From: Saprospirales bacterium
GTDB taxonomy: Bacteria; Bacteroidota; Bacteroidia; Chitinophagales; Saprospiraceae
DNA: 48,366 bases
NCBI GenBank assembly: GCA_947459365.1
Contig: CANHDG010000003.1
Span: forward strand, 1-48,366
Direction: 5' to 3'
Shown piece after piece: positions 1 through 48,366 of the stretch; position 1 is the stretch's first letter, and every line of letters begins with the position of its first letter. The notes beneath the pieces were generated by a model. It saw only the letters and a program-made list of their open reading frames with translations. It ran no database searches and was not told the DNA's origin. The position numbers were made by a program, and so were the translations under genes.

Positions 1-2107
1 ACGTTGGGTTAGAGTATGGAGTAGCATCATCTGGTGTAGTACCATCAAATTCACCACCAGCATCTGCAATGTCATCGCGTTGGATAGAGAACCAGAATTG
101 TCCTTTACCTGTGTAAACCTCGTCCCAGTCGTAAGAATCATCCTCAGCAAAGGCAACCACCGCATGCTTCAAGTTCGGTGCACCTCCAAAAAATTCGATA
201 CCGTCGTCTGAGTTAGCATATACCTCTACATACTCCAAGGTTGTACCACTACCAACTCCACCTAATGTCAAACCATTCAATTCGTTACCAGAAGCAATCT
301 GACGACCACCGTGACGAATAGAAACATACTTCAAAACACCTGAGTTGTCTGTGTTATCATTTCCACCATATTGACCACGCACTTCAGTAGAAGGAATACC
401 TTCCACATTGACAAGTCCATTACCATTTTTCTGAGTAACACCTTTACCAAGAAGTACGATACCTCCCCAAAGAGCGTTGTCTTTTGGACCCAAATCAGTA
501 GGATCACTTACATCATCTTCCTCTGCAGTGAAGATAATTGGCTCTTGCTCTGTACCATTCGCAAAAATCTTTGCGCCACGAGCAACTACCAAGGCAGATG
601 GATTCCCAACGTCAGCACGAGGGGTGAATTTCACCACTGTACCGGCTTCAATTGTAAGTGTAGCACAGCTATCTACAAAAGTTAGACCGTCAACAATGTA
701 GGTTTTATCTTTTGTCCAGGTCACATTTTCGCAAGGGAGAATGCTAGCGTCGTTCACATTGACCACATTCGGTTGAGACAAGTCTACCAAATGACCGTTA
801 CGATCCAAAGCAGTCCATCCTTCTACCCAAAGCCCTGCGGCAAATGGAGGAAAGGCTCCTTTATAGTTAACTCCTGTGAAAAATGCATCTCCAGATGGGT
901 ATGCAGCCAAATCGCTGTTTACCGCAGTGTTACCCGCTGGACGTGGATCTAACAAACCATTCTGATCACGGCTGATAGATTGAATAGCAGGATCCGCAAT
1001 GAAGTTTTTATTATCATTCAAATGGGTAACCAAAGCAGCAGCGGTTACGTCTTCTGCAGCAGAACCTACGCGGATGATACCGGTTGCAGATGCATCCAAT
1101 GTTATGTTACTTCCTATCTGCCAAAATAAGTTATTCTGTAACTTTAACTCTCCAGCCAATAACTTGGCATAAGCATCGTTCACACCAGCTGCTTTATCCT
1201 GAACCTCTAGTCCTTTACCCTTTTGAGCCAACAAAATAGAGTTGGCAATTATACCCGCTGTTCCTGCGCGCAAGTTCCAACCAATTGGATTGGAAGCTGC
1301 CGCTCCAGGTCCAGAACCAATGTGCGTCCAATTGAACAGCTTTGGATTAGAGTAAGGCGTAGCATCATCTGGAGTAGTACCATCAAATTCACCACCTGCA
1401 TCCGCAACATCATCGCGCTGGATAGAAAACCAGAACTGTCCTTTACCTGTGTAAACCTCGTCCCAGTCGTAAGAATCATCCTCGGCAAAGGCGACCACCG
1501 CATATTTCAAGTTCGGAGCACCTCCAAAAAATTCAATTCCATCGTCAGAATTGGCATATACTTCAACGTATTCCAACGTTGTTCCACTTCCTACTGCACC
1601 TAATGTCAAGCCATTTAGTTCGTTACCAGAAGCAATCTGACGACCTCCGTGGCGAATAGAAACATATTTTAATACACCTGAATTATCTGCATTATCAGTA
1701 CCACCATAAATGCCCCGAGACTCGGAGGTTGGAATACCTTCAACATTTACCTCGCTGTTACCATTTTTTTGAGTCACCCCTTTACCCAATACTACCAGAC
1801 CACCCCAAAGCGCGTTGTCTTTTGGGCCCAAGTCAGTCGGATTGTTTACATCATCTTCCTCCGCAGTGAAAATAATAGGCTCCACCACCGTTCCGGTAGC
1901 AAAAATTTTCGCACCACGGCAAATAACCAATGCAGAAGGATTTCCAACGTCAGCACGAGGGGTAAACTTAACAACTGTACCCGCCTGAATATTTAAGGTG
2001 GCTCCCTCTTCTACGTACACCACGCCGTCGCAGAGATATACTTTGTCTTTCGTCCAGTTGACAGTCTGACCAGCTTGTATATCAGCGTCCGTGACGTTTA
2101 CAATTGT
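1..2107 (-). repeat. In-register tandem duplication, period 1338 bp (446 aa), inside the secreted protein; second copy cut by the window edge
   Basis: Segments match at a constant offset of 1338 bp: 121 'cgtcccagtcgtaagaatcatcct' vs 1459; 481 'cttttggaccca' vs 1819 'cttttgggccca'; 714 'gtccag' vs 2052; window start vs 1339. Confidence 0.92.
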
Positions 2108-2170
2108 CTGGGCGCTTGCTTGAATGGCTAGTGCCCAAACAGCGACTAAGAATAGAAATAGTTTTTTCAT
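1..2170 (-). CDS. Large secreted/cell-surface protein, partial (C-terminus beyond the left edge), with tandem 446-aa repeats
   Basis: Read by hand on the minus strand from ATG at 2170: MKKLFLFLVAVWALAIQASAQTIVNVTDADIQAGQTVNWTKDKVYLCDGVVYVEEGATLNIQAGTVVKFTPRADVGNPSALV... stays open to the window edge. Signal peptide at the N-terminus. Absent from the ORF track because it has no stop in the window. Confidence 0.9.
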   Translation of the reverse strand, partial: MKKLFLFLVAVWALAIQASAQTIVNVTDADIQAGQTVNWTKDKVYLCDGVVYVEEGATLNIQAGTVVKFTPRADVGNPSALVICRGAKIFATGTVVEPIIFTAEEDDVNNPTDLGPKDNALWGGLVVLGKGVTQKNGNSEVNVEGIPTSESRGIYGGTDNADNSGVLKYVSIRHGGRQIASGNELNGLTLGAVGSGTTLEYVEVYANSDDGIEFFGGAPNLKYAVVAFAEDDSYDWDEVYTGKGQFWFSIQRDDVADAGGEFDGTTPDDATPYSNPKLFNWTHIGSGPGAAASNPIGWNLRAGTAGIIANSILLAQKGKGLEVQDKAAGVNDAYAKLLAGELKLQNNLFWQIGSNITLDASATGIIRVGSAAEDVTAAALVTHLNDNKNFIADPAIQSISRDQNGLLDPRPAGNTAVNSDLAAYPSGDAFFTGVNYKGAFPPFAAGLWVEGWTALDRNGHLVDLSQPNVVNVNDASILPCENVTWTKDKTYIVDGLTFVDSCATLTIEAGTVVKFTPRADVGNPSALVVARGAKIFANGTEQEPIIFTAEEDDVSDPTDLGPKDNALWGGIVLLGKGVTQKNGNGLVNVEGIPSTEVRGQYGGNDNTDNSGVLKYVSIRHGGRQIASGNELNGLTLGGVGSGTTLEYVEVYANSDDGIEFFGGAPNLKHAVVAFAEDDSYDWDEVYTGKGQFWFSIQRDDIADAGGEFDGTTPDDATPYSNPT

Positions 2171-2472
2171 GATAAGGTGATTTTATTTTTTTGCATCCAA
2201 TAATGCAACGAACACGTCTGCTCCTTGCGATTGTGCCGCAAAGGTCAGGCGGGTATCACCCGAGCCACGAAAAAAGCCGTTTAAGTTAATGTTAAGTTTG
2301 AAATCGAATACGCAGCAGTTTTCCTGCGTTGAGCGTTCCGAGTACCCGCAAGGGGCTGCCATCTTTACTCAATAGCAACACCCGCCAAGGTAGAAACCTA
2401 GCTTTTTCAGCCGCTTTGAATAGCAAAAAGGCAAGCTTTTACACGCCCTCTCCCATAATAGAGATCAAATTA

Positions 2473-3612
2473 CTAAATCGAGAAGAATATTCCAGCCCGC
2501 TGGAGTCGATCCTTCAAAACAGATCCAAATGCTTCTACAGGTGTAAGAACACCAAATGGGAGTGTGGAAGCATTGTCCCGTTCCACCATCGTAAATGCTG
2601 CCTCTGAGAACATCTTAGCCGTCTCGTTGTACCCAGGATCCCCTCCAGAAATAACCGTTCGGACAGCCTTGTCCCCACTCTCGCCTATGCAGACTACTTC
2701 AAAGCGAGAGCGTAATCGCATGGCCTCGTCTGGCCCAGTACCTGGAGGTGCTTGCCGAAATAACCAGGCTCGAAAAAACGAAAAACGAACCAGTAACATC
2801 GTCAACAAGACAGGAAGTACCGTCTTAACCACTTTCCAAAGCGATGACCGAAGAAAAAACTGTCCATAAGCAACTGCCTCACCATAGTCGTTCGGAAGTC
2901 GGTAGGCACTTCGCTTGACAATATGCGGATCTACAACAGGCATTGGGATTGCCCAAGCCTTCAGCTCTTTCTGATAATGTATTTTTAGGGGAACCCGAGG
3001 CGTGCTTGGATGACGAGGTAATTTTACCTTCACCGAACGTTGTTGCGTCTCCATATACAATGCGTGAATAGCCGTAGTAAAGGTTCCGCCCGAAAAACTC
3101 GCATTCGTCCTTATATAACCACGTAACGACTTTGGCTCCTCTAATGGAAGCTGCTTTGCTGTCAACCAGGCTACGTAATCTGCTGGAATACTATCAAACC
3201 CACAACAGTTAACAATACAAATACCCTTCTCTTCGGCAGCCTTCCCGTACGTTAAAAATATATCCGCAACAAAGGAGGGTTCTCCCGTTATATCCAAGTA
3301 ATGGGCTCCTTGCTCAACGCAGGCTTTCACAACCCCCTTGCCGTACCAGTTAAATGGACCAACCGCATTCATAACCACGCGTGTCTGAGCAGCCATCTGT
3401 TCCAAACTCTCCGGATTATCCACATCCGCTACTACTACGTCGGGCTGTTGTCCAACTAAAGAGGCTTTCAGCTGTTCCAATTTCTGACGGTTCCTACCCG
3501 CAATAGCCCATTGAATACCTTCCGACGCTGCCCGATCTGCTAAATAAGCAGCAATTAACTGCCCAGTAAATCCACTAGCACCAAATAATAAAATGTCGTA
3601 CTTCCGTTCCAT
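2473..3612 (-). CDS. Saccharopine dehydrogenase-like / trans-acting enoyl reductase family NAD(P)-binding protein
   Basis: 379 aa; N-terminal Rossmann motif YDILLFGASGFTGQLIAAYL, then WAIAGRNRQKLEQL and NAVGPFNWYGKGVVKACVEQGAHYLDITGE, typical of the family. Confidence 0.88.
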   Translation of the reverse strand: MERKYDILLFGASGFTGQLIAAYLADRAASEGIQWAIAGRNRQKLEQLKASLVGQQPDVVVADVDNPESLEQMAAQTRVVMNAVGPFNWYGKGVVKACVEQGAHYLDITGEPSFVADIFLTYGKAAEEKGICIVNCCGFDSIPADYVAWLTAKQLPLEEPKSLRGYIRTNASFSGGTFTTAIHALYMETQQRSVKVKLPRHPSTPRVPLKIHYQKELKAWAIPMPVVDPHIVKRSAYRLPNDYGEAVAYGQFFLRSSLWKVVKTVLPVLLTMLLVRFSFFRAWLFRQAPPGTGPDEAMRLRSRFEVVCIGESGDKAVRTVISGGDPGYNETAKMFSEAAFTMVERDNASTLPFGVLTPVEAFGSVLKDRLQRAGIFFSI

Positions 3613-3615
3613 ATC

Positions 3616-4764
3616 TTATTTTTTTCCTGTTTCTAAAATAACAGCAAGCGTCTGCTCCGCTGCCAGATCCCAGCTAAATTGTTGCCGTTGTATTCTCCCA
3701 CGTCCCACAAGCGCTGCTCTCTTATCCGGTTGGCTCCAAAGCTCTATCATACATCCCAATAAACTCTCTATCTGATAGGGATCCATCATTAAAGCAGCGT
3801 CCCCAGCTACCTCGGGCATCGCCGTGGTATTGGAAGTAATTACAGGGATGTCACAATACATCGCCTCCAAAATGGGCAAACCAAACCCCTCGCTGATAGA
3901 AGGATAAACCAATGCCAACGCAGAAGCCATCAACGCTGCAAGATCGGAATCTTCTACATACCCCAATAAAAAAATATCAGAACGCCAAGGCGATTGCTCC
4001 AGCGCCTCCTGAACTGGTCCTGTCTTCCAAGCATACCGGCCAGCTAAGACAAGCTGAACATCAGCCCCCGTCTCCTCCTTAAAACGGTTAAATGCCCTAA
4101 TTAAAAAAGGTATATTCTTTCGAGGATGAATTGCTCCAGTATAAAAAAAATAAGGTTTCCCACCTGTATACTTCAGCCTAACTTGGTGCTGTTCTCTTTC
4201 TTCTAAAGGACAAAATAACTCCCTACACCCATTATAAACTACTTTTATCTTTTCTGGCCTTACTCCTGTGGTCTCCACAATGCTCTCCTTCGTGTATTGC
4301 GAAACTGTTAGAACCCGCTCTGCTCGATGAATAAATTTCGGAAGGAAATGTTGGTAATATACCCTATGCTCCCACTTCAATTGATCCGGCATCTGCAACG
4401 GAATTACATCGTGAACTGTCAGTACTGTTGGTACAGTACTCCTCAAACTAAGCAATGAATCCGGAGAAAAAAAGACATCCGCCTTCCATTTTTTTAAGAC
4501 CCTTGGAATCGCCCACTCAAACCATAGATAAAACAAAATAGGATGCCGTGCAGGAGGATATACCACAACCGGAGTAATGTTTGGGGCATATACAAATCGC
4601 TGATCGTAGGGCCGATCAAAAAGAAATAAAAACGAATGCTCCGGGTGCAACCGCGCCATCCGATTCACCAATTCATGGGTGTACCATCCAAATCCTTCCA
4701 ACTTGTTGGGAAGTAAAAACCGTGTATTGATCGCTATTCTCAAAATCAGTATAAGTTGTGCCAA
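3616..4764 (-). CDS. Glycosyltransferase family 1 (GT4-like)
   Basis: 382 aa; FFYTGAIHPRKNIPFLIRAF and ALVYPSISEGFGLPILEAMYCDIPVITSNTTAMPEVAGDAALMMDP motifs. Start codon uncertain. Confidence 0.9.
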   Translation of the reverse strand: MAQLILILRIAINTRFLLPNKLEGFGWYTHELVNRMARLHPEHSFLFLFDRPYDQRFVYAPNITPVVVYPPARHPILFYLWFEWAIPRVLKKWKADVFFSPDSLLSLRSTVPTVLTVHDVIPLQMPDQLKWEHRVYYQHFLPKFIHRAERVLTVSQYTKESIVETTGVRPEKIKVVYNGCRELFCPLEEREQHQVRLKYTGGKPYFFYTGAIHPRKNIPFLIRAFNRFKEETGADVQLVLAGRYAWKTGPVQEALEQSPWRSDIFLLGYVEDSDLAALMASALALVYPSISEGFGLPILEAMYCDIPVITSNTTAMPEVAGDAALMMDPYQIESLLGCMIELWSQPDKRAALVGRGRIQRQQFSWDLAAEQTLAVILETGKK

Positions 4765-4821
4765 AAAGCCCCTACCGTAAGAAGGGTTTGATGTACTTTT
4801 GTAACTGCAAAAATCTAAAAT

Positions 4822-5874
4822 ATGCTCGATATTTCATCCGCTCATTTGCGACGCCTCGCTACCGCATGGGTAGGAAACAAAAACCGGTATGAGGGCGTTG
4901 GCATCCCCAAACAAACACTTACCCCTTTGCACGAGGTCGCACAGGAACTCCTCACAGGAGCATTCCTAAAGCCCTTTGAAAAAAGTGAAGAGTTTTTTTA
5001 CTTCCACCACGAAGAAGATGTAAGCCACCACCCTGTTTTCCAAAGCTGCCTAACCATCTTCTCCAACCCAGAGTCCCTAGCGGATCAATTGCCCATCCTC
5101 GCTCAAAGGCTCTATGAACAATCAGAACTCCCCAAAGTAAAAGGAGGTGAATTTTTCGTGGCATATTTCGATGATATCCTGCTACAAAACGAAAACGTCC
5201 AGGCCATCGCTTTAGTCAAAATCCAAACCAAAGACCCTTTCCTGAAAGTAGAACGAAAAGACGAAGCCTTTCTAATCAATGTTCTGGAAGGAATTCCAAC
5301 CGCTAAACTAGAAACAGCTGCCCTAATCTTTAATGTAGATGAGTCAGAGGGCTACCGTATCTGCGCTATAGATACCGTATCAAAAAAAGACGAACGCTCT
5401 TTCTGGAAGGATGAGTTCCTGCGCCTGCGACCAATCGAAGACAACTACTTCAATACTCGACATTATATAGCCCTATCAGGTGAGTTTATTAACGACAAAC
5501 TTCCTCACCAATTTGGACTAGATCGAGCTGACCAACTGGACACACTCTACCGCTCAGGCCTCTACTTCAAAGAAAATGAAGAATTTGAGTTCGATGATTA
5601 CGCGAAAACGCTCTTCCCTGAGGAAGAACAACAAGAAGCTTTTAAAGCATTTAGAGATACCTACTCTACCGCTTATGCAGTCCCCCTTGAAGAAAAATTC
5701 GACATCAGTAACCAAGCGGTAAAAAAAGAGTTTAAAGTGCTCAAAAGCGTGATCAAATTGGATAAAAACTTCCACATCTATGTGCACGGCCGAAGAGATC
5801 TCATCGAGCGGGGCTTCGACGAGGAAAAAGGTAAAAAGTACTATAAAGTGTACTTTGATGAAGAAGCACTCTAA
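4822..5874 (+). CDS. Nucleoid-associated protein, NdpA/YejK-like
   Basis: 350 aa; GGEFFVAYFDDILLQNENVQAIALVKI and C-terminal YVHGRRDLIERGFDEEKGKKYYKVYFDEE resemble the 37-kDa nucleoid-associated family. Confidence 0.8.
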   Translation: MLDISSAHLRRLATAWVGNKNRYEGVGIPKQTLTPLHEVAQELLTGAFLKPFEKSEEFFYFHHEEDVSHHPVFQSCLTIFSNPESLADQLPILAQRLYEQSELPKVKGGEFFVAYFDDILLQNENVQAIALVKIQTKDPFLKVERKDEAFLINVLEGIPTAKLETAALIFNVDESEGYRICAIDTVSKKDERSFWKDEFLRLRPIEDNYFNTRHYIALSGEFINDKLPHQFGLDRADQLDTLYRSGLYFKENEEFEFDDYAKTLFPEEEQQEAFKAFRDTYSTAYAVPLEEKFDISNQAVKKEFKVLKSVIKLDKNFHIYVHGRRDLIERGFDEEKGKKYYKVYFDEEAL

Positions 5875-5898
5875 CTCAAAGTTATACCTAATACATAA

Positions 5899-5932
5899 AA
5901 AGGGCCGGCAACTTCAGGTTGCCGGCCCTTTC
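5899..5932 (+). terminator. Rho-independent terminator after the NdpA-like gene
   Basis: Perfect hairpin aagggccggcaac-ttcag-gttgccggccctt followed by a T-rich stretch; lies between convergent genes. Confidence 0.85.
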
Positions 5933-5953
5933 GCTTGTTTTTATAATTATTCC

Positions 5954-7351
5954 CTAATTTCCAAATTCTGAATAATACCTCGCACCTAATGTAACACCCT
6001 CCACCCCAACTCGATCTAATTTCCACCGGCCTGCCTCCGGAGCATGCGGCTCAACCCGGCAGCCCTTATGCAACGCTTCATAACAATCATAGGAAATAGA
6101 CCTCCTGTTAGCTAATTTCTGGAATACGTGAAATTGACTTACCGCAGTCTTCCACTCACGTCCAATAACTGCCTCAAAAACTTTGGCCTTTGAACCAGAA
6201 CCATAAGCTACAAAACCTATTCTTTTACCGCTTAACTCTACTCCATCTTGAAAATCAGCCTCCAATGTACTCATCAATGCCAAAAAAATAGAAGCGGTGT
6301 ACAAATTTCCCATTTCACTACTGGCACGCTGAGCCTTCTCCAATTTTTCCTGAACAAATCGCTGATAAGAGGACGACTCGCTGATCGCTTTATTGAAAGC
6401 AGCTTGTGCCTTCAGAAACAACTTCTCCTCCTCAAACTGACTCCGATCGGGCACATCCAACTTTAATTGCTTTAAATCGGATGTAAACACGCCCTTATCC
6501 TTACGCTCTTGGATATACTGCTCAACATACATCCTTTTTGCATGAAAAGAGTAGGGTAAATGAAAAATCATTCGAGCCCACCGCTCACTCATCGCCTTAT
6601 ACTGATCAGCTTTAAATAAACCCGACTGAACAGCAAGTTCCCGGAAATGAGTCAAGGCCTCCATCATCCTATTCTGATAACACTGATTGGAATACTGCCC
6701 ATCAAAAATAGGAGTCTCCGAGAACCGCTCCCTACGAGGCTTAAAAAAATCATGTACACTCTCCGACGCCACCCCTACCAAAGGCCTTATTTTTAATATT
6801 CTTGGATTGTGCCGAATTAAAATGGCAATCGCCCCAGCCCCTTGTGTATACTCACCAGTGGACTCTAATTCATACTTCGCAATATCAGCGGCCACTACAA
6901 TTCCTATCCGATCTTTCTGTTGTTGAACCCAATCAATAGTCCCGAGCAACGCATCCGTCGCACCTATGCAAGCAAAAGTCATATCCAACATGTCACAATG
7001 CCTAAAGCAGTCCGCTCCATACCTTGCCTTTAAACGGTCTTGAACCATCCCAACTGCATAGGTTGCGGTCGGCTTCGCCATGTCTAGTGCACTTTCGGTG
7101 CCAAGCCAAACCCTTCCGATTTTCCTAGGATCGATCTTATTTCGATCAATTAACTCAAAAATCGCCTCTGCCGCCATTGTAGCAGTATCTTCGTGAACAT
7201 CCGGAATCGCCATCTTATGTAAACCTAAGCCATCCCGTAATTTTTCATAAGAAATCTGTCGCTTTTCGGCCAGCGCTCTAATATCCAAATACAATTTGGG
7301 CGCATACAACGCCATGTCATCAATGCCAACAGCAGGTAAGCGAAGTGCCAT
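5954..7351 (-). CDS. Hydroxymethylglutaryl-CoA synthase family protein
   Basis: 465 aa; HEDTATMAAEA (catalytic Glu region), DMTFACIGATDALL (catalytic Cys) and IFHLPYSFHAKRMY (catalytic His) motifs. Confidence 0.88.
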   Translation of the reverse strand: MALRLPAVGIDDMALYAPKLYLDIRALAEKRQISYEKLRDGLGLHKMAIPDVHEDTATMAAEAIFELIDRNKIDPRKIGRVWLGTESALDMAKPTATYAVGMVQDRLKARYGADCFRHCDMLDMTFACIGATDALLGTIDWVQQQKDRIGIVVAADIAKYELESTGEYTQGAGAIAILIRHNPRILKIRPLVGVASESVHDFFKPRRERFSETPIFDGQYSNQCYQNRMMEALTHFRELAVQSGLFKADQYKAMSERWARMIFHLPYSFHAKRMYVEQYIQERKDKGVFTSDLKQLKLDVPDRSQFEEEKLFLKAQAAFNKAISESSSYQRFVQEKLEKAQRASSEMGNLYTASIFLALMSTLEADFQDGVELSGKRIGFVAYGSGSKAKVFEAVIGREWKTAVSQFHVFQKLANRRSISYDCYEALHKGCRVEPHAPEAGRWKLDRVGVEGVTLGARYYSEFGN

Positions 7352-7454
7352 TTAACAGTTTTTTATGCCGCGAAAATGCAGCGTGAATAAAATAGGCAAG
7401 GGCTCGGAAAATTCATTTAAAGGAAAAAATCCACATGCGAAACTTGTGGTGGAA

Positions 7455-7492
7455 AAACGCATGCCTCTGTGTTCTAAAAACGACAGAGGCAT
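7455..7492 (-). terminator. Terminator-like hairpin downstream of the DUF3078-like gene
   Basis: Arms atgcctctgt (7461-7470) and acagaggcat (7483-7492); on the minus strand the hairpin is followed by GCGTTTTTCC. Confidence 0.65.
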
Positions 7493-7572
7493 TTAAAACG
7501 CTGTTATATAAGAAATGTTCAATCTTATCGATAACCCCGTAATAAAGGGCAACAACCTCAATCAGCTACCCA

Positions 7573-8619
7573 TTAAAAAATTCGACTATACTTCAACAAA
7601 AAAGCACCTGTGATGGAGGCCGCAGGGGCTAATTCATCTGCACTCACTAAATTAGTGTTGGTAGCCTTTGTCTCCCCAAATACACCGTTCCCATTTCGAT
7701 CAATCTGTACCTTCATGTCGTGATCATAAAAAAGCTCACCCAATAATCCCAATGATAATCCCTTGAAGATCTGAATATCAATTGTATTATTCCACAATAC
7801 ATCCACATTCGTAGGCTCTTTTAAATAATTGGAGTAAAGCCCCAAGCGACTGTTGATTGATAATTTATCTTTGAAAAATTTGTTGTTATATCCAACCTTC
7901 AACTCCGAACCAATACCCAGAAAATAGTTCGAACCGGGCTCATTCCCATGAATTGTCAACAATGCAATTCGATCATCCGGAACATTAATAAATCGTACCC
8001 CCGCAGGTGAGTAAAAAAAAGATAAATGCTTGCTCGGGTTGTAGGCTAAACCAGGCGCCACCGTCAACGTCAAGGGATTTAAAAAACGAGCTGTAGATTT
8101 TTCCCCATCATTAATCGGCTGCAACGTATTACCCGGATAAGTGGGCAACACAAACGTTTGTGCCAACATGTCTACTGCAGCAAAAATTTTACTTCCAATG
8201 ATAGCATATCCAAACCTGGAGTTCAATCGAAGCACATCCAAGTTCTTCAAAAAATCACTACGATATTGTGTGCTGGTTACTCCGTTGACCGTCTGCGTGT
8301 TCACCACCTGCGTGCGCTGCGCAGCTAATTGTAGATTCAAGTCATTCGACCAAAACACCTTGCCTCGCTTGTAATCTGCAAAAACCCTGCCCAAGCCACC
8401 AATACCAAACCGGTTGCCACCCGCACCAACCTTTGGGTTAAACATACCCATCCCGGACAAATCCAGACCAAAACTTGCACCAGTAGTCCAACCAGTATCC
8501 GCCTTCGCCGCTGCATCCTTTGCTGCTAATACCTTACGCTCAATCTCAGACTGACCATTCACCGATAAAAAGCCTAGCAAGAAGGCAATAACATAAAAGG
8601 TTCGATTCATTTTACTCAT
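7573..8619 (-). CDS. DUF3078-like secreted/outer-membrane protein
   Basis: 348 aa; signal peptide MNRTFYVIAFLLGFLSVNGQ, then WTTGASFGLDLSGMGMFNPKVGAGGNRFGIGGLG and a beta-barrel-like C-terminus ending in aromatic residues. Confidence 0.65.
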   Translation of the reverse strand: MSKMNRTFYVIAFLLGFLSVNGQSEIERKVLAAKDAAAKADTGWTTGASFGLDLSGMGMFNPKVGAGGNRFGIGGLGRVFADYKRGKVFWSNDLNLQLAAQRTQVVNTQTVNGVTSTQYRSDFLKNLDVLRLNSRFGYAIIGSKIFAAVDMLAQTFVLPTYPGNTLQPINDGEKSTARFLNPLTLTVAPGLAYNPSKHLSFFYSPAGVRFINVPDDRIALLTIHGNEPGSNYFLGIGSELKVGYNNKFFKDKLSINSRLGLYSNYLKEPTNVDVLWNNTIDIQIFKGLSLGLLGELFYDHDMKVQIDRNGNGVFGETKATNTNLVSADELAPAASITGAFLLKYSRIF

Positions 8620-8806
8620 AACTAGATTGTTTACAATTTATGAAAAATAGAAGAAAGTGACTCAAATAGACGATTTTTTTCCGAATCTGAACGGAATTTA
8701 ACAGAGATATATGCATTTTTGCAAAAGTATCAACCAACCTTTGCACCTTTGGAAGTCCATACCCAACCAATTATTTTTTCCTTCCAAGCAAAATAAACAT
8801 TGTGAT

Positions 8807-9334
8807 ATGCTGCAAAAATTAATTTTCTTAATACTACTCACTGCTTCTAGTTCAGCGAACCTTATCGCACAATCCACCCAAGTAACACAACCCTCTCCTG
8901 CTTTCCCCTTCGACGTACTACTCACCTCTCCTGACAGCAATACCAACGTGTCATCTACTACCCTGCTTGATCAGAAACACAAAGCAACCCTCCTCGCATT
9001 CTGGCTGACCACCTGTTTCCCCTGCTCCACAGAACTGGAAACCTACGCACACCACTACAAAGAATGGCAGGAAAAATATGATCTTAAAATCATCGCTATC
9101 TCGCTCGACTTCCCAGACCGATTTCCCCAAATTAAACAACGCCTTCAACAAAAAAACTACCCCTTCGAAGTCTGGTGGGATAGCGCCCGAGCGTTCAAAT
9201 CAATACTGCCAGGAGGACTCAACGGATTCCCACAAGTATTCCTGTTTAATCAAAAAGGAAATCTGGTTTGGCAACACAAGGGATTCCGCGCAGGTGATGA
9301 ACAAAAACTTCTTCAGGCCGTTTCTAATTTGTAA
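8807..9334 (+). CDS. TlpA-like thioredoxin-family protein, exported
   Basis: Internal start at 8807 (MLQKLIFLILLTASSSANLIAQ) gives a signal peptide; LLAFWLTTCFPCSTELETY has a CxxC redox motif; C-terminal FPQVFLFNQKGNLVWQHKGF. Confidence 0.85.
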   Translation: MLQKLIFLILLTASSSANLIAQSTQVTQPSPAFPFDVLLTSPDSNTNVSSTTLLDQKHKATLLAFWLTTCFPCSTELETYAHHYKEWQEKYDLKIIAISLDFPDRFPQIKQRLQQKNYPFEVWWDSARAFKSILPGGLNGFPQVFLFNQKGNLVWQHKGFRAGDEQKLLQAVSNL

Positions 9335-9377
9335 AACGGTCTTCGAACCCCTCCAAAACACTTTTTACACCGTATTT

Positions 9378-9408
9378 TTTGTAAAAAAAAATAATTATTC
9401 TACCTTTG
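9378..9408 (+). promoter_or_regulatory. Bacteroidota-type promoter for the M23 peptidase gene
   Basis: TTTG (9378-9381), 19-nt spacer, TACCTTTG (9401-9408), matching the TTTG-N19-TAnnTTTG consensus. Confidence 0.65.
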
Positions 9409-9587
9409 TAATCTTAGTGTCTTCCTTATTAAAAAAAATAATTATACAAAAAAGGAAGTTTACTAGCGGATATATCCGAATCCACTTACTTGTTTTAATC
9501 TTTAATACTAATCCCCCCACAACATTCGGATATTAATTCGCTATCAATCATCGCTTCATAAAGCACTGATTGACAAAGACTTTCGGT

Positions 9588-10571
9588 ATGGGACGCAAAG
9601 AAAAATTTGTCTACAATATTCACACCTTAACCTATGAGAAAGTAGTCGTGTCTTTCCGCACACGAGTACTTCAAGCCTTCGGCTTCTTCTCCGTCGTGTT
9701 GGTTACTGCTGTGGGAATGCTTATCCTGCTTTATACCTATTTCCCCTCTCCAAGAGAAAAAGAATTACTTCGTGAAATCGATCAAATGTCCTATAAGTAT
9801 GACCAACTGAACGGTCAACTGGATCTAATGTCCAAAGTGTTACATAACATCCAAGAACGCGATGCAAATGTTCACCGGGCCGTATTTGGCATGGATCCCA
9901 TTAATCAGGATATATGGATGGGCGGCGTCGGTGGCCACAATCCACACCCCGAATTGTCCGCATTCAAATACGGTAGTGACGTCCTAAGAACTGCCCTAGA
10001 TAAAATGGATGCGCTGGCCCATCAAATGGCACTTCAAAGTAAGTCCCTTGACACTATTCAAGAGCTGGCTAATAATCAACAACAGATGTTGGCCTCTATA
10101 CCAAGCATTAAACCCGTCCGTGAAGACAAACTGCAAAAAAGCATGAACGTACTCTCCGGATTTGGTTATAGAATACACCCCATCTACAAAGTAAAAAAAT
10201 TCCACCAAGGCGTAGACTTCCCAGCACGGGTTGGAACCGCTATTCAAGCCTCCGGTGACGGAGTTGTGGCAGAAGCAGGCTGGCGCTCCGGGTATGGCCA
10301 ATGTGTGCGGATTAACCACGGATACGGCTACGAAACATGGTACGCCCACATGAATCGAATCAATGTTCGGGTAGGCGAAAAACTTAAAAAAGGACAAAAG
10401 ATCGGAGAAGTTGGCGATACCGGAGTTTCTACAGCTCCCCATTTGCACTATGAAGTACACTATAAAGGTAAACCAATCAATCCAATCCATTTCTGTATGG
10501 ATAAACTTACCCCAGTTGAATACCAGCAACTCGTGAACAGCGCCAATACAGCCAACCAATCACTCGACTAA
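9588..10571 (+). CDS. M23 family metallopeptidase, membrane-anchored
   Basis: N-terminal TM segment; GFGYRIHPIYKVKKFHQGVDFPA, GYGYETWYAHMNRI and HLHYEVHYKGKPINP motifs. Start at 9588 (MGRKEKF) preferred over 9570. Confidence 0.93.
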   Translation: MGRKEKFVYNIHTLTYEKVVVSFRTRVLQAFGFFSVVLVTAVGMLILLYTYFPSPREKELLREIDQMSYKYDQLNGQLDLMSKVLHNIQERDANVHRAVFGMDPINQDIWMGGVGGHNPHPELSAFKYGSDVLRTALDKMDALAHQMALQSKSLDTIQELANNQQQMLASIPSIKPVREDKLQKSMNVLSGFGYRIHPIYKVKKFHQGVDFPARVGTAIQASGDGVVAEAGWRSGYGQCVRINHGYGYETWYAHMNRINVRVGEKLKKGQKIGEVGDTGVSTAPHLHYEVHYKGKPINPIHFCMDKLTPVEYQQLVNSANTANQSLD

Positions 10572-10604
10572 GATTAGAATTAAAATAGTTAACAGCAGGT
10601 TTCT

Positions 10605-10632
10605 AAAAGCCACTCGCAAGAGTGGCTTTTTT
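10605..10632 (+). terminator. Rho-independent terminator between convergent genes
   Basis: aaaagccactc-gcaa-gagtggctttt plus T-run. Confidence 0.88.
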
Positions 10633-10636
10633 ATTT

Positions 10637-11380
10637 CTACCAATAGCTTCGTAACACTTCGGTAGACTTCAGTAGCCTACTACCATACCAGGAAAACATT
10701 TCCCCATCTACCAATTGAATACGCGCCCCCAGGCACTGTCTTCTAAACTCCTCCACATGCCGATCTTTAAATGGGTAAGGCTCCGATGATAACAATATGC
10801 GATCTGGATTCCACTGTTTCAGCTGTTCAACCGTAAATTCAGGATACCTAACCTGATCAGCTAGAATATTATGCCAACCACACTTAGAAATTAGCGAATG
10901 AATAAAAGTGTCACCCCCAGCAGCCATCCATGGCTGCCTCCATATAACGTACAAGACTCGCTCCGCGCTGTAACTAACAGACGGATAATCCTCAAATCCA
11001 CCCTTAATCCGATCTACCAAATCCAAAGCCCGGTCAACTTTCCCAGCTATCTTCCCAATGTCCATCATCATTTTGTAAGCATCCTCTAAGGTCTTAATGT
11101 CACTGACATACACCGAACAATGCCTTGAAATAGCCTCTACCTGCTCCCGGACATTTTCCTCCTTATTCGCAATTACCCAATCAGGACGAAGGGAAAGAAC
11201 CCTTTCCACATCCACTGTTTTCGTCCCCCCCACCCTGGTCTTTGTACGATACCATTGTTGTGGATGAATACAAAATTTGGTAATACCCACTACCTCCCGA
11301 TCTAGCCCCAAATCATAAAGAAGCTCCGTTTGAGAGGGAACCAACGAAACAATCCTATTTGGCCAACTCATCTTTTCCAA
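10637..11380 (-). CDS. Periplasmic-binding-protein-like (BtuF/FepB-type) protein without an obvious signal peptide
   Basis: 247 aa; RIVSLVPSQTELLYDLGLDREVVGITKFC, VERVLSLRPDWVIA and WRQPWMAAGGDTFIHSLISKCGWHNI. Confidence 0.82.
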   Translation of the reverse strand: MEKMSWPNRIVSLVPSQTELLYDLGLDREVVGITKFCIHPQQWYRTKTRVGGTKTVDVERVLSLRPDWVIANKEENVREQVEAISRHCSVYVSDIKTLEDAYKMMMDIGKIAGKVDRALDLVDRIKGGFEDYPSVSYSAERVLYVIWRQPWMAAGGDTFIHSLISKCGWHNILADQVRYPEFTVEQLKQWNPDRILLSSEPYPFKDRHVEEFRRQCLGARIQLVDGEMFSWYGSRLLKSTEVLRSYW

Positions 11381-12414
11381 CGATTAACGGTGTAAATATC
11401 TAATTGTATACGATCTGAAGGTGCATCACTACAATCTCTCGTATAAACTAACACTTTCTCAAATGTTCGGATACTATTAAATGCAGGAACCTTTAACTCT
11501 GCATAAGACCAATCATCAATTTGTAAATACCGATCTTCCACAGAATAACGATCCCAATACGGTGCCAATACCAAACAAGGTCTACCAACTGCCGATACAA
11601 TCCCCGCCTCCCGCTGAGTATTGGAATACATTTTCCAAGAAAAAGATTCAGGCCACCACCCAAAAAAATTCAAAACAGGCATTACCCAAACCAAAATCGC
11701 AACCAAAACAATAAAGTAACAAATTGGCTTTTTCTCCTCCCCCAACTCCCTAAAAAAATGCCAGACTAATCCCATCATCGCGATATTCCACGGCCAAACG
11801 ACCTGATTCCAATTGTATCCAATTGGGCCTATCACCAACAATATATAACAATGAATAAGAAAAACACCCCAAATCGCCCACCTCCTGCTTGAATGCCACA
11901 ACAAAAACATCCCCAATACCAACTCAAAGATCGCAGCAAGTCCAGCGGCTAACTTATTTCCAACAAAAGGAGAACTCCACTCAAACGCAGCACAAAACCA
12001 ATCAAAATTATCAAGAAACCAAGGGTTCAGCTTGTTTAGCCCGCCCCAAAAATAAATTCCAGCGAGAACCCACCTATATCCATGCTTCGACCCACCTCCC
12101 CATATATCAAGTATCCATAATAAAAACCACATCCAAACCCATACCTGCAATCGATTCATATCTATTAAGCCCAACAAACTCATCAATACAATACCAGTAA
12201 TCGCATGCTTACGTTTAGACCAAAATCCACTTACCATTGCTATCACACTTAGCACCAGTAAAGATGATAACAACCCCGAAATCCACCCTGAAATCCCATC
12301 CAATACATCAAATGCCGGAACCAACGGAAACAACCTCGCTCCGGATGGCCACCACAACTCCTTTGATAAGGCCATCTGTATCACAATCGATAATTGAATG
12401 GCTCTGTAAATCAT
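11368..12414 (-). CDS. Polytopic membrane protein, HTTM/DoxX-like
   Basis: 348 aa, many hydrophobic Trp-rich segments; 'GIYFWGGLNKLNPWFLDNF' resembles HTTM-type proteins. Overlaps both neighbours. Confidence 0.55.
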   Translation of the reverse strand: MIYRAIQLSIVIQMALSKELWWPSGARLFPLVPAFDVLDGISGWISGLLSSLLVLSVIAMVSGFWSKRKHAITGIVLMSLLGLIDMNRLQVWVWMWFLLWILDIWGGGSKHGYRWVLAGIYFWGGLNKLNPWFLDNFDWFCAAFEWSSPFVGNKLAAGLAAIFELVLGMFLLWHSSRRWAIWGVFLIHCYILLVIGPIGYNWNQVVWPWNIAMMGLVWHFFRELGEEKKPICYFIVLVAILVWVMPVLNFFGWWPESFSWKMYSNTQREAGIVSAVGRPCLVLAPYWDRYSVEDRYLQIDDWSYAELKVPAFNSIRTFEKVLVYTRDCSDAPSDRIQLDIYTVNRWKR

Positions 12415-13481
12415 TACACTTTAAAATCTAATAAATAACGTTTTACCTCCTCCTGAAATCGATATTCATCTGCACCAACCCACTCAACAGCAATTGGCAA
12501 AACAATCACTGGAATCTTATGCTCTATAAAAAAAGAACGATGTAAGTCAAGACGGGTGGCATCCTTCTCCGTCGTAATCAATACTTTATTGTCAGAGTTA
12601 ATCGAGGAAAAACGACGAGCAATATCACTTAAATCAGCCTCATTAAAAAAATGATGATCCTCGTGCTCGATAGTGTGTACTGACCTGGCATTTCGCCCCA
12701 AATAATGCAATAAATAATCAGTATTTGCAATGGCACTTACTAATAATAAATCCGTATCTAAATCTAAAGGACGCCTTATCCCCTGTCGAAATAAATCATA
12801 AGGTGTTTCGTATCGGTATTTACTAAAATAAACCCGCTGCTTCGGGAAAGGATTAATCTCTCGCAAAAGCATTACCCGTTGCTCATTGCTAAGCTGATCA
12901 GGCGTTTTTGTTACGATAATAATATCGGCACGACGATAAGCAGCCCGCCACTCACGGAGCCTTCCTGACGGCAGCAGCCAATCCCTAGTGAAAGGCTTAG
13001 AATACTCTGTGAGTAAAATATTCAACCCCGGCTTTACCGCTAAATGTTGAAAAGCATCGTCTAATAAAACACACTGTAAGTGGGGATAACTCTTTAACAT
13101 CTGAGGAACCCCTAATGCCCTACTCTCACTCACCGTAACTGGAATTTCCCTGAACTTTCGCTTAAACTGTAAAGGCTCGTCACCAACTTCCGTAGCATCG
13201 TCCATCGGCTGAACTTCCCTGAAACCATAGGTCTTCCGACCGTACCCTCGACTTAATACCCCTACCTGTATATAATCATCCAACCATTTAAGTAAATACT
13301 CAATATGGGGAGATTTGCCAGTACCTCCTACGGATAAATTTCCGACCGAAATAACGGGAAGATCAAATCGAACACTTCGAAGTAAACCCGTTTGGTACAA
13401 TAAATTACGCATAGAAACCCCCATTCCGTAAAGCAATGAAATGGGTAACAATAACAATCGTATGAGTATGTCGTCCGTCAA
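12414..13481 (-). CDS. lpxK: Tetraacyldisaccharide 4'-kinase
   Basis: 355 aa; PVISVGNLSVGGTGKSPHIEYLLKWL (Walker A-like), LSRGYGRKTYGF, VLLDDAFQHLAVKPGLNILL. Confidence 0.95.
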   Translation of the reverse strand: MTDDILIRLLLLPISLLYGMGVSMRNLLYQTGLLRSVRFDLPVISVGNLSVGGTGKSPHIEYLLKWLDDYIQVGVLSRGYGRKTYGFREVQPMDDATEVGDEPLQFKRKFREIPVTVSESRALGVPQMLKSYPHLQCVLLDDAFQHLAVKPGLNILLTEYSKPFTRDWLLPSGRLREWRAAYRRADIIIVTKTPDQLSNEQRVMLLREINPFPKQRVYFSKYRYETPYDLFRQGIRRPLDLDTDLLLVSAIANTDYLLHYLGRNARSVHTIEHEDHHFFNEADLSDIARRFSSINSDNKVLITTEKDATRLDLHRSFFIEHKIPVIVLPIAVEWVGADEYRFQEEVKRYLLDFKV

Positions 13482-13573
13482 AACCTTGAATTATTTGAAT
13501 TAAATGAAGTACTGGACTCAAAACGATCACTACAACCAACCGATTCTAGATCCCAATGATCCGCAGGCGTAGC

Positions 13574-14920
13574 TTATTTGTTACCAGTATAATTGTGAGG
13601 AGTTAATAGCTTTAGCTCCTCCTTAACACTGCTTGACACCTGCAATGTATCAATAAAATCATGAAGTACTGATTGGTTGATATCCGAACGGCCACGCGTT
13701 AACTCTTTAAGTGCCTCATATGGGTTGGGGTATCCCTCTCTCCGTAAAATTACCTGAATTCCCTCAGCCACAACCATCCAGTTGTCTTCTAAATCAGCAA
13801 AAAGCTTTCCCTCATTCAATTGCAACTTACTAATCCCCTTAAATATAGATTTTAACGCAATGACAGAATGCGCAACAGGAACTCCCAAGTTTCGTAAAAC
13901 AGTAGAATCTGTTAAATCCCGTTGCAACCGTGAAATGGGTAGCTTTTCAGCAAAATGCCCCAAAAGCGCGTTGGCTATGCCCAAATTCCCTTCTGCATTC
14001 TCAAAATCAATCGGATTTACCTTGTGGGGCATAGCAGAGGAACCGATCTCACCAGCAATAGTACGTTGTTTAAAATATTCAATTGAAATATACGTCCAAA
14101 TATCTCGACAAAAATCAATCAGAATGGTATTAATCCGGCTTATTCCATGGCATTGAGCGGCTAAACAATCGTAATGCTCAATCTGTGTTGTAGGAAACGA
14201 ACGCTCTAAACCTAAAAACTCACGAATAAAATCCCTAGCAAAAGCCTGCCAGTCATAGTCCGGATACGCCGCATAATGCGCATTGAAATTACCAGTAGCG
14301 CCCCCAAACTTTGCTTTATGGGGGACCCCTTTTAGCAACTGCAGCTGGGTACTTAACCGCTCTGCAAACACAGCAATTTCCTTACCCAATAATGTTGGAG
14401 AAGCTGGTTGACCATGGGTACGAGCCAACATCGGAATCTGAGCCCAATCTAAAGCAAATGCCTCCAAACTAGATATCAACTCCTCTAATAACGGATAATA
14501 TACCTCCTCCAAGGCATGCTTAAAAAGCAAAGGATTCGCTGTATTGTTAACATCCTGTGAGGTGAGACCAAAATGCACAAACTCCCGCAAATGAGAGAGC
14601 TCGAGTGCATCAAATCGCTCTTTTAAGAAATATTCAACCGCTTTTACATCGTGATTGGTCGTCCGCTCAATCGTCTTTATATATTCCGAATCCGCAATGC
14701 TAAAATGCTCAAAAATTCCATTAAGCTCGTCAATTTTATCCTCCTCAAAAGCACTAAGCTCCGGTAGCCCAAACTGACAAAGCGCAATGAAGTATTGAAT
14801 TTCAACAAACACACGGTACCGAATCAATGCATGCTCGCTGAAGTATGCGCTTAGTTCAACCGTCTTGTCAGCGTACCGCCCATCTATAGGCGAAATAGAG
14901 GTAAGTCCTTTAGTTATCAT
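13574..14920 (-). CDS. purB: Adenylosuccinate lyase
   Basis: MITKGLTSISPIDGRYADKTVELSAYFSEHAL start; signature GSSAMPHKVNPIDFENAEGN; TSQDVNNTANP. Confidence 0.96.
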   Translation of the reverse strand: MITKGLTSISPIDGRYADKTVELSAYFSEHALIRYRVFVEIQYFIALCQFGLPELSAFEEDKIDELNGIFEHFSIADSEYIKTIERTTNHDVKAVEYFLKERFDALELSHLREFVHFGLTSQDVNNTANPLLFKHALEEVYYPLLEELISSLEAFALDWAQIPMLARTHGQPASPTLLGKEIAVFAERLSTQLQLLKGVPHKAKFGGATGNFNAHYAAYPDYDWQAFARDFIREFLGLERSFPTTQIEHYDCLAAQCHGISRINTILIDFCRDIWTYISIEYFKQRTIAGEIGSSAMPHKVNPIDFENAEGNLGIANALLGHFAEKLPISRLQRDLTDSTVLRNLGVPVAHSVIALKSIFKGISKLQLNEGKLFADLEDNWMVVAEGIQVILRREGYPNPYEALKELTRGRSDINQSVLHDFIDTLQVSSSVKEELKLLTPHNYTGNK

Positions 14921-15035
14921 AATCTTCTGTCTTGGCAGCAAATTTCCGACCAATTAAGGGAACCTGCATCGCTACCAGGGCATTTTATTGCATAAAAAGA
15001 AAACAACCAGGCTGTACCAACAAAAAACCAGGGTA

Positions 15036-16079
15036 TTATGCCTTGTTTGCCAACTGGCCACACGCAGCATCTATGTCTTTCCCGCGACTCCGCCGAACGG
15101 TAACTGTCACATCATGGCTAGCCAAACGAGCAGCAAACGCATTTAATCGCTCATCGGCCGATTTCTCAAAAGACTCCCCTCCAATCGGATTATACTCGAT
15201 GATGTTCACTCGAACCGGAAAACGGCGCCTACACAACATAATTAGCTTTGCAGCATCCTCTGGCCCGTCATTAAACTGATCAAATGCTATATACTCGTAG
15301 GAAATGCGGTTTTTCGTTTTACGATAGAAATACTCCAGCGCAGACATCAGTGCCTCCAAGTTATTCGTCCCGTTAATTGGCATGATTTCATTTCGCTTCA
15401 TATCATCCGCCGCATGCAAACTTAAAGCTAGGTTAGAACGAAACCCGTCATCGGCCAACTTCATAATCATCTTTGCAATCCCAGCTGTACTCACGGTAAT
15501 ACGAGAAGGGGACATTCCGAGACCCATGGGAGCAGGCTTGGTTATATGCTCAATACTTTTCATGGTATTTGCATAAGTGAGCAAAGGCTCACCCATTCCC
15601 ATATACACGATGTTCGTCAGTCCCCGACCAAACGCTTCATTACACTGTTTATTAACTAAAGTAACCTGATCCACAATTTCCCAAGGATCTAGATTACGCT
15701 CTCGCCCCATTTTACCCGTTGCACAAAACTTACAAGTCAAGCTACAACCAACTTGTGTACTAACACAAACCGTGAACCGTTGATCGTCTGGAACGGGGAT
15801 CAGAACACTTTCAATTCGATGACCATCATGCGTCAAAAATCGGGTCTTGATGGTACCATCCCAACTATGTTGTACTTTATCTTCCAATAAGGTATGAAAG
15901 GAATACTGCTCGCCCAACCGTGTCCTTAGCGCTTTGGGAATATTAGTGAGCATATCCCATCCTGTTGCTCCTTTCGACCACAACCACTCATACAATTGTT
16001 TGGCTCTAAACTTAGGCTCTCCCCATTCCAAAAAAAGTGATTCAACTTCCGAATAAGAAAGTGAGCGAATATCTTTCAT
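15036..16079 (-). CDS. rlmN: 23S rRNA/tRNA adenine C2-methyltransferase, radical SAM
   Basis: 347 aa; CVSTQVGCSLTCKFCATGKMG (CxxxCxxC), NIVYMGMGEPL, GVPVRVNIIEYNP-like C-terminus. Confidence 0.96.
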   Translation of the reverse strand: MKDIRSLSYSEVESLFLEWGEPKFRAKQLYEWLWSKGATGWDMLTNIPKALRTRLGEQYSFHTLLEDKVQHSWDGTIKTRFLTHDGHRIESVLIPVPDDQRFTVCVSTQVGCSLTCKFCATGKMGRERNLDPWEIVDQVTLVNKQCNEAFGRGLTNIVYMGMGEPLLTYANTMKSIEHITKPAPMGLGMSPSRITVSTAGIAKMIMKLADDGFRSNLALSLHAADDMKRNEIMPINGTNNLEALMSALEYFYRKTKNRISYEYIAFDQFNDGPEDAAKLIMLCRRRFPVRVNIIEYNPIGGESFEKSADERLNAFAARLASHDVTVTVRRSRGKDIDAACGQLANKA

Positions 16080-16099
16080 AATTTATTTTGATGGAGCAA

Positions 16100-17185
16100 C
16101 TACAGCTCGAAATCGCCATCCGGGTCATCCAGGTCCGCTGCAGCTACCTTAGAAGTTGCTGTTTTCGAAGCTGGAGTAGCCGTCGCTCCGTTAATTTTTT
16201 CTTTTACCTTCTGCTCAATTTCAAGTGCCATTTCTGGATTATCTGCCAAAAATAACTTAGCAGCGTCCCTTCCTTGTGCGATTTTTGCACCATTATAGCT
16301 GTACCAAGCACCGCTCTTTTGTACAATATCAAACTGAGCCCCTAGATCGATGATTTCCCCATTTTTATTAATACCCTCTCCAAAGATAATCTCAAATTCA
16401 GCTACCCGGAAAGGCGGTGCTAGTTTATTCTTTACCACCTTCACTTTTACTTGATTCCCCACTACATTGCCATCTTTATCCTTAATTGCCGCACCGCTTT
16501 TGCGAATATCCAGACGAACTGAAGCGTAAAACTTTAGAGCATTACCGCCAGTTGTAGTCTCAGGATTGCCAAACATCACCCCAATTTTCTCGCGAAGCTG
16601 GTTGATGAAAATACAACAGCACCCTGTTCTACCGATCGAAGAAGTCAACTTCCGCATCGCTTGGCTCATTAAACGCGCCTGAAGACCCACTTTATTATCC
16701 CCCATTTCTCCCTCAATCTCCGAACGCGGAACCAATGCAGCGACAGAGTCAACCACCAAAATATCAATTGCCCCAGAACGAATCAAGTTCTCAGCAATCT
16801 CTAATGCTTGCTCCCCATTATCGGGTTGGCTAATTAGAAGATCATTCACATTCACGCCCAAAGACTCGGCGTAAAAACGGTCAAAAGCATGCTCCGCATC
16901 AATAATAGCTGCAATCCCTCCCTTCTTCTGTGCCTCGGCAATCGCATGAATCGCCAAAGTCGTTTTACCTGATGACTCCGGACCATATATCTCAACGATA
17001 CGCCCCTTTGGATATCCACTACACCCAAGCGCAAGATCTAAACCAAGGGAACCCGTCGGAATGACCTCCACCTCAATGCTCTGCTTATCGCCAAGGCGCA
17101 TAATAGTGCCTTTGCCATACGTTTTATCCAGCCGCTCAATGGTGGCTTCCAGTGTTTTTAGTTTAGAATCTTTTTCGTTTGCCAT
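16100..17185 (-). CDS. recA: Recombinase RecA
   Basis: 361 aa; [61 protein letters not shown], acidic C-terminus [11 protein letters not shown]. Confidence 0.99.
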
Positions 17186-17281
17186 GGTGGTAGAAATAGT
17201 TTATTGAATCAAAAGATGCCGCAAAAATAAACATTTTATTTTCAAAATAAAAACATTTTGTTTTTTAATGCAAAAAAATAT

Positions 17282-19735
17282 TTACTGCGACTTCTTTTTG
17301 CGTTTTGAAGACCGCGGTTCCTCCCCTTTGCCAATCCCCAACGCAACCTCTAACACTTCGCTCATCCGCCCGACATAATGAAACGTAATTCCCTTGATGT
17401 ACTCTGGCTCAATTTCCTCAATATGCTTTTGGTTCTCTTTGCACAACATAACTTCTTTTAGCCCCGCTCGCTTGGCTGCCAAGATTTTTTCTTTGATCCC
17501 TCCTACTGGCAAAACCTTACCACGTAAAGTAATTTCTCCCGTCATTGCCAAATAGGGCTTAACCGGAATTTTGGTAAATGCAGAAGTAATCGCAGTGAGC
17601 ATGGTAATCCCCGCAGATGGACCGTCCTTTGGTATAGCGCCCTCCGGGATGTGAATATGAATATCTGTTTTCTCAAACTGTTCTGGCTCTAAACCAAACG
17701 TCTCTGCATGCGCTTTCAGGAAAGATAAGGCTGTAAACGCACTTTCTTTCATCACATCGCCTAGGTTTCCGGTAAGCTGAAGCTTACCATTTCCTTTATT
17801 AAGACTTACCTCGATAAACAAGATCTCACCGCCAACGCTTGTCCAAGCCAAACCCACCGCTACCCCACTAGGTTGCTTTTCTGTATAAGTGTCGCTTTCG
17901 TATTTAGTTGGCCCCAATATTTTCCGCAAATGCTCTGGCTTGATCACCGCTTCAAAGGGCTCCTCCATCGCAATACTCTTGGCAGCATATCGCATTACCG
18001 ACCCAATTTCACGATTAAGATTACGAACACCGCTTTCTGCTGAATAATCATGAATAATGGCTGCTATAGCCTTATCCGACAGCTTAATCTGATCATTTTT
18101 TAGCCCGTGTTCCTTGCGCTGCTCCGGAACCAAGTGCCGCTTGGCAATCTCCAATTTTTCCTCTAAAGAATAGCCCGCCAAAGAAATGATCTCCATACGA
18201 TCCAATAAAGCAGGCTGAATAGTTGCCAGAGAGTTGGCTGTCGCAATAAATAATACCTTCGAAAGATCGTACTCTAACTCAAGGTAATTGTCGTGAAAAG
18301 TAGTGTTCTGCTCCGGATCTAATACCTCTAGCAATGCAGAAGAAGGATCCCCACGAAAGTCTTTTCCTACCTTGTCGATCTCGTCAAGTATAAAAACAGG
18401 GTTTCCAGACTTTACCTTTTTAAGGGACTGGATAACCCGCCCCGGCATCGCGCCAATGTACGTCTTTCGGTGCCCTCGAATCTCCGACTCGTCGTGTAAT
18501 CCTCCAAGCGACATTCGTACGTATTTGCGTTTCAGCGCCTTGGCAATGCTACTGCCAAGCGATGTTTTACCTACACCAGGAGGCCCCACTAAGCAAAGAA
18601 TTGGCGCCTTCATATCGCCCTTTAACTTAAGTACCGCTAAATGCTCTAAAATACGCTCCTTGACTTTTTGTAGGCCAAAGTGATCTTTATCCAAAACCTG
18701 TTTCACTTTCTTAAGATCAAATTGATCTTTAGAAAAATCCTCCCATGGAAGATCCAATAACGTCTCTAAATAGTTAATTCCAATGGCATATTCAGCGACT
18801 TGTGGATTCACTCGCCGAATCTTATTGATCTCCCGATCAAATGCTTCTTGAACGTTTTTGGGCCACTTTTTCTTCTTGGATCGCACCACCAACCCATTGA
18901 TCTCTTCCTCCTGAGGGTTTTGACCAAGTTCTTCTTGAATCGTTTTTAACTGCTGACTCAAGAAATAATCTCGTTGCTGCTTCTCTATATCTACCCGTAC
19001 TTTAGATTCAATTTGATCTTTCAATTCCAATAATTGCAGCTCGCTATCCATAAACCGCAAGATCATATTGGCCTTATCAAGCAGCCTGTTTTCCTCCAAA
19101 ATAGCTTGCTTATCCTTCAAATCTATACCCAAGTTAGAGGCAATAAAATTTAAAAGAAAATTATCATTACTAATATTTCGGAGCATTACAGCCGCCTCGG
19201 AAGGAATTTGTGGCGAAAGCTCAATAATATGGCGCGCAGAATCCCTTATACTGCTGATAATAGCCTTAAATTCCATCGTCTGTTTCTCCTTCTCATACTC
19301 CAAAAGCGTGATTTCCCCGATCATATAAGGATCCTCACTAATCATGGCATCAAGACGAAATCGCTTTCTCCCCTGCAGAATGGCAGTAGTAGAACCATCT
19401 GGCATTTTTAACAACTTTAAAATACGAGCTACCGTACCCACTGTGTGTAAATCCGCAGCAGAAGGAGACTCGTATTTTACATCTTTTTGAGAAAGAACTC
19501 CTATATATCGAGTATCCTCATAAGCTTGCTGTACGGCCCGGATACTCTTATCCCGGCCAATGGTTATTGGGGTGACGATACCAGGGAAAAGTACCGTGTT
19601 CTTTAACGGTAAAATGGGAAGCGTGGTCGGAAAGATTTCACTCTGCTTCGCCTCTTCATCCTCCTCTAAAGAAAAAAGCGGTACGAAATCAGGTTCGTCA
19701 TCATTAGATAATGGCATAAAAAAGTTCTCGAACAT
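17282..19735 (-). CDS. lon: ATP-dependent endopeptidase La
   Basis: 817 aa; [62 protein letters not shown] catalytic Ser, Lys in [14 protein letters not shown]. Confidence 0.99.
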
Positions 19736-19773
19736 ACGTACACAAGTAAATCTAGCAAATGCAATTAATAAAT

Positions 19774-19804
19774 CGCACCTGCAATTACGTCAGCAAAGGT
19801 GCGG
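19774..19804 (-). promoter_or_regulatory. Inverted repeat upstream of lon overlapping an ACCTTTGC promoter-like motif
   Basis: Arms cgcacct (19774-19780) and aggtgcg (19798-19804); minus strand carries CACCTTTGC within the distal arm. Confidence 0.35.
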
Positions 19805-19889
19805 ATTTTTGGTTATATTAGTAGGTGGCAAAACGCTTGCCATTGTCTGAATCGTATATTCTTTTCAAAAAAAGCAGACAAAAAGGCAG

Positions 19890-19939
19890 AAATGCAAAAG
19901 CGTGCGGCACATTTGTTTCCAAATATGCCACACGCTTTA
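19890..19939 (-). terminator. Terminator downstream of tsf
   Basis: About 19-bp stem aaagcgtgcggcacatttg / caaatatgccacacgcttt. The two imperfect pairs are G-U wobbles only when read on the minus strand, consistent with tsf transcription; T-rich tail follows. Confidence 0.75.
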
Positions 19940-19970
19940 CAAATGCTGTCAGCAATCGTGTGCCGTAGAA

Positions 19971-20804
19971 TTAAAGTGCAACTACTTTAAACGCAGTAAC
20001 CGTTAGCTCTTTATCGAGGCCTTTCAGGTATTGCTCAACAGTAACATCACCGTTCTTCACAAATTTCTGTGATAGCAGCGTATTCTCTTGGAAGAATTTG
20101 TTCAATCGACCTGCTGCAATTTTCTCCAGCATATCTTCTGATTTGCCTTCATTACGAGCAAGCTCCTTGCCAATTTCCATCTCCTTCTCAATAATCGTGG
20201 GATCTACATCGTCTTTGCTCACAGAAACTGGATTCATTGCAGCGATTTGCATGGCTACATCCCGACCTGCTTGTGCAAACTGCTCTCCACCCTCTTTGTT
20301 AAGCCCTACCAAAACAGAGCGCTTGTTGTTAGAGTGGTTGTAGGTCAATACCTGAGCAGCGCTCAATGACTCATAACGAGTAAGCTCAATCTTTTCTCCA
20401 ATAACGCCATTCTGTTCGCCTACTTTTTCAGCGATCGTAACACCAGCCTCATAAGGCAGTGCCATCAAAGCATCAAGGCTGGCTGGCATATTTTCCAAAG
20501 CGATGTCCGCAATCTTCTGGGTAATCGCAATGAAATTTTCATTCCGTGCAACGAAATCCGTTTCGCAGTTGAGCGCCACTAGGATACCCTGTGTCTGTCC
20601 ACCGTTCGTTTGCGCGATAACAACGCCTTCACTGGCCTCGCGGTCCTCGCGCTTGGCAGCTTTTGCGATACCTTTTTTGCGGAGATAATCTTTTGCGGCT
20701 TCAAAATCGCCAGCAGATTCTTCAAGTGCCTTTTTACAGTCCATCATACCTGCGCCAGTTGTTTCACGCAGCTTTTGGATGTCGGCAACAGAGATTTTGC
20801 TCAT
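19971..20804 (-). CDS. tsf: Elongation factor Ts
   Basis: MSKISVADIQKLRETTGAGMMDCKKALEESAGDFEAAKDYLRKKGIAKAAKR; start at the internal Met (20804), not 20834. Confidence 0.98.
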   Translation of the reverse strand: MSKISVADIQKLRETTGAGMMDCKKALEESAGDFEAAKDYLRKKGIAKAAKREDREASEGVVIAQTNGGQTQGILVALNCETDFVARNENFIAITQKIADIALENMPASLDALMALPYEAGVTIAEKVGEQNGVIGEKIELTRYESLSAAQVLTYNHSNNKRSVLVGLNKEGGEQFAQAGRDVAMQIAAMNPVSVSKDDVDPTIIEKEMEIGKELARNEGKSEDMLEKIAAGRLNKFFQENTLLSQKFVKNGDVTVEQYLKGLDKELTVTAFKVVAL

Positions 20805-20850
20805 AATAAGTATGTTTGAGATGCCTTTCGGCAAATGTGTTGACAGATTT

Positions 20851-20910
20851 AAACTAAAAAAACCGGCAAAAGGTCGTATTAAAATAATGCGCTACCATTG
20901 CCGGTTCTTA
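20851..20910 (-). terminator. Terminator/attenuator-like hairpin between rpsB and tsf
   Basis: Arms aaccggcaa (20861-20869) and ttgccggtt (20899-20907); on the minus strand the second arm runs straight into TTTTTTAGTTT. Confidence 0.7.
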
Positions 20911-20926
20911 AATAAGAAAAAGGATA

Positions 20927-21637
20927 TTATTCTTTCTCGTCGCTCTTCGCTTTGCGCTCGTCCAAACCTTCTTTGATGGCAGCGACCATGTAGTTAGTAA
21001 TGAAAGCAATCGACTTTGATGCATCATCATTACTTGGGATAGGGAAATCCACCAACGTTGGATCCGAATTGGTATCAACCATAGCAAAAGTCTTTACACC
21101 TAAGCGGCGTGCTTCCGCAAGAGCCAAGTGCTCATGGTGGATATCCACGATAAACACAGCACTAGGAAGGCGATTCAAGTCGGCGATACCACCCAATTGC
21201 TTGTGCATCTTGGAGTGCTCACGTCCCAATGTTAAACGTTCCTTTTTGGTAATGCTTGTCAAAGTGGTATCGGCAAGCAAACGCTCGATATTCTGCATTT
21301 TCTTGACAGACTTACGAAGCGTCATGAAGTTGGTCATCATACCACCCAACCAACGCTCGGTCACAAACGGCATTCCAACACTTTGGGCAGCCTGCTGTAC
21401 GATCTCGCGCGCTTGTTTTTTAGTTGCGACAAACATAATTTTCTTACCGCTCTTCGCCATGCTCTTGACGACCGTAGCGGCGCGCTCAAGGCATTCAGAG
21501 GTACGGTTAAGGTCAATCAGATGGATACCCTTGTGCTCCGTAAAGATATAAGGAGTCATTTTTGGATTCCATTTGCGGCGCATGTGCCCAAAGTGGCAGC
21601 CCGCATCGAGCAATTCTTTATAAGTGGGCTTTTGCAT
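20927..21637 (-). CDS. rpsB: 30S ribosomal protein S2
   Basis: 236 aa; PTYKELLDAGCHFGHMRRKWNPKMTPYIFTEHKGIHLIDLNRT, ERWLGGMMTNFMTLRKSV. Confidence 0.99.
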   Translation of the reverse strand: MQKPTYKELLDAGCHFGHMRRKWNPKMTPYIFTEHKGIHLIDLNRTSECLERAATVVKSMAKSGKKIMFVATKKQAREIVQQAAQSVGMPFVTERWLGGMMTNFMTLRKSVKKMQNIERLLADTTLTSITKKERLTLGREHSKMHKQLGGIADLNRLPSAVFIVDIHHEHLALAEARRLGVKTFAMVDTNSDPTLVDFPIPSNDDASKSIAFITNYMVAAIKEGLDERKAKSDEKE

Positions 21638-21691
21638 TTTTCAAAAGCGATTTTTTTGAATAATGAAAAAAGAGAGTGGAAAAAGGCGCAA

Positions 21692-22078
21692 TTAGCGCTT
21701 GGAGAACTGGAAGCGTTTACGCGCTTTTGGACGACCAAATTTCTTGCGCTCAACAGCACGGCTGTCTCGTGTAAGATACTTCTTCGCTTTAAGCGCAGGC
21801 TTGAATTCAGCGTCCAGTTTAACCAGCGCACGGCTGATACCTAGGCGAACCGCCTCGGCCTGTCCTTTGAAACCACCTCCTTTAACGTTTACTTTGAGGT
21901 TGTATGCAGCCTCAATACCTACCGTTGCAAACGGATCAGTTACATTGTGCTGAACATGAACCTGAGGGAAGTACTCGCGATAATCACGACCATTAACCGT
22001 GATCTTGCCTTCTCCTTTTGTCAGATATACCCGGGCCACAGCAGTTTTACGGCGACCGATGGCATTAATCATTTCCAT
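21692..22078 (-). CDS. rpsI: 30S ribosomal protein S9
   Basis: 128 aa; NAIGRRKTAVARVYLTKGEGKITVNGRDYREYF and C-terminal KFGRPKARKRFQFSKR. Confidence 0.99.
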   Translation of the reverse strand: MEMINAIGRRKTAVARVYLTKGEGKITVNGRDYREYFPQVHVQHNVTDPFATVGIEAAYNLKVNVKGGGFKGQAEAVRLGISRALVKLDAEFKPALKAKKYLTRDSRAVERKKFGRPKARKRFQFSKR

Positions 22079-22141
22079 ATTCTAAATGATGAATAATCTT
22101 GATGAGTAATTGATAGCCTGCCCCTTTCAAGGCAATCGGCA

Positions 22142-22585
22142 TTAGAGTTCGAGCGTTTCTGGTTTTTGTGCAGCGTGCGGATGCTGTGAACCAGTGTACA
22201 CAAACATTTTCTTGTACATGTGGCGACCCAACTTCGTCTTCGGAAGCATCCCCTTCACAGCGCGCTCTAATATGCGCTCCGGAAATTTGGTCAACATCTC
22301 CTCTGCACGAACTACCTTCAAACCACCGGGGTGTAATGAGTAGTCTTTGTACTCTTTCTGTGCCCACTTGGCACCAGTAAGGCGAACCTTGTCCGCATTG
22401 ATCACAATAACATAATCACCAGTATCATCGTGGGGGGTGTAGCTCGGCTTGTTCTTGCCACGAAGAATCGAAGCAATCTGGGAGCTCAATCGACCTACTA
22501 CCTGGTTCTCAGCATTGATCACGTACCACTTGCGCTCGGCCTTGGCGGCGCTGACGGAAACCGTCTTGTAGCTTAAAGTATCCAT
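22142..22585 (-). CDS. rplM: 50S ribosomal protein L13
   Basis: 147 aa; [52 protein letters not shown]. Confidence 0.99.
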
Positions 22586-22625
22586 TTTTTACAACGTAAT
22601 TTAATAGCCTCTTGATAAGAGCCCG

Positions 22626-22656
22626 CAAAGGTACGCTAAGCAAAAATCGCAGACAA
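22626..22656 (-). promoter_or_regulatory. Promoter of the rplM-rpsI-rpsB-tsf cluster
   Basis: Minus strand: TTG (22656-22654), 20-nt spacer, TACCTTTG (22633-22626), about 40 nt upstream of the rplM start. Confidence 0.65.
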
Positions 22657-22723
22657 GAAAGAAGCCAAAAAAAATTGATTGAGATGAGCTAAATAACTGA
22701 TAATCAGCATTTTTTTGGCAAAA

Positions 22724-22745
22724 ATAATTTTTCAAGAAAAATTAT
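22724..22745 (-). terminator. AT-rich hairpin downstream of the HD-domain gene, possible terminator
   Basis: ataattttt-caag-aaaaattat; on the minus strand followed by TTTTGCC. Confidence 0.4.
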
Positions 22746-22784
22746 CTGATCAATATTTTTATTGAAAATCAATTATTTATGTAT

Positions 22785-23411
22785 TTACACTTCGTAAGTA
22801 GCCACCAGCTCACGCAACTCCTTAAGATAAACTTGCTTCACTGGCTCGCGAATCAACCGATTCGTATTCGTGTGATATCGATGAGCCGTTAAAAAACTTA
22901 CCTGGAGCCTATTCCACGAATACTCGTCCCCAACTAGCTGATATGCCTGAAGCTCCTCAAATAGCGTGTCCGCAATCCGATGAAAATCCGTCCTTCCTAA
23001 ATAATCTAAATCCGCATCACAAATAATCTCCTCCAATAAATTAACCGGCGATTGCGGTATCTTGGTCGCCATGATCATCCCACAAACCTGCTCAATATCT
23101 GATTCCATATACCCAAATGCAGGCAACTCAGCTCTCGCTATCGCACAACCCTGAACTTCATGACCACTGTGCTGGTTAGTTACAAAACCCGCATCGTGCA
23201 ACAATGCAGCAGTCTTGACCAATTTCGCTAACCGACCCTTGACCCCCTCCGCCTCACAAAGCGAACAGGCCACCCTGAAAACATCCATCGTATGATGTAA
23301 TCCGTGGTAACTCAAACCTACTGGCAACTCCTCTCGAAGACGCCGAAGTATATGCATTTTTGCCGCCCTATAATTCATACCTGTCATTTGACTCGCCCAA
23401 AATTGCAGCAT
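22785..23411 (-). CDS. HD-domain phosphohydrolase-like protein
   Basis: 208 aa; YHGLHHTMDVFRVA and TAALLHDAGFV (H...HD) with ICDADLDYLGR downstream. Confidence 0.85.
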   Translation of the reverse strand: MLQFWASQMTGMNYRAAKMHILRRLREELPVGLSYHGLHHTMDVFRVACSLCEAEGVKGRLAKLVKTAALLHDAGFVTNQHSGHEVQGCAIARAELPAFGYMESDIEQVCGMIMATKIPQSPVNLLEEIICDADLDYLGRTDFHRIADTLFEELQAYQLVGDEYSWNRLQVSFLTAHRYHTNTNRLIREPVKQVYLKELRELVATYEV

Positions 23412-23529
23412 TTCACATCAACCGACCAACTTTAAGAAAAAAAAATCATTCTTTAAATGAATTACACCCCCCAAACACCGAATTTCGCCACCTCATTACC
23501 AATTTTTACAACTTATACAATTTTTACAA

Positions 23530-24147
23530 ATGGATTTAATGGAACTGCTCAAAGGCCAGCTGAACGATCAGCTAATCGGCCAGTTGAGCCAACACATCGG
23601 CGCAGAGCCACAACAAACCGCCTCCGCTGCAGAAGGGGTTTTCGCTACCATCCTCGGCGGCCTCGCCAATAACGCAACATCAGAAGGCGGAGTTAGTTCC
23701 CTAATGGCCGCCCTAGATAGAGACCACGATGGCTCTATCCTCGATGATCTTATGGGAATGGTAGGAAACCTAACCAACGGCACAGCAAACGGAAACGCAA
23801 CGAATGGACTAGGAATCCTAGGACACGTCCTTGGCGACCGTCAAGAAACCGCTGCAGCACAAATTGGACAATCCAACGGACTTAGCGCTGGACAGGCCAT
23901 GAAGCTAATGACCATCCTGGCCCCTATCGTAATGAATGTATTGGGTAAAGCCAAAAGCCAAGGCGGCCTGGATGTTGGAAGCCTAGTTGGTATGCTGATG
24001 GGCTCCGCACAAAACGCTCAACAAGGTGGATTTGGAGACCTCATCGGCTCAGTAATAGGAAATGTAATGAGTGGGAACCAGCAACAAGCCAATGGAGCTG
24101 GAGGCATGCTAGGAAGTGTATTGGGTAGCTTGTTCGGGAAAAAATAA
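23530..24147 (+). CDS. DUF937 domain-containing protein
   Basis: 205 aa, Gly/Ala/Asn-rich; LLKGQLNDQLIGQLSQHIGAEPQQTASAAEGVFATILGGLANNA; C-terminal GGMLGSVLGSLFGKK. Confidence 0.85.
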   Translation: MDLMELLKGQLNDQLIGQLSQHIGAEPQQTASAAEGVFATILGGLANNATSEGGVSSLMAALDRDHDGSILDDLMGMVGNLTNGTANGNATNGLGILGHVLGDRQETAAAQIGQSNGLSAGQAMKLMTILAPIVMNVLGKAKSQGGLDVGSLVGMLMGSAQNAQQGGFGDLIGSVIGNVMSGNQQQANGAGGMLGSVLGSLFGKK

Positions 24148-24169
24148 CCTAGCTCAGCAGCAACTTAAC

Positions 24170-24177
24170 TATCTTTG
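24170..24177 (+). promoter_or_regulatory. -7 box for rnpB
   Basis: TATCTTTG ending 5 nt before the first base of P1; no good -33 element seen. Confidence 0.5.
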
Positions 24178-24180
24178 TGC

Positions 24181-24583
24181 TACTGCAGATCGCTCTGTCG
24201 CCTTTAGACTCTGCCTTGGCAGAGACGCGGGAGGAAAGTCCGGACAATATAGAGCACCGCGCCACCTAACAGATGGGAGTGGCTTTAACGCCACTACGGA
24301 AAGTGTCACAGAAAATAACCGCCTTATTTTAAGGTAAGGGTGAAAATGTGCGGTAAGAGCGCACAGATGTACTGGGTAACCAATTCATCGGATAAACCCC
24401 GCGGATTGAAATGCCAAATACACCCTGTCCCCAGCCATTTGGTTGGGCATCTGCTGCTCGCAGGTGATACAGGGGGGGTAGGCAGAACAGAACCCAACAG
24501 CAATGTTGTGGTCCAGATAAATGACAGAGCCTTTTACTTCGGTAAAAGTGACAGAATCCGGCTTATAGATCTGCAGTTTTTTT
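24181..24583 (+). ncRNA. rnpB: RNase P RNA, bacterial class A
   Basis: Conserved blocks GAGGAAAGTCCGGAC, ACAGAAAATAACCGCC, GGTAAGGGTGAAA, GGTAAGAGCGCAC, GATAAATGACAGAG and ACAGAATCCGGCTTA in the expected order; ends pair as P1 (actgcagatc 24182-24191 with gatctgcagt 24568-24577), then a T-run. Confidence 0.95.
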
Positions 24584-24606
24584 CTTAAATGAAGTTTAGC
24601 TTCCCC

Positions 24607-24653
24607 AAAGTGTTCAATCATGTGTGAAAACACCGAATTGAACACTTTTTTTA
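24607..24653 (+). terminator. Intrinsic terminator downstream of rnpB
   Basis: aaagtgttcaat ... attgaacacttttttt, with a small inner gtgt-gaaa-acac hairpin. Confidence 0.8.
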
Positions 24654-24678
24654 TTCTTATTACCAAGCACGGCTGGCC

Positions 24679-25917
24679 ATGAAAGACACACTCATAAAAA
24701 TCGCACTCTTTATTAACTATTTCGTTTTCGCTATCTTGCTGAATAGTGTAGGCTCCGTTATTCTTCAAGTGCAGTCAACCTACCAGGTATCCGAAAGCAA
24801 CGCCTCCACCCTAGAAGGATTCAAAGACCTTAGTATCGCACTTGCCTCTTTCCTCACCGCCTCTTATATTGCTAGAATCGGCTACAAAAAAGCAATGCTG
24901 ATTGCGCTCGCGTTTGTCGCGTTCGCCTGCTTTCTTACCCCTTCGCTTAACACATTCAACGCAACTAAACTACTCTTCGCAGCCGTTGGAACTAGCTTCG
25001 CATTAATTAAAATGTCCGTCTACGGAACCATCGGTCTCCTCACTACCAACGAAAAGCAACACATTAGCCTAATGAGTTTTATCGAATCCTTTTTTATGGT
25101 AGGAATTCTCACCGGCTACTTCTTATTTGGTTACTTCATCGATAACGCCAACCCGCAATCCAGTAGCTGGCTCCAGGTGTACTATCTGCTAGGGTCCCTC
25201 TCCACCGTTGCCTTCCTGCTCCTGTGGTTTGCCCCTTTAAATGAATCTAACATACAAAACAAAACGCCCAATCCATCTCTATCGAACCTAAAAGAATTAG
25301 TGGGCCTAGCAAGCAAACCAATTGTTCTTGTCTTTATCCTATGTGCCTTTTTCTATGTTCTAATTGAACAAAGCATTATGAGTTGGCTCCCCAGCTTCAA
25401 CAATAAGGTCCTACACTTACCACCCGCCTTGGCTATTCAAATGTCCAGCATCCTGGCAGCCTCCTCTGCCATAGGTCGATTGGGTGCCGGTTTTCTAATT
25501 AAAAAAATAAAGTGGATTCAATTATTGTCAATTTGCTTGGGCTTGGCAGCCATATTAGTCCTTGTCGCCATTCCAATGGCTAAAAACACTCAAACCAATG
25601 TAACAGGGTGGGGGGACGCTCCCATTGCGGCTTTTATCTTCCCTCTGATCGGACTATTGTTAGCACCCGTATATCCAACCATTAACTCCATCATCCTAAC
25701 CGCATTGCCAACCAGCAATCAAGGTCAAATGTCTGGACTAATTATTCTCTTCTCCGCCCTCGGAGGCACTACTGGGTCCATTATTACTGGAAACCTCTTT
25801 CAATGTTTTGGAGGAGAAACGGCCTTCTACTTTTCGCTAATACCCATCACTATCTTACTACTTGCGCTTCTACAGCTTCAAAAAATGCATAATAAAATGA
25901 CTACCAACAATGAATAA
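24679..25917 (+). CDS. MFS transporter (sugar/fucose permease-like)
   Basis: 412 aa, about 12 hydrophobic segments; IGYKKAMLIALAFVAFACFL and ASSAIGRLGAGFLIKKI motifs. Confidence 0.85.
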   Translation: MKDTLIKIALFINYFVFAILLNSVGSVILQVQSTYQVSESNASTLEGFKDLSIALASFLTASYIARIGYKKAMLIALAFVAFACFLTPSLNTFNATKLLFAAVGTSFALIKMSVYGTIGLLTTNEKQHISLMSFIESFFMVGILTGYFLFGYFIDNANPQSSSWLQVYYLLGSLSTVAFLLLWFAPLNESNIQNKTPNPSLSNLKELVGLASKPIVLVFILCAFFYVLIEQSIMSWLPSFNNKVLHLPPALAIQMSSILAASSAIGRLGAGFLIKKIKWIQLLSICLGLAAILVLVAIPMAKNTQTNVTGWGDAPIAAFIFPLIGLLLAPVYPTINSIILTALPTSNQGQMSGLIILFSALGGTTGSIITGNLFQCFGGETAFYFSLIPITILLLALLQLQKMHNKMTTNNE

Positions 25918-25930
25918 TTCTCGTTCCAAA

Positions 25931-25970
25931 AACAAGTGCCCCTTCGAAAAAATTCGAAGGGGCACTTGCT
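25931..25970. terminator. Hairpin between convergent genes; T-tail favours the minus direction
   Basis: Perfect 16-bp stem caagtgccccttcgaa-aaaa-ttcgaaggggcacttg; minus strand continues TTTTTGG. Confidence 0.85.
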
Positions 25971-26002
25971 AAAAATCAAAATATACACTCTGCCGTCTAA
26001 TC

Positions 26003-29000
26003 TTACTGCCGAACCCCTGGTCCAGCGGACATGTATTGTCCAAACTGCTGCTCCAATGCCTGCGCTAATGTTTCATCCTTCATCTGAGCTGCTGCAGCCA
26101 TCAAAGCCTGAACCGTACTCAAGGCAAATTGCATATCCTGACGATATGCCGACTGCATACCCGGATCTTGCGACTGGTAATATTGCAACTGCTGATCCAT
26201 CTGGTCAGCAATCTCTTTAATCTTTACTGAAGCCTTTTCCTGCTGACCAGTCCTAGCATAAATATCAGCGATGTAGGCGGAGAACTGATCGTGAGCAAAG
26301 TTCATCGTTGGAAATACCTCAAAGTACTTATCTGCCAATGCAATCGCTTTTTCCTGCTTGCCCTCCGCAACCAACTGCCGGCCAATCCGAATCATCGAGA
26401 GCTTCATCGTCTGTAGACTGGGTTGATAGGACCGATCCACATGCAAGTGCTTCTTGTCAAAGTTCCCCCAAGCCCATTTGTTCATAATATTATCAAACGC
26501 TTGGTCGGTATTAACCGTACCAGATCCAATAATACCAAACTCCGGTTGCGTCCGACCTTTAACGGGTACCAAACGAAGGGCTAGACCCTCCAACTGAAGG
26601 TAATCCTGCAAACCCATCAAGCGATCTTCCCTACAAGTAACGGCCCAGTAAATAGGGCGATCCCATATATTGGATGCAATAATATCTAAAATCGCTACCT
26701 GATCCTTAATCAAATAGGTGGTGCTCTCACCAAGATTCATATGAATTGTGTCCGCCACTTGACGGAGAGAATCCGATGGAGAAATCAAGCCCTTTGCATA
26801 AATATCCTGTTTGTTGATAGGTATTGAAATCAAACGCGAAGGTAGATACGTGTCAAAATCACGTCCACCCCCACCTGTAGGTAATTTGTGGTCTTCTGCT
26901 AAGAACTTAACCACATCCGCTATGTTCATTTCCACATCAGCCCCTTTATTGTAATAAGGAACTTGAACTCGCTTGAATCCACGTATCTTATCCGCTGGAA
27001 TACTCATCTTAATTGCCTCCGACTCATTAACCTTGCGCCTTAGTTGATTGATATACCAGTCAACCGCAATCAGCGATAGATTCACGACCCGCACATCACG
27101 ACGAATACCTTCTACCTCCTGACTATACCAAAGTGGGTAAGTATCATTATCCCCGTATGTAAATACAATAGCGTTGGGCTGACAAGTCTCCAAGAAGTTC
27201 TTCGCGTAATCACGGCTACCATAATGGTCTGCGCGACTGTGGTCATCCCAGTTTTCTGTTACCATCAAAAAAGGAGCGGAAAGAGAAAGAACAGTCGCTA
27301 GACCAGCTCCAACAGCATTGCTTTGACGTAAATACTGTCCTATTAGCGTATACAAGAACGGAACACTCATGCCCACCCAGATCGCATACGTAAAGAAGGA
27401 TCCCACTAGTACGTAATCGCGCTCACGCGGCTCATTTGGCGGCTGATTGGAATAGACGATAATGCCAATCCCGGTAATAATAAACAAAGCCAGTAAAGCA
27501 AAGAAATCCTTCGGCCGTGATTTATAGTGGAAAAACAAACCCATGATCCCAAGTAAAAAAGGAATCATGTAATATTTATTGTTCGCTTGATTCAGCTGCT
27601 TCTTGTACTCGGGAAAAGCCTCCTGATTCCCAATCCATGCCTGGTCAATCGCATCAAAACCCGTTATCCAGTTTCCACTGCTCGGATCCCAAGAATAATA
27701 CCCCTGCTCCCCATTCTGACGACCTGAAAAATTCCACATAAAATAACGCCACCACATCCACTTAATCTGATATTTCCAGAAAAACTCGATGTTATCAGCA
27801 ACCGTAATCTCCCCAGACTTCTTATCAATCCAATCGCGATATAAACGTGGTCTCCCCTGACTATTATCACTCATCCGAGGAAACAACAACTTGCTATTAG
27901 AGGGATACACGTAATCCACTTTTTCATCTACAATCGCATATCTATCCCCAACACGACCATAACGGGACTCTGCAGTCACATCTACAGGCTTACCTTCAAA
28001 ACTTGGCCCATAAAGTAATGGACGTTCTCCATATTGCTCCCGGTTCAAATACGGCAATAACCGCATCGGATCCGATGGATCATTCATATTGATTGGAGGG
28101 TTAGCAGCAGCACGAATAATAACCGTACCGTACGATAAGTAGGCAATTACAACCAATCCAACTGCCACAATCAATCGCTGCAATAAACCGTTCCCATGCT
28201 GACGTGCATATCTCAACCCATACCAAATAACCGCTCCAAAGATCAAAAACACAGCGGCAATTCCAGAGTAAAATGGCAAACCAAAAGAATTAACAAATAG
28301 CTTATCAAAATAGGCCCAAAAACGAGGAATGCCCGCAATAATGAAATATTGAATCCCAACGATAAATAAAACACCAACAAATGCAGCCATTAAAGCTCCC
28401 ATTATGCTTGGATTCTTCGCCTTCTTGAAATAATAAAACAATGCTAATGCAGGGAAGGTCAGCAAACTTAATAAGTGTACCCCAATGGAAAGGGCAGCAG
28501 CAAACATCGCAAAAACCAACCAACGATCCGCATCAGCCGTGTTCGGCAACTGATACCACTTCAAGGTGGCCCAAAGCGTCAAACAAGTGAAAAAAGTGGA
28601 CAATGCATATACTTCACCTTCTACCGCTGAAAACCATATAGAGGAAGCAAATGCAGTAGTTAAACCAGCAACAATTCCGCCACCCAATACCGCTATACCC
28701 TGTCCAGCACTTAACTCCCCATCCCTGCCCACTAACGCCATTTTGGCTAAAATAGTGGTGCTCCAACAGATAAAAGTAGCAGCAAAGGCCGTACTCAACG
28801 CAGACAGTAGGTTAACACTATAAGCAATTGTTTCCGGATTACTAGATACCATCGAACCAACCCATGCAAACAATCGCCCAACTAGCAAAAAAATAGGTGC
28901 TCCCGGCGGGTGAACCACTTGCAACTTGTATGCACCGGAGATAAATTCGCCGCAGTCCCACAAACTACCTGTAGGCTCTGCTGCTAGACCAAGAACAATG

Positions 29001-29059
29001 GCTGCAATCGCAAAAACCAACCACCCGGCCAAATTGTTAAGCATTTTAAATGAAGTCAT
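26003..29059 (-). CDS. DUF2723 family membrane protein (TMEM260-like putative protein O-glycosyltransferase)
   Basis: 1018 aa; N-terminal LAAEPTGSLWDCGEFISGAYKLQVVHPPGAPIFLLVGRLF, WFSAVEGEVYALSTFF, YGDNDTYPLWYSQEVEGIRRDVRVVNLSLI. Confidence 0.9.
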   Translation of the reverse strand: MTSFKMLNNLAGWLVFAIAAIVLGLAAEPTGSLWDCGEFISGAYKLQVVHPPGAPIFLLVGRLFAWVGSMVSSNPETIAYSVNLLSALSTAFAATFICWSTTILAKMALVGRDGELSAGQGIAVLGGGIVAGLTTAFASSIWFSAVEGEVYALSTFFTCLTLWATLKWYQLPNTADADRWLVFAMFAAALSIGVHLLSLLTFPALALFYYFKKAKNPSIMGALMAAFVGVLFIVGIQYFIIAGIPRFWAYFDKLFVNSFGLPFYSGIAAVFLIFGAVIWYGLRYARQHGNGLLQRLIVAVGLVVIAYLSYGTVIIRAAANPPINMNDPSDPMRLLPYLNREQYGERPLLYGPSFEGKPVDVTAESRYGRVGDRYAIVDEKVDYVYPSNSKLLFPRMSDNSQGRPRLYRDWIDKKSGEITVADNIEFFWKYQIKWMWWRYFMWNFSGRQNGEQGYYSWDPSSGNWITGFDAIDQAWIGNQEAFPEYKKQLNQANNKYYMIPFLLGIMGLFFHYKSRPKDFFALLALFIITGIGIIVYSNQPPNEPRERDYVLVGSFFTYAIWVGMSVPFLYTLIGQYLRQSNAVGAGLATVLSLSAPFLMVTENWDDHSRADHYGSRDYAKNFLETCQPNAIVFTYGDNDTYPLWYSQEVEGIRRDVRVVNLSLIAVDWYINQLRRKVNESEAIKMSIPADKIRGFKRVQVPYYNKGADVEMNIADVVKFLAEDHKLPTGGGGRDFDTYLPSRLISIPINKQDIYAKGLISPSDSLRQVADTIHMNLGESTTYLIKDQVAILDIIASNIWDRPIYWAVTCREDRLMGLQDYLQLEGLALRLVPVKGRTQPEFGIIGSGTVNTDQAFDNIMNKWAWGNFDKKHLHVDRSYQPSLQTMKLSMIRIGRQLVAEGKQEKAIALADKYFEVFPTMNFAHDQFSAYIADIYARTGQQEKASVKIKEIADQMDQQLQYYQSQDPGMQSAYRQDMQFALSTVQALMAAAAQMKDETLAQALEQQFGQYMSAGPGVRQ

Positions 29060-29103
29060 ATTTCTTTAATACCTAAGTTGCTGAATATGATATGTTTACA
29101 ATG

Positions 29104-29140
29104 AAAAACCAGCGCCAGACTGTATGACAGTCGACACTGG
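29104..29140 (-). terminator. Rho-independent terminator downstream of dapD
   Basis: Minus strand CCAGTGTCGACTGTCATACAGTCTGGCGCTGG followed by TTTTTC. Confidence 0.75.
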
Positions 29141-29248
29141 AATTAAAAGAAGGGCAAATCTAATGCATTGAGTGCAAAAAACCGCTTATAAAAATAGAAT
29201 AGTCATCCCATCAGTGGAAGCTATTGCACAACTATTTTTCCCCTGCTG

Positions 29249-30055
29249 CTAAACAGAAACATCAAACTCCCTCAATGCGTCATTCAAGGAAACCTTCTTG
29301 TCCGTACTTTCTTTGCGCTGTCCAATGATCAATGCACAGGGTACTTGAAACTGCCCAGCAGGAAATTCCCGAACGTAACTTCCCGGAATCACCACCGAAC
29401 GGGGAGGAACATAGCCTCTGTACTCAATCGGATCTGGCCCAGTAACATCAATAATATGGGTACTCTGTGTTAATACCACATTTGCACCTAACACCGCTTC
29501 TGTGCCCACCCGAACTCCCTCAACAACAATACTGCGAGAACCAATAAAACAATTATCCTCAATAATGGTCGGAGTAGCTTGTGGCGGTTCTAATACCCCT
29601 CCGATCCCTACGCCACCAGCAAGATGAACATTTCTTCCAATCTGGGCACAAGACCCAACAGTAGCCCAGGTATCAACCATCGTACCACTGCCTACCCAAG
29701 CACCAATATTAACATAAGATGGCATTAATATAGCCCCCTTCTCAATAAAAGAACCATAGCGGGCCACTGCCTGCGGTACCACTCGAACCCCTTTTGCCTC
29801 AAACCCCTTCTTTAACGGAATTTTGTCATAAAATTCAAATGGACCCGCCTCAATCGTTTTCATCTCCTGAATGGGAAAGTACAAAATCACCGCTTTCTTC
29901 ACCCACTCATGTGTAATCCACTGTCCTCCAGCAGGCTCTGCAACGCGCAACTCGCCGGTATCCAACAGTTCTATCACACTTCTAATCGCTTTCTTTACTT
30001 CTTCCTGTTGTAAAAGGGAGCGATCCTCCCATGCTTTTTCAATTATTTCTTTCAT
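29249..30055 (-). CDS. dapD: 2,3,4,5-tetrahydropyridine-2,6-dicarboxylate N-succinyltransferase
   Basis: 268 aa; left-handed beta-helix hexapeptides; MPSYVNIGAWVGSGTMVDTWATVGSCAQIGRNVHLAGGVGIGGVLEPPQA. Confidence 0.96.
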   Translation of the reverse strand: MKEIIEKAWEDRSLLQQEEVKKAIRSVIELLDTGELRVAEPAGGQWITHEWVKKAVILYFPIQEMKTIEAGPFEFYDKIPLKKGFEAKGVRVVPQAVARYGSFIEKGAILMPSYVNIGAWVGSGTMVDTWATVGSCAQIGRNVHLAGGVGIGGVLEPPQATPTIIEDNCFIGSRSIVVEGVRVGTEAVLGANVVLTQSTHIIDVTGPDPIEYRGYVPPRSVVIPGSYVREFPAGQFQVPCALIIGQRKESTDKKVSLNDALREFDVSV

Positions 30056-30061
30056 CGATAA

Positions 30062-31054
30062 TTATATAAAGCCCTCCCTAACGAGGTCGTGTAAATGTAT
30101 CATTCCAAGGTACCTACCCTCTTCATCCACCACCAAAAGTTGAGTGATAGAATGCTCCCGCATCTCCTGAAGGGCATCAATAGCCATCGCCTCAGGTCGG
30201 ATAAACCTGGGATTTGAGGTCTGCAAATCGACCGCCTTAAGCAAATGCCATTCTGTAGGCTGCTTTCGCTCCAACATCCGGCGCAAATCCCCATCTGTTA
30301 TGATTCCAGTTGGCCTACCCTCCTCATCCACTACAGCCGTTGCACCAAGCCGTTTGGCAGACATCTCCAACAAAACCATTGATAACCCAGCATCGCCCGG
30401 CACAACCGCCTTCTCATGAAGAAGATAAAGATCCCTTACCCGTAAATACAACTGCTTTCCTAACGCTCCACCAGGGTGGTAGCGAGCAAAATCATCCGAC
30501 GTAAATCCTCGTAAAGCAATCAAAGAGGTCGCAAGCGCATCACCAAGCGCCATCTGAGAAGTGGTACTAGCTGTTGGCGCTAAGTTGTTGGGATCCGCCT
30601 CCCGATCAATAGGCGTCCATAACAAAAAATCGGCCTGCCGCGCTAAAAAAGACTGTTGCTGAGCCGTCATTGCGATTAACGGGTTCCCAAATCGCTTTAC
30701 CAACGGGACCAAAACCTTTATCTCGGGCGTTTCACCACTTTTTGAAATGCACAATACCAAATCACTAGGCTGAATCATTCCAATATCCCCGTGAATCGCA
30801 TCTGCTGCATGCAAAAACAAGGCCGGCTGCCCCGTTGAATTTAACGTAGCAACAATCTTTTGTGCCACCACCGCACTCTTCCCTATTCCCGTCACCACTA
30901 ACCGACCCGATCCCGCTGCAATCGCCTCCACACAATCTACAAAAGCATCTGACTGGCCAATAGATCGCTCTAAGGCCTCTAGCGCAGCAGCTTCAATTCG
31001 CAGAGCACGTTGCGCATTCTCTCGTATTAATTGCTTAATTGACATTTTTTTCAA
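30062..31054 (-). CDS. kdsD: KpsF/GutQ family arabinose-5-phosphate isomerase
   Basis: 330 aa; SIS domain (GSGRLVVTGIGKSAVVAQKIVATLNSTGQPALFLHAADAIHGDIGMI) plus two CBS domains. Confidence 0.93.
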   Translation of the reverse strand: MKKMSIKQLIRENAQRALRIEAAALEALERSIGQSDAFVDCVEAIAAGSGRLVVTGIGKSAVVAQKIVATLNSTGQPALFLHAADAIHGDIGMIQPSDLVLCISKSGETPEIKVLVPLVKRFGNPLIAMTAQQQSFLARQADFLLWTPIDREADPNNLAPTASTTSQMALGDALATSLIALRGFTSDDFARYHPGGALGKQLYLRVRDLYLLHEKAVVPGDAGLSMVLLEMSAKRLGATAVVDEEGRPTGIITDGDLRRMLERKQPTEWHLLKAVDLQTSNPRFIRPEAMAIDALQEMREHSITQLLVVDEEGRYLGMIHLHDLVREGFI

Positions 31055-31153
31055 TAATTAATCAGACTCCACACCAAACAGGAAACATACACTATAACCA
31101 CCTCTCCCAACACTCCGCCTAGTACCCAGCTAATTTAATGCGGCTCTCCTGAC

Positions 31154-32731
31154 TTATTCACTCGTGAACCGGAATTCTATCTTGGGAAAAGCCTCCTGAA
31201 CGGTTTGTAAAACCCAAGCTGTTTCGGCAAGAAAAACCCAATTTCCATCTTTGTCCTTAGCTATATCTCGCTTTCGGCGATCTAAAAACTCCTTCAAATC
31301 AGCCGCATTTTCGGCATGAACCCATGTTGCTTTGTACAAACTAACAGGCTCATATCGACATTTAGCACTGTACTCACTCTCCAAACGATGCTGAATAACC
31401 TCAAACTGCAATGCACCAACCGTACCAATAATTCTACGGCCATCGCTCTGACGCGTAAACATCTGTGCCACACCCTCATCCATCAACTGATCCAAGCCTT
31501 TTGCAAATTGCTTTTGCTTAAGTGGGTCCGCATTCTCAACATACCGAAACTGCTCCGGACTAAATGCAGGTAAGCCCTTAAAGTGTAATATCTCCCCTTC
31601 TGTTAAGCTGTCGCCAATCTTAAAATTACCAGAATCGTACAATCCAATAACATCTCCTGGATACGCCTCCTCCAACAACGTCTTCCTGGATGCCATGAAT
31701 GCTGTCGGATTCGGAAACTTCATATCACGACCCAGCCGAATGTGCCGGTAGTTCTTATTGCGCTCAAATTTACCTGAACAAACACGAAGAAAGGCAATAC
31801 GATCCCGGTGCCGGGGATCCATATTCGCAAATATCTTGAAAATAAATCCCGAAAATTTCTCCTCCTTGGGATCCACAATCCGCTCCTCCGTTGGACGCGA
31901 TAACGGTGGCGGAGCAATTTCCACAAAACAATCTAACATTTCTTTTACCCCAAAATTGTTAACCGCCGACCCAAAAAAGACTGGGCAGATATTTCCCTGT
32001 TCGTAATCTTCTTGCGTAAACGATGGATAAACAGTCTCAACCATCTCAACCTCCGACCTCAATTCTTTAGCAGCAGTATCTCCAATGTACCGCTCTAAAT
32101 CAGGATCCGATAAATCCTCGAAAACAATCAAGTCGCCCTCATTATGCGTCCCATGAGGGTTAAATAATATCAAGGATTTTTGATATAAGTCATATACTCC
32201 CTTAAACCGCTGACCCATTCCAATAGGCCAAGAAAGCGGCTTTACCTTCACCTCCAACTTCTGCTCAATCTCATCAAGTAAATCAAATGGATCCTTCCCC
32301 TCCCTGTCCATCTTGTTCACAAAAAAAATAATCGGCGTATGACGCATCCGACACACCTTTGTTAACTTCTCCGTCTGCTTCTCAACCCCATTCGCAACAT
32401 CCACTACCACAATCGCAGAATCCACAGCAGTTAACGTACGGTACGTATCTTCAGCAAAATCCTCGTGACCCGGGGTATCCAAAATGTTGATCTGTAAATC
32501 CCTATACTCAAAACCCATTACAGACGTACTGACCGAAATTCCGCGCTGCCGCTCAATTTCCATAAAGTCTGAAACTGTACCCTTCTTAATTTTATTACTT
32601 TTAACAGCACCCGCCGTCTGTATAGCCCCTCCAAATAGGAGCAGCTTCTCCGTTAACGTAGTCTTTCCGGCATCCGGGTGCGCTATAACAGCAAATGTCT
32701 TCCGACGACTTATTTCCGACTGTAATGACAT
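31154..32731 (-). CDS. prfC: Peptide chain release factor 3
   Basis: 525 aa; FAVIAHPDAGKTTLTEKLLLFGGAIQTAGAVK, DTPGHEDFAEDTYRTLTAVDSA, FVNKMDREGKDPFDLLDEIE. Confidence 0.97.
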   Translation of the reverse strand: MSLQSEISRRKTFAVIAHPDAGKTTLTEKLLLFGGAIQTAGAVKSNKIKKGTVSDFMEIERQRGISVSTSVMGFEYRDLQINILDTPGHEDFAEDTYRTLTAVDSAIVVVDVANGVEKQTEKLTKVCRMRHTPIIFFVNKMDREGKDPFDLLDEIEQKLEVKVKPLSWPIGMGQRFKGVYDLYQKSLILFNPHGTHNEGDLIVFEDLSDPDLERYIGDTAAKELRSEVEMVETVYPSFTQEDYEQGNICPVFFGSAVNNFGVKEMLDCFVEIAPPPLSRPTEERIVDPKEEKFSGFIFKIFANMDPRHRDRIAFLRVCSGKFERNKNYRHIRLGRDMKFPNPTAFMASRKTLLEEAYPGDVIGLYDSGNFKIGDSLTEGEILHFKGLPAFSPEQFRYVENADPLKQKQFAKGLDQLMDEGVAQMFTRQSDGRRIIGTVGALQFEVIQHRLESEYSAKCRYEPVSLYKATWVHAENAADLKEFLDRRKRDIAKDKDGNWVFLAETAWVLQTVQEAFPKIEFRFTSE

Positions 32732-32962
32732 ATTTTTATTTTCGCTCGCTCAAAACAAGCGCAAAGGTAGTATTAATCTATTCAAAAGGTAGGACCAACC
32801 AACGGCTATTATCTTTATTATTTTGCCCTTTTACCCGCCTTTATTACACGTTGGTCTATTTATAACTCAACTTTTATACTCAATTTTGGTTTTTTGCGTT
32901 TTAAATTATTATTAAATGAGCTGGCAATACCCAGACTAATTAACGTAAACTATTTCGGACTA

Positions 32963-34672
32963 ATGACTTTTAAGAGTAAAATGCTGACAGGGGCCATGTG
33001 CCTCGCCATCCTAAGCGCAAATGCGCAACAAAAAGCACCCGATAACTGGTTCACCTTGGACCCTGCAAAGGACAATGTACTTGGAACTAGTGCAGATGCG
33101 GCACAAGAAATGCTAAAAGCCAAAGGGAAAAAAGGCCAAACAGTAATCGTAGCCGTCCTGGACTCCGGCGTTGAAGCCGATCACGATGATTTGAAAGAGG
33201 TAATGTGGGTAAACCCCAATGAAATAGCTGGCAATGGTATCGATGATGATGGAAATGGTTATATCGATGACATCCACGGTTGGAATTTCATCGGTGGAAA
33301 AGACGGCAAAAACGTTGATATAGATTCCTACGAACTTACCCGCGAATACGTACGCCTTAAAAAGAGATTCGCAGGCGCTGACCCAGCTAAACTTTACGGA
33401 GAAGCAAAAAAAGAGTACGACTACTACCAAAAGGTAAAAGAAACCTTCGAAGAAAAACGAGGTGAGCTCGCTGGACAAAAAGAAAAAACAATGTCCCAAT
33501 TCATAAAGATTGATGAGGCATTCACCACCGCACAAAAGGCATTAAATAAAAAGGAAATCTTAGAAGCTGACCTAGCAACCCTGATGGCAAGCGAAGATAA
33601 AGCCACCAAAGAAGCAGGCACCACGCTCGATGGTCTCTACAAAAAGGGATTGACACAAAAAGACTACCTCGACCAAAAAGAAAAAACTTCCGCCTACTTC
33701 GACCAAGGCCTTAACTACGGCTATAATCCCGATTTTGATCCTCGCTCTATCGTGGGTGATCGCTACGACGACTTGACAGATCGCTTCTACGGAAATAATG
33801 ACGTGGAAGGCCCTGATGCAAGCCACGGAACACACGTAGCTGGTATCATCGCAGCCTCCAGAAATAATGGCCTAGGCGTTCGCGGTGTTGCAGAAAATGT
33901 CCGCATTATGAGTGTTCGCTGCGTCCCCGATGGCGACGAACGGGATAAGGATGTTGCCAATGCTATCCGCTATGCGGTAGATAATGGTGCCAGCATCATT
34001 AATATGTCCTTCGGAAAAGGCTATAGCCCCAATAAAAAATACGTGGACGAAGCCGTTAAATACGCCGCAGAACACGATGTTCTTTTGGTACACGCCGCCG
34101 GTAACGATGCTGAAAACAATGATACCGACCCCAACTTCCCAAATGATGGTTACCAAGACCCTATCAAAAAGGGACTTTTTGGAAAAGAAAAAACAGCGCC
34201 AAACTGGCTGGAAATCGGTGCGCTTAACTGGCGCCCAGCCGAAAAGCGTCCCGCCTCTTTCTCTAATTATGGAAAGAAAAACGTTGACCTTTTCTCACCT
34301 GGTGTAGCCATCTATTCCACTGTCCCTGACAATGGATACGCCTCCTTCCAAGGAACCTCAATGGCAGCTCCTGCCGCAGCTGGTGTCGCAGCTATCCTAC
34401 GCTCACACTACCCAGATCTCTCCGCTAAACAGGTGGCTGATATCCTCATCAAGTCCGTTGTAAAGCAAGACGGTGAAGTAAACAAACCAGGTAGTACCGA
34501 AAAAGTGAAGTTCTCTGAACTAAGTGTCAGCGGTGGCGTAATCAGCGCAACAAACGCCGTAGCTATGGCAGACAAAACAAAAGCTAAACGCAATAAAAAA
34601 GCTGTTTGGCAAGACGCCGGAATGGGTAAAATGGCAAAAATTAAGGATGCTACAAAAAAGGATAAAGCGTAA
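32963..34672 (+). CDS. S8 family serine peptidase, secreted
   Basis: Internal start at 32963 gives a signal peptide (SKMLTGAMCLAILSANAQ); catalytic VAVLDSGVEADHDDL, SHGTHVAGIIAA and GTSMAAPAAAGVAAIL motifs. Confidence 0.93.
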   Translation: MTFKSKMLTGAMCLAILSANAQQKAPDNWFTLDPAKDNVLGTSADAAQEMLKAKGKKGQTVIVAVLDSGVEADHDDLKEVMWVNPNEIAGNGIDDDGNGYIDDIHGWNFIGGKDGKNVDIDSYELTREYVRLKKRFAGADPAKLYGEAKKEYDYYQKVKETFEEKRGELAGQKEKTMSQFIKIDEAFTTAQKALNKKEILEADLATLMASEDKATKEAGTTLDGLYKKGLTQKDYLDQKEKTSAYFDQGLNYGYNPDFDPRSIVGDRYDDLTDRFYGNNDVEGPDASHGTHVAGIIAASRNNGLGVRGVAENVRIMSVRCVPDGDERDKDVANAIRYAVDNGASIINMSFGKGYSPNKKYVDEAVKYAAEHDVLLVHAAGNDAENNDTDPNFPNDGYQDPIKKGLFGKEKTAPNWLEIGALNWRPAEKRPASFSNYGKKNVDLFSPGVAIYSTVPDNGYASFQGTSMAAPAAAGVAAILRSHYPDLSAKQVADILIKSVVKQDGEVNKPGSTEKVKFSELSVSGGVISATNAVAMADKTKAKRNKKAVWQDAGMGKMAKIKDATKKDKA

Positions 34673-34691
34673 GCTCAACAAATCCTAAATT

Positions 34692-34740
34692 AAAAAAGCG
34701 GATAATACGGGGTTTATTCCTGCATTATCCGCTTTTTTAT
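34692..34740 (+). terminator. Rho-independent terminator after the S8 peptidase
   Basis: aaaaaagcggataat ... attatccgctttttt; symmetric, could serve both strands. Confidence 0.85.
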
Positions 34741-34768
34741 TGATAATAATCCCTTGGCCCACACTTAA

Positions 34769-36868
34769 TTAATATGCCCCAAAATATCGACGAAGAAACC
34801 ACTCCAATGTTAATAAAAAAGCCAACAAGGCAAATATCCATTTCAAATTAATCAGCGGACTCGTTTCCTTCGTCTCGTATAAAACAGGTTTAATCGCCGA
34901 TTTCTGTTGTATTATCTCAGCGAGACCCATAAGCCCAGAACCTCCCACCAATACCCCTCCAGATTGTTCAGATAGCTGCCTCAACAAGGAATGATTGGCC
35001 GTCGTAGCAAAAAATTCCAACTGCAGCGGCCGAACACTAAACCGCCCCTCATACACCATGGATTGACCATTAAAGTTCGTATTCGCTTTGAACGTGTAAT
35101 TGCCAACCGGTAATATACCCGCATCTAATGCATATGCCTTCCCAGATTTATTGAACGTATACATAAATTCTCTACCATCCACGTGCCGTACCGATAAAGA
35201 AACATCCGAATCATTTGTTAATTCGTAGTTGTCATTGTATAACTCCGCAGAAAAAAGAACTTGCTCATTCTCGTTAAAAACCGTCTTCGCAAGTGAAACC
35301 CTAAACTTCCGTTTATCCTCCTTCAAGGAAAGATACTGAACCGTCTTCCCCATCAATTCATCGAAAATATCCTGATTTTGATGCTGCAAAAAATCAAACA
35401 TCCTCCACTTCCATAAACCCTCCCCAATAAAAACACCTGTTTTTACACCATTCTCTTCCCCTACAACTAACAATGGCTGATCCGTATCCACCTTGCCAAT
35501 TCGCTTGCGTAACACCACCTGCCCAATCGGTGTCTCATTAAAGTTCCCAAAAGGAGACACCACAGGATTAAACTTAGGCAATTCAGAAGCTAGTCGAGTG
35601 TCCAAACTAAAAGACGCAAATTGCTTCGATACAACACCCTGAACATCATCACTCTGGCTACCATCACTTTGAGCCACCACCAAACCCTGCACTTGCGTTA
35701 ATGCACTAAAATTAGTCTGCATACCCACAATAAACAACCTGGGTATCCTACGTTCATCCAAAACTCGAAACACTCCAGAAAGGTCATTGCTCCTGGAAGG
35801 AAGATTGTGCAACACCACAAAGTCAAACTTACTCACGTCCAACCCAGGCATCCCAGCATACCCTACCGTAACCGCATAGTTCTTGTTCAAATCAAGCATC
35901 TGGCGAAGCGCACTGACATCAGGATGCGGACTGTTCGCTAAAAGTAGGATTTTTTGCCGCGCGTCTAATACGTCAATGAAAAGTTCTCGGGTGTTATTAA
36001 CCGTACTCACTTCCCCCGGAATAGTGCTCAAAGACACTACGTACTGAGCAACTCCAGGACGTGCTGTCTCCAACTCGACCGTTTTTGTAACAAAAAAATC
36101 CTTCCCAGAAACATTCACAGGAATCGTTTGCAGGTTCTCAACACGATCTCCTTCCCGACGACCAATCGTTAAAACACTCTGTGAACCAGCACAATTAGTT
36201 GCAGCAACATCTACCTGAAGAATGAAGCGATCTCCTAAATAAACAATGTTATTGTGAAAAACACGTTTCAAAAACAAATCTTTCTTAGGCGTCGTATCGC
36301 CCAGTGCTACGGTATACACAGGGACATTCATAGCTGACTTTCCATAAACCGGATTGCTGCCCTCATTGTAAATACCATCTGTAGCTAAAACAATAGCCCC
36401 CAAATTTTGTGCCCCGTACCGATCATGTGCCTCTTGTACAGCTTCCGACAAGTTTGTCACCTTATCCCGAAAATCAAAATCAACGCTATCTCGAACCTGA
36501 TCACCAAACGCAAGCTCCCGAACCTCATACCGATCGCTTAAAACCGTTTTAAGTTGCTGCCAATCTTGTCTGTATTGGGTTAAAACCTCGCCGGATAATT
36601 CACCACCAATACTCTCAGACTGATCCTGAAGCAACGTGATAACAGGCTTCCGCACCTCAATTACAGTTCGCTTGAGTAAAGGAGAGAGAAGCAAACCACT
36701 AATCAGTGTAACAACTATCCAACGTAACGCAAACAAAAACCGGCGATAAAGCAGCGGCTTCTCAACAAACGTTACATCCCTATAATATAATAACGAAGCG
36801 TATCCTAATCCAAGCAAGACACACAATACTAAAAACCATGAAGGGTATTGAAACGATAACTCAGGCAT
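34769..36868 (-). CDS. Membrane-anchored protein with a vWA-like domain
   Basis: 699 aa; N-terminal two TM segments, TLLQDQSESIGG (MIDAS-like DxSxS), LGAIVLATDGIYNEGSNPVYG, C-terminal TM. Confidence 0.72.
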   Translation of the reverse strand: MPELSFQYPSWFLVLCVLLGLGYASLLYYRDVTFVEKPLLYRRFLFALRWIVVTLISGLLLSPLLKRTVIEVRKPVITLLQDQSESIGGELSGEVLTQYRQDWQQLKTVLSDRYEVRELAFGDQVRDSVDFDFRDKVTNLSEAVQEAHDRYGAQNLGAIVLATDGIYNEGSNPVYGKSAMNVPVYTVALGDTTPKKDLFLKRVFHNNIVYLGDRFILQVDVAATNCAGSQSVLTIGRREGDRVENLQTIPVNVSGKDFFVTKTVELETARPGVAQYVVSLSTIPGEVSTVNNTRELFIDVLDARQKILLLANSPHPDVSALRQMLDLNKNYAVTVGYAGMPGLDVSKFDFVVLHNLPSRSNDLSGVFRVLDERRIPRLFIVGMQTNFSALTQVQGLVVAQSDGSQSDDVQGVVSKQFASFSLDTRLASELPKFNPVVSPFGNFNETPIGQVVLRKRIGKVDTDQPLLVVGEENGVKTGVFIGEGLWKWRMFDFLQHQNQDIFDELMGKTVQYLSLKEDKRKFRVSLAKTVFNENEQVLFSAELYNDNYELTNDSDVSLSVRHVDGREFMYTFNKSGKAYALDAGILPVGNYTFKANTNFNGQSMVYEGRFSVRPLQLEFFATTANHSLLRQLSEQSGGVLVGGSGLMGLAEIIQQKSAIKPVLYETKETSPLINLKWIFALLAFLLTLEWFLRRYFGAY

Positions 36869-36944
36869 CAGGAATGATTTTTTTCGGGATGAAACCCGTT
36901 TTCAATTGTTAAAAGCACAAAGTTGCAGAAAAAGTAGCAACCCT

Positions 36945-37586
36945 CTAACGAATTATCCCAAAAAACAATAGCTGTAACCCGAGCAGCACCACGGTCGAGC
37001 TGTTTCGAAGAGCAGGAGTCATCAGCCTGAAATAAGCCCCTGAAATAATCAAAGATACCAAAAACCAACCAAAATAATTTTCCATCGGTGGATAACCGAC
37101 CTCCCAAGTCCAATAACCCAACTGAATCGCACCGGGCTCAATCCACCAATCCAATGCAGTACACCCCATAGCTCCCAAAATTGCACCTAAATAACCAGGG
37201 GTTTTAGACGGCAATACCCGCCAAATCACTTCGTTGACAATTAAGGTGACCAAAAGCCAATTTGCACCAATCATTAAGGGAGTCGACCATAACTTTGGTC
37301 CCAACGCCTGACCGTAAGCATAGTCACCAAACAAAAGCCCAGTGTTAACACCCAATACCTCTGAAAGATAACCTATCATAAAGGCCCCAGCCATCCAAGA
37401 AAATGTCCGGATAGTGTGCAGCGGCTGATGCTGAATCAACACAAACAACGAAACCAATAAACTAAAAGGGGTCATCGAAACAAACCAGTCCTTCCAAGAG
37501 GAATGCATCCCAATTAATCCCGAAACGTAGACGATAACGGTGAAGATAAGGGCAGCTTTTTTTGCCATACTAGATTTCCAATCCAT
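36945..37586 (-). CDS. Carotenoid biosynthesis protein, CruF-like hydratase family
   Basis: 213 aa polytopic; FMIGYLSEVLGVNTGLLFGDYAYG...LGPKLWSTPLMIGANWLLV...MGCTALDWWIEPGAIQLGYWTWE. Confidence 0.82.
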   Translation of the reverse strand: MDWKSSMAKKAALIFTVIVYVSGLIGMHSSWKDWFVSMTPFSLLVSLFVLIQHQPLHTIRTFSWMAGAFMIGYLSEVLGVNTGLLFGDYAYGQALGPKLWSTPLMIGANWLLVTLIVNEVIWRVLPSKTPGYLGAILGAMGCTALDWWIEPGAIQLGYWTWEVGYPPMENYFGWFLVSLIISGAYFRLMTPALRNSSTVVLLGLQLLFFGIIR

Positions 37587-37660
37587 ACCCCTCTAACGAT
37601 GAAGAGCTGCTATTTGTTTAATACCGCTTTTTATTATTTGAAAATACCATAACCCCACCC

Positions 37661-38248
37661 CTAAATTACCCCACCCCATCCAAGCTTCCCTTCTACTACA
37701 TTTTGAATCATACGAATCCCTGCGTCATTCCGCATCGTTAAAACCGATTCTGGATGAAACTGAACCCCTTCAATTGGCCATCGCTGATGACGAATCCCCA
37801 TCACAACCCCATCACTCGAAACCGCACTGACCTCCATCTCCTGCGGAACATTGGAAACCGCCCAAGAGTGATACCTCGCGACCTCAATACCTTGCTCCAT
37901 TCCACTAAAAATACCCTTGCCGTCGTGCTGAATTTCTACAGCCTTCCCATGCATGGGTTGAATATTCTCCAGCACACCTCCAAAATATTCTGCAATCGCC
38001 TGATGACCAAGACACACTCCCAAAATTGGTTTTTGACAATAATAATAATCAATCACCTGCATCAAGTTTCCCGAATCCTTCGGTAATGCAGGACCCGGTG
38101 AAAGCACTAGTAAATCAAAAACCTCCTCCCTAAGCCGCCCCATAGAGGTCGTGTTCCGAACCACAGTCACACCCGATCCGAGGCTCCTGAAATAATCAAC
38201 TAAATTAAAAGTAAATGAATCAAAGTTGTCTAATACAAGAACCTTCAT
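37661..38248 (-). CDS. Anthranilate/aminodeoxychorismate synthase component II (glutamine amidotransferase)
   Basis: 195 aa; LVLDNFDSFTFNLVDYF, LLVLSPGPALPKDSG, ILGVCLGHQAIAEYFGG, GVQFHPESVLT. Confidence 0.93.
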   Translation of the reverse strand: MKVLVLDNFDSFTFNLVDYFRSLGSGVTVVRNTTSMGRLREEVFDLLVLSPGPALPKDSGNLMQVIDYYYCQKPILGVCLGHQAIAEYFGGVLENIQPMHGKAVEIQHDGKGIFSGMEQGIEVARYHSWAVSNVPQEMEVSAVSSDGVVMGIRHQRWPIEGVQFHPESVLTMRNDAGIRMIQNVVEGKLGWGGVI

Positions 38249-38251
38249 CCG

Positions 38252-39736
38252 CTAAGCCGTTTTCTCACTTAAAATACGATTTCGCCGCCGCAGAATCAAA
38301 TTGGACCCAAGAAGGGTCCCGATGACCATACCCAATATGCTCGCCATAAATCCCCATAGCATGGCAGGAATACTCAAAAGAATGGAGGTAAACGAAGAAT
38401 CGTCACCCACGCTACCTTCCCCTGGCAAGATCCAAAGGGCTATTATCCAAGCCGAAAATCCAGTAACCATCGACGCGATTGCACCTATGTTATTGGCACG
38501 ATCCCAGTATAGTCCAGCGATCAATGGAACAAATAAAGAAACAAGACTAAAGGCTGACGACTCGGAGACCAATGCATAAATATCATTACGCCAAACCGCC
38601 ATCCCCCCAGTAAAAACAGCAACGCCAACCAACGAGAGGCGCATAATTCGAAGCAACTGAGCATCTGTTAACTCCTTTTTATATAGCTTTTTGACCAAAT
38701 TCTCCCCAATAACAGTTGCAGGTGCCAACATCGCACCACTAGCGGTACTTAATATAGCGGACATCAATGCCCCAAAAAATAATATCTGTGTCCCAAGACC
38801 GTGGTATTTCAAAACCATCGTAGGAATCAAACCCTGCTTGTCACCTACCGCTAAATCTGGATGCAATAAACTTCCTGAATAGCTGATAACTAACGGTATA
38901 AATGCAACGGTCAGATACATAAAGGCAGCAACATAACAAGCAGTTACGGATGCACGTTCTGTACGCGCACTCATAACACGCTGAAAAACATCTTGCTGTG
39001 GTATACTCCCCAACCCAATCGTCATCCAAGCAGCCACCCACTCTATCATACTAATTGGATTACTTTTGGGGAAAAATCGAAAAAAATCTGGCTTGTCAAC
39101 CGGAGCTGACTTTATTAAAGCACCCAAGCCGCCTACTTCCCCTACTAAAATCACAGCAAGTATCACCAAACCTACCAAGATAACTAAGGTCTGAATGAAA
39201 TCCGTTACCGCAACCGCCCACAAGCCTCCCACATACGTGTACAACAAAACAAGGCCCGTACAAATTAAGACCCCCCACATCCTATCCAAACCACTAACCG
39301 TTTCTAAAATAATCGCAAGCGCTACTAATTGTGCCGCAATCCAACTGAAAAAAGAGGGCACCATAAACAAAGCAGACACTACTTCCGTAGTCTTACTAAA
39401 TCGAATCCGAAAAAAATCACTAAACGTTAATAAATTGCGCTTATACAAGGGCTTAGCAACCAACAATCCCGATAAGACCAAACACAAAGCAGCACCAAAA
39501 GGATCCTCAATAATTCCAGGAACCCCCTCATCAACGAAACGAGCAGATGCTCCCATCACCGTCTCAGAGCCAAACCACGTTGCAAACAGCGCACAAGCAG
39601 CCATAAATAAGGGCAACTGCTTGCCAGCAACCGCAAAGTCCGCAGCCGTCTTTACCCTACGACCCGCTAACCATCCTACCCACACAGTGATGACCATATA
39701 ACCTATAATGAAAGCTAACAGGGCCCCGTTTTGCAT
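38252..39736 (-). CDS. Sodium:solute symporter family protein
   Basis: 494 aa, about 13 TM; FATWFGSETVMGASARFVDEGVPGIIEDPFGAALCLVLSGLLVAK. Confidence 0.9.
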   Translation of the reverse strand: MQNGALLAFIIGYMVITVWVGWLAGRRVKTAADFAVAGKQLPLFMAACALFATWFGSETVMGASARFVDEGVPGIIEDPFGAALCLVLSGLLVAKPLYKRNLLTFSDFFRIRFSKTTEVVSALFMVPSFFSWIAAQLVALAIILETVSGLDRMWGVLICTGLVLLYTYVGGLWAVAVTDFIQTLVILVGLVILAVILVGEVGGLGALIKSAPVDKPDFFRFFPKSNPISMIEWVAAWMTIGLGSIPQQDVFQRVMSARTERASVTACYVAAFMYLTVAFIPLVISYSGSLLHPDLAVGDKQGLIPTMVLKYHGLGTQILFFGALMSAILSTASGAMLAPATVIGENLVKKLYKKELTDAQLLRIMRLSLVGVAVFTGGMAVWRNDIYALVSESSAFSLVSLFVPLIAGLYWDRANNIGAIASMVTGFSAWIIALWILPGEGSVGDDSSFTSILLSIPAMLWGFMASILGMVIGTLLGSNLILRRRNRILSEKTA

Positions 39737-39749
39737 AGATAGTAAGCAA

Positions 39750-40829
39750 TCAAGCCATTAAACCAATAAATTCATCAAATAAATAATGTGCATCATGCGG
39801 ACCAGGGGAAGCCTCCGGGTGGTACTGAACCGAGAAAGCAGGGTAATTCTTTAACCTTATACCCTCCACCGTCTGATCATTTAAATTAATATGCGTAGCT
39901 TCAACAACACTCGGACTATCATAAACCGCTTGCTCTAATACCCCAAAACCATGATTTTGACTGGTAATTTCTGAGCGTCCACTCGCAAGGTTTTTTACTG
40001 GATGATTAATCCCTCTATGACCATGGTGCAACTTATAAGTAGGCAAACCTACTCCCTGCGCTAATAATTGCTGACCCAAACATATGCCAAACATTGGCTT
40101 ACCATCTACCAACATCTGCCGAACTAGCTCAACAGCATACCCCATCGAAGCAGGATCCCCAGGGCCATTCGATAAAAAATACCCATCCGCACCCCAAGCC
40201 TGAACCTCTGAAAAAGGAGTCCGAGCTGGAAATACCTTCAGGAAACAATCCCGCTGATCAAAATTACGTAAGATATTCTTCTTAATACCAAAATCCATCA
40301 CCGCTACCTTTAACCTGCCCTCCGGATTCCCATACTCGTACGCAGCGGAAGTTGTGACCTGACTGGATAACTCCAAACCAGCCATCGAGGGAATACTGGC
40401 TAATTGTCTTTTTAGCTCCTCCAAATCATCTGTTTCAGAAGAAATAATGCAATTCATAGCTCCCTTTGACCGAATATGCTGGACAATAGCACGAGTATCT
40501 AAATCTGTAATCGCAACCAATCCCTCCGACTCAAAATAATCCTGAATCGAACGATCCGCCATAGGTCGACTATAGTCAACATTAAAATTACGACAAATGA
40601 ACCCCGCAATCTTGATACCTTCACTTTCAACCTCCTCCATCTTAATACCATAATTGCCAATATGAACATTGGTCGCCACCAATACCTGTCCAGAATAGGA
40701 TGGATCCGTAAAAATCTCCTGATAACCCGTCATACCAGTATTGAAACAAATTTCACCGGTCGTGGTACCTTTCTTACCCGCCGCCTTACCCCTAAATACA
40801 GTGCCGTCTTCCAGTAGCAGTATTGCCAT
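39750..40829 (-). CDS. carA: Carbamoyl-phosphate synthase small subunit
   Basis: MAILLLEDGTVFRGKAAGKKGTTTGEICFNTGMTGYQEIFTDPSYSGQ; GICLGQQLLA; SVQYHPEASPGPHDAHYLFDEF. Start moved to 40829 because the longer ORF overlaps a promoter. Confidence 0.96.
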   Translation of the reverse strand: MAILLLEDGTVFRGKAAGKKGTTTGEICFNTGMTGYQEIFTDPSYSGQVLVATNVHIGNYGIKMEEVESEGIKIAGFICRNFNVDYSRPMADRSIQDYFESEGLVAITDLDTRAIVQHIRSKGAMNCIISSETDDLEELKRQLASIPSMAGLELSSQVTTSAAYEYGNPEGRLKVAVMDFGIKKNILRNFDQRDCFLKVFPARTPFSEVQAWGADGYFLSNGPGDPASMGYAVELVRQMLVDGKPMFGICLGQQLLAQGVGLPTYKLHHGHRGINHPVKNLASGRSEITSQNHGFGVLEQAVYDSPSVVEATHINLNDQTVEGIRLKNYPAFSVQYHPEASPGPHDAHYLFDEFIGLMA

Positions 40830-40853
40830 AGTATTGAATTTTATAAAACTGCG

Positions 40854-40884
40854 CAAAGGTCGTTCAATAGCCGGTCTTTTCAAA
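40854..40884 (-). promoter_or_regulatory. Promoter of carA
   Basis: Minus strand TTTG, 19-nt spacer, GACCTTTG; one mismatch to TAnnTTTG at the first base and C for A at position 3 of the degenerate region. Confidence 0.5.
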
Positions 40885-40953
40885 TCATTCTACTACTTTT
40901 CCTACCAGAACAATCAGAAACTCAAAGTAGGGCCTCTAAATAGCTCCTCAGCC

Positions 40954-41529
40954 CTATTGTCCAAGGTACTCCTCCCATGTCTTCTTACTGTAAATCTCCT
41001 CCTTGGCAAATTTTAACTCCCGCATCAAATCAGGAGTCTCCTTATAACCAGGAGAAATCATAATCCGCCTAAACTGCTCATCTAGGTACACAATGGAGGG
41101 GTACCCCATCTTACCATCAAGCAAGGCGTATGCCAAGGTATTCACCCCTCTACCATTTCCAGAATCCATGTACGTAAAGGTGTCCCTGCCAAAAATAATG
41201 GCCTCCCTCTGCTCCGCATTTAACTTGACCGCATAAAAATGCTCGTTCAAATACGTAGAAACCTCAGGGGAGGCAAACGTGTTTTTATCCATTTTCTTAC
41301 ACCAACCACACCAGTCCGTGTACACATCCACCATTATTTTCTTAGGCTTGGTCTTATTCAATTCAACCGCCTGCTCCCAGGTATACCACTGGTCAGTTGT
41401 AACCTCCGTAGAAGCCGACTGTTCATAACTGGAAAAATGGGCTGCTAAACCAATTAATCCCACGGCTGTTGCTATTGCTAAAGCTGATAAATACTGCATA
41501 ATTTTGTTCTTGTTTATATAACTCCACAA
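40954..41529 (-). CDS. Thioredoxin-fold protein, exported
   Basis: 191 aa; N-terminal TM, KKIMVDVYTDWCGWCKKMDKNTFASPEV (CxxC). Start may be 41499 (MQYLSALAIA). Confidence 0.88.
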   Translation of the reverse strand: MWSYINKNKIMQYLSALAIATAVGLIGLAAHFSSYEQSASTEVTTDQWYTWEQAVELNKTKPKKIMVDVYTDWCGWCKKMDKNTFASPEVSTYLNEHFYAVKLNAEQREAIIFGRDTFTYMDSGNGRGVNTLAYALLDGKMGYPSIVYLDEQFRRIMISPGYKETPDLMRELKFAKEEIYSKKTWEEYLGQ

Positions 41530-41594
41530 AAGAACCTAAAAAGAAACAGTTTGATTTTGCTTGCCTTGTTAAAGTTTTCTCAAAATTACAAAAG

Positions 41595-41909
41595 ATGCCC
41601 TTTCTCGTTTTCTATACAACCCACCCCGATAAATCCACCGCAGAACAAATTGCCCAACAAATGCTTAAACTCAAACTCGCAGCCTGTGCAAATATATTCC
41701 CAATCCAAAGCACCTTTTGGTGGCAAACCGAACTTCACCAAGACTCAGAGTGGGCATGCATACTGAAAACAACCCTGGCGTTAGAAGACTTACTCGAACA
41801 AGCCATAAAGGAAGCACACCCCTACCAAACCCCTTGTATCCTTCGCTTCGAAGCCCGTGCAAATATTCAATACGAAGACTGGATCTACTCAAGCGTTCAA
41901 CCAACTTAA
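41595..41909 (+). CDS. cutA: CutA-family protein
   Basis: 104 aa; LKLKLAACANIFPIQSTFWWQTELHQDSEWACILKTT, HPYQTPCILRFEA. Confidence 0.92.
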   Translation: MPFLVFYTTHPDKSTAEQIAQQMLKLKLAACANIFPIQSTFWWQTELHQDSEWACILKTTLALEDLLEQAIKEAHPYQTPCILRFEARANIQYEDWIYSSVQPT

Positions 41910-41911
41910 TC

Positions 41912-43132
41912 ATGAGCAACCACTACGATATCATCTTCGCAGGAGCAGGCCTCTCCGCCCTTTCCATCGCCACTCAAATGGTCGATCACCCCTTCTTCCA
42001 GACAAAGAAAATACTCCTCACCGACCGCGATCAAAAAGATAAAAATGATCGAACCTGGTGCTTCTGGGCAACAAACGAAGAGGTAAGTCAATTACCCCCC
42101 GTGTTATATAAAACATGGAAAAACTGCCACTTCCATAGTCCTATACACAGCGAACAACTGCAAATAAAGCCCTACCAATACCATATGGTTCGTGGAATAG
42201 ACTTTTACAACTGGGCGAAAACCAAACTTAACCAACATCCAAATGTCCATTGGGAATTCGGGAATATCACCGAAATGAATGCGCAAACTGGAACCCTCCA
42301 GCTAAATGGCAAAACCTTCCAAAGCAACTGGATCCTCAATAGTGCAATCGCCCCTATCCAACTGCTCCCTTCCCCCTTAACTCCAACGTTCCAAAATCCA
42401 TTTACCCAGCCAAATGATGCGCCTTCTAGCCAACACCTCTCCCTACTTCAGCACTTTAAAGGATGGGTAATTAAAAGCCCTAAACCCGTATTTAATCCAG
42501 AATGCGTCACTTTTATGGACTTCAGAGTGGCACAAAAGGATAATACACGCTTTGTTTATGTGCTGCCATTTTCTCAAACAGAAGCGCTCGTAGAATATAC
42601 CGTTTTTTCTCCCCAACTTCTTTCAGAGCAAGAATACGATATCGAGCTAACCAACTACATCCACCAATTTCTACAAACAACCGACTTCCAGATACTCGAT
42701 CAAGAATTTGGAGTTATACCAATGACAGATTTTAGCTTCCCAACAGCACAAAGTAACTATGTAATAAATATCGGAACCTCAGGAGGCTTCGTCAAAGGCT
42801 CGACTGGATACGCTTTTAAACGAACCCAACAACGATCCGCCGCCTTCGTCAAAGACTGGGCAAAAAAAGGCACACCCAATCCTTCATCAATCCAATCCTC
42901 CAAAAAATACCGAATATACGACTCCGTTTTCCTGCGCGCATTAAGTGACGAACTCGTTCCCGCACACTTGATTTTTGGCTCCTTTTTTAAAAACTTAGGT
43001 GGAACGGCCGTGTTCAGGTTCCTGGATGAGAATACACACTTCATCCAAGACCTAAAAGCACTCAATGCTGTTCCAACCTTACCCTTTATTAAAGCAGCAT
43101 ACAGGCAACTAAATCGACTCTTCTATGTCTGA
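41912..43132 (+). CDS. Lycopene beta-cyclase (CrtY/CrtL-like)
   Basis: Start at 41912 (MSNHYDIIFAGAGLSALSIATQM), 2 nt after the cutA stop; DRTWCFWATNE; FVYVLPFSQTEALVEYTVFS; IPMTDF; GTSGGFVKGSTGYAF. Confidence 0.92.
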   Translation: MSNHYDIIFAGAGLSALSIATQMVDHPFFQTKKILLTDRDQKDKNDRTWCFWATNEEVSQLPPVLYKTWKNCHFHSPIHSEQLQIKPYQYHMVRGIDFYNWAKTKLNQHPNVHWEFGNITEMNAQTGTLQLNGKTFQSNWILNSAIAPIQLLPSPLTPTFQNPFTQPNDAPSSQHLSLLQHFKGWVIKSPKPVFNPECVTFMDFRVAQKDNTRFVYVLPFSQTEALVEYTVFSPQLLSEQEYDIELTNYIHQFLQTTDFQILDQEFGVIPMTDFSFPTAQSNYVINIGTSGGFVKGSTGYAFKRTQQRSAAFVKDWAKKGTPNPSSIQSSKKYRIYDSVFLRALSDELVPAHLIFGSFFKNLGGTAVFRFLDENTHFIQDLKALNAVPTLPFIKAAYRQLNRLFYV

Positions 43133-43730
43133 ACAACCATCAAAACCACCGTTGCGAGTAGGAATCACCGGCGGAATCGGTAGCGGAAAAACAACCGTCT
43201 GCCATATCTTTGAAGCACTCGGAATCCCCGTCTACTATGCCGATTATTGGGCAAAATGGCTGCTGGAAAATGACCCAATACTCCAAAAAAAAGTATTTGA
43301 TCTCTTCGGTGAAAACGCCTATATCAATGGTAAATACAACAAGGCACTTATCGCTGAAATAGTTTTTAAAACACCACAAAAACGATCCGAACTAAACGCT
43401 ATCGCACATCCAGCTGTAGAACAACACAGCAAGGAATGGCACAATCAACAACGCAATGTTCCCTACACCTTAAAAGAAGCAGCCTTAATAATTGAAAGCG
43501 GTGGACAACAATGGCTTGATGCACTTATTGTAGTCACAGCACCAGAAGAAATCCGTATCAATAGAATTATTAAAAGAGATGGGATCACCAGAGAAGCAGC
43601 AATCCATCGAATGGCCAGCCAATTGCCCGAATCCGAAAAAATAAAATACGCCAACTTCCTTATTCATAACGACGGCCAAAAACTACTGCTTCCCCAAGTC
43701 TGGAACATTCACCAAAAACTACTTCGTTAA
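43125..43730 (+). CDS. coaE: Dephospho-CoA kinase
   Basis: 201 aa; LRVGITGGIGSGKTTVCHIFEALGIPVYYAD; overlaps the cyclase stop by 8 nt. Confidence 0.96.
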   Translation: MSEQPSKPPLRVGITGGIGSGKTTVCHIFEALGIPVYYADYWAKWLLENDPILQKKVFDLFGENAYINGKYNKALIAEIVFKTPQKRSELNAIAHPAVEQHSKEWHNQQRNVPYTLKEAALIIESGGQQWLDALIVVTAPEEIRINRIIKRDGITREAAIHRMASQLPESEKIKYANFLIHNDGQKLLLPQVWNIHQKLLR

Positions 43731-43780
43731 AAAAGGCCTAACACGAATAAGTCCATTCCCTTAGACCTTATTTTTGCAAT

Positions 43781-46168
43781 ATGAAACACAAACTACTGGC
43801 CCTAATCGTGCTACTCACGGCCCTTAATGCGCTTGCCCAAAATGGAACCGTCAATATCTCTTTGATCGATTCAAATAAAGAACCCCTCGTAGGTGCACAA
43901 CTCAAATTAACAAGTCTCACCGATAGCAGCGTTTTCTTCTTCCAAACATCCAACCTAAATGGCAATGCTGGGTTCTCAAACGTCCCAAAAGGACGCTTCC
44001 AGTTAACCGCCTCCCTCTTGGGAATGAAAACAATAAACCAAGAAATCAAAGTTGAAGATCAACCGGTAACAGTCCAACTTCAAATGTCAGAGGAAACCAA
44101 TAGCCTGGCAACTGTCACCATAAGTGCCCGGAAAAATTTATTCCGTCAAGAAGATGATAAAACGATTGTTGACCCCGAACCTTTAGCACAGTCTAGTACC
44201 AATGTACTCGAAGTACTCGAAAAAACACCCGGACTATTCGTGGACCAAGATGGAAACGTTTTCCTCAATAGTACCATACCAGCAACTATTCAAATCAATG
44301 GACGAGAACAACGAATGAGTGCCACTGATTTGGCGGCTCTACTAAAAAACTTACCTCCCAATAGCATCGCAAAAATTGAAATACTTCGTACACCCTCCGC
44401 TAAATACGATGCAAATGGATCCGGTGGACTTGTCAATATTGTCCTAAAAAAAGGCATTAAGCTAGGAAGAAGCGGCAGTCTAAGTGCAAACCTCAACAAA
44501 GGAAAATTCAGCGATCAAAATATCGGATTCTCCCTAAATAATAGCAATAATAAAATCAATAGTTACTGGAACTCCAACCTTGGACGCCGAAACAGCTTTG
44601 AAGAACTCAACACCAACAGACAGTTAAACCCAGATACTACCCTTCGCCAACAGGCATATACTCAATTGCCTGGACAAAATATGTATTCCGGATATGGAAT
44701 AGGAATTGAGCTGCCCCAAAACTGGACCCTTTCGATGGACGGAAGGGCTAACCTCGGAAAAAGCCAATCCGAAACTTCTACAAAGAATTCCATACTCCAA
44801 GAATCCAATCAATCCATTCTTCAAAACAGTCCTAATCAAACCCTGAACGATAACCAATTCTTTCATGTAAATCAAGGAATAGAACTTGAGAAAAAAATAG
44901 ATACAATTGGGTCAGAATTTGACCTTGACCTAGCATATAATTTACACCAAAACCAAAACAATCAGTTCTTTACACTGTACCCATCACAGTTACCCTCGGT
45001 AGAATTAAACGGCCGCGGTGATATTCGTAATTACAGGCACTTCTTCCAGGCCCGAACAGATCTAAAATATAAGTTTTCACCAAATACTACCTTGGAAACA
45101 GGCTTGAAATCAACACTCCAATGGTTTCAAAATAGTACCAACTTTTCCCTAATCCAAGATGGAATGCAACGCCCAGACCCACAGCGAACCAACGCCTTCC
45201 AATATTCCGAAGCTATTTATGCAGGTTACCTGCAAGCTTCCCAAACCTGGAGAGGAATAACCCTAAAGAGTGGATTGCGACTTGAAAATACAAATATGGT
45301 TGGAAAACAAACCATCCCGAGCGATACCTCCTTCGAAATCCATCGATCAGACCTGTTTCCTTATGTATACTTAAGCCGAAATGTCTTCAAAATAGCAGGA
45401 TATGACCTGAGAGCATTCTTGGTTTACCGAAAATCCATTGCCCGCCCAGGATATGGTCAATTAAATCCATTCCAACGCTTTATCGACCAATTTCTCTATG
45501 AAACGGGCAATCCCGCACTGCAACCTCAATTTACAAATAACTACGAAATTAATATCAGTTACGACAATCAACCTGTAATTGCCTTCGGAAAAAATTATAC
45601 AAACAACCTGTTCACAAACGTTGTCTATCAAGACCCCAACCTCAAAGAAGTCGCCTACAGAACCTATGACAACTTGGGAGACCAAGAGGAATCTTACTTC
45701 AAACTGACGGGAGCATTGCCTCAAGGATGGAACTACTTCTTCGTTTTGGGAGCTCAATACAACTACCTCCAATACAAAGGTCTCTATGATAACCAACCCC
45801 TGCAGTTTAATCGTGGAAGCTGGTCGTTCTTTACCTACCACCGCCTAAAAATAGATGGCAAGAGCACCCTTAGTCTGAACGGATTCCTTCGACTTAACGG
45901 ACTGTCGCAGTTTTATGAACTAAGTAACTTCGGAGCACTAAGCGCCAATATCAATCGCCGCTTCGTAAATGATAAACTTACCGTAACCATCTCGGCAAGC
46001 GATATCTTCTACACAAATAGAAACAACTTTGAAATTAACCAAGCAGGAATTCAGGCATGGGGAAATAGACAGTCAGACACTCAACGAGTGGGAATAAACC
46101 TGCGCTACAATTTCGGAATTAGAAAAAAACAGGAAAACTATGAAAACTATGAGCAACCAACAGGCTAA
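43781..46168 (+). CDS. Outer-membrane beta-barrel protein, TonB-dependent receptor-like
   Basis: 795 aa; signal peptide MKHKLLALIVLLTALNALAQ, carboxypeptidase-regulatory-like domain, plug-like VLEVLEKTPGLFVDQDGNVFLNSTIPATIQINGREQ, long barrel region. Confidence 0.88.
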   Translation: MKHKLLALIVLLTALNALAQNGTVNISLIDSNKEPLVGAQLKLTSLTDSSVFFFQTSNLNGNAGFSNVPKGRFQLTASLLGMKTINQEIKVEDQPVTVQLQMSEETNSLATVTISARKNLFRQEDDKTIVDPEPLAQSSTNVLEVLEKTPGLFVDQDGNVFLNSTIPATIQINGREQRMSATDLAALLKNLPPNSIAKIEILRTPSAKYDANGSGGLVNIVLKKGIKLGRSGSLSANLNKGKFSDQNIGFSLNNSNNKINSYWNSNLGRRNSFEELNTNRQLNPDTTLRQQAYTQLPGQNMYSGYGIGIELPQNWTLSMDGRANLGKSQSETSTKNSILQESNQSILQNSPNQTLNDNQFFHVNQGIELEKKIDTIGSEFDLDLAYNLHQNQNNQFFTLYPSQLPSVELNGRGDIRNYRHFFQARTDLKYKFSPNTTLETGLKSTLQWFQNSTNFSLIQDGMQRPDPQRTNAFQYSEAIYAGYLQASQTWRGITLKSGLRLENTNMVGKQTIPSDTSFEIHRSDLFPYVYLSRNVFKIAGYDLRAFLVYRKSIARPGYGQLNPFQRFIDQFLYETGNPALQPQFTNNYEINISYDNQPVIAFGKNYTNNLFTNVVYQDPNLKEVAYRTYDNLGDQEESYFKLTGALPQGWNYFFVLGAQYNYLQYKGLYDNQPLQFNRGSWSFFTYHRLKIDGKSTLSLNGFLRLNGLSQFYELSNFGALSANINRRFVNDKLTVTISASDIFYTNRNNFEINQAGIQAWGNRQSDTQRVGINLRYNFGIRKKQENYENYEQPTG

Positions 46169-46189
46169 GTATATAAAGCAACCTCGTAC

Positions 46190-47185
46190 TCAACCTTCCC
46201 CCTTCTTAAACCAATAATACTCCCAAAACAGCATTAATAAGGCCGGTAGCAAAAACCATTGGTACAAGCTATTCTCCGCATCATACTGTCGAATAGATAT
46301 CTCTTTGCTTGGTAACGCTGCTATCTCTTTTCTTATAGAAGGAATGGCATCGATTTGATTCGAAATGTAGCGGGGTAACTCACTTCCACCAGCTTCTGCG
46401 ATCTCCTCAAGTAATAAATTATTCATTTTTGAAATCACTACTTCGCCATCAGCCTCCCGCTGAACCCCTCCACCATACATCGGTATTGTACCACCCTCTA
46501 GAGTACCAGCACCCACCGCAAAAGTTTGAATCCCGTGCTCGTCTCGCGCTGCAGAAATGACAGAGGTCGGATCCCCCTCATGCTCCTCCCCATCCGTTAT
46601 AATCACTAAGGCTCTTGCCGTAGACGCATTCGGATCAAATGCCTGAATGGCCAGACCCACCACCGATTCAATAGAAGTTCCTTGGGCAGAAAAGCCCTCA
46701 GGATCCGCCTCCGAAATCAAGGAATTTAAAGTAGAATAATCTGTTGATGGCGGCATTGATAAAAAAGCATCCCCAGCAAAAAAAAGAAGTCCAACACGAT
46801 TCCCCTCCAAGCCTCGCAATAACTCTTGTGCAAATAAACGCGATCGAACCATCCGATTAGGGCGCAAATCCTCCGACAACATACTCCTCGAAATATCAAG
46901 CGCAAGAATCACATCCACAGCCTTTTGAGACTGCTGAATCTTACGTGTACCCCAATGAGGATTTGCCATTACAACCACCAATAAAGAAATAGAAACCAAC
47001 CACAACCAACCCCTTATTAAATACTGCCTTCTTGAAAATCCCCGAACAAGCCGGTTAGCAAAAGGCCCTAATAGGGTCAACCGACGATCTCTCCATCCCA
47101 AATAAGAATAAAGTAAATAGGAAAAAAAAGGCAACAACCCCCAACAGAAGAGCCAATTGGGGTCCTTGAAAAGGGCATTCAACAT
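46190..47185 (-). CDS. vWA-domain BatA/BatB-like membrane protein
   Basis: 331 aa; N- and C-terminal TM, VDVILALDISRSMLSEDLRPNRM (MIDAS), ALVIITDGEEHEGDP. Confidence 0.88.
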   Translation of the reverse strand: MLNALFKDPNWLFCWGLLPFFSYLLYSYLGWRDRRLTLLGPFANRLVRGFSRRQYLIRGWLWLVSISLLVVVMANPHWGTRKIQQSQKAVDVILALDISRSMLSEDLRPNRMVRSRLFAQELLRGLEGNRVGLLFFAGDAFLSMPPSTDYSTLNSLISEADPEGFSAQGTSIESVVGLAIQAFDPNASTARALVIITDGEEHEGDPTSVISAARDEHGIQTFAVGAGTLEGGTIPMYGGGVQREADGEVVISKMNNLLLEEIAEAGGSELPRYISNQIDAIPSIRKEIAALPSKEISIRQYDAENSLYQWFLLPALLMLFWEYYWFKKGEG

Positions 47186-47240
47186 AATTCAAAATCGGTA
47201 ATTTTAGACACCCCTCAAATAGTATATTTCAAAACAAATA

Positions 47241-48134
47241 CTAAGGAATCACCCCCAACTTTTCCATCTCAGCCATAATCAAATGAATACCCTGCTCGCT
47301 CATCGGTGTGAGCGGGAGACGCACATCACGGGAACAAATATTCTGCAACTCCAGCGCCGCTTTGACCCCGACGGGGTTACCCTCAATAAATAACAACCTG
47401 TACATTTCCAACAACTTAAAATTAAGCTGCTGGGCAGTTGCTAAATCGTTTCGAAGTGCTGCCCGAGTCATATCGGTAAAAAACCTAGGAAGCGTATTGG
47501 CAATAACTGAAATCACACCGTCCCCACCACTCGTAACAATAGGCAAGGTCATAAAATCATCTCCACTCAACACCAAAAAGTCCTTCGGCTTCCCTTTCAT
47601 GATTTTCATCACTTGGTATAAATCATTCGAAGCTTCCTTAATACCTAAGAACCGATCACTCGCGTTAGCCAACCGCAAAGTAGTCTCCGCACTGATATTC
47701 GAAGAGGTCCTACTAGGTACATTGTATATAATTATTGGAACAGGTGAAACCTCCGCCAAAGCCATATAATGCTGATAAATACCCTCCTGGCCTGGCTTAT
47801 TATAAGCAGGATTACTACTTAGTATAGCATCAATTCCCTCAAAATGGAAACCCTGTACCTTCTCAACTAAGGAACTGGTAAAGTTCCCCCCAAACACACC
47901 CGCAACTAACGGCAAACGGCCCCTATTGACCTTAATCGTAAAATCAAGCACCAATCGATGCTCCTCCTCCGTTAAGGTAACAGACTCTCCCGTTGTACCC
48001 AAACTTACCAAAAACTCAACCCCTCCCGCAATTACATGCTCGATCAATTTTTCCAGATCGTCCCAGTCAATCCGGTTGTCCTTTTTAAACGGAGTTACCA
48101 AAGCTACCCCCGTTCCCCTAAATCGCTGTCGCAT
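47241..48134 (-). CDS. dapA: 4-hydroxy-tetrahydrodipicolinate synthase
   Basis: 297 aa; GTGVALVTPFKKDNRIDWDDLEKLIEHVIAGGVEFLVSLGTTGESVTLTEEEH; IIYNVPSRTSSNI; GIKEAS. Confidence 0.97.
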   Translation of the reverse strand: MRQRFRGTGVALVTPFKKDNRIDWDDLEKLIEHVIAGGVEFLVSLGTTGESVTLTEEEHRLVLDFTIKVNRGRLPLVAGVFGGNFTSSLVEKVQGFHFEGIDAILSSNPAYNKPGQEGIYQHYMALAEVSPVPIIIYNVPSRTSSNISAETTLRLANASDRFLGIKEASNDLYQVMKIMKGKPKDFLVLSGDDFMTLPIVTSGGDGVISVIANTLPRFFTDMTRAALRNDLATAQQLNFKLLEMYRLLFIEGNPVGVKAALELQNICSRDVRLPLTPMSEQGIHLIMAEMEKLGVIP

Positions 48135-48145
48135 AAAATGCAGGT

Positions 48146-48366
48146 TTATCGCGTGATAATTTTATCTAAACAGTGCCCTAAGTCCGAAACAAATTTCTTG
48201 ACACCAGCCCCCTCCGGAAGGTCTAACTGTATATCCAAATCGTTCGGATGAGCTGAAACCATACCCACTTTCATCCACGCCTTACTCAGCATAACCGCCC
48301 AATCCACCGCCACCACACCCCGCAGGTTAATACTAACCAACAAATCCGGAACCTCCTTTAAAAACA
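48146..48366 (-). CDS. Partial CDS, C-terminus of a DUF6913-like protein; 5' end beyond the right edge
   Basis: The frame stays open to the window edge (FLKEVPDLLVSINLRGVVAVDWAVMLSKAWMKVGMVSAHPNDLDIQLDLPEGAGVKKFVSDLGHCLDKIITR), so the track's start at 48343 is an artefact. Confidence 0.5.
   Translation of the reverse strand, partial: FLKEVPDLLVSINLRGVVAVDWAVMLSKAWMKVGMVSAHPNDLDIQLDLPEGAGVKKFVSDLGHCLDKIITR

Follow-up and report, generated by a model that had tools for sequence, protein, structure and literature searches.

A tandem-unit surface protein, probably T9SS-secreted and of the PHO regulon, encoded beside a TonB-dependent receptor in a Saprospirales bacterium

Results

Tandem units at the left edge of the window

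We analysed a window of 48,366 nucleotides, which is contig C3 of a metagenome-assembled genome (MAG) of a Saprospirales bacterium (G000; 311 contigs, 3.15 Mb, 89.7% complete, 0.03% contamination). At its left edge, an open reading frame of 723 codons runs stop-free from 2170 to 2 on the minus strand and continues past the contig end. It is the 5' part (2-2170) of a gene for a tandem-unit surface protein, the continuation of which probably lies on contig C136 (L003:6168-7796, minus strand). All features of the gene given below are on the minus strand. The first-pass annotation, made from the letters alone, had described one open frame from 2170 with a signal peptide and two copies of a 1338-bp unit without indels. 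Both descriptions were borne out. No stop lies between the units, the 1338-bp spacing of the direct repeat was detected mechanically, and unit 2 aligned gap-free with unit 1 at 255/255 codons. The signal peptide (MKKLFLFLVAVWALAIQASAQ, 2108-2170), read by eye from the translation, is of type I and has no lipobox. Unit 1 (767-2104) comprises 446 aa; its C part (unit residues 256-446, 767-1339) is of the "not last" type, common to the non-terminal units of two relatives, G012 and G003. Unit 2 is represented by its first 255 aa (2-766), in register with unit 1.

We compared the two units over all 255 codons and found 83.9% protein and 78.2% DNA identity. The units had been called near-identical from a sample of 60 nt, which we reproduced exactly (six differences, all transitions, with one amino acid change, Ile/Val); this sample is among the best-conserved stretches, and the description does not hold for the whole overlap. 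Along the overlap, the differences per 60 nt fell from 49 at the 5' end, which covers the start of the unit and the signal peptide, to 4-10 at the 3' end. The annotation had also proposed computing dN/dS between the units and had suspected duplication followed by purifying selection or gene conversion. The values were dN 0.107 and dS 1.24. Since dN/dS is 0.086, unit 2 is kept by purifying selection, and the homogenisation pattern in the relatives (see below) likewise agrees with that suspicion. An assembly duplication, which the position of the second copy at the contig edge could suggest, is refuted because the units diverge at 22% of bases, and there is next to no chance of it given that the differences carry a codon-position signature of selection and that multi-unit orthologues occur in independent genomes.

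The probable 3' end of the gene, its sorting domain and the receptor gene

Contig C136 (7798 bp) also ends in the unit, and on it the C-terminal half of the unit is followed by a T9SS type A sorting domain and the stop codon. C3 and C136 share an end-to-end overlap of 780 nt (window positions 1-780; 91.8% identity). Its outermost 127 and 109 nt match perfectly, and 61 of the 64 mismatches are at third codon positions. Compared with unit 2, the C136 unit has 99.2% aa and 91.6% nt identity and a dS of 0.46. We considered an assembly k-mer of 127 for the 127-nt identical end and dropped it, as the second identical stretch has 109 nt and another overlap, with contig C14, has 149 identical nt. That overlap is at the right end of the window, where positions 48218-48366 are identical to the start of C14; because of these identical ends, C3 and C14 are probably unjoined neighbours.

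The sorting domain, for which the annotation had recommended a search, was detected on the C136 part by PF18962 (1.3e-12) and TIGR04183 (7.7e-14). By this domain, and with C3 and C136 joined as we infer, the window gene would encode a T9SS type A cargo. The T9SS component SprA is encoded in the same genome (2223 bits). A gene for a TonB-dependent receptor (TBDR) of 978 aa, with CarboxypepD_reg, plug and barrel, lies 107 bp downstream of the C136 stop codon. A further, fragmentary family member was seen in the same genome on contig C26 (21870-22160; 43% identity, 147-aa frame).

The number of units and the proposed origin of a third

More copies to the left of the window had been anticipated. 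The C136 unit that ends in the sorting domain supports this; it may complete unit 2 or, more likely, be a third one. A third unit is absent from the assembled C3 and C136. We consider it likely that the gene has three units and that about 570 bp are missing between the contigs, because three or more units are present in the closest relatives, a complete three-unit gene (1458 aa) is present in a Saprospiraceae MAG (L053), and the trees show a matching pattern. In G012, the gene is split over two contigs: one has the signal peptide with an N part, and the other has, besides a C part, one complete unit as well as the last unit with the sorting domain. In G003, two units without a signal peptide were found, and the sequence that opens the contig (126 nt) is repeated at a distance of one unit.

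Alternatively, the gene has two units only, and the overlap of C3 and C136 represents two strains' alleles of the second unit. The 780-nt end-to-end overlap with its 99.2% protein identity is in line with this, and the orthologues that are fully assembled, in G005, G014 and G022, each contain two. However, a dS of 0.46, with identical stretches on both sides, is more than would be expected of strains in a MAG with so little contamination, both closest relatives have three units or more on contigs that are also broken inside the gene, including the recurring 126 nt of G003, and L053 is complete with three. The two-unit reading is thus unlikely.

Trees of the N part and the C part of the unit disagree. 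In the N-part tree, middle and last units are sisters within the genome of the window and within G003. The C-part tree is sorted by position, with the last units together (100/100) and the non-last units together (92/96). By these trees, the middle unit in G012 and G003 is a hybrid whose N part is that of the last unit and whose C part is that of the first, which is the expected product of unequal crossing-over near the boundary of the two parts. The relatives thus display unequal crossing-over or conversion. The tandem units would have arisen by internal duplication, and the third unit of this clade by unequal crossing-over near the N/C-part boundary; for the window gene, this step is extended from the pattern in G012 and G003.

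Distribution, fold and conserved site of the unit

A search with a unit profile found complete genes with one (n=57), two (n=13), three (n=6) and four units (n=1). The size of the units had been thought notable; one to four large repeated units recur across the family. By record titles, relatives belong to Bacteroidota, Ignavibacteria/Chlorobiota, Rhodothermia, Verrucomicrobiota, Gemmatimonadota, Latescibacterota, Zixibacteria and Acidobacteriota; others were found in Gammaproteobacteria and Alphaproteobacteria. In Bacteroidetes MAG CPBay_Spr15G08_13 (L054:4448-7486), two units are identical over 1326 bp, which may stem from conversion, from a duplication of very recent date or from the assembly. 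The same genus also has a more distant family branch, with four units at L040 (G024) and at least two plus a part at the contig end at L045 (G008); judged by similarity, these repeats look independent of the window's branch.

Searches of Pfam and NCBIfam gave no match except the sorting domain, with no Pfam family common to the units, and a search against PDB sequences gave no match to the unit. The annotation had expected a beta-helix, and AlphaFold2 predicted one for unit 1 (mean pLDDT 95.5, pTM 0.95). Foldseek found no PDB structure at E <= 0.001, only distant beta-helices (best E 1.7e-3). For a two-unit relative, two helices and a sorting domain were predicted, their mutual arrangement being without confidence. 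An acidic cluster lies in unit 1 at 1382-1546 (D187, D188, E191, D209, D210, D213, D215, E239, D241) and in unit 2 at 44-208. The first six residues are invariant in 69 family members and the other three nearly so, and all nine Asp/Glu are present in each unit of the window gene. In a simple pattern test, 43 family members had the C-terminal tail only, 24 a lipobox only, 3 both and 10 neither. Lipobox and tail are thus nearly mutually exclusive across the family.

Genes around the family

A TBDR gene on the same strand and within 450 bp of the family gene was found at 68 of 83 testable loci, half of them upstream and half downstream. Among the other neighbours that recur across phyla, phosphate genes were prominent: PhoB-like regulators (18 loci), PHO4/PitA (10), PstC-type permease (6), PstS (6) and PhoR-like kinase (5); one representative of each neighbour cluster was checked, related loci are not independent, and the PhoB-like and PhoR-like proteins score below the NCBIfam equivalog cut-offs, so that these names are approximate. 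An annotated Alteromonas plasmid has the order phoB-phoR-pstS-2OG oxygenase-three-unit family protein-TBDR-DUF3450-ExbB. In the alphaproteobacterium Indioceanicola, a two-unit member (unit-profile E 5.9e-153) is followed by TBDR-gspN-gspD-gspE. No Pho genes were seen in the operon surroundings of the closest relatives. A porin-like neighbour at 8 loci was dropped as a porin O/P, being without Pfam support. The repeat had been regarded as one common in Bacteroidota surface proteins; it is not a generic repeat and belongs to a TBDR-linked family, probably of the PHO regulon.

A candidate Pho box before the gene

A Pho-box-like site with an 11-bp direct repeat (CTTAACATTAACTTAA) is located at 2281-2296 on the minus strand, 110 bp before the ATG. 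The pattern CTTAAN6CTTAA has 11 matches in the 3.15-Mb genome, compared with 13 in a backwards control. Because the pattern itself shows no excess, the argument for a Pho box rests on the identical 16-mer and its position: only one other match is the exact 16-mer. This second copy is on contig C6, 73 bp before a PHO4 gene (pitA, PF01384) that is followed by a gene for a phosphate-selective porin O/P (PF07396). The two genes (C6:5383-8220, L172:3884-6721) stand after two successive Pho-box-like sites, and the locus is probably the core of the organism's PHO regulon.

We built a weight matrix from ten family sites and scored each locus with its own site left out, at a threshold of 10 bits or more. 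The box was present at 47/90 family operon heads versus 38/437 other genes of the same loci. When the loci that supplied the motif were excluded, the count was 37/80 versus 38/437 (Fisher p 1.7e-14), a p value that is optimistic as related loci were counted separately. Several of the strongest "controls" stand before pit, pst or PhoB-like genes. From these sequence counts, we take the box to be a putative Bacteroidota Pho box. The portions of the literature available to us held no paper evidently on such a box.

Other sites and genes of the same genome were also inspected. A good match to the box on contig C191 (CTTAATCTTTACTTAA, 3432-3447, L173:2433) is not claimed, since no gene is close behind it. 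The gene for a PstS-like protein on contig C52 has no box. The best PhoB-like regulator of the genome (C114:8797-9414, L180) scores 208.6 bits versus a cut-off of 270 bits, with a TTAA box shortly before its gene on the opposite strand.

Discussion

We propose that the window gene encodes a T9SS-secreted surface protein of two or, more likely, three units that belongs to the PHO regulon and is the extracellular partner of the downstream TBDR, a reading that we hold to be probable. In low phosphate, a PhoB-like regulator would act on the CTTAAC-N5-CTTAA box at 2281-2296 and so switch on the promoter, as the motif suggests. The signal peptide, the sorting domain and SprA point to export by Sec and T9SS and to anchoring at the surface. 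Each unit may bind, and possibly cleave, a phosphorus-containing polymer or organophosphate at the conserved acidic site, and the operon structure suggests that the product would be handed to the TBDR. The tandem units would multiply binding sites and reach.

The published proteins closest to this description are ElpS, FI/FII and LipL48. A relation of our family to them is proposed from synteny, regulation, fold and published descriptions. The gene of ElpS (Caulobacter crescentus CC0170) adjoins a TBDR gene and T2SS genes, and ElpS itself is, according to the same study, no phosphatase (PMC2996285). It resembles the window protein in the adjacent TBDR gene and in surface export and a response to phosphate starvation, both of which are predicted for the window protein, and the gene order in Indioceanicola equals the published elpS-TBDR-T2SS order. 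ElpS, at about 50 kDa, is a lipoprotein released with the help of the T2SS, whereas the window protein has no lipobox, a T9SS sorting domain and two to three units. In Flavobacterium johnsoniae, according to the part of the report available to us, two lipoprotein-TBDT pairs are strongly induced by phosphate depletion, and FI and FII (Fjoh_3856 and Fjoh_0546), each with an adjacent TBDT partner, are reported to be relatives of ElpS; no exoprotein is more abundant than FI, and FII is in the phoBR operon with IPR011050, a pectin-lyase-like fold (PMC8115612). In contrast to the window protein, they are described as lipoproteins, and that part of the report does not mention tandem units. Because it has no lipobox, the window protein is a variant, not a plain member, of the ElpS/FI-FII type of PHO-regulon surface proteins. 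The SusD/PusD lipoproteins have the same type of role, as extracellular partners of TonB-dependent transporters, but the window protein has a predicted beta-helix and no SusD Pfam domain. Foldseek also gave a weak resemblance to the beta-helices of pectate lyase and polygalacturonase (PL6, GH28). The unit is not a member of these families, as it has no Pfam match to them, its best PDB E is 1.7e-3, and the TM-scores are about 0.36 or less among the matches listed.

A metal uptake role deserves consideration. The gene of the leptospiral surface lipoprotein LipL48 shares an operon with a TBDR gene, has tonB/exbBD nearby and is controlled by PerR (PMC7567364); this published layout is like that of our family, and a Pseudoalteromonas relative is next to tonB/exbBD genes and has fhuF within a few genes. 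The window protein could thus be an iron uptake partner of the receptor, like LipL48, and not a phosphorus scavenger. LipL48 differs from it in PerR control and a link to superoxide tolerance, and we found no paper on LipL48 in Bacteroidetes. Against an iron role, the recurrent neighbours of the family include phosphate genes and no iron-uptake family, and the window gene has its promoter box in common with the pitA-porin O/P locus. In addition, phosphate-responsive loci of F. johnsoniae without an assigned function are described, in the same partial source, as tightly repressed under Fe limitation (PMC8115612). We consider the iron role improbable.

Somewhat less probable still is that the protein is a structural surface repeat or adhesin and that the receptor is an incidental neighbour. 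Adhesins often have a beta-helix, a T9SS sorting domain and variation in copy number. Yet a single unit is the rule among complete members (57 genes), adjacency to the receptor persists across phyla, and almost all members keep the acidic cluster, as does every unit of the window gene.

Phosphorus scavenging together with the receptor remains the reading that we prefer, and the work defines a unit that is absent from Pfam, models its fold with confidence, and names a conserved candidate site, a receptor partner and a candidate Bacteroidota Pho box; the family also offers a natural copy-number series of one to four units. As a broader and more tentative proposal, the unit might be a beta-helix module, so far unrecognised, that binds phosphorylated polymers or acts on them as an enzyme, occurs in many phyla and substitutes for SusD in TonB-dependent phosphorus uptake; in Bacteroidota, unequal crossing-over would then raise the number of active sites in one molecule from one to four, under a Pho box of the Bacteroidota type. 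The function of what may be a major phosphorus-scavenging surface protein is now directly testable.
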